Source of the DNA: Candidatus Egerieimonas intestinavium
GTDB taxonomy: Bacteria > Bacillota > Clostridia > Lachnospirales > Lachnospiraceae
Reading direction: 5' to 3'
NCBI GenBank assembly: GCA_018711815.1
Contig: DVHU01000099.1
Coordinates: 1 to 64,000 of the forward strand
Length of the DNA stretch: 64,000 bases
In this document: positions 1 to 64,000 of the stretch, in pieces
Layout: every line of letters begins with the position of its first letter
Position numbering within the stretch: the stretch's first letter is position 1
Notes under the pieces: generated by a model
Seen by the model: the letters and a program-made list of their open reading frames with translations, nothing else
What the model was told of the DNA's origin: nothing
Databases searched by the model: none
Translations under genes and position numbers: made by a program

Positions 1-907
1 GGATAGTGCAAAAGCGGAAGGGGAGCCGGAAAAGTATCAGCTGGGTTTGGTGGCAAAAAATCAAACGGATCAGTTTACCGCATGGCAGGCAAATGAAGTG
101 GTTGCCGCCTGCGAGGATGAATACAGTGATAAGTTCGATATTGAAGTGATTGATGGTTCAGGCGATAACGCCAAATTAATTTCCGGAATGGAGACGTTTA
201 TCTCTAAGGGCGTGGATGTGATTTTGGTTCAGCCAAACGATATTGAGTCACTGATTCCCACGATTCAGCAGGCATACAAAGAGGGAATCCCTGTAATTAC
301 TTTGAGTGAGAAGGTGGACGATGGGCAGAGCACGTCTATTTTATCCAGCGAAAAAGACATGGGATATTTGTTGGGAGAAAAAGCAGCGGAGGTTCTCCCG
401 GAAAATGCCAATATTGTTATTATTGAAGGTATGGCGGGACTGACTGCAGTAATTGAGAGAACGGAAGGGATTAAGGAGGCCTTGGCAGAGAGGGAAGACG
501 TTAATATCTTAGTGGTGCAAAATGCAAACTGGGAAAGGGATAAAGCCATGAATTATATGGAGGATTGGCTGACGGCTTATGATAAAATCGACGGCGTGCT
601 GTCTCATGACGATGTAATGCTGTTGGGAGCGGTAAAGGCAATCGAGAACGCTGGAAGATTGGATGAATTTAGCTTCCTGGGCGGAATTGACGGACTCCCG
701 GAAGGCTGCGAGGCGGTAAAGTCTGGTTTAACAACTTGCTCTGTAGCGCAAAATGCGCCCGAACAGGCCAAGGCGGCATTAGATATGGCGTTACAGACCT
801 TAGAAGGGGGAGAGCAGGAGGACGTAGTAGTAGACACAGAATTGATTACAAAGGACAATGTAGATAAGTGGCTGGAAATCCATGAAAAATCAGGCAACAT
901 TGAATAA
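1..907 (+). CDS. sugar ABC transporter substrate-binding protein (periplasmic-binding family), 5' truncated by window edge
   Basis: Frame stays open to base 2 (DSAKAEGEPEKYQLGLVAKNQ...), so the listed TTG start at 47 is artificial; type 1 sugar-binding-protein pattern (LVAKNQTDQFTAWQ..., DVILVQPND, GIPVITL). Confidence 0.85.
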   Translation, partial: DSAKAEGEPEKYQLGLVAKNQTDQFTAWQANEVVAACEDEYSDKFDIEVIDGSGDNAKLISGMETFISKGVDVILVQPNDIESLIPTIQQAYKEGIPVITLSEKVDDGQSTSILSSEKDMGYLLGEKAAEVLPENANIVIIEGMAGLTAVIERTEGIKEALAEREDVNILVVQNANWERDKAMNYMEDWLTAYDKIDGVLSHDDVMLLGAVKAIENAGRLDEFSFLGGIDGLPEGCEAVKSGLTTCSVAQNAPEQAKAALDMALQTLEGGEQEDVVVDTELITKDNVDKWLEIHEKSGNIE

Positions 908-931
908 AAAATTCAGGGGAGGACAGAAAAA

Positions 932-1885
932 ATGGATATGATCAGTACAATAAAGGGAAGTATGTTTGAAAATTTATATCCTGAAGGATGGGATCTGGAA
1001 AGGCTGAAATACTGCGTGACAAGCAATCCAGCTACTATTTGTGAAAAACAGGAGTTTTGGAGTGAGGATTTCCATGCGATTCCTGTGGAGAGCTTAAATG
1101 ATATAGCAGTACAGTTTGGACATGAAATAGCAATGCAGATTCGTAAAGCTAGGGAGGAAAACAGAGAGCTTGTCCTGATTCTTCCAGTGGGCCCCATGGA
1201 GATGTACCGCTGGACAGTATATTTTTTGAAGGAATGGAATGTTCCCTGTGATCATGTGCACGGATTTAATATGGATGAGTGGGCGGACAGGGAAGGAAAT
1301 ACACCTGCTTCAGATGATCCTGTAAGCTTTCAGTATGCTATGAATGAGGCCTTTTACAAACCATTGGGAGAAATGGGGGTCCCGGAAAAGCAAAGACATT
1401 TTGCCACTAGGACAGAGCTTCCCCTTTACGAGGAAAAGATAGGAGAGTTAAGATCAAGGGGAGCGAAGCAAGTGATGATTTATGGAATTGGAAGAGCCTG
1501 TCACGTGGCATTTTGGGACCCCCATTTTGCCAAAGATTACGCTTGCGAAGAAGATTGGCTGAAGGCAACACATCGATTGGGGGCAGTTCTTCATCCTTTG
1601 ACCATCGAGCAAAATGCCTATTTAACCTTTCATGGAAATTATGTGCCCATGACCTGTTATGCAAATACCATTGGACCGGGAATCATGTTCCAATCAGATT
1701 TCTCAATCGGATGCTGTGACGGAGCTCTGGGAAGGGGGATGAGCTGGCAGGGGCAGTCTTTGTGGATGACCCTGCGGTATGGGAAAAATCCCTGGATTAC
1801 TTCAAGCTATATTCCCACGATTCCTGGGAAATTACTATTTTTGAAAGAGCTGGCAGAGAGCTGTAATAAGATTAATCCTCATTAA
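932..1885 (+). CDS. divergent glucosamine-6-phosphate isomerase/deaminase (NagB-like) paralog
   Basis: NagB-fold motifs degenerate: GFNMDEW, GIGRACHVAFWDP in place of GIGGNGHIGFNEP. Confidence 0.7.
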   Translation: MDMISTIKGSMFENLYPEGWDLERLKYCVTSNPATICEKQEFWSEDFHAIPVESLNDIAVQFGHEIAMQIRKAREENRELVLILPVGPMEMYRWTVYFLKEWNVPCDHVHGFNMDEWADREGNTPASDDPVSFQYAMNEAFYKPLGEMGVPEKQRHFATRTELPLYEEKIGELRSRGAKQVMIYGIGRACHVAFWDPHFAKDYACEEDWLKATHRLGAVLHPLTIEQNAYLTFHGNYVPMTCYANTIGPGIMFQSDFSIGCCDGALGRGMSWQGQSLWMTLRYGKNPWITSSYIPTIPGKLLFLKELAESCNKINPH

Positions 1886-1900
1886 CCAATTTTGATACAA

Positions 1901-1967
1901 GATATCCCAAAAGTAAAAGCTTCTATAACAATTACGAGGAAGCTAATACTTTTGGGATGTCTTTTTT
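1901..1967 (+). terminator. Rho-independent terminator
   Basis: ATCCCAAAAGTA...AAGCTT...AAGCT..TACTTTTGGGAT followed by a T-run. Confidence 0.8.
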
Positions 1968-2045
1968 CTCGTCCATGTCTATATTCCGCGCAGCGGATAT
2001 GGTATAATAGCCGAACAATTATTAATTAATGAGGAGGAGATTTCT

Positions 2046-2768
2046 ATGAATTTTGACCCGAACAGCGGCTTTCTCTTTGCGGTGGCCGCCATTGTGATTC
2101 TGTTTATTATTGCCCAGTCTGTATTTTTTCTGGTGCGGGCAATCCGGCAGGCCAAGGTGCTGAAGATGGACATGCGGCAGGTTAGAAGAACCATCGTGTC
2201 CACGGCTATCTTTACCATAGCGCCGGCCATTTCTATTTTACTGGGGGTGATTACCCTGGCGAAGTTTTTGGGACTGCCCCTGCCCTGGATTCGGCTGAGC
2301 GTTATCGGCGCCATCACCTATGAGCTGCCGGCGGCCACATCCACGGCCACGGCCCTGCAGGTATCCCTGTCGGAGACCATCCGGGATCCCCAGGTTTACA
2401 CGGCCATTGCCTGGGTGATGACTCTGGGAATTTTCCCGGGGCTGGTGCTGGTGCCTCTGTTTCTGAAGAAAATCCAGAAGGGGCTGATGACCCTAAAATC
2501 CAAGGACAGCAAGTGGGGAGATATCTTTATGACCGCCCTGTTTTTGGGAATGATCTCTGCATTCCTGGGAATGGTTTTTGCGGATATCCGCACAGGGCTG
2601 GCGGGATGGATTCCCATCTTTGTCCTGCTGTTTTCTGCCCTGATCATGGGCGTCTGCGGAATTTTGATTAAGAAATGCAACATGAAGTGGCTGGAAACCT
2701 ACGCCTTGCCGGTGAGTATGCTGGGAGCTATGGTCTTTGCCTGCGTGATTACGCCCATGATTGTTTAG
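2046..2768 (+). CDS. multi-pass membrane protein, DUF5058-like
   Basis: 240 aa, about 6 hydrophobic segments, TYELPAATSTATAL motif; RBS GAGGAG. Confidence 0.65.
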   Translation: MNFDPNSGFLFAVAAIVILFIIAQSVFFLVRAIRQAKVLKMDMRQVRRTIVSTAIFTIAPAISILLGVITLAKFLGLPLPWIRLSVIGAITYELPAATSTATALQVSLSETIRDPQVYTAIAWVMTLGIFPGLVLVPLFLKKIQKGLMTLKSKDSKWGDIFMTALFLGMISAFLGMVFADIRTGLAGWIPIFVLLFSALIMGVCGILIKKCNMKWLETYALPVSMLGAMVFACVITPMIV

Positions 2769-2780
2769 GAGGAATGGAAA

Positions 2781-3437
2781 ATGAAGAGAAGTTATGATGA
2801 TATGACCCATATTTACGGCAGAATCTGGATTTTGACCGCTCTGGTTGTGGTTTTTATGGTGCCTATTTCTGCCTGTGTGTACTATGACGCCTGGCCGGGA
2901 ATCACCCCGGTGCTCAAGGGACTCCTGGGAGTGGCGCCTATTTTCTGGACAGTGGCTGTGATAGAGGTGGTCACCTACTGCCCCATGCTGGGAAGCGCCG
3001 GCTCCTATCTGGGATTTGTCACTGGAAATCTGACTAACCTGAAGGTTCCGGCGGCGCTGACAGCCATGGAAAATGCCAAGGTAAAGCCGGGAACTGAGGA
3101 GGGAGAGGTGATTTCTACGATCGCCATTGCCACATCCTCCATTGTGACTACGGTGATTATCGCCCTGGGAGTTCTGATGCTGGCTCAGCTGACGCCTATC
3201 TTAAATTCTCCCCAGTTAAAGCCCGCCTTTGACAATATTCTTCCGGCCCTCTTCGGCGGTCTGGCTGTGGTGTATGTGAGCAAGAACTGGAAAATTGCCA
3301 TGGCGCCCCTGATCTTTATGGTGGCTCTTTTCCTGGCGGTTCCGGCCCTGTCCAGCTCTGTGGGGGTTCTGGTGCCGGTGGGCGCTGCCATCGCTCTTTT
3401 GGCTGCCCGGATTATGTATAAGAAGAATTTGCTGTAA
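2781..3437 (+). CDS. multi-pass membrane protein, operon partner of the upstream membrane protein
   Basis: 218 aa, hydrophobic; 12 nt after the previous stop; contains VIEVVTYCPMLGSAGSYLG. Confidence 0.65.
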   Translation: MKRSYDDMTHIYGRIWILTALVVVFMVPISACVYYDAWPGITPVLKGLLGVAPIFWTVAVIEVVTYCPMLGSAGSYLGFVTGNLTNLKVPAALTAMENAKVKPGTEEGEVISTIAIATSSIVTTVIIALGVLMLAQLTPILNSPQLKPAFDNILPALFGGLAVVYVSKNWKIAMAPLIFMVALFLAVPALSSSVGVLVPVGAAIALLAARIMYKKNLL

Positions 3438-3449
3438 GGAGGCGGTTTT

Positions 3450-4889
3450 ATGTGGTATATTCTTGGGGCTCTGGCAGCGGCTGTGTTCCTTTTTCTGGCG
3501 GTGATCCTCATACGCGGAGCAATGTTCAGGCCTCTGCCGGAGGAAAAGCCCCAGGCCGGGGATGTGATGCTGGATGAGGATAAAATTGTGGGCCATATGG
3601 TGGAGCTGCTGCGGTGCAAAACCATTTCCTACAATGATGACAGCCTCATCGACAAAGGGGAATTTGAAAAATTCCGGGAACTTCTTCCGAAGCTGTATCC
3701 CCAGGTACACAAGATTTGTACCAGAGAATTCATCGGAAATACCGGGATACTCTATCGCTGGAAGGGGAAAACCCCGGAAAATCCCGTGGTGCTCATGTCC
3801 CACTACGATGTGGTTCCCGTGGAGGAGGATCGGTGGGAGAAGCCGGCCTTTGCGGGAATTGTGGAAAACGGGGTGATCTGGGGCCGGGGAACTCTGGATA
3901 CCAAGGGAACCCTCTGCGGTGTTATGGAGGCGGCGGAATCCCTGCTGGAGCAGGGCTATGTGCCGGAACATGACATTTATTTTTCCTTCGGCGGAGACGA
4001 AGAGATCAACGGCCCCACAGTTCCGGCTATTGTGGCGGAGCTTGAGCGAAGGGGAATCCGCCCTGCCATGGTGGTGGACGAGGGAGGCGCCGTGGTGGAA
4101 AATGTATTTCCCGGCGTGAAGGGCGAGTGCGCCCTCATCGGAATTGCGGAGAAAGGGCTGACAAACATGCGCTTTACCGCCTCAAGCCGGGGCGGCCACG
4201 CCTCCATGCCGCCGGCTCACACTATTGTGGGAGAGCTGTCAAAGGCCGTGGTGGACGTGGAAAATCATCCCTTCCCCATGCAGTTTACCAAACCGGTGGC
4301 GGAAATGTTTGACCGGCTGGGCAGGTACTCTACCTTCGGCTACCGGGTCTTATTTGCCAACATGTGGTGCTTTAAGCCGCTGCTGGACAAGATCTGCCGG
4401 ATGTCCGGCGGAGAGCTCAACGCGCTGATGCGGACCACCTGCGCCATGACGAAGATGAGCGGCAGCAAGGCCTACAACGTAATCCCGCCCAAGGCGGAGG
4501 TGGGCATGAACCTGCGGCTTCTGGGGCAGGACACGGTGGAGTCTGCCAAGGCATACCTGGAGAAGGTGATTCATAACCCCAACATTCAGGTGGAATGTGT
4601 GGAGGGATGGAATCCCTCCCCGGACAGCGACACCAGCTGCCAGGAGTGGAAGAGGCTCTGCAGGGCTGTGGGTGAGACCTGGACGGAGGCGCTGGTATCT
4701 CCATATCTGATGATGGCCTGCAGCGACTCCCGGCATTTCTGCAAGATCACCGACCGGGTATACAAGTTTTCCGCCATGAAGCTCTCCAAGGAGGAGAGGG
4801 GGATGATTCACGGAAATAACGAGAGAGTTCCCGTGGAGACTCTGGTAAAGACGGTGGAGTTTTATGTGCGCCTGATGCGCTACTGCTAA
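3450..4889 (+). CDS. M20 family metallopeptidase, N-terminally membrane anchored, PM20D1/CPS1-like
   Basis: MSHYDVVPV, WGRGTLDTKG, GGDEEING, VDEGG, NVIPPKAEV motifs; N-terminal TM segment WYILGALAAAVFLFLAVILI. Confidence 0.85.
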   Translation: MWYILGALAAAVFLFLAVILIRGAMFRPLPEEKPQAGDVMLDEDKIVGHMVELLRCKTISYNDDSLIDKGEFEKFRELLPKLYPQVHKICTREFIGNTGILYRWKGKTPENPVVLMSHYDVVPVEEDRWEKPAFAGIVENGVIWGRGTLDTKGTLCGVMEAAESLLEQGYVPEHDIYFSFGGDEEINGPTVPAIVAELERRGIRPAMVVDEGGAVVENVFPGVKGECALIGIAEKGLTNMRFTASSRGGHASMPPAHTIVGELSKAVVDVENHPFPMQFTKPVAEMFDRLGRYSTFGYRVLFANMWCFKPLLDKICRMSGGELNALMRTTCAMTKMSGSKAYNVIPPKAEVGMNLRLLGQDTVESAKAYLEKVIHNPNIQVECVEGWNPSPDSDTSCQEWKRLCRAVGETWTEALVSPYLMMACSDSRHFCKITDRVYKFSAMKLSKEERGMIHGNNERVPVETLVKTVEFYVRLMRYC

Positions 4890-5022
4890 GGGGGAAGCCT
4901 GCCATACCGAAAAAGAATGGCAAGATATTTCTTTCAGGCATTTGTATTTCCCCCGGATAGGGATTAAAATATAAGAGGAATAGTTTATCTTAGAAATGAA
5001 ACGTTAAGAAAGAGGTGAAGGT

Positions 5023-6156
5023 ATGATCTACAAGGATTTTCAAGATCTGAAGCTGTCCGCCCTAGGTATGGGCTGTATGCGTCTGCCGCTGATGGCCGGG
5101 GGTTCCGGAGAGGTAGATCAAGAGGCAGTCAATGAGATGGTGGATTACGCCATGGAACAGGGCGTAAATTACTATGACACTGCCTGGGGGTATCACGAGG
5201 GACAGTCGGAGACGGTGATGGGAAAAGCTCTGGGGAGATATCCCCGGGAGAAGTATTATCTGACCACCAAGTTTCCCGGTTATGATCTGAGCAATATGGA
5301 CAAGGTGAAGGAAATCTTCCCGGCCCAGCTGAAAAAATGCGGGGTGGACTATTTTGATTTCTATCTGTTCCACAATGTCTGTGAGATGAATATTGATCAC
5401 TATCTGGATCCCAAGTATGGGATTTATGATTATTTGCTGGAGCAGAAGAAACAGGGCCGCATCCGCCATCTGGGCTTCTCCGCCCACGGAAGTTATGAGG
5501 TGATGAAGAGATTCCTGGAGGCCTACGGCAAAGATATGGAGTTCTGCCAGATTCAGCTGAATTATCTGGATTGGACCTTCCAGGGGGCCAAGGAAAAGGT
5601 GGAGCTGCTGAAGGAGTACGGAATTCCCGTGTGGGTGATGGAGCCTCTGCGGGGAGGAAAGCTGGCTTCCCTGGCTGAGGAGGACAAGAAAAAGCTTGAA
5701 GCGCTGCGCCCCCAGGAGGGAATCCCGGCCTGGGCCTTCCGGTTCCTGCAGTCGGTGCCCGGAGTGACTATGGTGCTCTCGGGTATGTCCAACATGGAGC
5801 AGCTGAAGGACAACATACATACCTATGAGGAAGAGAAGCCTTTAAATGAGCAGGAGATGGACACTCTGCTGGACATTGCCAAGGGCATGGTAGAAAAGAT
5901 CGCTGTTCCCTGTACGGCCTGCCGCTACTGTACCAGCCAGTGTCCCCAGGAACTGGATATTCCTTCCCTGCTGGCCCTCTACAATGAACACAGCTTTACC
6001 GGCGGAGGTTTCCTGGCGCCTATGGTGGTATCCACCTTGCCTGAGGAAAAACGCCCCTCTGCCTGTGTGGGATGCGGAAGCTGTGCGGCCGTCTGTCCTC
6101 AGCAGATTGATATTCCGCAGGCCATGGCCGATTTCGCCAAGAAGCTGGAAGGATAA
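5023..6156 (+). CDS. aldo/keto reductase with C-terminal 4Fe-4S ferredoxin domain
   Basis: GMGCMRLPL, YDTAWGYHEGQSE; C-terminal CTACRYCTSQCP and CVGCGSCAAVCP. Confidence 0.9.
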   Translation: MIYKDFQDLKLSALGMGCMRLPLMAGGSGEVDQEAVNEMVDYAMEQGVNYYDTAWGYHEGQSETVMGKALGRYPREKYYLTTKFPGYDLSNMDKVKEIFPAQLKKCGVDYFDFYLFHNVCEMNIDHYLDPKYGIYDYLLEQKKQGRIRHLGFSAHGSYEVMKRFLEAYGKDMEFCQIQLNYLDWTFQGAKEKVELLKEYGIPVWVMEPLRGGKLASLAEEDKKKLEALRPQEGIPAWAFRFLQSVPGVTMVLSGMSNMEQLKDNIHTYEEEKPLNEQEMDTLLDIAKGMVEKIAVPCTACRYCTSQCPQELDIPSLLALYNEHSFTGGGFLAPMVVSTLPEEKRPSACVGCGSCAAVCPQQIDIPQAMADFAKKLEG

Positions 6157-6176
6157 AATAGGAAATATTAGATTAG

Positions 6177-6220
6177 TGAGGACGCCTCAAAGTCAACCTT
6201 TGGGGCGTCCTCATTATTTG
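6177..6220 (+). terminator. Rho-independent terminator
   Basis: TGAGGACGCCTCAAAG / CTTTGGGGCGTCCTCA stem. Confidence 0.75.
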
Positions 6221-6254
6221 CAGGATTTTTTTGAAAAGAAACTGAAAAAATATC

Positions 6255-6295
6255 TTGACAATCAAAATATTTTTATATATACTTTGAGCATCAAA
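6255..6295 (+). promoter_or_regulatory. sigma-A promoter of the FAS operon with two FabT-like operators
   Basis: TTGACA (6255-6260) -N17- TATACT (6278-6283); inverted repeats TTGA-N3-TCAA (6255-6265) and TTTGA-N3-TCAAA (6283-6295). Confidence 0.65.
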
Positions 6296-6330
6296 ATAAA
6301 AAAACAAGGAATCAATAAGGAGAAATAGAC

Positions 6331-6564
6331 ATGTTAGAGGAAATGAAGAGTATCATTGCGGAGCAGCTGAATTGTTCTGAGGACCAGATTACCGAGGAGA
6401 CCTCTTTTAAGGAGGATCTGGGAGCAGACTCCCTGGATCTGTTTGAGCTGGTAATGGCTCTGGAGGAGAAATACGAGATTGAGATTCCCGCTGAGGATCT
6501 GACTGATCTGACCACCGTGGGAAGCGTTATGGAGTACATCAAAGGAAAAGGCGCAGAGGCGTAA
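6331..6564 (+). CDS. acpP: acyl carrier protein
   Basis: LGADSLDLFELVMALEEKYEIEIPAED phosphopantetheine site. Confidence 0.97.
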   Translation: MLEEMKSIIAEQLNCSEDQITEETSFKEDLGADSLDLFELVMALEEKYEIEIPAEDLTDLTTVGSVMEYIKGKGAEA

Positions 6565-6650
6565 GCGTGTTGCCGGATGAGGGCTGTCGTACGGCAGCCC
6601 TTTCCCTTTGCCGTTTTATTGTATAAGAAAGATCTAGGAGGTTCAGATAG

Positions 6651-7577
6651 ATGAATACAAGAGTTACAGAGCTTCTGGGAATTCAGTACCCGATTATCCA
6701 GGGAGGAATGGCCTGGGTGGCAGAGCATCACCTGGCGGCGGCCGTGTCTGAGGCCGGCGGTTTCGGACTGCTGGGAGCTGCCAGCGCCCCGGCGGATGTG
6801 ATTCGCCAGGAAATCCGTAAGGTGAAGGAGCTGACCGATAAGCCCTTCGGCGTCAATGTGATGCTGTTAAGCCCCTACGCGGAGGAAGTGGCCCACGTGG
6901 TGGCGGAGGAAGGCGTTAAGGCGGTGACCACCGGAGCCGGAAACCCGGAGAAATACATGGAGATGTGGAAAAATGCGGGAATTAAGGTGATTCCCGTGGT
7001 GGCCTCTGTGGCTCTGGCCAAGAGAATGGAGCGCTGCGGGGCAGACGCCGTGGTGGCTGAGGGAATGGAGTCCGGCGGACATATCGGCTCCCTGACCACC
7101 ATGGCTCTGGTTCCTCAGGTGGTGGACGCGGTGGATATCCCGGTGATCGCAGCGGGCGGTATCGGCGACGGAAGAGGATTCGCGGCGGCCATGATGCTGG
7201 GCGCCGAGGCGGTTCAGATGGGAACTCGCTTTGTGGCGGCAGAGGAATCTATCGTTCATCAGAATTATAAGGATCGGATTATCAAGGCCAAGGATATTGA
7301 CAGCCAGGTGACCGGCATGAGCACCGGACATCCGGTACGTTCTCTGAGAAATCAGATGACCCGGGAGTACTTAAGACTGGAGAAGGAGGGAGCTCCCTTC
7401 GAGGAGCTGGAGATGCTGACGCTGGGCTCCTTAAGAAAGGCCGTGCAGGAGGGCGACGTGGTAAACGGAACCGTCATGGCCGGACAGATTGCGGGTCTGG
7501 TGAAAAAGCAACAGAGCTGCCGGGCAATTATCGAAGAGATTATGGAAGAAGCGGATAAGCTTCTGGGCAGACGCTAG
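6651..7577 (+). CDS. fabK: enoyl-[ACP] reductase II (FMN)
   Basis: MNTRVTELLGIQYPIIQGGMAWVAEHHLAAAVSEAGGFGLLG; FabK position in FAS operon. Confidence 0.93.
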   Translation: MNTRVTELLGIQYPIIQGGMAWVAEHHLAAAVSEAGGFGLLGAASAPADVIRQEIRKVKELTDKPFGVNVMLLSPYAEEVAHVVAEEGVKAVTTGAGNPEKYMEMWKNAGIKVIPVVASVALAKRMERCGADAVVAEGMESGGHIGSLTTMALVPQVVDAVDIPVIAAGGIGDGRGFAAAMMLGAEAVQMGTRFVAAEESIVHQNYKDRIIKAKDIDSQVTGMSTGHPVRSLRNQMTREYLRLEKEGAPFEELEMLTLGSLRKAVQEGDVVNGTVMAGQIAGLVKKQQSCRAIIEEIMEEADKLLGRR

Positions 7578-7590
7578 GAGGAAGGAAGCC

Positions 7591-8520
7591 ATGGGCAAAA
7601 CAGCCATTGTATTTCCCGGACAGGGAGCCCAGTACGTGGGCATGGGAAAGGAATTTTATGAGAAATATCCCGTATGCCGGGAGGTGATGCAGCGGGCGTC
7701 ACAGGTGACGGGACTGGATATCCCCAAGCTTTGCTTTGAGGAAAATCAGGAGCTGAATATCACCGAGTATACCCAGATCGCCATGGTGGCTGTGGAGGCT
7801 GCCATGCTGAAAGCCGCCCAGGAGGAAGGCCTTCAGGCGGATGTGTACGCGGGCTTAAGCCTGGGAGAGTACACGGCCCTCATCGGAGCCGGAGTTTTAA
7901 GCCTGGACGACGCCTTTGCGGTGGTGCGCCAGAGAGGAATTTTCATGCAGGAGGCAGTTCCCCAGGGGGGAGCCATGACCGCAGTGCTGGGCCTGGCCGG
8001 AGAAATGATTGAGTCCGTCTGCCAGGGAGTCCCGGGACCGGTGTGGGTGGCCAATTACAACTGCCCCGGACAGGTGGTGATCACCGGCATGGAGGAAGCG
8101 GTAAAGGAGGCGGAAAGCAAGCTTAAGGAAGCGGGCGCCAGAAGATGCCTGCCCTTAAAGGTCAGCGGACCCTTCCACTCGCCCCTCCTTCAGCCGGCGG
8201 CGGAAAAGCTCAAGGGAGTGCTGAATGAGATCTTTGTGGGACAGATTCAGGTGCCCTATGTGACTAACGTTACCGGAGATTATGTGGAGGACAGCAGTCA
8301 GGTAAAGGAGCTTCTGGCCAAGCAGGTGGCCTCCTCCGTCAGATGGCAGCAGGGCGTGGAGGCCATGGCTGCCCAGGGGGTGGATACCTTCATTGAAATC
8401 GGGCCGGGTAAAACTCTCAGCGGCTTTTTAAGAAAGATTGACAAGTCCTTGAAGGGCTATCATATAGAGACTCCTCAGGATCTGGAGCAGGTGCTGGCGG
8501 AGCTTAAGGGAGAAAATTAA
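7591..8520 (+). CDS. fabD: malonyl-CoA:ACP transacylase
   Basis: [28 protein letters not shown]. Confidence 0.96.
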
Positions 8521-8521
8521 G

Positions 8522-9268
8522 ATGGAAGAGATGAATCGGCGGGTGGCGCTGGTGACAGGCGCCAGCCGGGGAATTGGAAGGGCCATCGCCAAGCGGCTGG
8601 CCCAGGATGGAATCTTTGTAATTGTTAATTACTGCGGATCTAAGGAGAAGGCTGAGGCTGTCCTGGAGGAGATCAAGGCCCAGGGAGGGGACGGAGTCTG
8701 CGCTCAGGCGGATGTCTCTGATTTTGCCGCGGCGGAGACCCTGATGAAGGAGCTGGTGAAGGAGTACGGCCGGATCGATATTCTGGTGAACAATGCGGGA
8801 ATCACCCGGGACGGACTGCTCATGAAGATGAGCGAGGAGGACTTTGACCGGGTGCTGGATGTGAATCTGAAGGGCTGCTTCAACACTATCCGCCATCTTA
8901 GCCGCCAGTTTTTAAAGCAGCGCTATGGCCGGATCATCAATATTGCCTCCGTGGTGGGTGTGATTGGAAATGCAGGCCAGGCCAACTACAGCGCCTCTAA
9001 GGCGGGAATTATTGGCCTGACAAAGAGCGTAGCCCGGGAGCTGGCCAGCCGGGGAGTGACCGCCAACGCGGTGGCTCCGGGATTTATCGAGACAGAGATG
9101 ACGGCGGTGCTTCCGGATAAGATAAAGGAGCAGATGGCGGGCCAGATTCCCCTGGGAACCTTCGGCAAGCCGGAGGATGTGGCGGAAGCGGTGGCTTTTC
9201 TGGCGTCAGATAGCGCCAGATATATTACAGGACAGGTGCTGAACGTAAATGGCGGCATGGCAATGTAG
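8522..9268 (+). CDS. fabG: 3-oxoacyl-[ACP] reductase
   Basis: [23 protein letters not shown] motifs. Confidence 0.95.
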
Positions 9269-9278
9269 GAGGAAGAAC

Positions 9279-10511
9279 ATGAGAAGAGTAGTTGTGACAG
9301 GTATGGGAGCCGTTACTCCGGCGGGACTTTCTGTGGAGGAGTTCTGGAAATCCGTGAAGGAAGGAAAACATGGATTTGCGCCCATCACTCATTTTGATAC
9401 GGAGAAATATAAGGTAAAGCTGGCGGCGGAGCTTAAGGGCTTTGACCCCAAAAACTACATGGATTTCAAGTCTGCCAAGAGAATGGAGGCTTTCTGCCAG
9501 TATGCGGTGGCAGCGGCCAAGGAGGCCTTTGAGCAGGCAGGCTTTGACATGGAAAAAGAGGACGCCTGCCGGATGGGCTGTTCTGTGGGCTGCGGAATCG
9601 GAAGCCTGCAGATCGTGGAAAATGCCGTGCGCACCATTGACAATCGGGGAATCGGCCGGGTAAATCCGCTGATGGTGCCCCTGATGATTTCCAATATGGC
9701 TGCGGGAAATGTTTCCATCCAGCTGGGATTAAAGGGCAAGAGTTTAAATGTGGTGACTGCCTGCGCCACCGGAAGCCATTCCATCGGAGAGGCTTACCGC
9801 AGTATCCAGTACGGGGATGCGGACGTGATGCTGGCAGGGGGAACCGAGAGCTCCATCTGCGAGACGGGAATCGGCGGTTTCCAGGCTCTGACTACCCTGT
9901 CTACCTCCACGAATCCCGATCGCTGCTCTATCCCCTTTGACAAGGAGAGAGGCGGCTTCGTCATGGGCGAGGGCGCGGGAGTGGTTGTTCTGGAAGAGCT
10001 GGAGCATGCCCGGAAGCGCGGGGCTAAGATTTACGCGGAGCTCGTCGGCTACGGAGCCACCAGCGACGCCCACCACATCACTGCCCCGGCGGACGACGGA
10101 GAGGGAGCTGCCCGGGCCATGGGCATGGCCCTTCAGGAGGGCGGAGTTGCCAAGGAGGAGCTGACTTATATCAACGCCCACGGCACCAGCACCCACCACA
10201 ACGATCTCTTTGAGACCAGAGCCATCAAGAAGCTCTTCGGAGAGCACGCCTATAACCTGAAGATCAATTCCACCAAGTCCATCGTGGGCCATATGCTGGG
10301 CGCAGCGGGAGCTGTGGAGTTTATCGCCTGCATCAAGCAGCTGCAGGAGGGATATATCCATCCCACCCTGGGCTATCGGGAGAGAGACGAGGAGCTGGAT
10401 TTGAACTATGTTCCCCAGGGAGTACGGGAGGAGATTCCCTATGCCCTGAGCAATTCCCTGGGCTTCGGCGGACACAACGCCAGCCTGCTGCTGAAGAAAT
10501 GGGAGGAGTAA
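9279..10511 (+). CDS. fabF: 3-oxoacyl-[ACP] synthase II
   Basis: MRRVVVTGMGAVTPAG start with RBS AGGAGGAA; TACATGSHSIGEA, NAHGTSTHHND. Confidence 0.95.
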   Translation: MRRVVVTGMGAVTPAGLSVEEFWKSVKEGKHGFAPITHFDTEKYKVKLAAELKGFDPKNYMDFKSAKRMEAFCQYAVAAAKEAFEQAGFDMEKEDACRMGCSVGCGIGSLQIVENAVRTIDNRGIGRVNPLMVPLMISNMAAGNVSIQLGLKGKSLNVVTACATGSHSIGEAYRSIQYGDADVMLAGGTESSICETGIGGFQALTTLSTSTNPDRCSIPFDKERGGFVMGEGAGVVVLEELEHARKRGAKIYAELVGYGATSDAHHITAPADDGEGAARAMGMALQEGGVAKEELTYINAHGTSTHHNDLFETRAIKKLFGEHAYNLKINSTKSIVGHMLGAAGAVEFIACIKQLQEGYIHPTLGYRERDEELDLNYVPQGVREEIPYALSNSLGFGGHNASLLLKKWEE

Positions 10512-10512
10512 G

Positions 10513-10941
10513 ATGGAATTAGAGCAGATTTTAAAGCTGATTAACGCGGTTTCCCAGTCGGAGGTGGAGCACTTCCGCATGGAGGAGGGAAACCTGAAGC
10601 TGGATATTAAGAAGGCCAAGAAGAAAAAGGCAGTTCAGATGGCTGCGGAGCCCGTGGCTGCTATGACTGTTCCTGCGGCTGCGTCCATCGAGGAAGCGGA
10701 GCCCCAGGGCAATAAGGTGAAGGCGCCTCTGGTGGGTACCTTCTACAACGCGCCCTCCCCGGAGGAAGCCCCCTTCGTCCAGGTGGGCGACCGGGTGGAG
10801 AAGGGCCAGACCCTGGGAATTATCGAGGCCATGAAGCTGATGAATGAGATCCAGAGCGATTATGCCGGCGTTGTCACTGCCATTCTGGTGGAGAATGAGC
10901 AGATGGTGGAGTACGGCCAGCCGCTGTTTGTGATTCAGTAG
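10513..10941 (+). CDS. accB: acetyl-CoA carboxylase biotin carboxyl carrier protein
   Basis: Biotinylation motif IIEAMKLMNEI. Confidence 0.96.
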   Translation: MELEQILKLINAVSQSEVEHFRMEEGNLKLDIKKAKKKKAVQMAAEPVAAMTVPAAASIEEAEPQGNKVKAPLVGTFYNAPSPEEAPFVQVGDRVEKGQTLGIIEAMKLMNEIQSDYAGVVTAILVENEQMVEYGQPLFVIQ

Positions 10942-10950
10942 GAGGAAAAT

Positions 10951-11379
10951 ATGTCTGTACTTACAACCAAGGAAATTATGGAGATTATCCCCCACAGACA
11001 ACCCTTTTTGCTGGTGGACACCATCGAGGAGCTGGAGCCCGGCCGCCGGGCGGTGGGGAAGAAATGCGTGACCTACAATGAGCCCTATTTTGCCGGCCAT
11101 TTTCCCCAGGAGCCCATTATGCCCGGAGTGCTGATCATCGAGGCCCTGGCCCAGGTGGGGGCAGTGATTTCCCTGTCCATGCCGGAGAATAAGGGAAAGC
11201 TGGCTATCTTTGGAGGAATTGACAAGGCGCGCTTCCGCCGGAAGGTGGTGCCCGGAGATGTGCTGACTCTGGAGGTGGAGCTGATCCGTCAAAAGGGCCC
11301 CATGGCCATCGCTAAGGCTGTGGCCTCTGTGGACGGAAAGGTGGCCGCGTCGGCGGAGCTGACGGTAGCTATCGGATAG
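10951..11379 (+). CDS. fabZ: 3-hydroxyacyl-[ACP] dehydratase
   Basis: [31 protein letters not shown]. Confidence 0.95.
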
Positions 11380-11391
11380 GAATGATGAAGA

Positions 11392-12735
11392 ATGTTTGAG
11401 AAGATTTTAATTGCCAACCGCGGCGAGATCGCCGTGCGGATTATAAGAGCCTGCCGGGAGATGGGGATTAAGACTGTGGCAGTTTACTCGGAGGCGGACA
11501 GGGAAGCCCTGCATACTCAGCTGGCAGACGAGGCGGTCTGCATCGGCCCGGCTGCGGCGGCGGAGAGTTATCTGTCCGCGGAGAGGATCTTAAGCGCCTG
11601 CATGGCCACGGGAGCCCAGGCCATTCACCCGGGCTTTGGATTCCTCTCGGAGAACAGCCGCTTTGCGGAGATGTGCGGAAAATGCAATATTACCTTTATC
11701 GGTCCCTCCCCGGAGGTGATGGATAAGATGGGAAATAAATCCCAGGCCCGTCGAACCATGATGGAGGCCAAGGTTCCGGTGGTCCCCGGAACCAAGGAGG
11801 CGGTTTATGAGGCTGCCGAGGGAGAGCGCCAGGCGGAGAAAATCGGGTATCCGGTGATGATTAAGGCCTCCTCCGGCGGCGGAGGCAAGGGTATGCGGGT
11901 GGCCAAAAGCCGGGAGGAATTCCAGGAGGCTTTTCAGCTGGCCCAGATGGAGTCCCAGAGGGCCTTTGGCGACCGCACCATGTATATTGAGAAATTTGTG
12001 GAGGAGCCCCGCCATGTGGAGATCCAGATTCTGGCGGATAAGTACGGACACGTGGTACAGCTGGGCGAGCGGGACTGCTCTATTCAGCGGCATCACCAGA
12101 AGGTGCTGGAGGAATCTCCCTGCTGCGCCCTGACCCCTAAGCTTCGCAAGAAAATGGGTGAGGCGGCTGTCCGGGCGGTGAAGGCTGTGGGCTATGAGAG
12201 CGCGGGAACCATAGAGTTTCTGCTGGATAAGCACGGGAATTTTTATTTTATGGAGATGAATACCCGAATTCAGGTGGAGCATCCGGTGACGGAGATGGTC
12301 TCCGGAGTAGATTTGATCCGGGAGCAGATCTGCATTGCCGCCGGGGAACCCCTGTCGGTGAAGCAGGAGGATATTACCCTCACGGGACATGCCATCGAGT
12401 GCCGGATTAACGCGGAGGATCCCAGAAATCATTTCCGCCCCTGTCCGGGAACTGTGGAGGATCTGCATTTTCCCGGGGGCTGCGGCGTCCGCATGGATAC
12501 GGCGGTCTACAGCGGATATGAGATTCCCCCTTACTACGACTCCATGATTGCCAAAGTGATCGTCCATGACCGCACCCGCCAGGAGGCCATTGCCAAAATG
12601 CGCAGCACCCTGGGAGAGCTGGTGATCACTGGGGTGACCACCAACGTGGATTTCCTGTATGACATACTCTATCAGGAGGATTTCTGCAGCGGCCGGATTA
12701 CCACGGATTTTATTGAGAAGCATTTCGCTGGGTAG
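11392..12735 (+). CDS. accC: acetyl-CoA carboxylase biotin carboxylase subunit
   Basis: [53 protein letters not shown]. Confidence 0.97.
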
Positions 12736-12746
12736 GAAGGAATACT

Positions 12747-14462
12747 ATGGTTAAGTTAAAGGATATGTTTCGGAAAACAGCAGACTTATCCCCCAGGGGA
12801 GAGAAGAAAAAGGGGGAAAAAGCCCCGGAGGTTCCCCAGGGCTTGTGGATAAAATGTCCCAAGTGCGGGGAGATGCTGTACAAGGAGGACGTGGTGAAAA
12901 ATTCCTACGTCTGTCCCAAATGTTCCGGGTATTTCCGGATGAAAACAAAAACCAGAATACGGATGATGGCTGACCCGGGAACTTTCCAGGAATGGGAGGA
13001 AGCGGTGGTGGGGGAAAATCCCCTGGACTATCCCGGATATGAGGAGAAGCTCTCTCAGGTGAGGGAGAAGACTCACCTGAAGGAGGCCGTCACTGTGGGC
13101 AGCTGTACCATCGGAGGCGTGAAAACCGTGCTGGGCGTCTGCGACGCCAGATTTTTCATGGGAAGCATGGGCTACGCCGTGGGCGAGCGCATCGCCAGAG
13201 CCTTTGAGCGGGCGGTTCAGGAGAAGCTGCCGGTGGTGCTGTTCTGCTGCTCCGGCGGAGCCAGAATGCAGGAGGGAATTATCTCCCTGATGCAGATGGC
13301 AAAGACCTCTGCCGCAGTGAAAAAGCATTCGGACGCCGGGCTTTTCTACCTGCCGATTCTCACGGACCCCACCACCGGAGGAGTGACTGCCAGCTTTGCC
13401 ATGCTGGGAGATATCATCCTGGCGGAGCCCGGAGCTCTCATCGGCTTTGCCGGTCCCCGGGTTATCGCCCAGACCATCGGCCAGAAGCTGCCCGAGGGCT
13501 TCCAGAGAGCGGAATTTCTGGTGGAGAAGGGGATCATCGACGGGGTTCTGGAGCGAAAGGAGATGAAGGCCACGGTGGCCCGTCTCCTGGAGACCCACAG
13601 CGCCGAGCGGGATTACCGGAAATATACGCTGCCCAAGGAGTACCAGGCCCAGGAGACTGCCGCTTCCCAGGAGAGGGGAGAGCTGGACGCCTGGGGAAGG
13701 GTTCTTCTCTCCAGAAGTACGGACAGGCCTGTGTGCGGGGATTATATCCGGGAAATTTTCGACGATTTCCTGGAGCTGCACGGGGACCGGGCTTTCCGGG
13801 ACGACGGTGCCATCCTGGCGGGAATCGCCTGGCTGAACGGTCAGCCGGTGACGGTCATCGGCCAGCAAAAGGGACGGGACGTGAAGGAGAATGTACACCG
13901 AAACTTTGGCATGGCATCCCCGGAGGGCTACCGAAAGGCCCTGCGTCTGATGAAGCAGGCGGAGAAATTCCACAGGCCCATCATCACCTTTGTGGATACC
14001 CCCGGAGCCGCCTGCGGTATCGAGGCGGAGGAGAGAGGCCAGGGGGAGGCCATCGCCCGGAATCTACTGGAGATGATCGCCCTGAAAACTCCTGTGCTGT
14101 CCATCCTCATCGGGGAGGGCGGCAGCGGCGGAGCCCTGGGCCTGGCCGTGGCCAACGAGGTCTGGATGATGGAAAACGCCACCTACTCTATTCTCTCCCC
14201 GGAGGGCTTTGCCTCCATTCTCTGGAAGGACGGCAAGCGGGCCCAGGAGGCCGCGGGAATCATGAAGATCACCGCCCGGGATCTGCAGGAGAAAAAGATT
14301 GTGGACTGGGTAATTCCCGAGGAGGAGCCTGCGGATGCCCAGCAGCTGCCCAAGATCGCAGAGCAGATGAGAGGACAGATTATCCGCTTCCTGGCAGAGC
14401 AGAAAAAGGTAAGCCCCACCAGACTGGCGGAGAATCGGTATCAGAGATTCCGTGAATTTTAG
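12747..14462 (+). CDS. accDA: fused acetyl-CoA carboxyltransferase beta-alpha (AccD-AccA)
   Basis: N-terminal Zn ribbon CPKCGEMLY...CPKCSGYF and AccD core; C-terminal AccA core ([35 protein letters not shown]); one uninterrupted 571-aa ORF. Confidence 0.93.
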
Positions 14463-14471
14463 GAAGCTGCA

Positions 14472-14512
14472 TAAAAAAATCGCTGAGGTCGTGAGACTTC
14501 AGCGATTTTTTT
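14472..14512 (+). terminator. Rho-independent terminator (FAS operon end; convergent with rubrerythrin)
   Basis: AAAAATCGCTGAGGTC gtgag GACTTCAGCGATTTTTTT. Confidence 0.85.
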
Positions 14513-14527
14513 ATGGCCTTTTTTATT

Positions 14528-15064
14528 TTAGTAGTTCTCTACCTTTCTCTCGAAGTATGCTCTGGGATGTGCGCATACCGGGCAAACCTCGGGAGCTTCC
14601 TCTGCCTCATGGATATAACCGCAGTTGCGGCACTTCCAGCCCAGGGGAGCGTCGCCCTTGAAGGTCTTGTCCGCCTGATAGGACTCCAGAAGCTTGCGGT
14701 AGCGTTTCTCATGAGCAGCCTCTACCCGGGCTACACCCTCGAATTTTGCAGCCAGCTCCGGGAAGCCTTCCTCTCTGGCCTCTCTGGCCATTCTGGCGTA
14801 CATATCGGTCCACTCATAATTCTCACCGGAAGCGGCATCCATCAGGTTGTCAGCGATCTCATGGATTCCATGGTACTCCTTGAACCACATTTTTGCGTGC
14901 TCTTTCTCCTGATCCGCGGTCTCCAGATACAGGGCAGCCAGCTGCTCGTAGCCGGCCTTCTTGGCTGCAGAAGCGTAGTAGGTATATTTATTGCGGGCCA
15001 TGGACTCTCCTGCGAAAGCGTCCATCAGATTCTTTTCGGTTTTCGTTCCTGCGTATTTGGACAT
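14528..15064 (-). CDS. rubrerythrin
   Basis: Ferritin-like diiron N-terminus, C-terminal rubredoxin knuckle [23 protein letters not shown]. Confidence 0.93.
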
Positions 15065-15096
15065 AGTAATTACCTCCTGGTTTGATTTATGATTGT

Positions 15097-15188
15097 AAAA
15101 AAGACTGCCGCAATAGCTTATACCTGGCCAAAGAGGCCTTTGCTGCGGGACATCCCCAAGGATATGCAGTTAGTCATTGCGACAGTCT
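15097..15188 (-). ncRNA. structured intergenic RNA ending in an intrinsic terminator upstream of rubrerythrin
   Basis: Minus strand GACTGTCGCAATGA...(about 57 nt, two inner hairpins)...TATTGCGGCAGTC-TTTTTT. Confidence 0.55.
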
Positions 15189-15214
15189 CATTTTCTTTTG
15201 TATATAATTAACTA

Positions 15215-15763
15215 TTAGCCAAAGTATCTCTTCAGCAGACCCTCAAATGCCTTGCCGTGACGAGCCTCGTCTCTTGCCATCTCATGTACGGTGTCATGGA
15301 TTGCATCCAGATTTGCAGCCTTAGCGCGCTTAGCCAGATCAAACTTGCCGGCGGTAGCACCGTTCTCAGCGGCAACACGCATCTCCAGGTTCTTCTTGGT
15401 GCTGTCGGTTACAACCTCGCCCAGCAGCTCTGCAAATTTTGCAGCGTGCTCAGCCTCCTCGTAAGCTGCCTTCTCCCAGTACAGGCCGATCTCCGGATAG
15501 CCCTCTCTGTGAGCAACGCGAGCCATAGCCAGGTACATACCAACCTCGGAGCACTCTCCCTCGAAGTTAGCTCTTAAGTCAGCCAGGATATCCTCGCTTA
15601 CGCCCTGAGCAACGCCAACCACGTGCTCCGCAGCCCAGGTCAGACCCTCAGCCTGCTCCTGGAACTTGGAAGCCGGAGCCTTACATACAGGACAGACAAA
15701 ATCTGCCGGCAGGGCCTCTCCCTCGTAAACATAACCGCAAACACCACATACAAATTTCTTCAT
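15215..15763 (-). CDS. reverse rubrerythrin (N-terminal rubredoxin + ferritin-like diiron domain)
   Basis: [30 protein letters not shown] then diiron domain. Confidence 0.93.
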
Positions 15764-15800
15764 AGTTGTATCTCCTTTTCTTTAATTATATTTAAATTAA

Positions 15801-15820
15801 TAATAGTAATTGTTACTGAT
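15801..15820. promoter_or_regulatory. PerR/Fur-family operator upstream of reverse rubrerythrin
   Basis: AATAGTAATTGTTACTGAT palindrome; matches the site upstream of the Fur-family gene. Confidence 0.6.
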
Positions 15821-15859
15821 ATCAATCTACCACAGTTTCTTTTGCTTGTCAAGGGATTC

Positions 15860-16249
15860 TCAGGAATTTTCTAAACATTTTTTGCAGATACCGTAAAAGT
15901 TTGTGACATAACTGTCAATTCGGCCGCCAAAATTTTTAGAAGCCGTATCTTTGATGAAATCAATATTTTCCATGTCCAAATCCATAACGCAGTGACATTT
16001 TTGGCAGATAAAATGATTGTGGGGATGTACCTGCCCGTCATAGTGATCTGCGCCGTCCCCGGTGCTCACCTTGGTGATTTCCCCGATGCTGTTGAGCAGG
16101 GCTAAATTTCGGTAAACGGTTCCCAGACTAATATTGGGATACTGCAGGCGGATATTTTCGTATATTACATCTGCTGTCGGGTGATCTGTCCGCTTTACCA
16201 GAAATTCTTTGATGGATTCTCTCTGGCGGCTGTACTTCAGCGTTCTCAC
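15860..16249 (-). CDS. Fur-family peroxide-type regulator (PerR-like)
   Basis: RTLKYSRQRESIKEFL, HPTADVIYENIR, HPHNHFICQKCHCVMDL. Confidence 0.88.
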   Translation of the reverse strand: MRTLKYSRQRESIKEFLVKRTDHPTADVIYENIRLQYPNISLGTVYRNLALLNSIGEITKVSTGDGADHYDGQVHPHNHFICQKCHCVMDLDMENIDFIKDTASKNFGGRIDSYVTNFYGICKKCLENS

Positions 16250-16267
16250 AGCTCATCCTCCTCTCAA

Positions 16268-16289
16268 TAATAGTAATGATTACTAAATT
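16268..16289. promoter_or_regulatory. PerR/Fur-family operator (autoregulatory)
   Basis: AATAATAGTAATGATTACTAAA; AGTAAT-G-ATTACT perfect palindrome. Confidence 0.6.
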
Positions 16290-16554
16290 TAATATAGCAG
16301 AGAGAAAACAGAGCTGTCAAGCATTATTTGCTGGAAAAAAATAAGTATGCACTCATATTTTACCAATTTCCGTATAACTGTATTTTAACATAAAAGAGGA
16401 AAATTATACACAAAATATTTTAAGAAAGCTTCTAAAAGTTTCATAATAGTTTTTTATATGAGGAAAGTAGTTTTTAATAGCTGGTATTGGTTGAAATTAG
16501 GGGAGTGCCGCCGTATAATGAAAATACATTAAGACTAGGGAGGAAAAGGGAACC

Positions 16555-17298
16555 ATGAGGATTATTGAAGCAAAAAATTATGAGGATATGAGCAAAAAAG
16601 CGGCGGAGATCATCGCTGCGCAGATCCTGCTGAAGCCGGACGCCGTGCTGGGTCTGGCAACTGGCTCCACTCCGGTGGGAACCTATCAGAATCTGATCAA
16701 GAAATATGAAGCCGGCGAGCTGGATTTTTCTCAGGTATCCTCTGTGAACCTGGACGAGTACAAGGGACTGTCCGGGGATCATGACCAGAGCTACCGCTAC
16801 TTTATGAATGAAAATCTTTTTAACCACGTAAATATTGACAAGAGCCGGACCTCCGTTCCCAACGGATTGGAGGAGGATGCAGCCAAGGCCTGCGCGGACT
16901 ATGACGCAGTAATCGCCGCCGCCGGCGGGGTAGATCTGCAGCTGCTGGGAATCGGCGGAAACGGACATATCGGATTTAATGAGCCGGCGGAGGAGTTCAA
17001 GGTGGGAACCCACTGCGTGAAGCTGACGGAGAGCACCATTGAGGCCAACGCTAGATTCTTTGCCTCCATCGATGATGTTCCCAAGTACGCCTACACCATG
17101 GGAATCGGAAACATTATGGCGGCAAAGACTGTACTGCTGGTGGCTTCCGGCAAGAACAAAGCCCAGGCCGTTTATGATTCTTTCTTCGGCCCGGTAACCC
17201 CCCATGTACAGGCATCCATCCTGCAGCTGCACAAGGACGCTATCGTGATTGCAGATGAGGACGCCCTGTCTCTGGCCAGAGAAAAAGGAGTATATTAA
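16555..17298 (+). CDS. nagB: glucosamine-6-phosphate deaminase
   Basis: GLATGSTPVGTYQ, NLDEYKGL, GIGGNGHIGFNEP. Confidence 0.96.
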   Translation: MRIIEAKNYEDMSKKAAEIIAAQILLKPDAVLGLATGSTPVGTYQNLIKKYEAGELDFSQVSSVNLDEYKGLSGDHDQSYRYFMNENLFNHVNIDKSRTSVPNGLEEDAAKACADYDAVIAAAGGVDLQLLGIGGNGHIGFNEPAEEFKVGTHCVKLTESTIEANARFFASIDDVPKYAYTMGIGNIMAAKTVLLVASGKNKAQAVYDSFFGPVTPHVQASILQLHKDAIVIADEDALSLAREKGVY

Positions 17299-18399
17299 AT
17301 GATTATCAAAAACGGACTGGTTTTCCAGGCGGACGGCAGTTTCCGCAAGATGGATCTTTTCGTGAAGGATCACAAGCTGGTGGCCTCCCAGGAGGAGGTA
17401 ACCGATCAGCGGGTGGTGGACGCGGAAGGTTTGAAGGTGATTCCGGGGTTGGTGGATATCCACAGCCACGGGGCCTTTGGCCATGATTTCTCGGACGCGG
17501 ACGCCCAGGGCCTTAAGGTGGTATTAAAATACGAAAAAGCTCATGGAATTACTTCCTACTGTCCCACCTCCATGACTTTGCCTCTGGAGGAGCTGGAAAA
17601 GATCTTCCAGACGGCCCACGAGGCTGGGGAGGATGAGGAGCAGGCCAGAATCGTGGGGATTAATATGGAAGGACCGTTTCTGGACGCGCCGAAAAAGGGA
17701 GCTCATGTGGAGGCCTATATCCGCAGACCCCAGGGAGAATTTTTTGAGGACTGCCAGAAGGCGGCTAAGGGGCTGATTAAGCTGGTGACTCTGGCTCCCA
17801 ACGTAGAAGGGGCCAGGGAATTTATCCGGGAATATCAGGACAAGGTGGCTATCTCCCTGGGCCATACGGCCGCAGACTATGACTGTGCCAGGGAGGCCAT
17901 GGAGGCGGGTGCTCATCATGTGACCCACCTCTACAACGCCATGCAGCCTCTGTCGCACCGGGAGCCCGGGATGATCGGCGCCGCCATCGACGACAAGGAG
18001 TGTGTGGTGGAGCTCATCAGCGATGGGATTCATATCCATCCCTGTGTGGTTCGGGCCACCTTCCAGCTGTTCCCCGGCAGAGTGGCGCTTATCAGCGACT
18101 CTATGATGGCCACGGGAATGGAAAATGGAACGTATCAGCTGGGCGGCCAGGAGGTCACCGTGAAGGATGGCAAGGCTACGCTGACCAACGGCACCATCGC
18201 CGGCTCCGCCACAAACCTGTATGACTGTATGCGCAGGGCTATTTCCTTCGGTGTGCCGGAGGGTGAGGCAATTTTGGCGGCCACGGCTGTGCCGGCCAAG
18301 AGCATTGGCGTCTTTGACCGGGTGGGCTCCATTGAGCCGGGCAAAGAGGCGGATCTCCTTTTGGTAACGGATGATCTTGAGCTGAAGCAAGTGTTATAA
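17299..18399 (+). CDS. nagA: N-acetylglucosamine-6-phosphate deacetylase
   Basis: DIHSHGAFGHDF, NMEGPFL, SLGHTAADY, HLYNAM. Confidence 0.95.
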   Translation: MIIKNGLVFQADGSFRKMDLFVKDHKLVASQEEVTDQRVVDAEGLKVIPGLVDIHSHGAFGHDFSDADAQGLKVVLKYEKAHGITSYCPTSMTLPLEELEKIFQTAHEAGEDEEQARIVGINMEGPFLDAPKKGAHVEAYIRRPQGEFFEDCQKAAKGLIKLVTLAPNVEGAREFIREYQDKVAISLGHTAADYDCAREAMEAGAHHVTHLYNAMQPLSHREPGMIGAAIDDKECVVELISDGIHIHPCVVRATFQLFPGRVALISDSMMATGMENGTYQLGGQEVTVKDGKATLTNGTIAGSATNLYDCMRRAISFGVPEGEAILAATAVPAKSIGVFDRVGSIEPGKEADLLLVTDDLELKQVL

Positions 18400-18417
18400 A
18401 ACGGAGGAAAAGCGGAA

Positions 18418-18852
18418 ATGTCTTTTTTTGACAAACTTGGGGAGCGGCTGTCGGAGACGGGCAGCGATATCGGACGGATTGTCTCAGACACCACTCAGAG
18501 AGCGAAGGAGAGCAGCCGGGCAGTGAGCCTGAAAAAGCAGATTCGGGATGAGGAGGAGAAGATTAACCAAATGTGCCTCTACATTATGCGCCTGTATCTG
18601 CGGGACGCCAAGGAGGAGGAATTTCCTTACCCGGATATGCTCAGGCTGGTGAGAGAGTCCGAGCAGAGGATAGCCAATTACTATCACGAGATAGAGATTC
18701 TGCAGATGGAGCGCCCGGTGATGCAGCCCCAGGGCCAGGAGAATCCCGGACAGGATTGTCAGGAAGGGACCCAGAAGGCTTGCCCGGCCTGCGGTTGTCC
18801 GGTATCGGACAGCAGCGTCTTCTGCGCCAACTGCGGAGCGAAGCTTCAATAA
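18418..18852 (+). CDS. zinc-ribbon domain protein
   Basis: C-terminal CPACGCPVSDSSVFCANCGAKL. Confidence 0.75.
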   Translation: MSFFDKLGERLSETGSDIGRIVSDTTQRAKESSRAVSLKKQIRDEEEKINQMCLYIMRLYLRDAKEEEFPYPDMLRLVRESEQRIANYYHEIEILQMERPVMQPQGQENPGQDCQEGTQKACPACGCPVSDSSVFCANCGAKLQ

Positions 18853-18873
18853 ATAAGAGAGAATAAGTGCGGG

Positions 18874-18912
18874 AAATCCTCACAGCATTTTCAGGGCTGT
18901 GAGGATTTTTTT
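18874..18912 (+). terminator. Rho-independent terminator
   Basis: AAATCCTCACAGC attttcagg GCTGTGAGGATTTTTTT. Confidence 0.85.
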
Positions 18913-18975
18913 GCCTGCGCCGGGGGATGATAAGGATATCCGGGGCAAAGAGTTTCCGGGAATGGAGAAAGCGAC

Positions 18976-19629
18976 ATGGAAAAAGATAAGTATCTGAAGG
19001 TTAAGCGATTTCTGGATATTGTACTCTCCCTGAGCGGCCTTATCGTATTGGCGCCGGTCTTTCTGGTGTTGATTGCGGCCATCAAAGCCGACTCGCCGGG
19101 GGCGGCCATGTTTACCCAGCGCAGGATAGGGATGGGGGGAAGAGAGTTTTTGATTTTAAAGTTTCGGACCATGCGGCAGGAGGCTCCCAATTACACGCCT
19201 ACCCATATGCTGGAAAATCCGGAGCGGCACATCACCCGGGTGGGAAGATTTCTACGAAAGACCTCCCTGGATGAGCTGCCTCAGCTGATCAACATTTTGA
19301 AGGGCGATATGGCGGTGGTGGGGCCCAGGCCGGTCATGTGGAATGAGACGGAGCTCATCGAGGCCAGACAGCGGTGCGGGGCTAACGATGTGCCGCCGGG
19401 GATCACCGGCTGGGCCCAGGTCAATGGCAGGGACCAGCTGACCCTGGAGGAGAAGGTGCGGCTGGACGGCTACTATGTGAGGCATCTGGGCTTTTGGATG
19501 GATGTTAAATGCCTGGCTCGGACGGTTATCCCTGTGCTGACCGGGAAAGGAGTGGTGGAGGGAAAGGCTGTTTTTAACAAAATCCAAAGGACAGGGACAA
19601 AAAATAAGAAAAATTTAAGAAAAAATTGA
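18976..19629 (+). CDS. polyprenyl-phosphate sugar-1-phosphate transferase
   Basis: KRFLDIVLSLSGLIVLAPVFLVLI, RIGMGGREFLILKFRTM, RKTSLDELPQLINILKGDMAVVGPRP. Confidence 0.9.
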   Translation: MEKDKYLKVKRFLDIVLSLSGLIVLAPVFLVLIAAIKADSPGAAMFTQRRIGMGGREFLILKFRTMRQEAPNYTPTHMLENPERHITRVGRFLRKTSLDELPQLINILKGDMAVVGPRPVMWNETELIEARQRCGANDVPPGITGWAQVNGRDQLTLEEKVRLDGYYVRHLGFWMDVKCLARTVIPVLTGKGVVEGKAVFNKIQRTGTKNKKNLRKN

Positions 19630-19703
19630 TTGGCGTAAGCTGCCCATGTGGTATATAATTAGGCCTAATTTAAAATCCCCAATCTTTGTTATCAGGAAAG
19701 GGA

Positions 19704-20294
19704 GTGATAAGATTGGATTTTATTTTCTATGAACAGAAGGATTATCTGAAACAGATGTTTCAATTTAATTGGAAATGGGTATGCCTGGTGATGGCGGCTG
19801 CAGCGGTGGCTTTCTTTCTGGTGTATGTGGTTACCGGATGGAGACATGTGGCCTTCAGTGGATTTCTGCTGTGTATCCTCATCGGCATTTATATGGGCTG
19901 TGTGGCGGGGCTTACCCTCTTTAACCGGGAGCCTACCGGAACCGCCAGAATGAATCTGGATTTATTCTGGTCTTATCGGGCGGTGCTGGAGACCCACAGC
20001 AGTAAGCGGCTGGTGGAGATCATCTGCAACATTGCCATGTGTGTTCCCTTCGGAATCATGATTCCTCTGCTTCTTAGGTGGACCAGAAACTTTTTCGTCT
20101 TTCTGCTGTGCGACGTGGCCTTTACGGTATTCATTGAGTCCGTTCAGTACATCACCACCCGGGGGCTCTTCGAGCTGGATGATATTTTCAATAACGCCCT
20201 GGGAGGAATTATCGGGTATCTGGTCTTTTATCTGTGTTACAAGCTGGCGGAGGGAATTCGGGATATGATGGCCGAGATCTTTCGGCCGGCGTAA
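19704..20294 (+). CDS. VanZ-like family membrane protein (start uncertain)
   Basis: NLDLFWSYRAVL...ICNIAMCVPFGIMIPLLL...FIESVQYITTRGLFELDDIFNNALGGIIGY. Confidence 0.85.
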   Translation: MIRLDFIFYEQKDYLKQMFQFNWKWVCLVMAAAAVAFFLVYVVTGWRHVAFSGFLLCILIGIYMGCVAGLTLFNREPTGTARMNLDLFWSYRAVLETHSSKRLVEIICNIAMCVPFGIMIPLLLRWTRNFFVFLLCDVAFTVFIESVQYITTRGLFELDDIFNNALGGIIGYLVFYLCYKLAEGIRDMMAEIFRPA

Positions 20295-20370
20295 ATGAAA
20301 AAATCTTCACGGAAACCGGCAATCCGCCTTTACAAAAGGTCTGAATTGTGCTAGTCTAAAAATCAGTAAA

Positions 20371-20655
20371 ACACAGTGACGGAGAGAGTAACTGCAGCTT
20401 TAGGATACAGAGAATCCCGGCAGCTGAGAAGGGATACCGGCGAGAGGCAGTGAAGATGGCTCCTGAGAGGCGCGGGTGAACCGGGCGGATACGCCGGGCA
20501 AGTCTGCGACAGGTCCGCCTGTTACAGCGGTAGGGTATGCAGCATAGCTTAAGTACCCGTTGAGGTCTGCGGCCGCGAGGCGCAGATGAATGGAAGTGGT
20601 AACACGGTTTATATATCCGTCTTCCCCGATAGCAGGGGAAGGCGGTTTTTCTGTT
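20371..20655 (+). ncRNA. T-box leader, tRNA-Met type
   Basis: T-box GAATGGAAGTGGTAACACGG with TGGT (20597-20600); terminator CCGTCTTCCCC/GGGGAAGGCGG-TTTTT (20617-20650); candidate AUG specifier 20456-20458; followed by metG. Confidence 0.85.
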
Positions 20656-20720
20656 ATGGGGAAGTCATTGGGGCTGTCCCGTGACAGAGAACAATCTGTG
20701 CAGAAGTTAAGGAGGAAAAA

Positions 20721-22676
20721 ATGGAAAAGAAAAAATTTTACATGACAACAGCCATCGCCTACACATCCGGAAAGCCTCACATCGGAAATACCTATGAGAT
20801 CGTGCTGGCGGACAGCATTGCCCGCTTCCGCAGACAGCAGGGCTACGATGTGTTTTTCCAGACAGGAACCGATGAGCATGGCCAGAAGATTGAGCTCAAG
20901 GCCGCTGAGGCGGGAATCACCCCCAAGGAATTTGTGGACAATGTAGCCGGGGAGATCAAGCGGATCTGGGATCTGATGAATACCTCCTACGACAAATTTA
21001 TCCGCACCACCGACGAGGATCATGAGAAGCAGGTGCAGAAGATTTTCAAAAAGCTCTACGATCAGGGAGATATTTACAAGGGCTACTATGAGGGAATGTA
21101 CTGCACGCCCTGCGAGTCCTTCTTCACCGAGTCCCAGCTGGTGGACGGAAAATGTCCCGACTGCGGACGTCCCTGCACCCCGGCCAAGGAGGAGGCTTAC
21201 TTCTTCCGGATGAGCAAGTATGCGGACCGGCTGATCGAGCATATCAATACGCATCCTGAGTTCATCCAGCCGGTGTCCCGGAAGAATGAGATGATGAATA
21301 ACTTCCTGCTGCCGGGACTGCAGGATCTGTGCGTGTCCAGAACTTCCTTTAAATGGGGAATACCGGTGGATTTTGATCCCAAGCATGTGACCTATGTGTG
21401 GCTGGACGCTCTGACCAACTATATCACGGGAATTGGCTACGACTGCGATGGAAACAGCAGCGATCTCTTTAAGAAGAACTGGCCGGCGGATCTGCATCTG
21501 ATCGGAAAGGACATTATCCGTTTCCACACCATTTACTGGCCGATCTTCCTGATGGCTCTGGATCTGCCTCTGCCCAAGCAGGTATTTGGCCATCCCTGGC
21601 TGCTGCAGGGGGACGGCAAGATGAGCAAGTCCAAGGGAAATGTGCTCTACGCCGACGAGCTGGTGGATTTCTTCGGCGTGGACGCCGTGCGCTATTTCGT
21701 GCTGCACGAGATGCCCTTTGAAAATGACGGTGTCATCACCTGGGAGCTGATGGTGGAGCGGCTGAACTCTGACCTGGCCAACACCTTGGGCAACCTGGTG
21801 AACCGTACCATCTCCATGTCCAACAAATACTTTGGCGGCCAGGTGAGAAGCACCGGGGCTGCGGAGGAAGTGGATGCGGACTTAAAGGCAGTGGTGCTGG
21901 GAACTAAGGCCAAGGTGGAGGCCAAGATGGAGGAGCTGCGGGTGGCGGACGCCATCACGGAAATCTTCAGTCTGTTCAAGCGCTGCAACAAATATATTGA
22001 CGAGACCATGCCCTGGGCTTTGGCCAAGGATGAGGCCAAGAAGGACCGTCTGGCAGAGGTGCTCTACAATCTGGTGGAGGGAATCTGTATGGGCGCCACC
22101 CTGCTGGAGTCCTTCATGCCTGAGACCAGCCAGAAAATCCTGGATCAGCTCCACGCCCGGAAGCGTTCTTACGAGGAATTAGAAACCTTCGGGCTGTACG
22201 AGTCCGGCGCCTGCGTCACCGATAAGCCGGAGATTCTCTTCGCCCGGCTGGATGTGAAGGAAGTGCTGGAGAAGGTGGAGGCAAAAAAGGCCGCGGAACA
22301 GACTGGTGAGGCGCAGCCGGAGGAGCCGGTGATTGACATTGAGCCCAAGGAGGAGATCACCTTCGAGGAATTCGGGAAAATGCAGTTCCAGGTGGGAGAG
22401 ATCATCTCCTGCGAGGCGGTGAAGAAATCCAAGAAGCTTCTTTGCTCTCAGGTTCGGGTGGGAAGCCAGGTGAAGCAGATTGTCTCCGGAATCAAGGGTC
22501 ACTATACCCCGGAGGAGATGGTAGGCAAGAAGGTTATGGTCCTGGTAAATCTAAAGCCCGCCAAACTGGCCGGAGTGCTCTCTGAGGGAATGCTGCTGTG
22601 CGCCGAGGACGCCGACGGAAATCTGGCGCTGATGACCCCGGAGAAGCCCATGCCTGCGGGAGCGGAAATCTGCTGA
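20721..22676 (+). CDS. metG: methionyl-tRNA synthetase with C-terminal tRNA-binding domain
   Basis: TTAIAYTSGKPHIGNTYE, KMSKSKGN, C-terminal QVGEIISCEAVKKSKKLL. Confidence 0.96.
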   Translation: MEKKKFYMTTAIAYTSGKPHIGNTYEIVLADSIARFRRQQGYDVFFQTGTDEHGQKIELKAAEAGITPKEFVDNVAGEIKRIWDLMNTSYDKFIRTTDEDHEKQVQKIFKKLYDQGDIYKGYYEGMYCTPCESFFTESQLVDGKCPDCGRPCTPAKEEAYFFRMSKYADRLIEHINTHPEFIQPVSRKNEMMNNFLLPGLQDLCVSRTSFKWGIPVDFDPKHVTYVWLDALTNYITGIGYDCDGNSSDLFKKNWPADLHLIGKDIIRFHTIYWPIFLMALDLPLPKQVFGHPWLLQGDGKMSKSKGNVLYADELVDFFGVDAVRYFVLHEMPFENDGVITWELMVERLNSDLANTLGNLVNRTISMSNKYFGGQVRSTGAAEEVDADLKAVVLGTKAKVEAKMEELRVADAITEIFSLFKRCNKYIDETMPWALAKDEAKKDRLAEVLYNLVEGICMGATLLESFMPETSQKILDQLHARKRSYEELETFGLYESGACVTDKPEILFARLDVKEVLEKVEAKKAAEQTGEAQPEEPVIDIEPKEEITFEEFGKMQFQVGEIISCEAVKKSKKLLCSQVRVGSQVKQIVSGIKGHYTPEEMVGKKVMVLVNLKPAKLAGVLSEGMLLCAEDADGNLALMTPEKPMPAGAEIC

Positions 22677-22712
22677 TGCCAGTTAAATAACGGAAAATTT
22701 TTCCGGAAGGAC

Positions 22713-22742
22713 TTGACAGGCCGCAAGAAGGACGAGTATACT
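22713..22742 (+). promoter_or_regulatory. promoter of the riboswitch/P-type ATPase unit
   Basis: TTGACA-N18-TATACT. Confidence 0.6.
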
Positions 22743-22746
22743 CTCC

Positions 22747-22884
22747 TTAAATAAAAGGGAGTAGCTGGCGCATGGAAATGCGTTTGCGATGTCGTCAATC
22801 TCGATGGAGAAGTCCATCCGTATCGCGATGAAATAGCGAGACTTTTATTGCATAGACGCTGTGCAATAAAAGTCTCGTTTTTTT
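22747..22884 (+). ncRNA. yybP-ykoY Mn2+ riboswitch with expression-platform terminator
   Basis: AATAAAAGGGAGTAGC...GATGTCGTCAATCTCG...ATAGCGAGACTTTTATT; P1 3' strand re-pairs as terminator GCGAGACTTTTATTGCA/TGCAATAAAAGTCTCG-TTTTTTT. Confidence 0.85.
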
Positions 22885-23044
22885 GTACGGCTGCCATTTT
22901 AACGGCTAACCGCATAAAAAAGTACTCCGCTCTTAAAGGGCTTCTCCCGGCAGGATAAACCTTTCGCTTAGTATTTTCCGAAAGGGGAATACTAACCGCA
23001 TGGATGCGGCAGCAGGGCGAAAACGGATGAAAGGAGAATTATAC

Positions 23045-25639
23045 ATGAGTGAATATTATCAGATGGAGGAACAGGAGGTTCGTTCGGCCCTCCATTCCCA
23101 GGAAGGCCTGACATCCCAGGAGGCAGCCGCCAGACAGGAGAAATACGGCTGGAACGAGCTGGTGGAGGGAAAGAAAAAAAGCGTTCCGCAGATTTTTCTG
23201 GAGCAGTTTGCGGATTTTCTGGTGATTATTCTGATCATCTCCGCTCTGGTGTCAGGTATACTGGGAGATTGGGAGTGCGCCGCTGTTATTCTGGTGGTGA
23301 TCACCATGAACGCAATTTTGGGGACAGTGCAGACGGTGAAGGCAGAGCATTCCTTAAACAGCCTAAAGGAGCTGTCCGCGCCCATGGCTAAGGTGCTGCG
23401 GGACGGCTGCGTCCGGGAAATCCCCGGCCGGGAGGTCACTGTGGGGGATGAGATTCTTCTGGACGCAGGAGATTTTGTCCCTGCCGACGGGCGGCTGGTG
23501 GAGAGCGCCAGCCTGAAGGTGGACGAGAGCGCCCTCACCGGCGAGAGTGTCAGCGTGGAGAAGGATACGGAGATTATCTCCGGTCAGGTGCCCCTGGGAG
23601 ATCGGAAAAACATGGTATTTTCCGGCAGCTTTGTCACCTACGGCCGGGGACGGTTCCTGGTGACGGGTATCGGCATGGAGACAGAGGTGGGCAAGATTGC
23701 CGGGCTTCTGAAAAATGCCTCTGAGAAAAAGACTCCCCTGCAGGTAAATCTGGATCAGTTTGGAAAGAAGCTTTCCATTCTTATCCTGGTATTCTGCGGA
23801 ATCCTCTTTGGGGTCAATGTATTCCGGGGAGGCAGCATCCAGGAGTCCTTCCTCTTCGCCGTGGCCTTGGCCGTGGCGGCTATCCCGGAGGCTTTGAGCT
23901 CCATTGTGACCATCGTGCTGTCCTTCGGCACCCAGAAAATGGCCCGGGAGGGAGCCATTGTGCGCAAGCTGCAGGCCGTGGAAGGGCTGGGAAGCGTATC
24001 GGTTATCTGTTCTGACAAAACCGGAACCCTGACCCAGAATAAGATGACTGTGGAATATTATTATATGGACGGCCGGCGGATTCCGGCAGATGCCATCAGC
24101 CTGGAGGCGCCGGAGCAGCGGATGCTCACCGAGTACAGCATGCTCTGCAACGATTCCCGGGTAAATGAGGACGGAGAAATCGGGGATCCCACCGAGACCG
24201 CCATGGTGCGGTTGGGCGAGCAGCTGGGAATCTCCGAGGATGAGCTGAGAGAAAAATATCCCCGGCTGTACGAGCTGCCCTTTGACAGCGACAGAAAGCG
24301 TATGTCTACCCTGCATCAGATGGGGGAGCGGCGGGTGCTGGTGTCCAAGGGAGCGGCCGACGGTCTTCTGCCCCTGTCCTGCCGAATCTGGCAGAAGGGG
24401 GAGCTGGTTCCCATGACAGAGGTCTGTCGCAGGCAGGTGCTGCAGGCGGTGGATGAGTTTTCCCGGGAGGGATTGAGAGTTCTGGGAGTGGCCTACCGGC
24501 AGCTGCAGGATGAACAGGAGTCTCCCGAACTGGAGCAGGAGCTTTGCTTCCTGGGCCTTATTGCCATGATGGATCCGCCCCGGGTGGAGTCTGCCCAGGC
24601 TGTGGCCAGCTGTAAGGAGGCGGGTATCCGTCCGGTGATGATTACCGGAGATCACAAGGTGACAGCGGCAGCCATCGCCAAGAGGATCGGGATTCTGGAA
24701 AAGGAGAGCGAGGCCTGCGAGGGCGCGGTGCTGGACACCATGGACGATGAGCAGCTGAAGGATTTTGTGGAGGGCATTTCTGTGTATGCCCGGGTGTCTC
24801 CGGAGCATAAGATACGGATTGTGCGAGCCTGGCAGGAGAAGGGAAATGTGGTCTCCATGACCGGGGACGGGGTCAACGATGCTCCGGCTCTAAAGCAGGC
24901 GGATATCGGCGTGGCTATGGGAATCACCGGCAGCGAGGTCTCCAAGGACGCGGCGGCCATGGTGCTGACGGACGACAACTTTGCCACCATCGTCAAGGCG
25001 GTGGAGAATGGCCGGAACATCTATGCCAACATCAAGCGGTCCATTCAGTTTCTCCTCTCCGGAAATTTCGGAGCGATCTTGGCGGTGCTGTACGCCTCTG
25101 TGCTGGCCCTGCCCCTGCCCTTCGCCCCGGTGCATCTGCTGTTTATCAACCTGCTGACGGACAGCCTGCCGGCCATTGCCCTGGGTCTGGAACCCCACAA
25201 TCATGAGGTTATGCGCCAGAAGCCCCGTCCCGCAGGAGAGAATATTTTAACCAGATCCTTCCTGCTTTCCATCGGAACAGAGGGACTGTCCATTGCCGTT
25301 ACCACCATGATTGCCTTTTATCTGGGGCTGAATCAGGGAGGCGCCCTGCTGGCCAGCACCATGGCCTTCGGAACTCTCTGCACCGCCCGGTTGGTTCACG
25401 GTTATAATTGTAAAGCAGAGCGTCCGGTGATCTTCACCCGCCGATTCTTCGACAACTGGTACCTGCAGGGGGCATTCCTGGCAGGTCTGCTGCTGATCAC
25501 CGCTGTGCTGACGGTTCCGGCCCTCCACAAAATATTCCAGGTGCAGACGCTGGCGCTGCCCCAGCTCTTTACCGTGTACGGCCTGGCGCTGGCGAACCTG
25601 CCGGTGATTCAGCTGCTGAAGAAGCTTCGGGCAAAGTAG
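23045..25639 (+). CDS. P2-type cation-transporting ATPase (calcium-type; probable Mn2+ and/or Ca2+ exporter)
   Basis: CSDKTGTLTQNKM, MTGDGVNDAPALKQADIGVAMG, VAAIPEALSSIVT; start with RBS AAAGGAGAA. Confidence 0.93.
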   Translation: MSEYYQMEEQEVRSALHSQEGLTSQEAAARQEKYGWNELVEGKKKSVPQIFLEQFADFLVIILIISALVSGILGDWECAAVILVVITMNAILGTVQTVKAEHSLNSLKELSAPMAKVLRDGCVREIPGREVTVGDEILLDAGDFVPADGRLVESASLKVDESALTGESVSVEKDTEIISGQVPLGDRKNMVFSGSFVTYGRGRFLVTGIGMETEVGKIAGLLKNASEKKTPLQVNLDQFGKKLSILILVFCGILFGVNVFRGGSIQESFLFAVALAVAAIPEALSSIVTIVLSFGTQKMAREGAIVRKLQAVEGLGSVSVICSDKTGTLTQNKMTVEYYYMDGRRIPADAISLEAPEQRMLTEYSMLCNDSRVNEDGEIGDPTETAMVRLGEQLGISEDELREKYPRLYELPFDSDRKRMSTLHQMGERRVLVSKGAADGLLPLSCRIWQKGELVPMTEVCRRQVLQAVDEFSREGLRVLGVAYRQLQDEQESPELEQELCFLGLIAMMDPPRVESAQAVASCKEAGIRPVMITGDHKVTAAAIAKRIGILEKESEACEGAVLDTMDDEQLKDFVEGISVYARVSPEHKIRIVRAWQEKGNVVSMTGDGVNDAPALKQADIGVAMGITGSEVSKDAAAMVLTDDNFATIVKAVENGRNIYANIKRSIQFLLSGNFGAILAVLYASVLALPLPFAPVHLLFINLLTDSLPAIALGLEPHNHEVMRQKPRPAGENILTRSFLLSIGTEGLSIAVTTMIAFYLGLNQGGALLASTMAFGTLCTARLVHGYNCKAERPVIFTRRFFDNWYLQGAFLAGLLLITAVLTVPALHKIFQVQTLALPQLFTVYGLALANLPVIQLLKKLRAK

Positions 25640-25671
25640 GCGGCGGACGATAGAGAAAAGAGGAAATAGAA

Positions 25672-26454
25672 ATGATTTTTGAGAGCCATGCACATTACGA
25701 CGATGAGGCTTTTGACGGGGACAGGGAGGAGCTTTTGCATAGCCTCTCTGCCCAGGGGGTGGGAACCGTGATCAATGTGGCGGCCAGCGTGGACGGCATA
25801 GAGAGCACCGTGAGACTGGCCGAAGAATACCCCTTTGTCTATGCCGCCGTGGGCGTGCATCCGGACGAGGTGGGGGAGATGGATCAGGGAACCCTGGAGC
25901 GGATGCGCCGGCTGGCCCGGGAGGATAAGGTGGTGGCCATCGGAGAGATAGGCCTGGACTACTACTGGGATAAGGAAAAGCATGAGCTGCAGAAGGAATG
26001 GTTTCGCCGGCAGCTGGATGTGGCCCGGCAGGAGAAGCTGCCCTTTATCATCCACAGCCGGGAGGCGGCGGCGGACACCCTGCAGGTGGCCCGGGAGGAG
26101 AGAGTCGGGGAAATCGGCGGAGTGGTACACTGCTTCTCCTACGGCGTGGAGCTGGCCCGGGAATATCTGAATATGGGGCTGTATCTGGGCATTGGAGGCG
26201 TGGTCACCTTCAAGAACGCCCGGAAATTAAAGGAAGTGGCGGAGTACGCTCCCCTTTCCGCCCTGCTGCTGGAGACGGACAGCCCGTATCTGGCTCCGGT
26301 GCCCCATCGGGGCAAGAGAAATGATTCCGGCAACCTTCCCCTGGTGGCACAGGCCATCGGGGAAATCAAAGGAATTTCGCCGGAGGAGGTCATCCGGGTC
26401 ACAGAGGAAAATGGCCGGAGGCTGTTTTACAAAATAGATAAAAACGGAAAGTAA
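25672..26454 (+). CDS. tatD: TatD family deoxyribonuclease
   Basis: MIFESHAHYDDEAFD, GEIGLDYYWD, LLLETDSPYLAP. Confidence 0.93.
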   Translation: MIFESHAHYDDEAFDGDREELLHSLSAQGVGTVINVAASVDGIESTVRLAEEYPFVYAAVGVHPDEVGEMDQGTLERMRRLAREDKVVAIGEIGLDYYWDKEKHELQKEWFRRQLDVARQEKLPFIIHSREAAADTLQVAREERVGEIGGVVHCFSYGVELAREYLNMGLYLGIGGVVTFKNARKLKEVAEYAPLSALLLETDSPYLAPVPHRGKRNDSGNLPLVAQAIGEIKGISPEEVIRVTEENGRRLFYKIDKNGK

Positions 26455-26462
26455 GAGCTTCA

Positions 26463-26491
26463 TTGACATCTTGTATACCGATTGGTATAAT
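26463..26491 (+). promoter_or_regulatory. promoter with embedded palindromic operator of TetR gene
   Basis: TTGACA-N17-TATAAT with perfect palindrome TATACC-GATT-GGTATA (26474-26489). Confidence 0.75.
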
Positions 26492-26511
26492 AGAGCAAAG
26501 GAGTGAATGCC

Positions 26512-27087
26512 ATGGACAACAGGGAAGCAATTTTAAATCAGGCCCTTCATCTGTTCTACGCCCGGGGCTACGACGCTGTGGGAGTTCAGGAGATCGTGGA
26601 CGCCGCAGGAGTCACCAAGCCCACCTTATACTACTATTTCGGCAGTAAGCGGGGACTTCTGGAGACGCTGCTCAAGGGCCGGTGCGAGAAGCTGGAGGAG
26701 GAGATGCGGCAGGTGGTATTTGCCGAGGAAGAGCTTCCCCGGGTACTTTACCAGGTGGCCCGCCATTATCTGGACTTTGCCTGCAGAAATATGGAATTTT
26801 ATCTGCTGCTGCTGGGACTTTTCTATTCCGGACGGCAGAGCGACGGCTACCAGGCGGTAAGCCCCCTCATCGAGCGGTTTCATCAACAGATCGTGGGAAT
26901 ATTTGAGCGGTTTTCCCGGCAGCTGGGAAATATGCGCGGCCGCCAGCGGGAGTTTGCGGTGGGCTTTCTCGGGGTGATGGACCACCATTTTCTGATGGTA
27001 AGTCACAGCAGCCAGGGGGAGGTTCAGATTTCTGACAGCCAGGTGTATGAGATTGTTCATCAGTTCATGTACGGCATTTACACCTAA
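26512..27087 (+). CDS. TetR/AcrR family regulator
   Basis: AILNQALHLFYARGYDAVGVQEIVDAAGVTKPTLYYYFGSKRGLLETLL. Confidence 0.92.
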   Translation: MDNREAILNQALHLFYARGYDAVGVQEIVDAAGVTKPTLYYYFGSKRGLLETLLKGRCEKLEEEMRQVVFAEEELPRVLYQVARHYLDFACRNMEFYLLLLGLFYSGRQSDGYQAVSPLIERFHQQIVGIFERFSRQLGNMRGRQREFAVGFLGVMDHHFLMVSHSSQGEVQISDSQVYEIVHQFMYGIYT

Positions 27088-27110
27088 GCAGAATAATGGA
27101 GGAAGCTTTT

Positions 27111-28493
27111 ATGGGAAAATGGTATGAGGAGGCGGTGTTTTATCACATGTATCCCCTGGGGATGACGGGGGCGCCTTTTGAAAATAGACAGGAGCAGGTG
27201 ACGCACCGGTTTGCGGAGCTCATGGACTGGCTGCCCCACGTGGCAGATCTGGGCTGTACGGCCATCTACATCGGCCCCCTGTTTGAGTCCAGCACCCACG
27301 GCTATGACACCAGGGACTACAAGCTGGTGGACCGCCGCCTGGGAGACAACGAGGATTTCAAAGCTTTTGTTAAAAAGGCCCATGACTTAGGCATACGGAT
27401 TGTGGTGGACGGGGTGTTTAACCACACGGGCCGTGAATTTTTCGCCTTTCGGGATATTCAGCAAAATCGGGAGGGCTCTCCCTACTGCGGCTGGTACAAG
27501 GGGCTTTGGTTCGGGGGAAATAATTGCTACAACGACGGATTTTCTTACGAGGCCTGGAGGGGCTGCAATGAGCTGGTGAAGCTGAATCTCTGGGAGTCGG
27601 CGGTGCAGGAATATCTCTTTGGCGTCATTGATTTCTGGGTGCAGGAATTTGACATCGACGGAATCCGTCTGGACTGCGCCGATCAGCTGGAGTTCTTCTT
27701 CATGGAGGAGCTGCGCAGAAGAGCCCCGGGCTGGAAGGAGGACTTCTGGCTAATGGGCGAGGTAATCCACGGGGATTACAGCCGCTGGTGCAATGATAAG
27801 ATGCTCCACTCGGTGACTAACTATGAGCTGTGGAAGGGCTTGTACTCTGGGCATAACACCCACAATTATTTTGAGATTGCCCACACTATCCGCCGCCAGT
27901 TCGGGGATCCCTGGGGCAATCGGGGAATTTACGAGGGCTGCAGGCTGTATACCTTCTCGGAGAACCACGATGTGAACCGCCTGGCCAGCGAGCTTACGGT
28001 TTTCGCCCACACGCTGCCTGTGTATACGCTGGTGTATTTTCTGCCGGGAATTCCTTCCCTGTACTACGGCTCGGAATTTGGGCTGGAGGGAAAGAAAAAC
28101 GGACCGGACGACAGTCCCATGCGTCCCCGGATTGAGATTTCCAGGATGCTTGAGGAAAATCCGCATCCGGAGCTCACAGACTGGATCCGGCAGCTGGGAA
28201 AAATTCACCGGGAGCATCCGGCGGCTGCCTATGGAACTTACAAAGAGCTGGTGCTGACTAACTGCCAGTACGCCTTCGCCAGAACCCTGGAGGAGGACGG
28301 CCTGGTGGTGGCGGTCAACTGCGATGAGAACAGCGGGGCGGCCATTGAGGTGCCCGTGCCCTCCCAGAACCTGTGTTACCGGGACGCGCTGACCGGGGAG
28401 GAGTGTTCCCAGGAGAACGGGAAGCTGTTGGTGGAGCTTCCGGCAGCGGGATGCCGGATATTGGAAGGGATAGCAAAAGGAGAAGCGTTATGA
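27111..28493 (+). CDS. GH13 alpha-amylase family glycosidase
   Basis: DGVFNHTG, GIRLDCAD, LMGEVI, FSENHD. Confidence 0.9.
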   Translation: MGKWYEEAVFYHMYPLGMTGAPFENRQEQVTHRFAELMDWLPHVADLGCTAIYIGPLFESSTHGYDTRDYKLVDRRLGDNEDFKAFVKKAHDLGIRIVVDGVFNHTGREFFAFRDIQQNREGSPYCGWYKGLWFGGNNCYNDGFSYEAWRGCNELVKLNLWESAVQEYLFGVIDFWVQEFDIDGIRLDCADQLEFFFMEELRRRAPGWKEDFWLMGEVIHGDYSRWCNDKMLHSVTNYELWKGLYSGHNTHNYFEIAHTIRRQFGDPWGNRGIYEGCRLYTFSENHDVNRLASELTVFAHTLPVYTLVYFLPGIPSLYYGSEFGLEGKKNGPDDSPMRPRIEISRMLEENPHPELTDWIRQLGKIHREHPAAAYGTYKELVLTNCQYAFARTLEEDGLVVAVNCDENSGAAIEVPVPSQNLCYRDALTGEECSQENGKLLVELPAAGCRILEGIAKGEAL

Positions 28494-30394
28494 AGAAAAA
28501 ATATGTATTCGGGGATTTAGATCAATATCTGTTTGGACAGGGAACCCACTACGATATCTATAAAAAGCTGGGCGCCCATGTGATGACCAAGGGAAAGAAA
28601 AAGGGCGTATATTTTGCCGTCTGGGCTCCCAATGCGGAGGCGGTGTCCGTGGTGGGCGAGTTCAACGATTGGGAGGAGGAAGCCAATCCCCTGGATAAGG
28701 TGGGGCCCATCGGCGTGTACGAAACATTTGTGCCGGGAGCCAAGCTGGGGCAGCTGTATAAATTTTGCATCACTGCCCGGGACGGCAGAAAGCTCTACAA
28801 AGCAGATCCCTATGCCACCAGCGGAGAGATGAGGCCCGGGACCGCCTCGAAAATCGCGGATATTTCTAAGTTTAAGTGGAGCGACGGCAAGTGGCTGGAG
28901 GCCCGGGCGGCCTGGGATCATAAGGAGCAGCCCATGTCCATCTATGAGGTTCACATGGGCTCCTGGATGAAGCATCCCGCCAACGACGAAGATCCTGACG
29001 GCTTCTACAGCTACCGGGAGTTCGCCCATGCCATCGCGGAGTATGTAAAGCGCATGGGATACACTCACGTGGAGCTCATGGGCATTGCGGAGCATCCCTT
29101 TGACGGCTCCTGGGGCTATCAGGTGACCGGCTACTACGCTCCCACCTCCCGGTACGGAAAACCGGAGGATTTCAAATATTTGGTAAACTACCTGCACCGG
29201 AATAAGATCGGTGTGATCCTGGACTGGGTGCCGGCCCATTTTCCCAAGGACGCCCACGGGCTGGCGGAGTTTGACGGGACTTGCATTTACGAGCATCAGG
29301 ATCCCCGCCAGGGGGAGCATCCCGACTGGGGAACGAAAATTTTCAATTACGGAAAGCCGGAGGTAAAGAACTTCCTGCTGGCCAACGCCCTCTACTGGGT
29401 GGAGGAGTTCCATGTGGACGGCCTGCGGGTGGATGCGGTGGCGTCCATGCTGTACCTGGATTACGGAAAGCAGGACGGCCAGTGGGTGGCCAACAAGTAC
29501 GGCGGAAATCAGAATCTGGAGGCCATCGAGTTCTTCAAGCACTTAAATTCCTGCCTGCTGGGAAGAAATCCCGGGGCGGTGATGATTGCGGAGGAGTCCA
29601 CAGCCTGGCCCAAGGTGACGGGAAAGGTGGAGGATGACGGCCTGGGATTCTCCCTGAAGTGGAACATGGGATGGATGCACGACTTCCTGGAGTACATGAA
29701 GCTAGATCCCTATTTCCGCAAGTACAATCATAACAAGATGACCTTCTCCATGACCTACGCCTACAGCGAGAATTATATTCTGGTGCTGTCCCACGACGAA
29801 GTGGTGCATCTGAAGTGCTCGATGATCAACAAGATGCCCGGCTACCTGGATGATAAATTTGAAAACCTTAAGACCGGGTACGGCTACATGGCCGGCCATC
29901 CCGGCAAGAAGCTGCTGTTCATGGGTCAGGAATTCGGCCAGCTCCAGGAGTGGAGCGAGGCCCGGGAGCTGGACTGGTATCTGCTCAAGGAGGAGAAACA
30001 TCAGCTGCTGCAGGACTTTGTCCGGGATATGCTGCACCTGTACAAAAAATATCCGGCTCTCTACGCCGGGGATCACGATCCCCAGTCCTTCCAGTGGATT
30101 AATGCCAACGACGGGGACAGAAGCATCTACAGCTTTGTGCGGATGTCGCCCACGGGCAGGAATAACCTGCTCTTCGTGTGCAATTTTACCCCGGTGGAGC
30201 GCAGCGATTACCGGGTGGGCGTGCCCAGGAGGAAACAGTACCAGCTGATTATGAACAGCGCGGATCCGGTCTACGGCGGAAAATATGCCCGGGAACAGGT
30301 GATTTATAAGGCGGAGAAAAAGGAGTGCGACGGAAAAACCTACTCCATCGGCTACGATCTGCCGCCTCTGTCGGTGGCTGTGTTTAAGTTCTAA
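28490..30394 (+). CDS. glgB: 1,4-alpha-glucan branching enzyme
   Basis: MKKKYVFGDLDQYLF start overlaps previous stop (ATGA); LDWVPAHFPKDAHGL, GLRVDAVASMLYLDY, LSHDEV. Confidence 0.94.
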   Translation: MKKKYVFGDLDQYLFGQGTHYDIYKKLGAHVMTKGKKKGVYFAVWAPNAEAVSVVGEFNDWEEEANPLDKVGPIGVYETFVPGAKLGQLYKFCITARDGRKLYKADPYATSGEMRPGTASKIADISKFKWSDGKWLEARAAWDHKEQPMSIYEVHMGSWMKHPANDEDPDGFYSYREFAHAIAEYVKRMGYTHVELMGIAEHPFDGSWGYQVTGYYAPTSRYGKPEDFKYLVNYLHRNKIGVILDWVPAHFPKDAHGLAEFDGTCIYEHQDPRQGEHPDWGTKIFNYGKPEVKNFLLANALYWVEEFHVDGLRVDAVASMLYLDYGKQDGQWVANKYGGNQNLEAIEFFKHLNSCLLGRNPGAVMIAEESTAWPKVTGKVEDDGLGFSLKWNMGWMHDFLEYMKLDPYFRKYNHNKMTFSMTYAYSENYILVLSHDEVVHLKCSMINKMPGYLDDKFENLKTGYGYMAGHPGKKLLFMGQEFGQLQEWSEARELDWYLLKEEKHQLLQDFVRDMLHLYKKYPALYAGDHDPQSFQWINANDGDRSIYSFVRMSPTGRNNLLFVCNFTPVERSDYRVGVPRRKQYQLIMNSADPVYGGKYAREQVIYKAEKKECDGKTYSIGYDLPPLSVAVFKF

Positions 30395-30406
30395 GAGGAG
30401 CTTGTC

Positions 30407-31255
30407 ATGGAAAAATATAGGGCGGCCCTGCTGCAGATGGATTCCGGGCCTGACATGGAGAAGAATAAAGAACAGGTCGAAAGGCTTATAACCGAGGCGG
30501 CCCAGAGGGGAGCAACTCTGGCGCTGCTGCCAGAGACCTGGGACTATATTGGCCGGGATATGGCCGGACACGGGCAGCCCATCCCTGGATCCGCCAGCGA
30601 ATTTTTGCGGGGGCAGGCCCAAAAACACGGGATTTATCTTCTGGGAGGCAGCTGCAGTGAGGCGGCTGAGGACGGGAAGATCTACAATACCTCCTTATTT
30701 TATTCTCCCCAGGGAGAACTTTTGGGGAAATATCAAAAAACCCATCTCTTTGACGTGGATATCTCCGGGGAAAATGGGGAAGTGGGCTATCAGGAGTCGG
30801 CGGAGGTGCTTCCGGGCCGGGAGCTGGTGACTGTGGATACGGAGCTTGGAAGTGTAGGCATGTCTGTCTGCTACGATCTGCGTTTCCCGGAGCTGTACCG
30901 GCTTCAGACCCTGGCCGGGGCTAAGATCCTGGCGGTGGCGGCCAATTTTACCCACGCCACCGGGGAGGCCCACTGGGAGCTGCTGCTGCGGGCCAGGGCT
31001 GTGGAGAATTCCTGCTACGTGCTGGCCTGCAACCAGTGCGGACAGAAGGCCGCCTTCAGAAGCTATGGAAATTCCATGGTTATCTCCCCCTGGGGAGAGA
31101 TTCTGGCCCGGGCGGGGGAAAGTCCCTGCTGTCTGACGGCGGAGATTGATCTGGAGCAGGTAGCCCGGGTGCGCCGGGAGCTGCCGTCCCTGAAGAACCG
31201 GAGGGAGGATTTGTACCGGCTGACGCTTCGGCGTGCGGGGACAGAAAATAGATGA
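30407..31255 (+). CDS. carbon-nitrogen hydrolase (nitrilase superfamily)
   Basis: E-K-C triad regions LLPETWDY, YQKTHLFD, SVCYDLRFPELYR. Confidence 0.9.
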   Translation: MEKYRAALLQMDSGPDMEKNKEQVERLITEAAQRGATLALLPETWDYIGRDMAGHGQPIPGSASEFLRGQAQKHGIYLLGGSCSEAAEDGKIYNTSLFYSPQGELLGKYQKTHLFDVDISGENGEVGYQESAEVLPGRELVTVDTELGSVGMSVCYDLRFPELYRLQTLAGAKILAVAANFTHATGEAHWELLLRARAVENSCYVLACNQCGQKAAFRSYGNSMVISPWGEILARAGESPCCLTAEIDLEQVARVRRELPSLKNRREDLYRLTLRRAGTENR

Positions 31256-31303
31256 TAGTTTGAAGTTTCTTATGCCATAGGAAAAAGGCTGGAGGGGTGC
31301 AAA

Positions 31304-32158
31304 ATGAGCAAAAATTATCGCGCGGAGCTGGTTGGAGCATTTGGGAATCCCATTGATGAAAATCCCACAGGCGTTATGGAGGAGGCTGCTTTTGCGGCGA
31401 AGGGACTGAATTTCAGATATTTGACCGTGAAGGTAGAGAAGGATGATTTGGAAGCCGCCATGAATGGGGTTAAGGCATTTCAAATGAAAGGCATTAATTT
31501 GACGATTCCGCATAAAGTCAATGTCCTTAAGTATCTGGATGAACTCTCGGAGGCCGCGCAGATCATCGGCGCCGTGAATATGGTTGTGAACAGGGACGGA
31601 AAGCTTTGGGGAGAAAATACGGATGGAAAAGGATTTTTAATTTCCCTGAAGAATGAAGGCGTGTCTGTGGAAGATAAGCGGATTGTGATTTTGGGAGCAG
31701 GCGGAGCAGCCAAAGCGATTGGCGTGGAATGTGCGCTGGCGGGGGCGAAGAAAATTACAATCGTTAATAGAAATAAAGAGCGCGGAGAAGCTTTGGCAAA
31801 TCTGATTGCAGAGAAAACAAAGGCTGCTTCTGCGTATGTGGGATGGGATTCTGCTTATCAGGTTGAGCCGGGGACGGATATTTTTATTAATGCCACCTGT
31901 ATCGGATTGTATCCGGATGTCAATAGCAAGCCGGATGTGGATTACAATACGGTGACTCCGTCCATGGTGGTCAGCGACGTCGTGTTTAATGACCCGAATA
32001 CGCTGTTTTTGCAGGAGGCGAAAAAGCGGGGCGCTCATACGATTAATGGATTGGGTATGTTAGTAAACCAGGGAGCTTTGAATTTTACGCTGTGGACAGG
32101 CGTAGAAGCGCCCGTTGAAGTGATGGTGGATACGCTGAAAAAAGAATTTGGCCTGTAG
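31304..32158 (+). CDS. shikimate/quinate dehydrogenase-like protein (AroE fold)
   Basis: INLTIPHKVNVL, ENTDGKGF, VILGAGGAAKAIG; N-terminal SxS motif absent (NPIDENPTG). Confidence 0.85.
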   Translation: MSKNYRAELVGAFGNPIDENPTGVMEEAAFAAKGLNFRYLTVKVEKDDLEAAMNGVKAFQMKGINLTIPHKVNVLKYLDELSEAAQIIGAVNMVVNRDGKLWGENTDGKGFLISLKNEGVSVEDKRIVILGAGGAAKAIGVECALAGAKKITIVNRNKERGEALANLIAEKTKAASAYVGWDSAYQVEPGTDIFINATCIGLYPDVNSKPDVDYNTVTPSMVVSDVVFNDPNTLFLQEAKKRGAHTINGLGMLVNQGALNFTLWTGVEAPVEVMVDTLKKEFGL

Positions 32159-32284
32159 TGGCCTGATATCCGATGACCATCCTGCCTATACACTAAAAAA
32201 TAATTCATATTTTGGAAAATTTTCTGTTACCCCTTGACGTGAGCGGGAAAAAAGGGTATTGTTGTGCGTAGCAATAGAATAGCC

Positions 32285-32447
32285 AGTTTCTCTTATTCAG
32301 AGTGGTGGAGGTACATAGGACCTGTGAAGCCACGGCAACCCCGTGAAACGGAAGGTGCCAACCTGAGCGAGCGTATCGAACAATAAGGGGATTTGATAGA
32401 AGTAGATTTATTAAGTCCGCCTTATGAAGAGGCGGGCTTTTCTGTTA
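32285..32447 (+). ncRNA. SAM-I (S-box) riboswitch with terminator
   Basis: TCTTATTCAGAGTGGTGGAGG...GTGAAGCCACGGCAACC...AAGGTGCCAACCTGAGCGAGCG...AATAAG; terminator AAGTCCGCCT/AGGCGGGCTTTTCT. Confidence 0.95.
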
Positions 32448-32470
32448 AGCAAATTGCAAAGGAGAAAAGT

Positions 32471-33661
32471 ATGGAAAAATTATTATTTACCTCTGAATCA
32501 GTAACTGAAGGTCATCCGGACAAAATCTGCGACGCCATTTCCGACGCGGTTCTGGACGCTCTGATGGAGCAGGATCCCATGAGCCGCGTGGCCTGCGAGA
32601 CAGCTATCACCACCGGCCTGGTGCTGGTGATGGGGGAGATTACCACCAGCGCTTACGTGGATATCCAGAAGATTGTCCGGGATACGGTGCGGGAAATCGG
32701 CTACACCCGGGGAAAATTTGGCTTCGACGCTGACAACTGCGGCGTGATCACCGCCATTGACGAGCAGTCCGCGGACATCGCCATGGGCGTGGATAAGGCC
32801 CTGGAGGCTAAGGAGCACACCATGAGCGATGAGGAGCTGGGAGCCATCGGAGCCGGAGACCAGGGAATGATGTTCGGCTACGCCACCAACGAGACCGAGG
32901 AGTACATGCCCTATCCCATCGCCCTGGCCCACAAGCTGGCCCGCCGGCTGACTGAGGTGAGAAAGAACGGAACTCTGCCCTATCTGCGCCCGGACGGCAA
33001 GAGCCAGGTGACTGTGGAGTACAATGAGGAGGGCAAGCCTGTGCGCCTGGACGCAGTGGTGCTGTCCACCCAGCACGACCCGGAGGTGAGCCAGGAGCAG
33101 ATTCACGCGGATGTGAAAAAACATATTTTTGACCAGGTGCTGCCCGCGGATCTGGTGGATGGGGAGACGAAGTTCTTTATTAACCCCACCGGCCGTTTCG
33201 TGATCGGAGGCCCCCACGGGGACAGCGGTTTGACCGGAAGAAAGATCATCGTGGACACCTACGGCGGAATGGCGCGCCACGGCGGCGGAGCCTTCTCCGG
33301 CAAGGACTGCACTAAGGTAGACCGCTCCGCGGCTTACGCGGCCCGCTATGCGGCCAAAAATATCGTGGCTGCCGGACTGGCAGACAAGTGCGAGATTCAG
33401 CTCTCCTACGCCATCGGTGTGGCAAATCCCACCTCTGTGCGGGTGGAGACCTTTGGAACCGGAAAGCTGCCGGATGTGAAGCTGGTGGAGATTGTGCGCA
33501 AGAACTTTGACCTGCGCCCGGCGGGATTCATCAAGATGCTGGATCTGCGCCGCCCCATCTATAAGCAGACCGCGGCTTACGGCCATTTCGGAAGAAACGA
33601 CCTGGACCTGCCCTGGGAGAAGCTGGATAAGGCGGAGGACTTAAAGAAATACTTGGCATAA
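32471..33661 (+). CDS. metK: S-adenosylmethionine synthetase
   Basis: [41 protein letters not shown]; preceded by SAM-I riboswitch. Confidence 0.97.
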
Positions 33662-33812
33662 GTTAAGAATGAAAATGCCATCGGTGTGTTATGAACAAGA
33701 CAAAGATGTGCTATACTCTCTCTAAGGAAACCAGAGAGCCAAAGGCGGCTTACCCTCCTGCTTTAGGGAGGGGCTAACCCTCCAGACCAAAGCGGAAAGG
33801 AGGGCGTTGTCA

Positions 33813-33908
33813 ATGAATATTACATATCCTGACTTAATTCAGTTTTGTGTGTTTGTTGTCGCCCTTGTAAGTCTGTGCTATCAGATTTTCAAGGATAAAA
33901 GAAAGTAG
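33813..33908 (+). CDS. small hydrophobic putative holin-like/type I toxin peptide
   Basis: 31-aa ORF MNITYPDLIQFCVFVVALVSLCYQIFKDKRK*, single TM plus basic tail, RBS AAAGGAGGG; absent from ORF track because short. Confidence 0.7.
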   Translation: MNITYPDLIQFCVFVVALVSLCYQIFKDKRK

Positions 33909-33994
33909 CCGCCACTACTGCAATAGTGACGGCCGACGCTGAAAAGCGTTATCCAAACTATCGAGGGTAGGCCGCTTCTCTGGTTTCCCCTTCT
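33898..33994 (-). ncRNA. candidate antisense RNA antitoxin
   Basis: Minus-strand promoter TTGCAT (34029-34024) -N17- TATATT (34006-34001); terminator GCCGTCACTATTGCAGTAGTGGCGGC-TACTTTCTTTT overlapping the toxin 3' end. Confidence 0.55.
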
Positions 33995-34102
33995 ATTGTT
34001 AATATATCACATTTGCCAGTAAGATGCAAGCACCACTGTGCATTTGCAAAAACAAAGAAATATTTGACGTAAGTTGAGAGAAAAGAAAAGCGGGGAAAGG
34101 GC

Positions 34103-34777
34103 ATGCAGGAAAATCGGGTATTATTGGTGGAGGATGATCGGGCCATTGTGGAAAATCTCACGGAATTTTTAAAGGGAGAGGGTTTCCGGGTGGCGGCGGT
34201 GGACGGACAGAAAAAAGCCCTGGAGCTTCTGGAGAGGGAGAGCTTTGACCTGGCGCTCCTGGATGTATCCCTGGGGGAGGGCAATGGATATGCCCTCTGT
34301 GCGGCCATCAAGGCAGAGCAGGATCTGCCGGTGATCTTTCTCACCGCCTCCGGGGATGAGTACAGCGTCATCACAGGGCTGAATATGGGAGCCGACGATT
34401 ACGTGAGCAAGCCCTTCCGGCCCCGGGAGCTGGCGGCCCGAATGCGCATGGTGATGCGGCGGTGCGGAAGGATTCAGCCGGTGCTGGAGGCCGGAGGCCT
34501 GTCCGTGGACACCGCCAAGGGCACGGTGACCCGCCGGGGGCAGGAGATTTACCTGTCGGCCCTGGAGTATCGGCTTCTGCTGGTGTTTCTGAACCACCGG
34601 GGACAGCTGCTGACCAGATCCGCGCTCCTGGAGGAAATCTGGGACGCCGCCGGGGAGTATGTTAACGACAATACCCTGACCGTGTATATCAAAAGGCTCC
34701 GGGAAAAGATCGAGGAGGATCCACAGAATCCGCAGCTGATTCATACTGTGCGGGGAATGGGGTATAAGCTGGAATGA
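34103..34777 (+). CDS. OmpR-family response regulator
   Basis: VLLVEDDRAIVENL, DLALLDVSLGEGNGY, winged-helix C-terminus. Confidence 0.94.
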   Translation: MQENRVLLVEDDRAIVENLTEFLKGEGFRVAAVDGQKKALELLERESFDLALLDVSLGEGNGYALCAAIKAEQDLPVIFLTASGDEYSVITGLNMGADDYVSKPFRPRELAARMRMVMRRCGRIQPVLEAGGLSVDTAKGTVTRRGQEIYLSALEYRLLLVFLNHRGQLLTRSALLEEIWDAAGEYVNDNTLTVYIKRLREKIEEDPQNPQLIHTVRGMGYKLE

Positions 34778-35784
34778 GTCAAATATGGAGAAATGGGGAA
34801 ATTAAATACCAGACCCTGATTTATCTGCTCATAACCGCGGTGGCTGCGGCCCTGGGGTTTTGGATGGAGCCCAGGGTTGGGGCGCTGATCCTGGCGGTCT
34901 GCGGGGCTTTCGGTTTGTTTTTCGGCGCAGTCAGTCTCAGGCGCTATGGGGAAATCCAAAGGCTCAGTCAAGAGCTGGACCGGATTCTTCACGGGGAGGA
35001 GAGGCTGGAGCTGGAGAGCTGCCGGGAGGGAGATCTGGCCGTCCTGCGGGATGAAATCTACAAAATGACTGTGCGCCTGCGGGAGCAGAGCAGCAGGCTT
35101 CTGGGGGAGAAGCAATATCTGGCAGATTCCCTGGCGGATATTTCTCACCAGATACGCACGCCGCTGACCTCCCTGAATCTGACGGTCAGTATGCTGCAGC
35201 AGCCCCAGATGGAGGAGGGGCGCCGCAGAGAGCTGCTGCTGGAGATGAAGCGGCTTTTGAGCCGGGTGGAGTGGCTGGTAGAAAGTCTGCTGAAGCTGTC
35301 CAAGCTGGATGCCGGAAGTATATCCTTCTGTATGGAGAAAATAGATTTGCAGGAATTCCTGCGTCAGGCGGCGGAGCCGCTGGCCATTCCCCTGGAAATC
35401 CGGGGACAGGGATTGGAAATTTCTGCGGCCCCCGAAAGCTGCCTGACGGCGGACCGGGCCTGGACCCTGGAGGCAGTGACGAACGTGCTGAAAAATTGTA
35501 TGGAATATAACCCGGAGGGGGAGACGCTGCGGATAAAAGGATTGGAAAATCCTCTCTACACAGAGATCACCGTGGAAGACCGGGGGCCTGGCATCAGCCC
35601 GGAGGATCTGCCCCACCTGTTTGAGCGGTTTTACCGGGGAAAGCAGGCGGGAAAGAACAGTTTTGGCATCGGACTGGCTCTGTCCCGGGCCATTTTAGCC
35701 CGGGAAAACGGAACCATCCAGGCGGAAAACCGGCCTGGCGGCGGCAGCCGTTTTGTCATACGGCTATACAAGGGGACCGTTTAG
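34774..35784 (+). CDS. sensor histidine kinase (compact, BceS-like)
   Basis: Two TMs with very short loop; ISHQIRTPLTSLNL, NVLKNCMEY, GPGISPEDLPHLFERFYRG. Confidence 0.92.
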   Translation: MSQIWRNGEIKYQTLIYLLITAVAAALGFWMEPRVGALILAVCGAFGLFFGAVSLRRYGEIQRLSQELDRILHGEERLELESCREGDLAVLRDEIYKMTVRLREQSSRLLGEKQYLADSLADISHQIRTPLTSLNLTVSMLQQPQMEEGRRRELLLEMKRLLSRVEWLVESLLKLSKLDAGSISFCMEKIDLQEFLRQAAEPLAIPLEIRGQGLEISAAPESCLTADRAWTLEAVTNVLKNCMEYNPEGETLRIKGLENPLYTEITVEDRGPGISPEDLPHLFERFYRGKQAGKNSFGIGLALSRAILARENGTIQAENRPGGGSRFVIRLYKGTV

Positions 35785-35872
35785 GGGGCGGTTCTGCTTA
35801 GGCAAAGAGGAAGACAATGACCTCCTCGTGTTCTGTAAATTTCCCTTTATTATAACCCTGGGCAGCAGCTTT

Positions 35873-35947
35873 GTCATGTCTCCGGGAGGCAAAGTGACAG
35901 ATCTGTCATAGAAAAGTCATGGGAGAGTCATTCTGGGGTGATAAGAT
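35873..35947 (+). promoter_or_regulatory. response-regulator-dependent promoter of the ABC operon
   Basis: TGACAGATCTGTCA palindrome (35895-35908), GTCAT repeats at 35905, 35916, 35927 (11-bp phasing), extended -10 TGATAAGAT (35939-35947), no good -35. Confidence 0.55.
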
Positions 35948-35985
35948 TTCCATATCACAGGAAAGCTATGGATAAGGAGGCCAAT

Positions 35986-36669
35986 ATGGAAATTTTAAAG
36001 GTAGAGGATCTGTGCAGGACTTACGGCCAGGGGGAGAATCAGGTAAAGGCTCTGGATCACGTTTCGTTTTCTATAGAGAAGGGGGAGTTCGCCGCCATTG
36101 TGGGGGCGTCGGGCTCCGGGAAATCCACGCTGCTGCATCTGATCGGCGGGGTGGACCGGCCCACCTCCGGGAAAATATATGTGGACGGCAAGGATGTGTA
36201 CGCCCAGAACGAGGAGGAGCTGGCCATCTTCCGGCGCCGTCAGGTGGGATTGATCTATCAGTTTTATAATCTGATTCCGGTGCTCAATGTCCGGGAAAAT
36301 ATCACGCTGCCGGTGCTGATGGACGGCAGAAAGGTAAACGAAAAGCGGGTGAAGGAGCTCCTGGATATCCTGAAGCTGAAGAACCGGGAAAACCATCTGC
36401 CCAATCAGCTCTCCGGGGGCCAGCAGCAGCGGGTTTCCATCGGCCGGGCCCTGATCAACAGCCCGGCTCTGGTGCTGGCGGATGAGCCCACGGGAAACTT
36501 GGATTCCAAAAACAGTCAGGAGATCTTACAGCTCCTGCGGCTGTCCCATGAAAAGTACCGCCAGACTCTGGTGGTCATCACACACGATGAGAATATCGCC
36601 CTGCAGGCGGACCACATCCTGGCCCTGGAAGATGGGAGGATTGTACGGGATGAGGTGATCCGCAGATGA
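35986..36669 (+). CDS. ABC transporter ATP-binding protein (MacB/BceA type)
   Basis: Walker [18 protein letters not shown] signature, [10 protein letters not shown]. Confidence 0.94.
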
Positions 36670-39296
36670 ATATATTTTCCAAAATTACCAAGAGAACAAT
36701 GCTTCAAAATAAATCCCGGACCCTGGTTACCCTGATCGGCGTGGTGCTGTCCACGGCCATGATCACGGCGGTGACCTCCTTCGGGGCCAGTCTCCAGAAA
36801 TTTCTGGTGGACAGCAGCATCAGTCAGGAGGGGGACTGGCACGGGATGGCGGCGTATATCGATCAGCAGGAGAAGGAACAGCTGGAAGGGGATGAGCGGA
36901 TTTCCCAGTCCGCAGCCATCGGGGAAATCGGCTACGGGCTCTGGGAGGAGATGGGAGAGACTTACTGTACGCCCTATCTGTACCTGGAAAGCTTTTCTGA
37001 GGAAGCCTTTCAGATGATCCCTATCGATGTCTACGAGGGGCGGCTTCCGGAAAATGACCGGGAAATTTTGATCCCCTCCCTGCTGAGCCAGGGCAGGGCG
37101 GAAGGGATGGAGCTCCGGGTGGGCGATACCCTCTCCCTGACCCTGGGGAAACGGCTCTTAGGGGGAGAGACCCTCACCCAGAGAGATCTCTGGGCCAACG
37201 CGGAGAACAGATATCTGGAGCCGGGAGATCTGGAGCTTATGGGAGGAGAGGAGACCTTCCAGCCGGAGGAGCAGGAGACCTTCACCGTGGTGGGATTTTA
37301 CAGCGGCCTTCCCTGGAGCGGCTACGGGGAGGCGGGCTACAGCGTGATCGCCGGCCCGGGAGTTCAGGAGGCGGACAGCTGGCGCGTGCTGCTGCGGCTG
37401 GACCGCATGGGGGAAATCTATTCCCTGCGGCAGGAGCTGAAGGAGAGCTGCCCGGAGGCGGAATTTGAAATTCACGACGATTTGCTCCAGTGGTACGGTG
37501 TGGGCGACAATAGAAACTTGGCTCTGGTGATGATGAGCCTCATGGCCATTGTCATCGGTCTGATTATGGTGGGCGGAATTTCTTTGATTTACAACGCCTT
37601 CTCCATTTCCCTGCGGGAGAGAACCCGGCAGTTTGGACTTCTGAGCTCTGTGGGGGCCACCAAAAAGCAGCTGAAAAAGGCCTTGAATTATGAGGCCGCC
37701 AGCGTCTGCCTGTTGGGAATCCCCCTGGGCCTCCTTGGCGGACTAATCGGCATCGGCATCACCCTGCAGTTTATCGGTCCGCTGATGGCCAACTGGATTC
37801 ACGGGGTGGATCAGGGAATCCCCCTGAAGGTCTCCTGGATTGCCCTGGCTATAGCCGTGCTCTTTGCCCTGATCACGGTGAGGATTTCCGTGTGGATTCC
37901 GGCCAGGAGACTTAAGCATCTCTCGGCCATGGAGGCCATCCGCTCCAGTCAGGACGTGAAGATCAGCAGCCGGAAGGTACGCTCCGTCGGGCTTGGCGGA
38001 AAGCTCTTTGGTCTGGAGGGGATGCTGGCCTCCAAAAACTACCGGAGAGATAAGCGGAAATATCGGACCACTGTGGTGTCCCTGACCTTGAGCATCGTGC
38101 TTTTTGTCACCGCGGGAGCCTTCGTCAAATATCTGAACCAGGCGGGCCAGGACGTGTTTGCCAACTCCGAGATGGATCTGTATGTGGATTTGACGGGGGT
38201 GGAGGAGCTGGATGCTGCCCTCTTGGAGCTGCAGCAGACGGAAGGGGTGGAAGAAGTTTCCTTCTGTCGGCAGCTGAACGTGGATTGGATAGTCAAAGAG
38301 GAGCTGTTAACTGAGGAGGGAAAGCTCCACGGCTGGGAGAGGGCTGATGGCGGGAAGATTCTGGACTACAGCCTGGTTATCCTGCCTGACGAGCAGTTTG
38401 CAGCCTATGCCCAGGCCCAGGGAATAGATCCCGAGGAATTCCTGGGGCAGGAGAAACTCAAGGGAATCTATGTGGATCGGGTGAGAAGCTTAGATCCGGA
38501 AACCCAGCAGTATCAAAACCGCAGCCTGCTGAACCTGCAGGGTCCCACGGAGGTGGAGCTTGGCCGGGAGCAGTACGACGGTGAGAACAATGAGACCAGC
38601 GCCTTTGAAGCCTTCTTTTCTCTGGAGCTGACGGCCCGGGCGGAGGAGTTCCCCAGGGAGACCATGGCCAGCTATTTCTCGGATACCATCCTGGTGACGC
38701 TGCCGGAGAGCTCCTTTGGGGCCTATGAGGAGCAGCTGAAGGATATCCTTCAGCAGGAGGCCTATTTGAAGGCGCCGGAGCACCGGGAGGTGGCCCAGCA
38801 GCTGATCGATAAGGCTCAGGACAGGAATTCTGCTCTTTACCAGCATAATCTCTACGACATGAGGGAGAACACGGAGCGGGATCAGAATATTCTCCTGGTG
38901 ATCCGGGTACTTACCGGAGGCTTTGTGGGCTTAATGTCCCTGGTGGCGGTGGCCAATATTTTCAACACCATTTCCACTAACCTGTTCCTCAGGAGAAGAG
39001 AGTTCGCCGTGCTGCGCTCCATCGGCATGACCCAGAGGGGCTTCCGGCGGATGATGGGCTGTGAATGTCTCATCTACGGCCTGCGCTCCATCTTCTACGG
39101 AGTGCTGATTTCCGTGGGAACCAGCTACCTGGTATACCGGGGGACCAGCTTCGGCGTCCGCTATGACTACAGCCTGCCCTGGATTTACTGGGGAATCTCC
39201 GTGGCGGCGGTGCTGCTGGTGGTGGGCATCACCATGATTTACAGCATGAGGAAGATGAGAGGAGACAATATCATCGACGAGCTGAAGCAGGAGTAG
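36666..39296 (+). CDS. FtsX-like ABC transporter permease
   Basis: 876 aa, two FtsX-type halves (SLRERTRQFGLLSSVGATKKQ; FLRRREFAVLRSIGMTQRGFRRM). Confidence 0.92.
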   Translation: MNIFSKITKRTMLQNKSRTLVTLIGVVLSTAMITAVTSFGASLQKFLVDSSISQEGDWHGMAAYIDQQEKEQLEGDERISQSAAIGEIGYGLWEEMGETYCTPYLYLESFSEEAFQMIPIDVYEGRLPENDREILIPSLLSQGRAEGMELRVGDTLSLTLGKRLLGGETLTQRDLWANAENRYLEPGDLELMGGEETFQPEEQETFTVVGFYSGLPWSGYGEAGYSVIAGPGVQEADSWRVLLRLDRMGEIYSLRQELKESCPEAEFEIHDDLLQWYGVGDNRNLALVMMSLMAIVIGLIMVGGISLIYNAFSISLRERTRQFGLLSSVGATKKQLKKALNYEAASVCLLGIPLGLLGGLIGIGITLQFIGPLMANWIHGVDQGIPLKVSWIALAIAVLFALITVRISVWIPARRLKHLSAMEAIRSSQDVKISSRKVRSVGLGGKLFGLEGMLASKNYRRDKRKYRTTVVSLTLSIVLFVTAGAFVKYLNQAGQDVFANSEMDLYVDLTGVEELDAALLELQQTEGVEEVSFCRQLNVDWIVKEELLTEEGKLHGWERADGGKILDYSLVILPDEQFAAYAQAQGIDPEEFLGQEKLKGIYVDRVRSLDPETQQYQNRSLLNLQGPTEVELGREQYDGENNETSAFEAFFSLELTARAEEFPRETMASYFSDTILVTLPESSFGAYEEQLKDILQQEAYLKAPEHREVAQQLIDKAQDRNSALYQHNLYDMRENTERDQNILLVIRVLTGGFVGLMSLVAVANIFNTISTNLFLRRREFAVLRSIGMTQRGFRRMMGCECLIYGLRSIFYGVLISVGTSYLVYRGTSFGVRYDYSLPWIYWGISVAAVLLVVGITMIYSMRKMRGDNIIDELKQE

Positions 39297-39308
39297 CGAG
39301 TGTATACG

Positions 39309-39347
39309 AAAAGACGCAGCTGTCCACGGACGGCTGCGTCTTTTTTG
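39309..39347 (+). terminator. Rho-independent terminator
   Basis: AAAGACGCAGC tgtccacggacg GCTGCGTCTTTTTT. Confidence 0.85.
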
Positions 39348-39472
39348 TACGCGGCAGGGCAGGCTGCCTCTGTTTTTAGAAAGTTTTTAGAAATGTCTTT
39401 CTTTGTTTATACCAAAAAGTAACCTTACTATGCTATAATGGTACGTAGCAAAAGCAGGAAGAGGACATTTCT

Positions 39473-40963
39473 ATGAAGCTGAAAACCCGAATTATCGTAT
39501 CGTTTTTCGCCATTATTTTCGTTCCCCTTCTGCTCTCGGCAGTTTCTTTGGCGGCCTTCACGCAGCACCAGCTGAACAGTCTGGAGGAGCAGTATGGAAT
39601 TGAGGATGCCACCTACGACATTCTCAACAGCTCCGCGCTGCTCAGCAAAATGACTAAGGGAACCTTTGAGTGGCTTCAGGAGGCGGCCCAGGAAGAACCC
39701 GAGAAGCTGGAGGATAAGGAAAAGCTGGCGGAGATTGATGAACGTCTCAATAAACAAAATTCCTATCTCCTGGTGCGCAAGAACAGGGAGATTTATTACT
39801 GCGGAGCCCTGGATGAGGGCTCCGCCCTTCTGGCGGAGCTGCCCAAGTATGGGGATTTTCTGGCGGGCTCAGACAAGGGCCTTTACATTGGGGGCGACGA
39901 CCAGGCATTGGTAAAGCAGGTGGACTTCACCTTTTCCGATGACTCCCAGGGCAGCGTGTTTATCGTCACCCGGGCGGACGCAGTTATTCCCCAGGTTAAG
40001 AGCCTGACGGCCAACATGCTCTTTGTGGTGATTCTGATTTTGATCATCACCAGTTTATCCTTAAGTTTCTGGACCTACCGGGGCGTGATCGCGCCGCTGA
40101 ACCTTCTGAAAAAAGCCACCAACAACATCAAGGAGGGCAATCTGGACTTCGTGGTGGAGGGCTGCGACGTGGTGGAGATCAATGATCTGTGCCAGGATTT
40201 TGAGGAGATGCGTCAGCGGCTGAAGGCTTCCACCGAGGAGAAGGTCAAGTTCGACAAGGAAAATAAAGAGCTCATCAGCAACATCGCCCATGACCTGAAG
40301 ACGCCCATCACGGCGGTGAAAGGCTATGCGGAGGGACTCATGGATGGGGTGGCCAACACCCCGGAGAAGCAGGAGAGGTACATCAAGACCATTTACAACA
40401 AGGCCACGGAGATGGACCGGCTGATCAATGAGCTTACGGTGTATTCCAAGATCGACACCAACCGAATCCCCTACACCTTCAGCAAGGTGACGGTGACCGA
40501 GTACTTCAACGACTGCGCTGAGGATTTGGCCATGGAGCTGGAGGCCAAGGGGGTAGAGCTCAATTACCTGAATTATGTGGCTGACGACGTGAAGGTCATC
40601 GCAGATGTGGAGCAGATCACCCGGGTGATCAACAACATTGTCAGCAATTCCCTGAAATACATGAACAAGCCCAAGGGCGTCATCAACCTCCGGGTCCGGG
40701 ATGTGGGAGACTTCATCCAGGTGGAGATCGAGGACAACGGTAAGGGTATTGCCCAGAAGGATCTGGTGAATATCTTTGAGCGGTTCTACAGGACGGATGC
40801 TTCCAGAAATTCCAGCAAGGGAGGCAGCGGCATCGGCCTGTCCATCGTAAAGAAGATCATGGAGGATCACGGGGGCAAGGTTTGGGCCACCAGCAAGGAA
40901 AACATCGGCACAGTGATGTATTTTGTGCTTAGAAAATATCAGGAGGTACCGGTAAATGAGTAG
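39473..40963 (+). CDS. sensor histidine kinase (HAMP)
   Basis: SNIAHDLKTPITAVKGYAEG, GSGIGLSIVKKI. Confidence 0.93.
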   Translation: MKLKTRIIVSFFAIIFVPLLLSAVSLAAFTQHQLNSLEEQYGIEDATYDILNSSALLSKMTKGTFEWLQEAAQEEPEKLEDKEKLAEIDERLNKQNSYLLVRKNREIYYCGALDEGSALLAELPKYGDFLAGSDKGLYIGGDDQALVKQVDFTFSDDSQGSVFIVTRADAVIPQVKSLTANMLFVVILILIITSLSLSFWTYRGVIAPLNLLKKATNNIKEGNLDFVVEGCDVVEINDLCQDFEEMRQRLKASTEEKVKFDKENKELISNIAHDLKTPITAVKGYAEGLMDGVANTPEKQERYIKTIYNKATEMDRLINELTVYSKIDTNRIPYTFSKVTVTEYFNDCAEDLAMELEAKGVELNYLNYVADDVKVIADVEQITRVINNIVSNSLKYMNKPKGVINLRVRDVGDFIQVEIEDNGKGIAQKDLVNIFERFYRTDASRNSSKGGSGIGLSIVKKIMEDHGGKVWATSKENIGTVMYFVLRKYQEVPVNE

Positions 40964-41645
40964 GATTTTGATTATTGAGGATGAGACAGAAATTGCAGAC
41001 CTGGAGCGGGACTACCTGGAGCTTTCAGGCTTCGAGGTGGAAATTGAGCACCAGGGGGACGTAGGCCTAAAGAGGGCCCTCACGGAGGACTACGATTTGT
41101 TTATCCTGGACTTAATGCTTCCGGGCATGGACGGCTTTGAGATCTGCCGGGAGATCCGCAGGAGCAAGAACACACCGGTACTGATGGTATCCGCCAAGAA
41201 GGACGACATTGACAAGATCCGGGGGCTGGGTCTGGGGGCTGACGACTATATCACAAAGCCCTTCTCCCCCAGCGAGCTGGTGGCCCGGGTGAAGGCCCAT
41301 CTGGCCCGGTACGAGCGGCTGATCGGCAGCGGAATTCAGGAGAACGATGTCATTGAGATTCGAGGGCTTAAGATCGACAAGACGGCCCGGAGAGTCTGGG
41401 TAAACGGAGAGGAAAAGAATTTTACCACCAAGGAGTTCGACCTTCTGACCTTCCTGGCGCAAAATCCCAACCGGGTATTTACCAAGGACGAACTTTTCAA
41501 GGAAATCTGGGATATGGAGTCCATCGGGGATATCGCCACGGTGACGGTGCATATCAAGAAGATCCGGGAAAAAATTGAATTTAATACGGCCAAGCCCCAG
41601 TATATAGAGACTATCTGGGGAGTGGGATACCGCTTTAAGGTGTAA
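40956..41645 (+). CDS. OmpR-family response regulator
   Basis: ILIIEDETEIADLERDYLEL, DLMLPGMDGFE, winged helix. Confidence 0.94.
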   Translation: MSRILIIEDETEIADLERDYLELSGFEVEIEHQGDVGLKRALTEDYDLFILDLMLPGMDGFEICREIRRSKNTPVLMVSAKKDDIDKIRGLGLGADDYITKPFSPSELVARVKAHLARYERLIGSGIQENDVIEIRGLKIDKTARRVWVNGEEKNFTTKEFDLLTFLAQNPNRVFTKDELFKEIWDMESIGDIATVTVHIKKIREKIEFNTAKPQYIETIWGVGYRFKV

Positions 41646-41654
41646 GGAGAGGCC

Positions 41655-42245
41655 ATGAACCACATTTTCTATATCATGGGAAAGAGCGCTTCCGGTAAAG
41701 ACAGCATTTACCGGGAGCTTTTGCGCGGATTCGCGGGAAAATTAGAGAAGATTGTCCTGTACACCACCCGGCCCATGCGGGAGGGGGAGCAGGAGGGAAG
41801 AGAATACTTTTTCGTGGACGAGAGCAGGTTTCAGCAGTTCGCCGCGGAGGGAAAGCTGATGGAGGAGCGGGCCTACTCCACCATCCATGGGATCTGGCGG
41901 TATTTCACTGCGGACGACGGGCAGATCGACCTGAGGGAGCACTCCTATCTGGGCATCGGGACCCTGGAATCCTACCTGCAGCTGAAAAAGTATTTCCCCC
42001 AGGGAGTTCTGTGCCCCATCTATGTGCAGGTGGAGGACGGAGAGCGCCTAAGCCGTGCCCTGGCCCGGGAGCGGGAACAGGCATCTCCTAAATATGCGGA
42101 GCTGTGCCGGCGGTTCCTGGCGGACTGCGAGGACTTTTCCGAGGAGAAGATCGCCGAGGCCGGGATAGAGCGGCGCTTCGATAATGGGAATTTTCAGATT
42201 TGTCTGGCAGAGATTGAAACTTATATTAAAACTGTGTTATACTAA
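41655..42245 (+). CDS. guanylate kinase-like protein
   Basis: MGKSASGKDSIYREL P-loop, YTTRPMREGEQEGREYFFVD. Confidence 0.8.
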   Translation: MNHIFYIMGKSASGKDSIYRELLRGFAGKLEKIVLYTTRPMREGEQEGREYFFVDESRFQQFAAEGKLMEERAYSTIHGIWRYFTADDGQIDLREHSYLGIGTLESYLQLKKYFPQGVLCPIYVQVEDGERLSRALAREREQASPKYAELCRRFLADCEDFSEEKIAEAGIERRFDNGNFQICLAEIETYIKTVLY

Positions 42246-42278
42246 ATTAGGAATTCTATTCAGTGAAGGAGAGGCCGG

Positions 42279-43268
42279 ATGCGGACATTTGACAGTGTGA
42301 TCGGACATAAGGAAATCATCAGCCACCTTCGCAGCGCAATTTCTATGGGCAAGGTCTCCCACGCTTACCTGTTCTGCGGGGAGGAGGGAGCCGGAAAGAA
42401 CCTGCTGGCAACGATCTTCGCCCAGGCCCTGCAGTGCGAAAAGAGAGGGACGGATCCCTGCGGCGTCTGCAGCTCCTGCAAAAAGGCGGAGGGAGGGAAT
42501 CATCCGGATATCATCCGGGTGACCCACGAGAAGCCTGCCTCCATCGGAATCGAGGAGATTCGGAGCCAGTTGGTGGAGGATGTGGGAATTAAGCCCTACA
42601 CCGGCCCGTATAAGATATACATTGTAGATGAAGCGGAGAAGCTGACGGTTCAGGCGCAGAACGCCATATTAAAGACCATAGAGGAGCCGCCGGCCTACGC
42701 GGTTATTTTGCTTTTGACCAGCAATGCGGAAGCGTTGCTTCCTACCATCAGCTCACGCTGCGTGAAGCTGAAGCTAAAGGCGGTGAGTGACACCATGATT
42801 AAAAATTATTTGATTGACGCCTGCCGGCTGCCGGATTACCAGGCGGAGATGGACGCGGCTTTTGCCCAGGGAAATGTGGGAAAGGCCCAGAAGATAGCCA
42901 CGTCGGAGGAGTTTTCCCAGATTCGGGACTATGCCCTGCGGATCTTAAAGTATTCCAAGGACATGCCCATGCAGGAGCTGGTGGAGACCATGAAGCGGCT
43001 GGCCCAGGAGAAGGAGACTATCTATGATTACTTAGATCTGTTCCTCCTGTGGTTTCGGGATGTGCTGCTTTTTAAAGCCACGTGGGAGGTAGACAACCTG
43101 GTCTTTAAACAGGAAATCAACGCAATACGGGAACGGGCCCGGAGCAGCTCATATGAGGGGCTGGAGTCGATTATCAACGCCATTGATAAGGCCAAGAGCA
43201 GACTCCACGCCAACGTAAATTTTGAGCTGACTATGGAGCTTCTGTTCCTGACAATTCGGGAGAACTGA
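42279..43268 (+). CDS. holB: DNA polymerase III subunit delta'
   Basis: HAYLFCGEEGAGKNLLA, CGVCSSCKKAEGGNHPDI, VDEAEKLTVQAQNAILKTIEEPP. Confidence 0.92.
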   Translation: MRTFDSVIGHKEIISHLRSAISMGKVSHAYLFCGEEGAGKNLLATIFAQALQCEKRGTDPCGVCSSCKKAEGGNHPDIIRVTHEKPASIGIEEIRSQLVEDVGIKPYTGPYKIYIVDEAEKLTVQAQNAILKTIEEPPAYAVILLLTSNAEALLPTISSRCVKLKLKAVSDTMIKNYLIDACRLPDYQAEMDAAFAQGNVGKAQKIATSEEFSQIRDYALRILKYSKDMPMQELVETMKRLAQEKETIYDYLDLFLLWFRDVLLFKATWEVDNLVFKQEINAIRERARSSSYEGLESIINAIDKAKSRLHANVNFELTMELLFLTIREN

Positions 43269-43269
43269 G

Positions 43270-44157
43270 ATGATTAAAATTATTGGAGTTCGGTTCCGCA
43301 ATGTGGGCAAGGTTTACTACTTTAATCCCAAGGAGCTGAAAATAAAGGCGGGAGACCACGTGATTGTGGAGACGGCCCGGGGCGTGGAGTACGGGACGGT
43401 GGTTCTGGGCCCCAAGGAGGTGGAGGACAGCAAGGTGGTGCAGCCCCTGAAGGATGTGATCCGCCTGGCCACCCAGAAGGACGATAACCGGGAGGAGAAC
43501 AACCGCCGCAAGGAGAGGGAGGCCTTCCAGATCTGTCAGCAGAAGATCAAGGCCCATAACCTGGAAATGAAGCTTATCGAGGCGGAATACACCTTTGACA
43601 ACAATAAGGTGCTTTTCTATTTTACCGCTGACGGACGGATTGATTTCCGGGAGCTGGTGAAGGATCTGGCCTCCGTGTTCAAGACGAGGATCGAGCTGCG
43701 CCAGATCGGTGTCAGGGATGAGACGAAGATTCTGGGAGGAATCGGGATCTGCGGCCGGCCCCTGTGCTGCCACACTTACCTGTCAGAGTTTGCCCCGGTA
43801 TCTATCAAGATGGCCAAGGAGCAGAATCTGTCCCTGAATCCCACCAAGATCTCCGGGGTTTGCGGACGGCTCATGTGCTGTCTGAAAAATGAGCAGGAAA
43901 CCTACGAGTATCTGAACAAGAAGCTGCCCAATGTGGGCGATACGGTGACTACGCCGGAGGGAATCCGGGGGGAGGTTACCAGCGTTAATGTGCTGCGCCA
44001 GCTGGTGAAGGTGGTTGTGGACGTCAATGACGAGAAGGAAATCCAGGAGTACAAGGTGGAGGAGCTAAAGTTTAAGCCCCGCCACGGAAAGAAGGACAAG
44101 CAAAAGATCTCCAAGGAGGAGATGAAGGCCCTGGAAGCCCTGGAAAAGGAAAAATAG
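43270..44157 (+). CDS. ricT: PSP1-domain protein (RicT/YaaT-like)
   Basis: IRFRNVGKVYYFNP, CGRPLCCHTYLSEF, SGVCGRLMCCLKNEQETYEYL. Confidence 0.93.
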   Translation: MIKIIGVRFRNVGKVYYFNPKELKIKAGDHVIVETARGVEYGTVVLGPKEVEDSKVVQPLKDVIRLATQKDDNREENNRRKEREAFQICQQKIKAHNLEMKLIEAEYTFDNNKVLFYFTADGRIDFRELVKDLASVFKTRIELRQIGVRDETKILGGIGICGRPLCCHTYLSEFAPVSIKMAKEQNLSLNPTKISGVCGRLMCCLKNEQETYEYLNKKLPNVGDTVTTPEGIRGEVTSVNVLRQLVKVVVDVNDEKEIQEYKVEELKFKPRHGKKDKQKISKEEMKALEALEKEK

Positions 44158-44163
44158 AGAGGA

Positions 44164-44928
44164 TTGGAAAGCCCAATGACAGTGGAATTGTTGGAGGGGG
44201 AGCGGCTGGACGACCTGCAGAATGGTTACCGGCTGATACAGGATCCCCGGGATTTCTGCTACGGCATAGACGCCGTGCTTCTGGCCTGGTTTGCCCGGGT
44301 GAAGCCGGGGGAGCAGGTGCTGGATTTGGGAACCGGCTCCGGGGTGGTGCCTCTGCTTTTGAAGGGGCGGACTCAGGGAGGACATTTCACCGGACTGGAG
44401 ATTCAGGAGAAGAGCGCGGCCATGGCCCGCAGAAGCGTCGCCTGGAATCATCTGGAGCGGGAGGTGTCCATCGTAACCGGAGATATTAAGGAAGCCGCCG
44501 GCATTTTTGGCCCGGCTTCTTTTCATGTGGTGACCAGCAATCCGCCGTATATGACCGGAAACCATGGATTGGTGAATCCCCATCAGCCCAAGGCCATAGC
44601 CCGCCATGAGGTTCTCTGTACCCTGGAGGATGTGGTAAGCCAGGCGGCCAAGGTGCTGGTGAGCAACGGCAGATTTTACATGGTCCACCGGCCCTTCCGG
44701 CTGGCGGAGATCATGGGCGTGCTGATGAAATATAATCTGGAGCCCAAGAGGATGCAGCTGGTGCACCCCTATGTGGACAGGGAACCCAACATGGTGCTCA
44801 TCGAGGCTCTGCGGGGCGGCAGGCCCCGGATCACCGTGGAGAAGCCCCTGATCGTGTATCAGAGTCCAGGGGTCTACACCAGGGACATTGAGGAAATTTA
44901 TGCGCCGAGAGATGGCGCCGGGGATTAA
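44164..44928 (+). CDS. tRNA1(Val) (adenine-N6)-methyltransferase-like
   Basis: GIDAVLLAWF, VLDLGTGSGVVPLLL, TSNPPYM (NPPY). Confidence 0.87.
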   Translation: MESPMTVELLEGERLDDLQNGYRLIQDPRDFCYGIDAVLLAWFARVKPGEQVLDLGTGSGVVPLLLKGRTQGGHFTGLEIQEKSAAMARRSVAWNHLEREVSIVTGDIKEAAGIFGPASFHVVTSNPPYMTGNHGLVNPHQPKAIARHEVLCTLEDVVSQAAKVLVSNGRFYMVHRPFRLAEIMGVLMKYNLEPKRMQLVHPYVDREPNMVLIEALRGGRPRITVEKPLIVYQSPGVYTRDIEEIYAPRDGAGD

Positions 44929-44948
44929 GAGAAGCAGGAGGAGAGGAT

Positions 44949-45788
44949 ATGGCAGGAACTCTGTATCTGTGCGCCACACCCATAGGAAATCTGGAGGATA
45001 TCACTCTGCGGGTGCTGCGTACCCTGCGGGAGGCGGATCTGATTGCCGCGGAGGATACCCGCAACAGCATTAAGCTTCTGAACCATTTTGAGATCAGGAC
45101 CCCCATGACCAGCTACCATGAATATAATAAGATAGAAAAGGGACGGGAGCTGGTGGATAAGCTTCTGGGGGGAGCCAATGTGGCTCTTATCACCGACGCC
45201 GGAACCCCGGGGATCTCAGATCCCGGGGAGGAGCTGGTGCGGATGTGCCACGAGGCGGGGGTGACGGTGACTTCCCTGCCGGGCCCCGCGGCCTGTATCA
45301 CAGCTTTGACCCTCTCGGGCCAGAGTACCAGAAGATTTGCCTTTGAGGCCTTTCTCCCCTCGGATAAGAAGGAGCGGAGGGCTATCCTGGAGGAGCTGAA
45401 GACCGAGACCCGAACCATCATCCTCTACGAGGCGCCCCACCGGCTTCTGCGCACCCTGCAGGAGCTTTTGGAGGTGCTGGGGGAGCGGAGAGTGACCGTC
45501 TGCCGGGAGCTCACCAAGAAGCATGAGACTGCATTTTTGACCACCCTCTCCGGGGCGGCGGCCCATTATCAGGAGCAGGAGCCCAAGGGGGAGTGCGTGC
45601 TGGTGCTGGAGGGAAGGAGCCGCCGGGAGATGGAGCGGGAGCGGCAGGAGAGCTGGCAGGAGCTCACCCTGGAGGAGCACATGGCCTTCTACCAGAATCA
45701 GGGGATGGATAAAAAGAGCGCCATGAAGCAGGTGGCAAAGGATCGGGGAGTGTCAAAGCGGGATATTTACCAGGAGCTGAACCGATAA
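44949..45788 (+). CDS. rsmI: 16S rRNA (cytidine(1402)-2'-O)-methyltransferase
   Basis: GTLYLCATPIGNLEDITLRVLRTL, AEDTRNS, DAGTPGISDPG. Confidence 0.95.
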   Translation: MAGTLYLCATPIGNLEDITLRVLRTLREADLIAAEDTRNSIKLLNHFEIRTPMTSYHEYNKIEKGRELVDKLLGGANVALITDAGTPGISDPGEELVRMCHEAGVTVTSLPGPAACITALTLSGQSTRRFAFEAFLPSDKKERRAILEELKTETRTIILYEAPHRLLRTLQELLEVLGERRVTVCRELTKKHETAFLTTLSGAAAHYQEQEPKGECVLVLEGRSRREMERERQESWQELTLEEHMAFYQNQGMDKKSAMKQVAKDRGVSKRDIYQELNR

Positions 45789-45827
45789 GCGGGGAATATT
45801 TTCCCTAAAAGCCGCAAGAAGTTCTTG

Positions 45828-45860
45828 ACATTACCTGAGAGTTAGTTTAAACTACTCATT
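45828..45860 (+). promoter_or_regulatory. feo operon promoter with metalloregulator-type palindrome
   Basis: TTGACA-N17-TAAACT with perfect 12-bp palindrome TAGTTTAAACTA (45843-45854) overlapping the -10. Confidence 0.5.
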
Positions 45861-45922
45861 AGTAAACGATGACTAACTGCGAGACGGATCGGCGCGGAGC
45901 CGGTCGGGAGGATTTAGATAAG

Positions 45923-46135
45923 ATGAATCTATTGGATGCCAAGGAAGGCGAAGAATATATGGTGAAGGGTATTGCCACAGAGGATGAGGAGCTGGAAGCA
46001 TTCCTGTTTTCTCTGGGCTGCTACAGCGGCGAGCCGATTACGGTGGTTTCCCATCTGAAGGGCGGCTGCGTGGTTTCCATCAAGGATGGAAGGTACAATA
46101 TAGATACTGATTTAGCGAGAGCTATTTCAATATAA
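45923..46135 (+). CDS. feoA: ferrous iron transport protein A
   Basis: Short SH3-like FeoA protein immediately upstream of feoB; RBS GGAGGA. Confidence 0.85.
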   Translation: MNLLDAKEGEEYMVKGIATEDEELEAFLFSLGCYSGEPITVVSHLKGGCVVSIKDGRYNIDTDLARAISI

Positions 46136-46223
46136 TAGCAGGGCGGCCGCTGAGCGCAGCGGTCAGGTGCCCACAGGGGTTAGTCTGTGCTAATTATTTT
46201 TTAATGAAGGAGGAGCTTGGGAT

Positions 46224-48224
46224 ATGAGAATCGCTTTTGCAGGAAACCCAAACAGCGGCAAAACGACCATGTATAACGCGCTGACAGGAAGAAACGAGCG
46301 TGTGGGAAACTGGGCCGGTGTTACGGTAGAGCGCAAGGAAAGCCTGATTAAAAAGGCTTACTATGACGGAGGGGAGGAGCTGGTGGCAGTGGATCTGCCG
46401 GGCGCTTACTCCATGTCTCCCTTTACTTCGGAGGAGAGCATCACCAGCAGCTACGTAAAAAATGAGAAGCCGGATGCGATCATCAATATCGTAGACGCCA
46501 CCAACTTAAGCCGAAGCCTGTTTTTCACCACACAGCTGCTGGAGCTGGGCGTTCCGGTGGTGGTGGCTCTGAATAAGAGCGATGTCACCCAGAAGAAACA
46601 GACGCAGATTGACGAGAAGCTTCTGTCCTCTAAGCTGGGATGCCCGGTGGTGAAGACGATCTCCACTTCCTCAGGCCATGAGGATCTCAAGGAGGTTGTA
46701 AACCAGGCGGCGGCCTTAAAAGGCCAGGGGCAGAAGGCTCCCTATGTGCAGGATGACATTGACCTTCATGACAAGGCGGCTGTGGAGGCTGCCGACAGAA
46801 AGCGTTTTGCATTTGTAAACGGCATTGTGAAGGATGTGGAGAAGAGAAAGGTCTTCACCAAGGATAAGAACTTCCAGGATAAGATTGACGCTGTCATCAC
46901 CCACAAAATCATCGGTATTCCCATCTTTGCGGCGGTGATGTTCCTGGTATTCTACATTTCCCAGTCAACCCTGGGAACCTGGATCGCAGATTGGCTGGTG
47001 GGCTGGATTGAGACCTTCCAGGGCTGGGTCGGCGGCCTTCTGGAAAATGCAAATCCCTTCCTGCAGGCCCTGCTGGTTGACGGTATCATCGGCGGCGTGG
47101 GCGCGGTAGTGGGCTTCCTGCCTCTGGTAATGGTGATGTATTTCCTCATCGCCCTTTTGGAGGACTGCGGATATATGGCCCGGGCCACGGTTGTGCTGGA
47201 TCCTATTTTCAAGAGAGTGGGCCTCTCCGGTAAATCCGTAATTCCCATGGTAATCGGTACCGGATGCGCCATCCCCGGCGTCATGGCCTGCCGTACTATC
47301 CGAAACGAGAGAGAGCGCAGAACCACCGCTATGCTGACGCCCTTTATGCCCTGCGGCGCTAAGCTTCCGGTAATCGCTCTGTTTGCCGGCGCCTTCTTCG
47401 GCGACGCTTCCTGGGTGGGCCCTGTGATGTATCTGGTGGGAATCCTGCTGATCCTTCTGGGCGCTCTGCTGGTAAAGAGAATCACCGGACAGAAGTTCCG
47501 CAAATCCTTCTTTATCATCGAGCTTCCTGAGTATAAAGTGCCCAGCCTCCTGAGAGCCTGCGTGTCCATGCTGGAGCGAGGAAAGGCATATATTATCAAG
47601 GCCGGTACTATTATTCTGGTCTGCAACACGGTGGTACAGATCATGCAGAGCTTCAACTGGCAGTTCCAGCTGGTGGAGGAAGGTGCGGAGAGCACTTCCA
47701 TCCTGGCTTCTATCGCCAGCCCCTTCTCTGTTCTGTTCATTCCTCTGGGCTTCGGTGTATGGCAGCTGGCAGCAGCGGCAATCACCGGCTTCATCGCCAA
47801 GGAGAATGTAGTTGGTACCCTGGCTGTGGTCTACGGCGTTACCAACCTGATTGATGTGGATGAGCTGGCCCTGATTGGAAATGGAGCGGATGTGGCTACC
47901 ATTATGGGGCTGACTAAGGTGGCCGCCCTGGCATACCTGATGTTTAATCTCTATACACCGCCCTGCTTCGCAGCCCTGGGAGCCATGAACTCCGAGATGA
48001 AGAGCGGGAAATGGCTCTTTGGCGGCATCTGCCTGCAGCTGGCAACCGGCTATACGGTGGCCTTCCTGGTATACCAGATCGGCACGCTGGCAACCACCGG
48101 TTCTCTGGGAACCGCCTTTGTTCCGGGCCTGATCGCGGTGCTGGTATTTGTAGCCATTGTTATCTGGAGAATCCGCAAGTCTGACCGGGAATTCTCCGCA
48201 GAGTACAGTTTACATACCAGCTAA
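46224..48224 (+). CDS. feoB: ferrous iron transport protein B
   Basis: GNPNSGKTTMYNALTG, VGNWAGVTVE, DLPGAYSMSPFTSEE, Gate motifs. Confidence 0.97.
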   Translation: MRIAFAGNPNSGKTTMYNALTGRNERVGNWAGVTVERKESLIKKAYYDGGEELVAVDLPGAYSMSPFTSEESITSSYVKNEKPDAIINIVDATNLSRSLFFTTQLLELGVPVVVALNKSDVTQKKQTQIDEKLLSSKLGCPVVKTISTSSGHEDLKEVVNQAAALKGQGQKAPYVQDDIDLHDKAAVEAADRKRFAFVNGIVKDVEKRKVFTKDKNFQDKIDAVITHKIIGIPIFAAVMFLVFYISQSTLGTWIADWLVGWIETFQGWVGGLLENANPFLQALLVDGIIGGVGAVVGFLPLVMVMYFLIALLEDCGYMARATVVLDPIFKRVGLSGKSVIPMVIGTGCAIPGVMACRTIRNERERRTTAMLTPFMPCGAKLPVIALFAGAFFGDASWVGPVMYLVGILLILLGALLVKRITGQKFRKSFFIIELPEYKVPSLLRACVSMLERGKAYIIKAGTIILVCNTVVQIMQSFNWQFQLVEEGAESTSILASIASPFSVLFIPLGFGVWQLAAAAITGFIAKENVVGTLAVVYGVTNLIDVDELALIGNGADVATIMGLTKVAALAYLMFNLYTPPCFAALGAMNSEMKSGKWLFGGICLQLATGYTVAFLVYQIGTLATTGSLGTAFVPGLIAVLVFVAIVIWRIRKSDREFSAEYSLHTS

Positions 48225-48335
48225 AATAGGATAAACTGATAAGGGATTGCAGCAAAGAGGAACCGCAGAAATAGCGGGGGAATTGCCTTTTGCCGCAATC
48301 CCTGTATGGCTTTATGAGAAGGAAGGTGCGTGAAG

Positions 48336-48710
48336 ATGGAAAATATCATTGTGCTGGTGATTTTGGCCCTGGTGGTGGGCGCGGCTGTGGCTTACCTGGT
48401 GAAGGCTAAGAGAAACGGCGCCAAATGTATTGGCTGCCCCTCTGGCGGCAACTGTCCCAGCAGCGGTAAGATAAAGAAAAAGAAGCTGGAGGGACGGGTG
48501 ATCGGAAGAAAGACCCTGAAAATTGCCGGAATGACCTGCAGTCACTGTGTCATGAGCGTGACCAAGAGGTTAAATCAGATTGACGGAGTCAGTGCCGAGG
48601 TAAAGCTTTCCAACGGAAGCGCAGTGGTTTCCTATGACCGGGAGATCGACGACAAAGTCCTGAAGGATGCCCTGGAGGCAATCGGCTACCGGGTTACCAG
48701 TATTTCTTAG
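48336..48710 (+). CDS. FeoB-associated Cys-rich membrane segment fused to heavy-metal-associated (HMA) domain
   Basis: N-terminal TM + CIGCPSGGNCPSSGK; C-terminal LKIAGMTCSHCVMSVTKRLNQIDGV HMA. Confidence 0.85.
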   Translation: MENIIVLVILALVVGAAVAYLVKAKRNGAKCIGCPSGGNCPSSGKIKKKKLEGRVIGRKTLKIAGMTCSHCVMSVTKRLNQIDGVSAEVKLSNGSAVVSYDREIDDKVLKDALEAIGYRVTSIS

Positions 48711-48743
48711 AATATAGCGGATAATAAAATAAGTAAATTCTTG

Positions 48744-48776
48744 AGGAGATGTTGCACTGGGCACATCTCCTTTTTG
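48744..48776 (+). terminator. Rho-independent terminator
   Basis: GGAGATGT tgcactgggc ACATCTCC TTTTT. Confidence 0.85.
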
Positions 48777-48945
48777 TTGTGAAAACATACAAAATATAGA
48801 GAGAATAATTATTAAAATCATAGAAAATCAATAAATTTATTGAGTAAAATTAAGTGATATGCTAAACTAAGACTAGTTAAAAACTAAACATAACTAAATT
48901 GTATGAAAAAAATTTAGCGAAGGAAATGCGATGGGAGGAAAAAAG

Positions 48946-49956
48946 ATGAAAAAAATGATCAACAAACCGGAGAACTATGTGAAGGAGATGCTGGAGGGGA
49001 TTTACGCGGCCCATCCGGATCTGGTCACCTGCACCGGGGAGGACGTACACTGTCTGGTGACTGCCAGGAAGAAGGAGGGCAAGGTGGGAATCGCCACCGG
49101 AGGCGGATCCGGCCATCTGCCCCTGTTCCTGGGCTACGTGGGAGAGGGGATGCTGGACGGCTGCTCTGTGGGCGACGTGTTCCAGTCCCCCAGCGCGGAG
49201 CAGATGCTGGCGGTGACCAAATATATTGACTCCGGCGCCGGGGTACTCTACATCTACGGAAATTACAACGGGGATATTTTCAACTTTGACATGGCCGCGG
49301 AGATGGCCGATTTTGAGGAGGATATCCGCGTGGAGAGCGTGGTGGCCGGGGAGGATGTGGCCTCCGCGGGCCCTGCGGCTCCTGGAGAGAAAAATACCCG
49401 CCGGGGCGTGGCCGGGATTGTGTTTGTCTATAAGTGCGCCGGAGCCGCGGCGGCGGATATGCTGCCCCTGGAGGAGGTAAAGCGGGTGGCGGAGAAGGCC
49501 TGCGCCAACGTGCGCACCATGGGCGTGGCCCTGTCCCCCTGCACGGTTCCCCGGGTGGGGAAGCCCGGATTTGCCATCGGGGAGGATGAGATGGAGATCG
49601 GCATGGGTATCCACGGGGAGCCGGGAATCCGCCGGGGCAAACTGGAGCCGGCGGATCAGGTGGTGACGGAGATGATGGATCAGATTGTAGCGGATCTGCC
49701 CTACCAAAAGGGAGATCAGGTGGCTGTGCTGGTGAACGGCCTGGGAGCCACTCCCTTGGACGAACAGTATATTGTCACCAGGAAGATTGACGAGTATTTG
49801 AAGGAGAAGGGAATCAGCGTGCATCGCTACTACGTGGGGGAATTTGCCACGGCCATTGAGATGGCGGGATTTTCCATTTCCCTGCTGAAGCTGGACGAGG
49901 AGCTGAAAAAATATCTGGACGCGCCGGCCAGAACCCCGTTCTTTGTGCAGGTGTAG
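48946..49956 (+). CDS. dhaK: dihydroxyacetone kinase subunit DhaK
   Basis: GGGSGHLPLFLGYVGEGMLDG, substrate His in GMGIHGEPG. Confidence 0.92.
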   Translation: MKKMINKPENYVKEMLEGIYAAHPDLVTCTGEDVHCLVTARKKEGKVGIATGGGSGHLPLFLGYVGEGMLDGCSVGDVFQSPSAEQMLAVTKYIDSGAGVLYIYGNYNGDIFNFDMAAEMADFEEDIRVESVVAGEDVASAGPAAPGEKNTRRGVAGIVFVYKCAGAAAADMLPLEEVKRVAEKACANVRTMGVALSPCTVPRVGKPGFAIGEDEMEIGMGIHGEPGIRRGKLEPADQVVTEMMDQIVADLPYQKGDQVAVLVNGLGATPLDEQYIVTRKIDEYLKEKGISVHRYYVGEFATAIEMAGFSISLLKLDEELKKYLDAPARTPFFVQV

Positions 49957-49971
49957 AGGAGGAGAGGCAAG

Positions 49972-50595
49972 ATGAATGCGGAATATTTAGTGAGTTTTTT
50001 GCGGGAAGCCAAAGATATTATGGCGGAGAATAGGGAATATCTGATCAATCTGGACAGCGTAGTGGGAGACGGAGATCTGGGACTCACCATGAGCGACGGA
50101 TTTCTGGCGGCCTATGAGGCTGTGACGGAGAAGGGGGAGACGGACGCGGGGCGGCTGCTTTACCAGGCGGGCAAGGCCATGTCCACGGCGGTGCCCTCCA
50201 CCATGGGAACATTGATGGCTTCCGGTCTGATGCAGGCGGGAAAGGCGCTGAAGGGAAATACAGAGCTCTCCCCCGGCCAGGTGGCGGAGCTCTTCCAGGC
50301 GTACCTGGAGGGCGTCGCCAACCGGGGAAAGGCAAAGATAGGGGATAAGACCTTCCTGGACGGCCTGGCCCCGGGGGTGGAGGCCCTTAAGGAGGCGGTG
50401 GAGGCCGGTGAAGACCTGCCGACGGCCTCCGCCAAGGCTGCGGCCGCGGCCCAGAAGGGCTTTGAGGCCACCGTGGGGATGCTGGCCGTCCACGGCAGAG
50501 CCGCCACCAGAGGCGAGGCTTCCAGAAAGCTTCAGGATCCGGGAGCAGCCGTGGCGGCCCTGCTGATGAAGGCCCTAGAAAAGGCAAGCCGCTAG
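49972..50595 (+). CDS. dhaL: dihydroxyacetone kinase subunit DhaL
   Basis: LDSVVGDGDLGLTMSDGF, GKAMSTAVPSTMGTLMASGLM. Confidence 0.92.
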   Translation: MNAEYLVSFLREAKDIMAENREYLINLDSVVGDGDLGLTMSDGFLAAYEAVTEKGETDAGRLLYQAGKAMSTAVPSTMGTLMASGLMQAGKALKGNTELSPGQVAELFQAYLEGVANRGKAKIGDKTFLDGLAPGVEALKEAVEAGEDLPTASAKAAAAAQKGFEATVGMLAVHGRAATRGEASRKLQDPGAAVAALLMKALEKASR

Positions 50596-50614
50596 GCTAA
50601 GGGGAAAGTACCCG

Positions 50615-50648
50615 GGAGTGAGAGAGAAGGCGGATTTTCTCTCACTCC
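50615..50648. terminator. hairpin between convergent dhaL and alpha-galactosidase genes
   Basis: GAGTGAGAGA...TCTCTCACTC; overlaps the alpha-galactosidase stop codon. Confidence 0.5.
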
Positions 50649-52867
50649 AGAATATAGAGCTTTGAATCAAAATCGCAGCTGGGCTCGGCGCCGTCCAGAG
50701 CTTCGCCGGAATTCTGGTCGCTGGTGACAAGGCCGGCGTACATGAGCTCGTCCCCGTAGAACTGTCCCAGCTGACGATCTCCCTCCCGGACAGTGTAGAG
50801 CCGGTCGGGATCAAGCCCTGCCAGCCGCAGCCGGGTGTAGGGCGGGTTCACGGTGTTGAGGATTCGGTACCAGCCCACGATGGCCTTTTCCCGGTCGGGG
50901 CTCACGGTCATCCAGGCGGCGGTGTTGCCCGCAAAGGGGCTCTGCAGCCGATAGAAGACGCCAAACTGCAGCAGCCATCTCCACTTTTTCATGAAGCTGG
51001 TCTGGCATTTGATCTCCTGCAGCTCCTCCGGGGACAGGCGGTTTAAATCCAGCTCATACCCAAAGGTGCCGAAGCAGGCCACGTTGGCCCTGGTGTGCAG
51101 AGGCGTGTCCCTCATCAGCTGATGATTGGGGGAGGCGGATACGTGGGCCCCCATGCTGCTGACGGGGTAGCAGTAGGAGGTTCCATACTGAATCTTCAGC
51201 CGTTCCACCGCATCCGTGTCGTCGCTGGTCCAGGCCTGGGGGGCGTAGTAGAGGAGGCCCGGGTCAAAGCGGCCGCCGCCGCTGGCGCAGGACTCGAAGA
51301 GCACCTGGGGGAAGGCATCGGTGAGACGCTGGTAAAGCCGGTATACCCCCAGAATATACCGATGGAACACCTCGCCCTGGCGGTCGGCGGGGAGGGCGGC
51401 GGACCAGCACTCGGTGATGCTGCGGTTCATGTCCCATTTCACGTAGGAGACGTAACCGCCCTCCAGAATGGCCGCCATCCGGTCATAGATATAGTCCACC
51501 ACTTCCGGCCGGGAGAAATCCAGCACATGCTGGTAGCGGCCCTGGGACTGGCGCCTGCCGGGAACGGCCAGGATCCAGTCCGGGTGAGCCCGGTACAAAT
51601 CTGAATTCTTATTTACCATCTCCGGCTCAAACCAGAGCCCGAATTTCATGCCCAGCTCATGGATCTTTTTGGCCAGACCGGGAATTCCCTGGGGGAGCCT
51701 GTCCCGGTTGGGCGTCCAGTCTCCCAGACCGGTCCGGTCGTTTTCCCGCTTTCCAAACCATCCGTCGTCCAGGACGAAGAGTTCGATTCCCGCCTTCTGG
51801 GCGGTTTTTGCCAGGTCCAGAAGCTCCTCCTGGGTGAAGGTAAAATATGTGGCTTCCCAGTTGTTTACCAGGATAGGCCGCTCCCGGTCCCGCCAGTAGC
51901 CTCTGGCCAGGCGCGTCCGGTAGAGCTCATGGAAGGTCTGGCTGAGGGCGTTCATGCCCTGGTCGGTGTAGACCATCACCGCCTCCGGGGTCTGGAAGGA
52001 CTCTCCCGGCTCCAGCTTCCAGTCAAACCATTCCGGGTGAATTCCCAGGAGCACCCGGGTGGTGTCGTGGGTGTCCACCTCCGCCTGGGCCAGGAAATTT
52101 CCGCTGTAGATGAGGCTGAAGCCCAGGGCCTCCCCCTGGAATTCGTCCGCCTGGGGGCGCTTCAGGATCAGGAAGGGATTGTGCTCGTGGGAGGAATTTC
52201 CCCGCATGCTCCCCACGGACTGGATTCCCTGCTCCAGACGGCGCACCCGGGGATGGCGCTCCCGGGCCCAGGCGCCGGAAAACTGAATCCACTCATAGTC
52301 GCAGTCCGGCAGATCCATGCAGAGGCTCATGGCCTTCAGCAGATGAACCGCCTCCGTGCCCTGGTTGGTGAAATGGGCGCTGCGGGCCAGGATTCCCCCC
52401 TGGGCGAAGATGGTATAGAGAAGGGAGAGCTCCACGCCGGTGAGGGCGTCCTTTAACACCAGAGTCAGGGTCATAGCTTCCTCCTCATCCTCCGTGTAGG
52501 TGGCGGGCAGGCCTGCTAAGGCCGGCTTCCCCTTGGTGATTTTGTGAGACTCATAGCAGAAGTCGGAAATTCGGCTGCCGTTGCCCTGGAGGATTTCCAC
52601 CGCCGGGATCCGGTAGTCTGAGGAACCGTACACCCCGTACTCCTGGCGCACATGCTCCAGTGATAATGTTCGTTCATGTTCAAACACATAAGAGCTCATG
52701 GACCGGGGAACCATCTCCAGCAGATGGGCGTAGTCCTCCCGGGGGCGCAGCTTTTTCCCAAAGTACAGCTGTCCCAGGTGGCCGTTGGGGAGAATGGTTA
52801 TAATATAACTGATATGCCGGTTGAAAAGGTGAAAGGTCCGGCTCGCTTCGTTGTACGTAATGTTCAT
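50642..52867 (-). CDS. alpha-galactosidase (GH36)
   Basis: NNWEATYFTFTQEELLDLAKTAQKAGIELFVLDDGWFGKR, WDMNRSITE, CASGGGRFDPG; start MNITYNEASRTFHLF. Confidence 0.95.
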   Translation of the reverse strand: MNITYNEASRTFHLFNRHISYIITILPNGHLGQLYFGKKLRPREDYAHLLEMVPRSMSSYVFEHERTLSLEHVRQEYGVYGSSDYRIPAVEILQGNGSRISDFCYESHKITKGKPALAGLPATYTEDEEEAMTLTLVLKDALTGVELSLLYTIFAQGGILARSAHFTNQGTEAVHLLKAMSLCMDLPDCDYEWIQFSGAWARERHPRVRRLEQGIQSVGSMRGNSSHEHNPFLILKRPQADEFQGEALGFSLIYSGNFLAQAEVDTHDTTRVLLGIHPEWFDWKLEPGESFQTPEAVMVYTDQGMNALSQTFHELYRTRLARGYWRDRERPILVNNWEATYFTFTQEELLDLAKTAQKAGIELFVLDDGWFGKRENDRTGLGDWTPNRDRLPQGIPGLAKKIHELGMKFGLWFEPEMVNKNSDLYRAHPDWILAVPGRRQSQGRYQHVLDFSRPEVVDYIYDRMAAILEGGYVSYVKWDMNRSITECWSAALPADRQGEVFHRYILGVYRLYQRLTDAFPQVLFESCASGGGRFDPGLLYYAPQAWTSDDTDAVERLKIQYGTSYCYPVSSMGAHVSASPNHQLMRDTPLHTRANVACFGTFGYELDLNRLSPEELQEIKCQTSFMKKWRWLLQFGVFYRLQSPFAGNTAAWMTVSPDREKAIVGWYRILNTVNPPYTRLRLAGLDPDRLYTVREGDRQLGQFYGDELMYAGLVTSDQNSGEALDGAEPSCDFDSKLYILE

Positions 52868-52962
52868 GGAAAATACCTCCTTGGGCAATGTCTGACAGTT
52901 ACCAGTATAGACGAAGCAGGTTTGCTAACCAGATAGAAATGTTGGGGAAATCAGTCAAAATG

Positions 52963-53799
52963 TTATTTGCTGGGGGAAGCCTTGGCCTTCCGGTATTGGG
53001 TGGGCGTCAGGCCGTTCTTGGCCTTGAAGGCTTTGGAAAAGACCAGGGGATCCCCGTAGCCGCAGGAGAGGGCCACCCCCTCCACGGAGAGATCGGTGAT
53101 CAGCAGAAGCTCCGCGGCCCGGGTCAGCCGATAGTTGGATAGATACTCCTGGGGAGAGGTGTGCAGCTCCTTCTGGAACAGGGAGTACAGATAGCTGCGG
53201 TTGATGCAGACGTAGGCGGCAATGTCCGTGACCCGGATGGGACGGAAGTAATTATCCCGGATAAATTCCGTGGCCCGGCGGATGTACTGACTGCCGGCCA
53301 TGGCTCCGGGGGCCAGCAGCACGTCCAGATCCTCCGCCAGCAGACTGAAGAAGGTGTAAAGGAGGCTCTCCAGCATGAACTGATTGGAGGCGGCGCCGGT
53401 ATTGTGCTGAAGCATGGTCATCACGGTATTTTTCAGCTGCTCTCCCTGGCTGCTGCGGTAGGTGAGCCGGTTTTCCCCAAGGCCGATGCCCGACAGATAT
53501 CGGGACGCCTGGCTGCCGTCAAAGCCGATCCAGAGATAGGTCCAGGGATCTTCGGCGTCCGCCTGGTAGAAGGTCTGGGAGCCGGGGGTGATGAGAAAGC
53601 CCTGGCCGGCCTCCAGCTCATAGACTCTTCCCCCGGCCCGGTAGGTTCCTTTTCCCGACACAATGTAGTGGATAATATAGCAGGGCCGAACGGCGGGGCC
53701 AAAGCTGTGTCCGGGGCGGCACTCTTCATAGCCGCAGAAGTAGAGATACAGGTCCGAGAAAGGCCTCTCCCCGGAGGGCAGGATATAAGAATTTTCCAT
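52963..53799 (-). CDS. AraC family regulator
   Basis: Cupin N-terminus and AraC HTH (INRSYLYSLFQKELHTSPQEYLSNYRLTRAAELL). Confidence 0.92.
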   Translation of the reverse strand: MENSYILPSGERPFSDLYLYFCGYEECRPGHSFGPAVRPCYIIHYIVSGKGTYRAGGRVYELEAGQGFLITPGSQTFYQADAEDPWTYLWIGFDGSQASRYLSGIGLGENRLTYRSSQGEQLKNTVMTMLQHNTGAASNQFMLESLLYTFFSLLAEDLDVLLAPGAMAGSQYIRRATEFIRDNYFRPIRVTDIAAYVCINRSYLYSLFQKELHTSPQEYLSNYRLTRAAELLLITDLSVEGVALSCGYGDPLVFSKAFKAKNGLTPTQYRKAKASPSK

Positions 53800-53802
53800 G
53801 GG

Positions 53803-54633
53803 CTATGCTCCTTTCGCCGCATTTTTCCGGTATTCCGTGGGGGTTGTGTTTTTCTTTTGCCGGAAGAGCCGGGAGAAATACAGGGCGTCGCTGTAGCCCA
53901 CGGAGCGGGCGATATCGTTGATGGGAAGAGAGGTTTCCTTCAGCAGCGTACAGGCTCTGCGGATGCGGTAATCCAGCAGGTATTCCTGGGGGGAGCTGCC
54001 GGTGATATCCTTAAAGAGCCGGTACAGGTAGGTGCGCTCAATATTCAGGTAGGAGGCGATCACCTGGATGTTTACCGTCTGGGCATAATTGCTCTCGATG
54101 TACCGGAGGGCTTCCTCCACGTAGGAGATTTTTTTCTCCTTGGTGGGAATAGATTTCCGGGGAAATTTGCTGGCCAGCAGGTAGAGGTACTCGTAGAGGA
54201 TGCTGTTCATCATCAGATCCCGGTTCTCCGGCAGATTGTAAGCCTCGAACATTTTCTCGTGGCACAGCCGGACCCGGTCGTCCTTCTCATAGTGGAAGCA
54301 GGGCTCCTCCAGCAGGGAGGTGCGCTTGAAATATTCCTCCATCTTGATCCCCTGAAAGCCGATCCAGGTGTAGGTCCAGGGATGATAGCGGTCCGCCTCG
54401 TAGTAGATGAGGGTGTTGGGGCGGATGAGAAACGCGTCCCCCTGGGACAGATGGTAGATGCGGCCGTCGGTCTTGTAGATGCCCTTTCCGGAGAGGATAT
54501 AGTGGATCAGATAGCCGCTGCGGACCACAGGCCCGTAGCTGTGGGAAGGGGCGCAGGTTTCATTGCCGCAGGTGTAGATCATGGCGTCCAGATTTCTGGA
54601 AAAATCATTGGAAAAAATGTAATCCTTCATCAT
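53803..54633 (-). CDS. AraC family regulator
   Basis: Start MMKDYIFSNDFSRN after GGGAGA RBS; IERTYLYRLFKDITGSSPQEYLLDYRIRRACTLL. Confidence 0.9.
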   Translation of the reverse strand: MMKDYIFSNDFSRNLDAMIYTCGNETCAPSHSYGPVVRSGYLIHYILSGKGIYKTDGRIYHLSQGDAFLIRPNTLIYYEADRYHPWTYTWIGFQGIKMEEYFKRTSLLEEPCFHYEKDDRVRLCHEKMFEAYNLPENRDLMMNSILYEYLYLLASKFPRKSIPTKEKKISYVEEALRYIESNYAQTVNIQVIASYLNIERTYLYRLFKDITGSSPQEYLLDYRIRRACTLLKETSLPINDIARSVGYSDALYFSRLFRQKKNTTPTEYRKNAAKGA

Positions 54634-54801
54634 TTGCTCAATCTCCCAACAAAACTGTATAGTTAAGAAACATTTGTCTATATTACTTTTATTATATCCC
54701 TGTATAATTATAATTACAAGGACAAACAAGACAGCAGTTGTCCATACCGCGGTAAATAGGCTGTACATAACTTTTTTAAATGAATATGGGAGGTATTGCA
54801 A

Positions 54802-56775
54802 ATGGATGCAGAAAAAAGAAAACGCTATGAAAAAATAGCGGCAGAAGTTGTGCGCCTTGCCGGCGGCAAGAGTAATATCCTGGGCGTTGCCCACTGCGCC
54901 ACCCGGCTTAGGCTGGTATTGGAGGACAATGACCGGGCGGACACCGGCGCTATTGAGCAGGTGGACCTGGTAAAAGGAGTATTCGTAGCTGGCGATCAGC
55001 TGCAGATTATCTTTGGCGCGGGCCTGGTAAATGACGTGTGCCAGGTGCTGGCGGATTCCATCCACATGGACAGCATGAGCCTGGGTGACCTGAAAACGAA
55101 GGCCAATAAGCGGATGAATCCCCTCCAGCGGGCGGTGAAGGCCCTCTCGGATGTGTTCATCGAGATCATGCCGGGAATTCTGGCGGCGGCCCTGCTCACC
55201 GGTCTGTCCAGCGTTCTGGGAAATCTGGAATTTGTGGAGAACAATGATACCCTGTACGCCATTTCCACCTTGATCAACATAGCGTCAGGAGCTATCTTCG
55301 GCTTCCTGCCCCTGTGTGTGGCCTACAGTACGGTGAAACGATTCGGCGGAAGGCCAATTATGGGACTGGTAATGGGCTGCATCATGCTTTCCGGCAGCCT
55401 CACTGACGCTTACGCGGCGGCCCAGGGAACGGCGGAGGTAACTACCCTGCACATTTTCGGCCTGCCGGTGGAGCTGGTAGGCTTCCAGGGCGGTATCATC
55501 GTAGCCCTGCTGATCGGTATCGTTACCGCCAAGCTGGATGTTTTCTTTGAGAAGAAGGTGCCGGAGGTAATCCGCTTGCTGGTATCCCCGCTTTTGACCA
55601 CCCTGGTCAGCTCCTTCCTGTTGTTTTTGATCATCGGACCGGTGGGAAGAGGACTGGCTTCCGGCATCACTGCGGGACTGGTATGGATGACCCAGAACCT
55701 GGGAGCCCTGGGCTTCGCGGTCTTCTCGGGAGTTCAGCAGCTGATTGTTATCACGGGTCTGCACCATGTGTTCGGAGCTATCGAGACCCAGCTGCTGGTG
55801 GATACCGGAAGGAACTTCTTAAATCCTCTGATGTCTGTGGCAATGATTGCCCAGGGTGGAGCAGTTCTGGGTTACCTGGCCAAGCACATCAAGAATGCCA
55901 GAGCCAAGGAGCTGTGTATCCCCAGCTTTGTGTCCATCCTCTTTGGAATCACTGAGCCGGCCCTCTTCGGTGTAAACCTGCGGTACCGTTATCCCCTCAT
56001 TGCCGGATGCCTGGGCGGAGCCATCGGCGGCGTGCTGGTGTATGTGACCAACCTGGCGGCTCTGGGCTTTGGAACCACGGTGGTACCGGGTATCGCCCTG
56101 GCAGACCCCGCAGGAAACGGCTATGTGAACTACATCATCGTCCATGTGGCAGCTCTGGCCGCAGGCTTTATCTTCACCTTGCTTCTGGGAATGGCTTTCG
56201 AGAAAAAGCAGGCAGTTCCGGCTCAGGCTTCCGGGGCAGCTCCCGCCAAGGCACCGGCGCAGCCGGCAGCTATTGAGGAGACCGCCGCTGAGCAGGAGAC
56301 CGCTGGCAAGGCAGAGGCGGCAGATGAGGAAATCGGCGCCTATGTGAAGGGACAGTTTACCGGCATTGAGAAGGTGAAGGATCCCACCTTTGCCCAGAAG
56401 ATCCTGGGAGAGGGAGCAGCCATTGTTCCCGAAGAAAATAAAATCTACGCTCCGGTGGACGCCGTGGTGGAGATGGTTACCGATACCAAGCACGCCGTGA
56501 CCCTGCGGACCAAGGGTGGCAGCGGCATCCTGCTCCACGTGGGTATTGACACGGTGCAGCTGGGCGGCAAGTATTTCACCCTTCATGTGAAGGAGGGACA
56601 GGCAGTGAAAAAGGGAGACTGCATCATGGAGGCTGACTTTAAGGGAATTGCCTCTGAGGGCTATGACACCACGGCCTGCCTGATCTTCGCGGAGCTGGAG
56701 GATGGTCTTCAGGTGAACCTGGAGGCAGAGAAGGCAGTGGCAGTGGGAGACAGAATTGCGGTAATCGGAAAATAA
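54802..56775 (+). CDS. PTS beta-glucoside/sucrose-type EIIBCA
   Basis: N-terminal EIIB VAHCATRLRLVLEDN, EIIC core, C-terminal EIIA (LLHVGIDTVQLGGKYF). Confidence 0.92.
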   Translation: MDAEKRKRYEKIAAEVVRLAGGKSNILGVAHCATRLRLVLEDNDRADTGAIEQVDLVKGVFVAGDQLQIIFGAGLVNDVCQVLADSIHMDSMSLGDLKTKANKRMNPLQRAVKALSDVFIEIMPGILAAALLTGLSSVLGNLEFVENNDTLYAISTLINIASGAIFGFLPLCVAYSTVKRFGGRPIMGLVMGCIMLSGSLTDAYAAAQGTAEVTTLHIFGLPVELVGFQGGIIVALLIGIVTAKLDVFFEKKVPEVIRLLVSPLLTTLVSSFLLFLIIGPVGRGLASGITAGLVWMTQNLGALGFAVFSGVQQLIVITGLHHVFGAIETQLLVDTGRNFLNPLMSVAMIAQGGAVLGYLAKHIKNARAKELCIPSFVSILFGITEPALFGVNLRYRYPLIAGCLGGAIGGVLVYVTNLAALGFGTTVVPGIALADPAGNGYVNYIIVHVAALAAGFIFTLLLGMAFEKKQAVPAQASGAAPAKAPAQPAAIEETAAEQETAGKAEAADEEIGAYVKGQFTGIEKVKDPTFAQKILGEGAAIVPEENKIYAPVDAVVEMVTDTKHAVTLRTKGGSGILLHVGIDTVQLGGKYFTLHVKEGQAVKKGDCIMEADFKGIASEGYDTTACLIFAELEDGLQVNLEAEKAVAVGDRIAVIGK

Positions 56776-56787
56776 GAGGAAGACAGC

Positions 56788-58236
56788 ATGAAAGACGCAT
56801 TTCAGAGAGAAAAAGACGAAAGAGAAAGGATGGGAAGGACAGTGGAAAGCTGTCCTTTCCGGACAAACTATCACATTATGCCGCCGGTGGGCTGGATCAA
56901 CGATCCCAACGGGCTGTGCCAGTTCAAGGGGGAGTTCCACGCGTATTTTCAGTATTCGCCCCTGAGCGTTCACGGCGGCGGCGGATACTGGGGCCATTGT
57001 GTCAGCAAAGATCTGCTGAACTGGGATTACCGGGAACCGCCTCTGGCCTCAGATATTCCCGAGGACATAAACGGCGTTTACTCCGGGTCAGCCCTGGTGG
57101 AGGATGGCCGCATGTACCTGTTTTATACGGGAAATGTGAAGCTTCCCGGGGATTATGACTATATTGACGCGGGCCGGATTTCCACCCAGCTGCTGGTGGA
57201 GTCCCAGGACGGCCAGCAGATGTCCGCCAAGGAGAAGCTTCTGGGAATGGAGGATTATCCCCAGGACATCACCCAGCATGTGCGGGATCCCAAGGTCTGG
57301 AAGGAGGACGGGGTCTACCACATGGTTCTGGGAGCCCGGGCCCGGGCCTGGAAGGAGGACGGCAGCCGCCAGGATAAGGGAGGAATCCTGATCTACTCCT
57401 CCCCGGATAAGCGTCACTGGACGCTGGAGCGGGAGCTGGTGCCCCAGAAGGCCTTCGGCTACATGTGGGAGTGCCCGGATATCTTCCGGCTGGAGGGACA
57501 TCGGGTATTATCCTTCTGCCCCCAGGGGCTGGAAGCCCAGGAGGAAAAGTTCCAAAATATTTATCAGTCCGGGTATTCGCTCCTGGATGATAATGAAAAT
57601 CCCGAGGATACCTTCCGGGAGTGGGATATGGGCTTTGATTTCTACGCGCCTCAGACCTTTGAGACGGAGGACGGAAGACGGATCCTCATTGGCTGGGCCG
57701 GGGTGCCGGACACGGAGCGCACCCACCGGAATCTCACGGTGGAGAATGGCTGGCAGCATTGCCTGACCCTGCCCACGGAGCTGAGCTTCCGGGAAGGACA
57801 GATCTTCCGCATGCCGGTTCGGGAAATCCATGAGCTGGGCTGGGAGAAGGCGGAAACGAAGGACGGCGGCTATGACTGGAGGGATTGCACCCTTAAACTT
57901 CAGGTTAATGACCTGAAGGGAGAAGCCTTCCAGGTTCGCCTGGGAACAGAGGAAAATGCCATGACTATCCGGGCGGAGGGAAATAAGACAGAGATTTCTT
58001 TCCTGAACCCGGAGGGGGAGGCAGCGGCCTGCGGCGGCGGCCGGGGCAAAAGAATCGGCCGCGTCAGCGGCCGGATAGAAAGTCTTCTGGTGTTGGTAGA
58101 CAGCTCTATTGTGGAGGTGTTTGTCAACGGCGGAGAGCTGGTATTCACCTCCCGGATTTACCTGGAAAAGCCGGATAGAAAGCTTCAGATCCAGGGAGGA
58201 GGAAGCAGCAGCCTCGCGGTTATCAAAAAGGCTTAA
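56788..58236 (+). CDS. scrB: sucrose-6-phosphate hydrolase (GH32)
   Basis: NYHIMPPVGWINDPNGLCQFKGEFHAYFQY, VRDPKVW, ECPDIF. Confidence 0.93.
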   Translation: MKDAFQREKDERERMGRTVESCPFRTNYHIMPPVGWINDPNGLCQFKGEFHAYFQYSPLSVHGGGGYWGHCVSKDLLNWDYREPPLASDIPEDINGVYSGSALVEDGRMYLFYTGNVKLPGDYDYIDAGRISTQLLVESQDGQQMSAKEKLLGMEDYPQDITQHVRDPKVWKEDGVYHMVLGARARAWKEDGSRQDKGGILIYSSPDKRHWTLERELVPQKAFGYMWECPDIFRLEGHRVLSFCPQGLEAQEEKFQNIYQSGYSLLDDNENPEDTFREWDMGFDFYAPQTFETEDGRRILIGWAGVPDTERTHRNLTVENGWQHCLTLPTELSFREGQIFRMPVREIHELGWEKAETKDGGYDWRDCTLKLQVNDLKGEAFQVRLGTEENAMTIRAEGNKTEISFLNPEGEAAACGGGRGKRIGRVSGRIESLLVLVDSSIVEVFVNGGELVFTSRIYLEKPDRKLQIQGGGSSSLAVIKKA

Positions 58237-58251
58237 AGGGCAGCCTTTAAA

Positions 58252-59265
58252 CTAAAGAGTTAAAGCTGCCGTACTGTGACGGGGGATCAGGACGCCGGAG
58301 ATCCGGGTTTTGACCCCCGTTATCTCTGGGGAGGCAATGCACAGCTGCAGATGCTCCAGGGCCACTGTCCCTATAACCTCCCGGGGAATGCGGATGGTAC
58401 TTAAGGTGGGGGAGTGGATGGAAGCATACTGGATATCGTCAAAGCCGATAACCGAGATGTCCTGGGGGATACGGATTCCATGCTTCTGCAGAGCCCTCAT
58501 GGCGCCGATGGCTATGGTATCATTGTCTGCGAAGGCGCAGGAGGGCAGGGAACTCCCTTGCTCCAAATAGGTCTCCATGCTGCCGCAGGCCCCCATCAGG
58601 GAGGGCTGAAGCTTAAATTCATGCTGGGGCAGACAAGTCATGCCCAGCTCCTGCACGGCCTGGTGAAAGGCCCGGCTGCGGTCGGCAAAATTCTGTATGG
58701 GCAGGGAGCTGGAAAAATAAGCGATCTCACGGTGCCCCAGAGCGGCCAGGTGGAATAGGGCCTCCCGGACTCCCCGGTCATTGTCCATGACCACGGAACA
58801 GCAGGGGCAGCTGGGCATCTCATTGTCCACCACCACGTGGGGCAGGGGAATCTTTTCCAGCAGCGGATAGTCTGAGGGCAGAAGCTCTGTGCCCAGCAAA
58901 ATCACACCCTGGTAGTTGGGGAAGTGGATGGCCTCCAGAGCCTCGGCCAAATTATTTTTCACAAAGCGGATGCTCAGCTGCAGTCCCTTCTTTAGGCAGC
59001 CGGCCTGGATGGAGTCGATGATGGCGCTGACAAAGCCGGCGTTTTCCTCCACCAGTATACCGTGGGTAGAATATTTAATCAGAAGAATACTGTCCGTGGA
59101 GGAAGGACTCTCCTCCTGGCTCACGGCGTATCCGTTTTCTTTTAAAAGTGCAAGAATCCTCCGGCGTTTCTCCTCTCCCACACCTTTTTTGTTGTTGAGT
59201 ACAAGAGAAACCGTTGCCGGCGAGACTCCGGCCAGGGCGGCCAGTTCCTTTTGGTTCATATACAT
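58252..59265 (-). CDS. LacI family regulator
   Basis: MNQKELAALAGVSPATVSLVLNNKKGVGEEKRRRI. Confidence 0.93.
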   Translation of the reverse strand: MYMNQKELAALAGVSPATVSLVLNNKKGVGEEKRRRILALLKENGYAVSQEESPSSTDSILLIKYSTHGILVEENAGFVSAIIDSIQAGCLKKGLQLSIRFVKNNLAEALEAIHFPNYQGVILLGTELLPSDYPLLEKIPLPHVVVDNEMPSCPCCSVVMDNDRGVREALFHLAALGHREIAYFSSSLPIQNFADRSRAFHQAVQELGMTCLPQHEFKLQPSLMGACGSMETYLEQGSSLPSCAFADNDTIAIGAMRALQKHGIRIPQDISVIGFDDIQYASIHSPTLSTIRIPREVIGTVALEHLQLCIASPEITGVKTRISGVLIPRHSTAALTL

Positions 59266-59512
59266 TCTCCCTTCATCTTTCACGGTGAACCAGGTAAATT
59301 ATATCATTTTATCGAAAGGCAGGCAACGAAAATCCGGGTGTACTGAATAAATGCACATGAAAAACCTGGAAAAACCTGGGGTTTTCGCAAAACTGCTGAT
59401 TTCTGGGGAAATGGCAAAAAGGAATTGCATTTCTGAAAAAGGCACGTTATAATAATAACAAACTTAGAGGTAAGACAGAATTAACATATAGATTTTGAAA
59501 GGAGAATTAATC

Positions 59513-59746
59513 ATGAAAGTAACGAATATCAAAGATGTAGAGAAGTTTTTCCAGGTAGTAGATTCCTGCAAGGGTAAAGTAGAGCTGGTAACCGGCGAGG
59601 GCGACAGACTGAATCTGAAGTCTAAGCTGTCTCAGATCGTATCTCTGGCTAACGTATTCAGCAACGGTGAGATTCCTGAGCTGGAGCTGGTAGCTTACGA
59701 GAGAGAAGACATCGACAAGCTGATGAACTTCATGATCAACGGCTAA
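59513..59746 (+). CDS. small HPr-like protein lacking the phosphorylatable His
   Basis: MKVTNIKDVEKFFQVVDSCKGKVELVTGEGDRLNLKSKLSQIVSLANVFSNGEIPELELVAYEREDIDKL resembles a degenerate HPr fold; no TGxHARPA. Confidence 0.45.
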   Translation: MKVTNIKDVEKFFQVVDSCKGKVELVTGEGDRLNLKSKLSQIVSLANVFSNGEIPELELVAYEREDIDKLMNFMING

Positions 59747-59834
59747 TCTACAGGATGAAATGAAAAAAGCGGGGAGCGGTTGTACAGACGGTACGGCGGC
59801 TCCCTCTTATGTTTCGCAAGAAAGGATGGTAGAG

Positions 59835-60929
59835 ATGACAAAGATTGACATTGTTTCCGGGTTCCTGGGGGCCGGAAAGACTACGCTGATTAAAAAGCTG
59901 CTGGCGGAGGCCTTCTGCGGGGAGCAGGTGGTGCTCATTGAGAACGAATTCGGTGAGATCGGGATCGACGGCGGTTTCCTGAAGGAGGCTGGGGTGGAGA
60001 TCCGGGAGATGAACTCCGGCTGCATCTGCTGCTCTCTGGTGGGAGACTTCGGAAAATCCCTGAAAGAGGTTATCGGAACCTATCATCCGGACCGGATCGT
60101 CATCGAGCCCTCCGGCGTGGGCAAGCTCTCCGATGTGATCAAGGCCGTGGAGGGCGTCAAGGAGCAGTGCCAGCTAAAGCTTAACAGCTTCACCACCGTG
60201 GCGGATGTGACCAAGTGTAAGATGTACCTGCGCAACTTCGGAGAGTTCTTTGAGAATCAGCTGGAGTACGCCAACACCATCATCCTCAGCCGGATGGACA
60301 AGGCTTCCCGGGAGAAGGTGGACAAGGCGGTGGAGCTGATCCGCGGAATCAACAGGGACGCCAGCCTCATCACCACCCCTATCACGGAGCTGGAGGGAAA
60401 GAAAATCCTGGAGGTGATGGAGAAGCGGGTGCAGTCCCTGGAGGACATGGATCTGCATGATCACGAGCATCATCACGAGCATGATCACGAGCACCACCAT
60501 CACGAGCACGGTGAGGAGTGCTGCTGCGGCCACGATCATCATCATGAGCATGATCACGAGCACCACCATCACGAGCACGGTGAGGAGTGCTGCTGCGGCC
60601 ATGATCATCATCATGAGCATGATCACGAGCACCACCATCATGCGGATGAGGTATTTACCAGCTGGGGCCGGGAGACCTTCAGGAAGTTTGAGAAAGAAGA
60701 GCTGGAGAAAATTCTGGCTGAGCTGGGCCGGGAGGAGGAGTACGGTATTGTCCTGCGGGCCAAGGGAATTGTGGCCGGCCAGGGCGGAGAGTGGTACTAC
60801 TTTGATATGGTGCCGGAGGAGACAGAGATTCGCACCGGGAAGGCAGATTACACGGGCCGCCTGTGCGTGATCGGCTCTAAACTGAAGGAGGAAGCTCTGG
60901 AGAAGCTCTTTGGACTCAAGGAGGCTTAA
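59835..60929 (+). CDS. CobW/P47K-family metal chaperone GTPase with His/Cys-rich repeats
   Basis: IVSGFLGAGKTTLIKKLL, NSGCICCSLVGDF (CxCC), HDHHHEHDHEHHHHEHGEECCCG repeats. Confidence 0.93.
   Translation: MTKIDIVSGFLGAGKTTLIKKLLAEAFCGEQVVLIENEFGEIGIDGGFLKEAGVEIREMNSGCICCSLVGDFGKSLKEVIGTYHPDRIVIEPSGVGKLSDVIKAVEGVKEQCQLKLNSFTTVADVTKCKMYLRNFGEFFENQLEYANTIILSRMDKASREKVDKAVELIRGINRDASLITTPITELEGKKILEVMEKRVQSLEDMDLHDHEHHHEHDHEHHHHEHGEECCCGHDHHHEHDHEHHHHEHGEECCCGHDHHHEHDHEHHHHADEVFTSWGRETFRKFEKEELEKILAELGREEEYGIVLRAKGIVAGQGGEWYYFDMVPEETEIRTGKADYTGRLCVIGSKLKEEALEKLFGLKEA
60462..60642 (+). repeat. in-frame tandem 69-nt repeat (about 2.6 units) encoding His/Cys-rich segment
   Basis: Units 60462-60530, 60531-60599, partial 60600-60642. 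Confidence 0.9.
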
Positions 60930-60946
60930 GTTTATATAAAGTCGAG

Positions 60947-61006
60947 AGGACGGGACCGCCGTAAGAGGACAGCTATGTCTGACTGCGGCGGCCCCGTCCT
61001 TTTTTG
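60947..61006 (+). terminator. Rho-independent terminator
   Basis: GGACGGGACCGCCG...CGGCGGCCCCGTCC-TTTTTT. Confidence 0.8.
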
Positions 61007-61029
61007 AGGGGGTGCGCTGCTCTTGGTTT

Positions 61030-61044
61030 TAATGATAATCATTA
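61030..61044. promoter_or_regulatory. Fur-box-like palindrome
   Basis: TAATGAT-A-ATCATTA perfect 7-1-7 palindrome. Confidence 0.5.
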
Positions 61045-61121
61045 AATAATAATTGATTTTCATTAAACTATGTGATATGCTCAGGGTAATAGGAAGACAG
61101 CTGTCAGATAGGAGGAAGCTT

Positions 61122-61604
61122 ATGGATAATAATTTTTCTGTGGATACCAGCCGACAGGTGAAGAAGGACTTTGTGAAAAAAATTTCAACCCCTCTGGGAA
61201 TTGCCCTGTGGCTGATGGCGTTTGAGCTGATCGGTATGACGGTGATTCTGGTGAGCGAAGGCTGGAGAGAAAACGGCCTTTTTGAATTTTCCGTCCAGTG
61301 TCTGCACTGGCTGACAATGTTTTGTATCCTTGTCTGCCTGATAAAGCTCATGTTTGACGCTAAGCCCTTCTCCCACTCCTTTACCCTCTGCGCCCGGCTC
61401 ATCGCTGTGCTGTATCTGTTGGCCTCCGTGATATTTCCCCGGCTGCCGGGATTTTCCACGAATTTCGGCATTTTCCAAAATGGCGCCGGGACCTTTACGC
61501 TGATTGACGCCCGCTATCTGATTCGGGGACTTCTGCTCTGGGTGTTCAGCGTAATCATTCAGGAGGGATTTTTGCTGCAAAAGGACATGGAAGAAACGAT
61601 ATAG
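61122..61604 (+). CDS. DUF2975-like membrane protein
   Basis: Four hydrophobic segments; paired with downstream small HTH. Confidence 0.7.
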   Translation: MDNNFSVDTSRQVKKDFVKKISTPLGIALWLMAFELIGMTVILVSEGWRENGLFEFSVQCLHWLTMFCILVCLIKLMFDAKPFSHSFTLCARLIAVLYLLASVIFPRLPGFSTNFGIFQNGAGTFTLIDARYLIRGLLLWVFSVIIQEGFLLQKDMEETI

Positions 61605-61612
61605 AGGTGCTT

Positions 61613-61825
61613 ATGGCGATCATTTTACGACTGGATCGGGTGATGGCGGACAGAAAGATCACCCTCAATGAGTTGTCTGCCCGGGTGGGCATATCTACGG
61701 TGAATCTGTCCAATCTAAAAACCGGAAAGGTCAGGGCGATCCGCTTTTCCACCCTGGATGCCATCTGCCAGGTACTGGACTGTCAGCCGGGGGATATTTT
61801 GGAGTATCAGCGGACGGAGGATTAG
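61613..61825 (+). CDS. small XRE-family HTH regulator
   Basis: MAIILRLDRVMADRKITLNELSARVGISTVNLSNLKTGKVRAIRFSTLDAICQVLDCQPGDILEY. Confidence 0.88.
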   Translation: MAIILRLDRVMADRKITLNELSARVGISTVNLSNLKTGKVRAIRFSTLDAICQVLDCQPGDILEYQRTED

Positions 61826-61863
61826 GGGTGAAAATGCCGAAGACAGCCGTCGGATAACTGTGC

Positions 61864-63489
61864 TTAGAGTATAATTATCATTGGCAAAAATAAAGGGAAG
61901 AGATCGAAACCTCTTCCCAATCATACAGATTTATCTTATTGTTTAATTGTCGAGAAAAAACATAAGGAGTCTGTATGATGAGTTTAATGATAAAGGAAAA
62001 CGGCGTAACATTCAAGGAGTTAGAGAAAAATATTTTTGCATGGGTCTGCCAGATCGGAAGAGAGTTCACAAAAGAATTCCTGGAGCGTTATGACCGGATG
62101 CTGATGGAGGGCAGAGATAAGAAGAAGTACCGGAATAAGGGCGCCAGACAGACAACCGTAAAAACCGTGTATGGCGAAGTGACCTATCAGAGAACGGTCT
62201 ATGAGGTGGCCGAGGAAGATGGAACTAAACGATTTGTATATCTGCTGGATGAAACACTGGAACTGGATCATGTAGGGCTGATTTCCACAAACATGGCGGA
62301 GCTGCTGGTAAAAGGGATCACGGAGCTGTCTTACCGGGAGTGCGCCGCGCAGGTCAGCGAGATGACGGGACAGAGCATCAGCCCGATGGGAGTATGGAAT
62401 GTCATCCAGGCATTAGGGGAAAAAGTCTGTGGGGAAGAAGCAGAGCTGACCGAAGCATATAAGAAAGGGCATTTAAAAGGGAAAAAAGAAGTACCTGTCC
62501 TGTTTGAAGAAGCGGATGGAGTTTATATCAAGCTGCAGGGCAAAGACAGAAAAAAGGAAAAGCAGGATAAGGCAGAGATTAAGATCGGAATCGCTTATGA
62601 TGGGTGGAAAAGGACTGGTCAGAACCGTTATGCCCTGGAAGATAAAGTGGTTGTTGCCGGATTTTCAAAAGCAAAAGAATTCCAGGAATACCGTGAGGCG
62701 GCGATTGCGCAGGAATTTAATCTGGATGAAGTAAGCCAGCGGATCTTAAATGCAGATGGGGCGTCATGGATCAAGAAAGTAAAAGATAAAAGCACATGTT
62801 TCCAGTTAGACCCATTCCACCGGAACAAAGCCGTAAAGGAAAAGATCCATGAAGAAGCTGCACGGGATACCATTTTAGAACTTCTGAGAGAAGAGGAGAT
62901 CGAAGAGGTATTCCGGTATCTGGAAATTTATCGGAACAGCCTGAGCGATGAGGATGAGATTGAAGATGCAGAAGAACTGATCCGATATTATGAGAACAAC
63001 CGGGAAGGACTCCTGCCGTACCAATCCCAAGGGCTTGAGCTTCCGGAACCGCCGGAAGGGCTGGAATACCGAAACATGGGGACAATGGAGAACCATGTGT
63101 GGAGTGTGATCGCAAAGCGGATGAAGCATGGGCATAGGAGCTGGAGCCGGCGGGGAGGAAATCACCTGGCAAAGATCCTGGCGAAAAAATGCAGCGGAAA
63201 GCTGTACGAAGTAACAGAACGTCTGAGAAGCCCTGTATTTGAAGAAGAGAAGGTAGAAGAGTTATACGGTGAGATCCTGATGGCGGCGAAAGCGCCAAAG
63301 AAAGAGGGAAAGGGATATGAGTATCCAGTGATGGGTCATGTGGTTGGACTGGATGGAAAGATACAGGGAGAGAGGAGACGGCTGCTGCATATGGCCGGAT
63401 ATTAGAGACCAGAGCAGAAACGATGCTAATACAGCAAAAAGATAAATCAGATCAGAAAGGGAGTTGCCAACGATTACTTGACAGTAACG
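61864..63489 (+). mobile_element. ISLre2-type insertion sequence
   Basis: Transposase inside; imperfect terminal inverted repeats; flanked by TAACTGTGC direct repeats at 61855-61863 and 63490-63498. Confidence 0.7.
61975..63405 (+). CDS. ISLre2/UPF0236-family transposase
   Basis: RQTTVKTVYGEVTYQRTVYE, LDETLELDHVGLISTNMAELLVKGITELSYRECAAQVSEMTGQSIS. Confidence 0.88.
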   Translation: MMSLMIKENGVTFKELEKNIFAWVCQIGREFTKEFLERYDRMLMEGRDKKKYRNKGARQTTVKTVYGEVTYQRTVYEVAEEDGTKRFVYLLDETLELDHVGLISTNMAELLVKGITELSYRECAAQVSEMTGQSISPMGVWNVIQALGEKVCGEEAELTEAYKKGHLKGKKEVPVLFEEADGVYIKLQGKDRKKEKQDKAEIKIGIAYDGWKRTGQNRYALEDKVVVAGFSKAKEFQEYREAAIAQEFNLDEVSQRILNADGASWIKKVKDKSTCFQLDPFHRNKAVKEKIHEEAARDTILELLREEEIEEVFRYLEIYRNSLSDEDEIEDAEELIRYYENNREGLLPYQSQGLELPEPPEGLEYRNMGTMENHVWSVIAKRMKHGHRSWSRRGGNHLAKILAKKCSGKLYEVTERLRSPVFEEEKVEELYGEILMAAKAPKKEGKGYEYPVMGHVVGLDGKIQGERRRLLHMAGY

Positions 63490-63516
63490 TAACTGTGCAA
63501 ATACCATGAGGATTGC

Positions 63517-63545
63517 TTGACAAATCCATATTTATTTAGTAAAAT
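63517..63545 (+). promoter_or_regulatory. promoter of KDPG aldolase gene
   Basis: TTGACA-N17-TAAAAT. Confidence 0.6.
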
Positions 63546-63580
63546 ATTCCAGAGAAATACGATAGGAAGGAGAAGAATCT

Positions 63581-64000
63581 ATGGGAAGAGGCAAAAGCGA
63601 AACCATCCTGCAGCTTAAGCAAAACTTCATCTTTGCGGTTATCCGGGCGGATAGCGAAGAGAGCGGGTATGAGATTTGCAAAAGTGTCTTCGAGGGCGGA
63701 ATCAAGAACATCGAAGTCACCTTCTCTACACCCGGGGCAGAACGGGTAATCAACCGCTTGGTCAAGGACTTTGCCGACACGGATATGCTGGTGGGAGCCG
63801 GCACAGTGATGGATGAGATCACGGCCAGGATCGCCGTGATGAACGGCGCGGATTTCCTCGTGAGTCCTCATTTTTCAGCGGACATCGCCGCGGTGTGCAA
63901 CCGCTACGCGATCCCCTACCTGCCGGGCTGCGGTTCAGTCACAGAGGTGGCTACGGCTCTGGAACACGGGTCGGAAATCTTGAAAATATTCCCCGGCGGC
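63581..64000 (+). CDS. KDPG/KHG aldolase family protein, 3' truncated by window edge
   Basis: MGRGKSETILQLKQNFIFAVIRADSEESGYEICKSVFEGGIKNIEVTFSTPGAE...VGAGTVMDE...FLVSPHFS...YLPGCGSVTEV; open to the window end. Confidence 0.88.
   Translation, partial: MGRGKSETILQLKQNFIFAVIRADSEESGYEICKSVFEGGIKNIEVTFSTPGAERVINRLVKDFADTDMLVGAGTVMDEITARIAVMNGADFLVSPHFSADIAAVCNRYAIPYLPGCGSVTEVATALEHGSEILKIFPGG

Follow-up and report, generated by a model that had tools for sequence, protein, structure and literature searches.

In Escherichia coli, p-aminobenzoyl-glutamate is imported by AbgT and then hydrolysed by AbgA/AbgB (PMC5082436). The operon described here, which encodes a membrane protein of Pfam family DUF5058, a second small membrane protein (P2) and an M20 metallopeptidase, resembles AbgT-AbgAB in that a proposed importer of amino-acid amides is encoded together with an M20-type hydrolase (PMC5082436), and AbgB-like (TIGR01891) enzymes are even found in some DUF5058-P2 loci. 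AbgT, however, is a single large carrier with a family of its own (PF03806), whereas the proposed carrier here consists of two small proteins, DUF5058 and P2, neither of which matched Pfam ABG_transport or DcuC. The isoaspartyl dipeptidase operon of E. coli, YjiH/YjiG-IadA, likewise places two small membrane proteins (Gate-domain proteins) 5' of a cytoplasmic dipeptidase; sequence kinship to the YjiH/YjiG pair was rejected at hhalign probabilities of 0.6% and 0.1%.

The hydrolase recalls PM20D1 and carboxypeptidase S (CPS1) in its best-scoring family model (PRK08262), its motifs and its single N-terminal membrane or signal segment. PM20D1 is secreted and able to condense fatty acids with amino acids, CPS1 resides in the vacuolar lumen and acts on N-blocked dipeptides, and N-acyl amino acids are discussed as host and microbial signals. 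In contrast to both enzymes, the M20 protein studied here is predicted to be cytoplasmic and is encoded in an operon with a proposed carrier. The 7TM inverted-repeat transporters of the UraA/SulP/SLC4/SLC26 kind share with DUF5058-P2 a predicted two-half architecture and occupy nearly all the top ranks of its structure searches; DUF5058-P2 differs from the UraA fold in being split over two genes, in having about 6 + 6 rather than 7 + 7 TM helices, and in low TM-scores.

Organization of the operon

The window, meaning the whole 64,000-nucleotide stretch of Candidatus Egerieimonas intestinavium DNA that was analysed, contains the following features at this locus:

1899..1963, + strand: strong intrinsic terminator, a long hairpin followed by TCTTTTTT (-33 kcal/mol, z -7.6)
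2000..2008, + strand: candidate promoter read from the sequence, with an extended -10 (TGG TATAAT) and a poor -35
2046..2768, + strand: DUF5058 membrane protein (PF16481 match), 240 aa, proposed transporter subunit 1
2781..3437, + strand: P2 membrane protein, always directly 3' of DUF5058, 218 aa, proposed transporter subunit 2
3450..4889, + strand: M20 metallopeptidase, 479 aa, probably of the PRK08262 (carboxypeptidase S/PM20D1-like) type by family models, residues and tree

The three open reading frames announced by an earlier note on this DNA are present at the positions given there, with gaps of 12 and 12 nt; each gene has an AGGAGG-type Shine-Dalgarno site, and these sites overlap the preceding stop codons. 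The terminator separates the operon from an upstream NagB-like gene, and the candidate promoter was missed by a consensus scan because its -35 is weak. A search of the leader for a riboswitch or other known RNA found none. The next gene after M20, 133 nt on, encodes an aldo-keto reductase (from 5023).

Two further observations concern the surroundings. The upstream gene (932-1885, 317 aa) encodes a relative of NagB-like sugar isomerases/deaminases and adjoins a ribose-type binding protein; it has no Pfam match, and its glucosamine-6-phosphate deaminase scores are weak. Downstream, ORFs 6651, 7591 and 8522 (6651-9268), whose translations were read by eye, look like FabK, FabD and FabG, the apparent start of a fatty-acid synthesis cluster 1.8 kb 3' of the operon.

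The M20 enzyme

The product of the third gene exceeds the Pfam cut-offs for Peptidase_M20 (103 bits; cut-off 24.6) and M20_dimer (37.9 bits; cut-off 21). Its catalytic and metal-binding set is complete (H118, D120, D150, E184, E185, D210, H454), is kept in all CPS-type copies, and is probably spaced almost as in PM20D1. Among family models PRK08262 scores highest, at 337 bits with the next at 190, a score that lies below the PRK08262 equivalog cut-offs of 503-825; the PepV and Sapep models give 42-53 bits, and PepV, Sapep and DapE together 42-85. In a tree that included E. coli ArgE, DapE and PepT, a PepV-like enzyme of the same genome (L157; L numbers denote loci) and M20D partners, the window enzyme falls in a separate CPS-type group apart from all of these; some very long rows of the tree, misplaced or from wrong ORFs, are unplaced and were not relied on. 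By sequence, the enzyme is probably of PRK08262 (CPS1/PM20D1-like) type and not of PepV, ArgE or DapE type, its tie to the eukaryotic enzymes resting on family knowledge and the tree consisting of bacterial sequences alone. PM20D1 and CPS1 were not among the entries of the PDB match list.

The motifs quoted in the earlier note and the N-terminal TM anchor (residues ~3-21, a single segment) are both present. In nearly all copies no K/R precedes the anchor, whereas 2-4 K/R follow it; four orthologs (L032, L034, L039, L042) have neither anchor nor signal; and the window copy contains 13 cysteines. From these three features the enzyme is most likely intracellular, its catalytic domain facing the cell interior. 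By family model the enzyme probably belongs to the PM20D1/CPS1 branch, with a predicted cytoplasmic location unlike that of secreted PM20D1 or vacuolar CPS1. Close M20 homologs also occur without DUF5058-P2 beside them (L174, L175); the M20 enzyme is therefore not dependent on the pair.

DUF5058 and P2 as a proposed single unit

The first membrane protein matches DUF5058 (PF16481) over the entire profile (positions 1-222 of 222; E 2.9e-71; 240 bits against a cut-off of 28.2), a Pfam family that had been named before the earlier note. Among the papers searched, none dealt with DUF5058. P2 matched no Pfam or NCBIfam family, and 45 P2 relatives compared with Pfam gave no credible match in any. 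Hydropathy, conservation and the AlphaFold2 model describe DUF5058 as ~6 TM helices plus a broken half-helix element, around which lie the invariant residues W81, R83 and E93. P2 likewise has ~6 TM helices, with a conserved P.LG..g.Y....GN..N motif and invariant G71, Y76, G82, P90 and S119. Hydropathy and conserved charges suggest opposite topologies, N-out/C-out for DUF5058 and N-in/C-in for P2.

Relatives were collected with a P2 query, which gave 70 loci from GTDB genomes, and with a PF16481 query, which gave ~30 further loci from a phylum-wide set of 399 genomes; profile searches of the fetched loci then yielded 101 DUF5058-P2 pairs. DUF5058 lies 5' of P2 on the same strand in every one of the 101 pairs, with a spacing mostly of 2-60 nt. 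The relatives, spread over anaerobic bacteria, belong to Bacillota, Treponema and one Anaerolineaceae genome, and PF16481 is present in 31 of the 399 sampled Bacillota genomes (~8%); a weak PF16481 match in one of the genomes (G116, L131), which has no P2 there, was left out of the pair set. One DUF5058 gene (L104:5980-6675, - strand) carries a single in-frame TGA at codon 126, exactly where the near-invariant Trp is expected, which may reflect a broken gene, recoding or a sequencing error.

In the window DUF5058 and P2 share one reading frame, and reading the TAG as a residue therefore gives the chain DUF5058-QEEWK-P2; many other loci also allow such read-through, 36 of which supplied the paired rows of the alignment. 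As a surrogate for a two-chain prediction, AlphaFold2 modelled this single read-through chain with a pLDDT of 86.7 and a pTM of 0.78, and that of an ortholog with a longer linker derived from the spacer (L007) with a pLDDT of 88.4 and a pTM of 0.86. The proposed co-folding of the two products is thus borne out at the level of prediction, and the confident read-through models support a defined joint structure.

It had also been argued that a shared TY-x-P motif marks the two proteins as halves of one transporter. This motif does not hold up, since the Pro is found in 14 of 50 DUF5058 sequences as against 42 of 45 P2 sequences, and homology between the two proteins was rejected by profile-profile comparison (hhalign probability 1.4%). 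The conclusion that they are probably parts of one transporter stands nevertheless, because it can draw on the invariant pairing and the predicted joint structure.

When both models were compared with the PDB by Foldseek, transporters of the UraA, SulP, SLC26, SLC4 and SLC23 families filled nearly all top ranks (best E 8e-4, probability 1.00), the leading matches having TM-scores of ~0.27-0.34 and rmsd of ~14-20 A. The search found no solved structure in the PDB with a TM-score above 0.34, and the maximum of 0.34 to UraA-fold (SulP/NAT/SLC4/SLC26) transporters lies below 0.5; a sequence-profile search for solved relatives of DUF5058 or P2 gave no credible match. The ranking thus hints weakly at a two-half transporter, and not at membership of the UraA fold.

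An alternative function for DUF5058-P2 alongside the hydrolases, whether as a sensor, as a scaffold in the membrane or as an enzyme embedded there, would agree with the lack of a recognised transporter family in the sequences and with the weakness of the structure matches. It appears improbable, as transporters lead the fold-search ranks, the non-CPS partner enzymes that were examined lack any membrane anchor by which a scaffold could hold them, and the sole common need of the partners, which are soluble and chemically diverse hydrolases, would be substrate supply.

Hydrolases encoded beside DUF5058-P2

In most loci of the closer half of the sample, a CPS-type M20 gene lies directly 3' of P2. 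In the phylum-wide sample an amide or peptide hydrolase is encoded in the same operon at 26 of the 29 readable DUF5058-P2 loci (the exceptions being L109, L117 and L126; L127, with an incomplete flank, is outside the 29). Across the 30 phylum-wide loci, M20 genes make up 18 of the 55 adjacent genes as against 4 of the 206 others (Fisher 2e-10), and those 4 stand one gene further along in the same operon; conservation of the membrane proteins beside M20 genes, which the earlier note had anticipated, is thereby supported.

At distant loci the neighbour is another class of amide or peptide hydrolase. With some labels assigned from Pfam/NCBIfam patterns, the partners comprise CpsA/aminoacylase-type M20D enzymes (L102, L105, L111, L121, L182, L185); AbgB-like (TIGR01891) enzymes (L107, L108, L116, L118, L181, L183, L184); an ArgE/DapE-like second M20 (L102, L129); a carboxypeptidase G-like M20 (L124); an N-carbamoyl-amino acid/allantoate hydrolase (L111); a PRK09061-type amidohydrolase (L119); a Xaa-Pro dipeptidase-like M38 enzyme (L123); an M42 aminopeptidase (L125); a C45 acyltransferase/hydrolase (L103); and an ATC hydrolase-like enzyme (L180). 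The hydrolase class varies with the subfamily of the DUF5058-P2 pair: on a concatenated DUF5058+P2 tree obtained by a quick search, partner class changes 11 times, compared with 17-23 times in 200 shuffles. Genes for a GntR regulator and a DcuC-type carrier lie 5' of the operon in several Clostridia (L039 and relatives), and a PucR regulator gene lies 5' of the pair in L116; both regulators are of catabolic kinds.

Some loci depart from this pattern or have additional neighbours. A clade of herbivore-gut and rumen Clostridia (L049-L070) has kept DUF5058-P2 with no adjacent hydrolase, and the carrier there may serve an unlinked enzyme or have another role. In Alkaliphilus peptidifermentans a second DUF5058-P2 pair follows directly after the first operon and is itself followed by a PGA_cap protein (L030:7354-10140); PGA_cap proteins also follow the pairs of L117 and L120, and these three PGA_cap-associated pairs form one clade. 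Elsewhere, the genes for aconitase X and its swivel domain lie directly 5' of DUF5058-P2-M20 (L045:2444-4255), a hint that the cargo there may be of the hydroxyproline type, and the ATC hydrolase-like gene (2-aminothiazoline-4-carboxylate hydrolase family) that follows the pair at L180:7050-7742 suggests a cyclic amino-acid derivative as cargo.

Proposed function

Taken together, the invariant pairing, the joint model and the subfamily-specific hydrolase partners indicate that DUF5058-P2 most likely imports amino-acid amides as a heterodimer. In the window, DUF5058 and P2, with ~6 TM helices each and opposite topologies, would assemble as a heterodimeric secondary transporter; a small amide-type derivative of an amino acid (N-acyl, N-blocked or a dipeptide) would enter the cell through it; and the M20 enzyme, whose N-terminal helix would tether it to the cytoplasmic side of the same membrane, would split the amide bond, releasing the amino acid and an acid. 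We consider this account, in which transport, direction, location and substrate are all inferred, the probable one, with appreciable room for doubt. N-acyl amino acids are just one of several possible substrates in the window. Across Bacillota the carrier would have been re-fitted to new substrates, a particular cytoplasmic hydrolase accompanying each subfamily.

A more restricted form of the importer model, compatible with it, has an ordinary dipeptide or short peptide as substrate and the M20 enzyme as a carboxypeptidase or dipeptidase for amino-acid fermentation. The action of CPS1 on N-blocked dipeptides, known for that family, favours such a substrate, as do the relatives found, together with DcuC-type carriers, in the peptide fermenters Alkaliphilus and Fusibacter, and the dipeptidase- and aminopeptidase-type partners (M38, M42) in sister loci; yet the window enzyme lies outside the PepV/Sapep group (42-53 bits versus 337 for PRK08262), and several sister loci encode members of aminoacylase, carbamoylase or acylase families, which are not typical dipeptidases. 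We regard this more restricted form as rather unlikely.

The earlier note had offered import with hydrolysis and synthesis with export side by side; the former is retained as the inferred function, and the latter, in which the M20 enzyme would condense a fatty acid with an amino acid and DUF5058-P2 would export the product as a signal or surfactant, is very unlikely in spite of the CPS1/PM20D1-like type of the enzyme, its membrane tether and the apparent fatty-acid synthesis cluster downstream, because the partners of sister carriers (carboxypeptidase G-like, carbamoylase, Xaa-Pro dipeptidase, M42) are degradative and the M20 enzyme is predicted to lie in the cytoplasm, where condensation is unfavourable unless energy is supplied, and the aldo-keto reductase gene stands between the operon and the fab-like cluster.

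Significance

The interest of the proposed import-and-hydrolysis system rests less on its PM20D1-like enzyme than on DUF5058-P2 as a probable, undescribed modular importer. The broader proposal, about which we are evenly divided, is that DUF5058-P2 founds a family of secondary transporters new to science, each encoded by two genes whose products look unrelated and have inverse topology. Such transporters would be interchangeable in importing amide-linked amino-acid derivatives, and each subfamily would be coupled to a cytoplasmic hydrolase specific to it. If true, the proposal would give a testable function to DUF5058, a family of unknown function in Pfam, and to the family-less P2, and the hydrolase in each DUF5058-P2 operon would name the likely cargo. 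Gut Lachnospiraceae would then have a route to import and degrade amino-acid amides, possibly including N-acyl amino acids.
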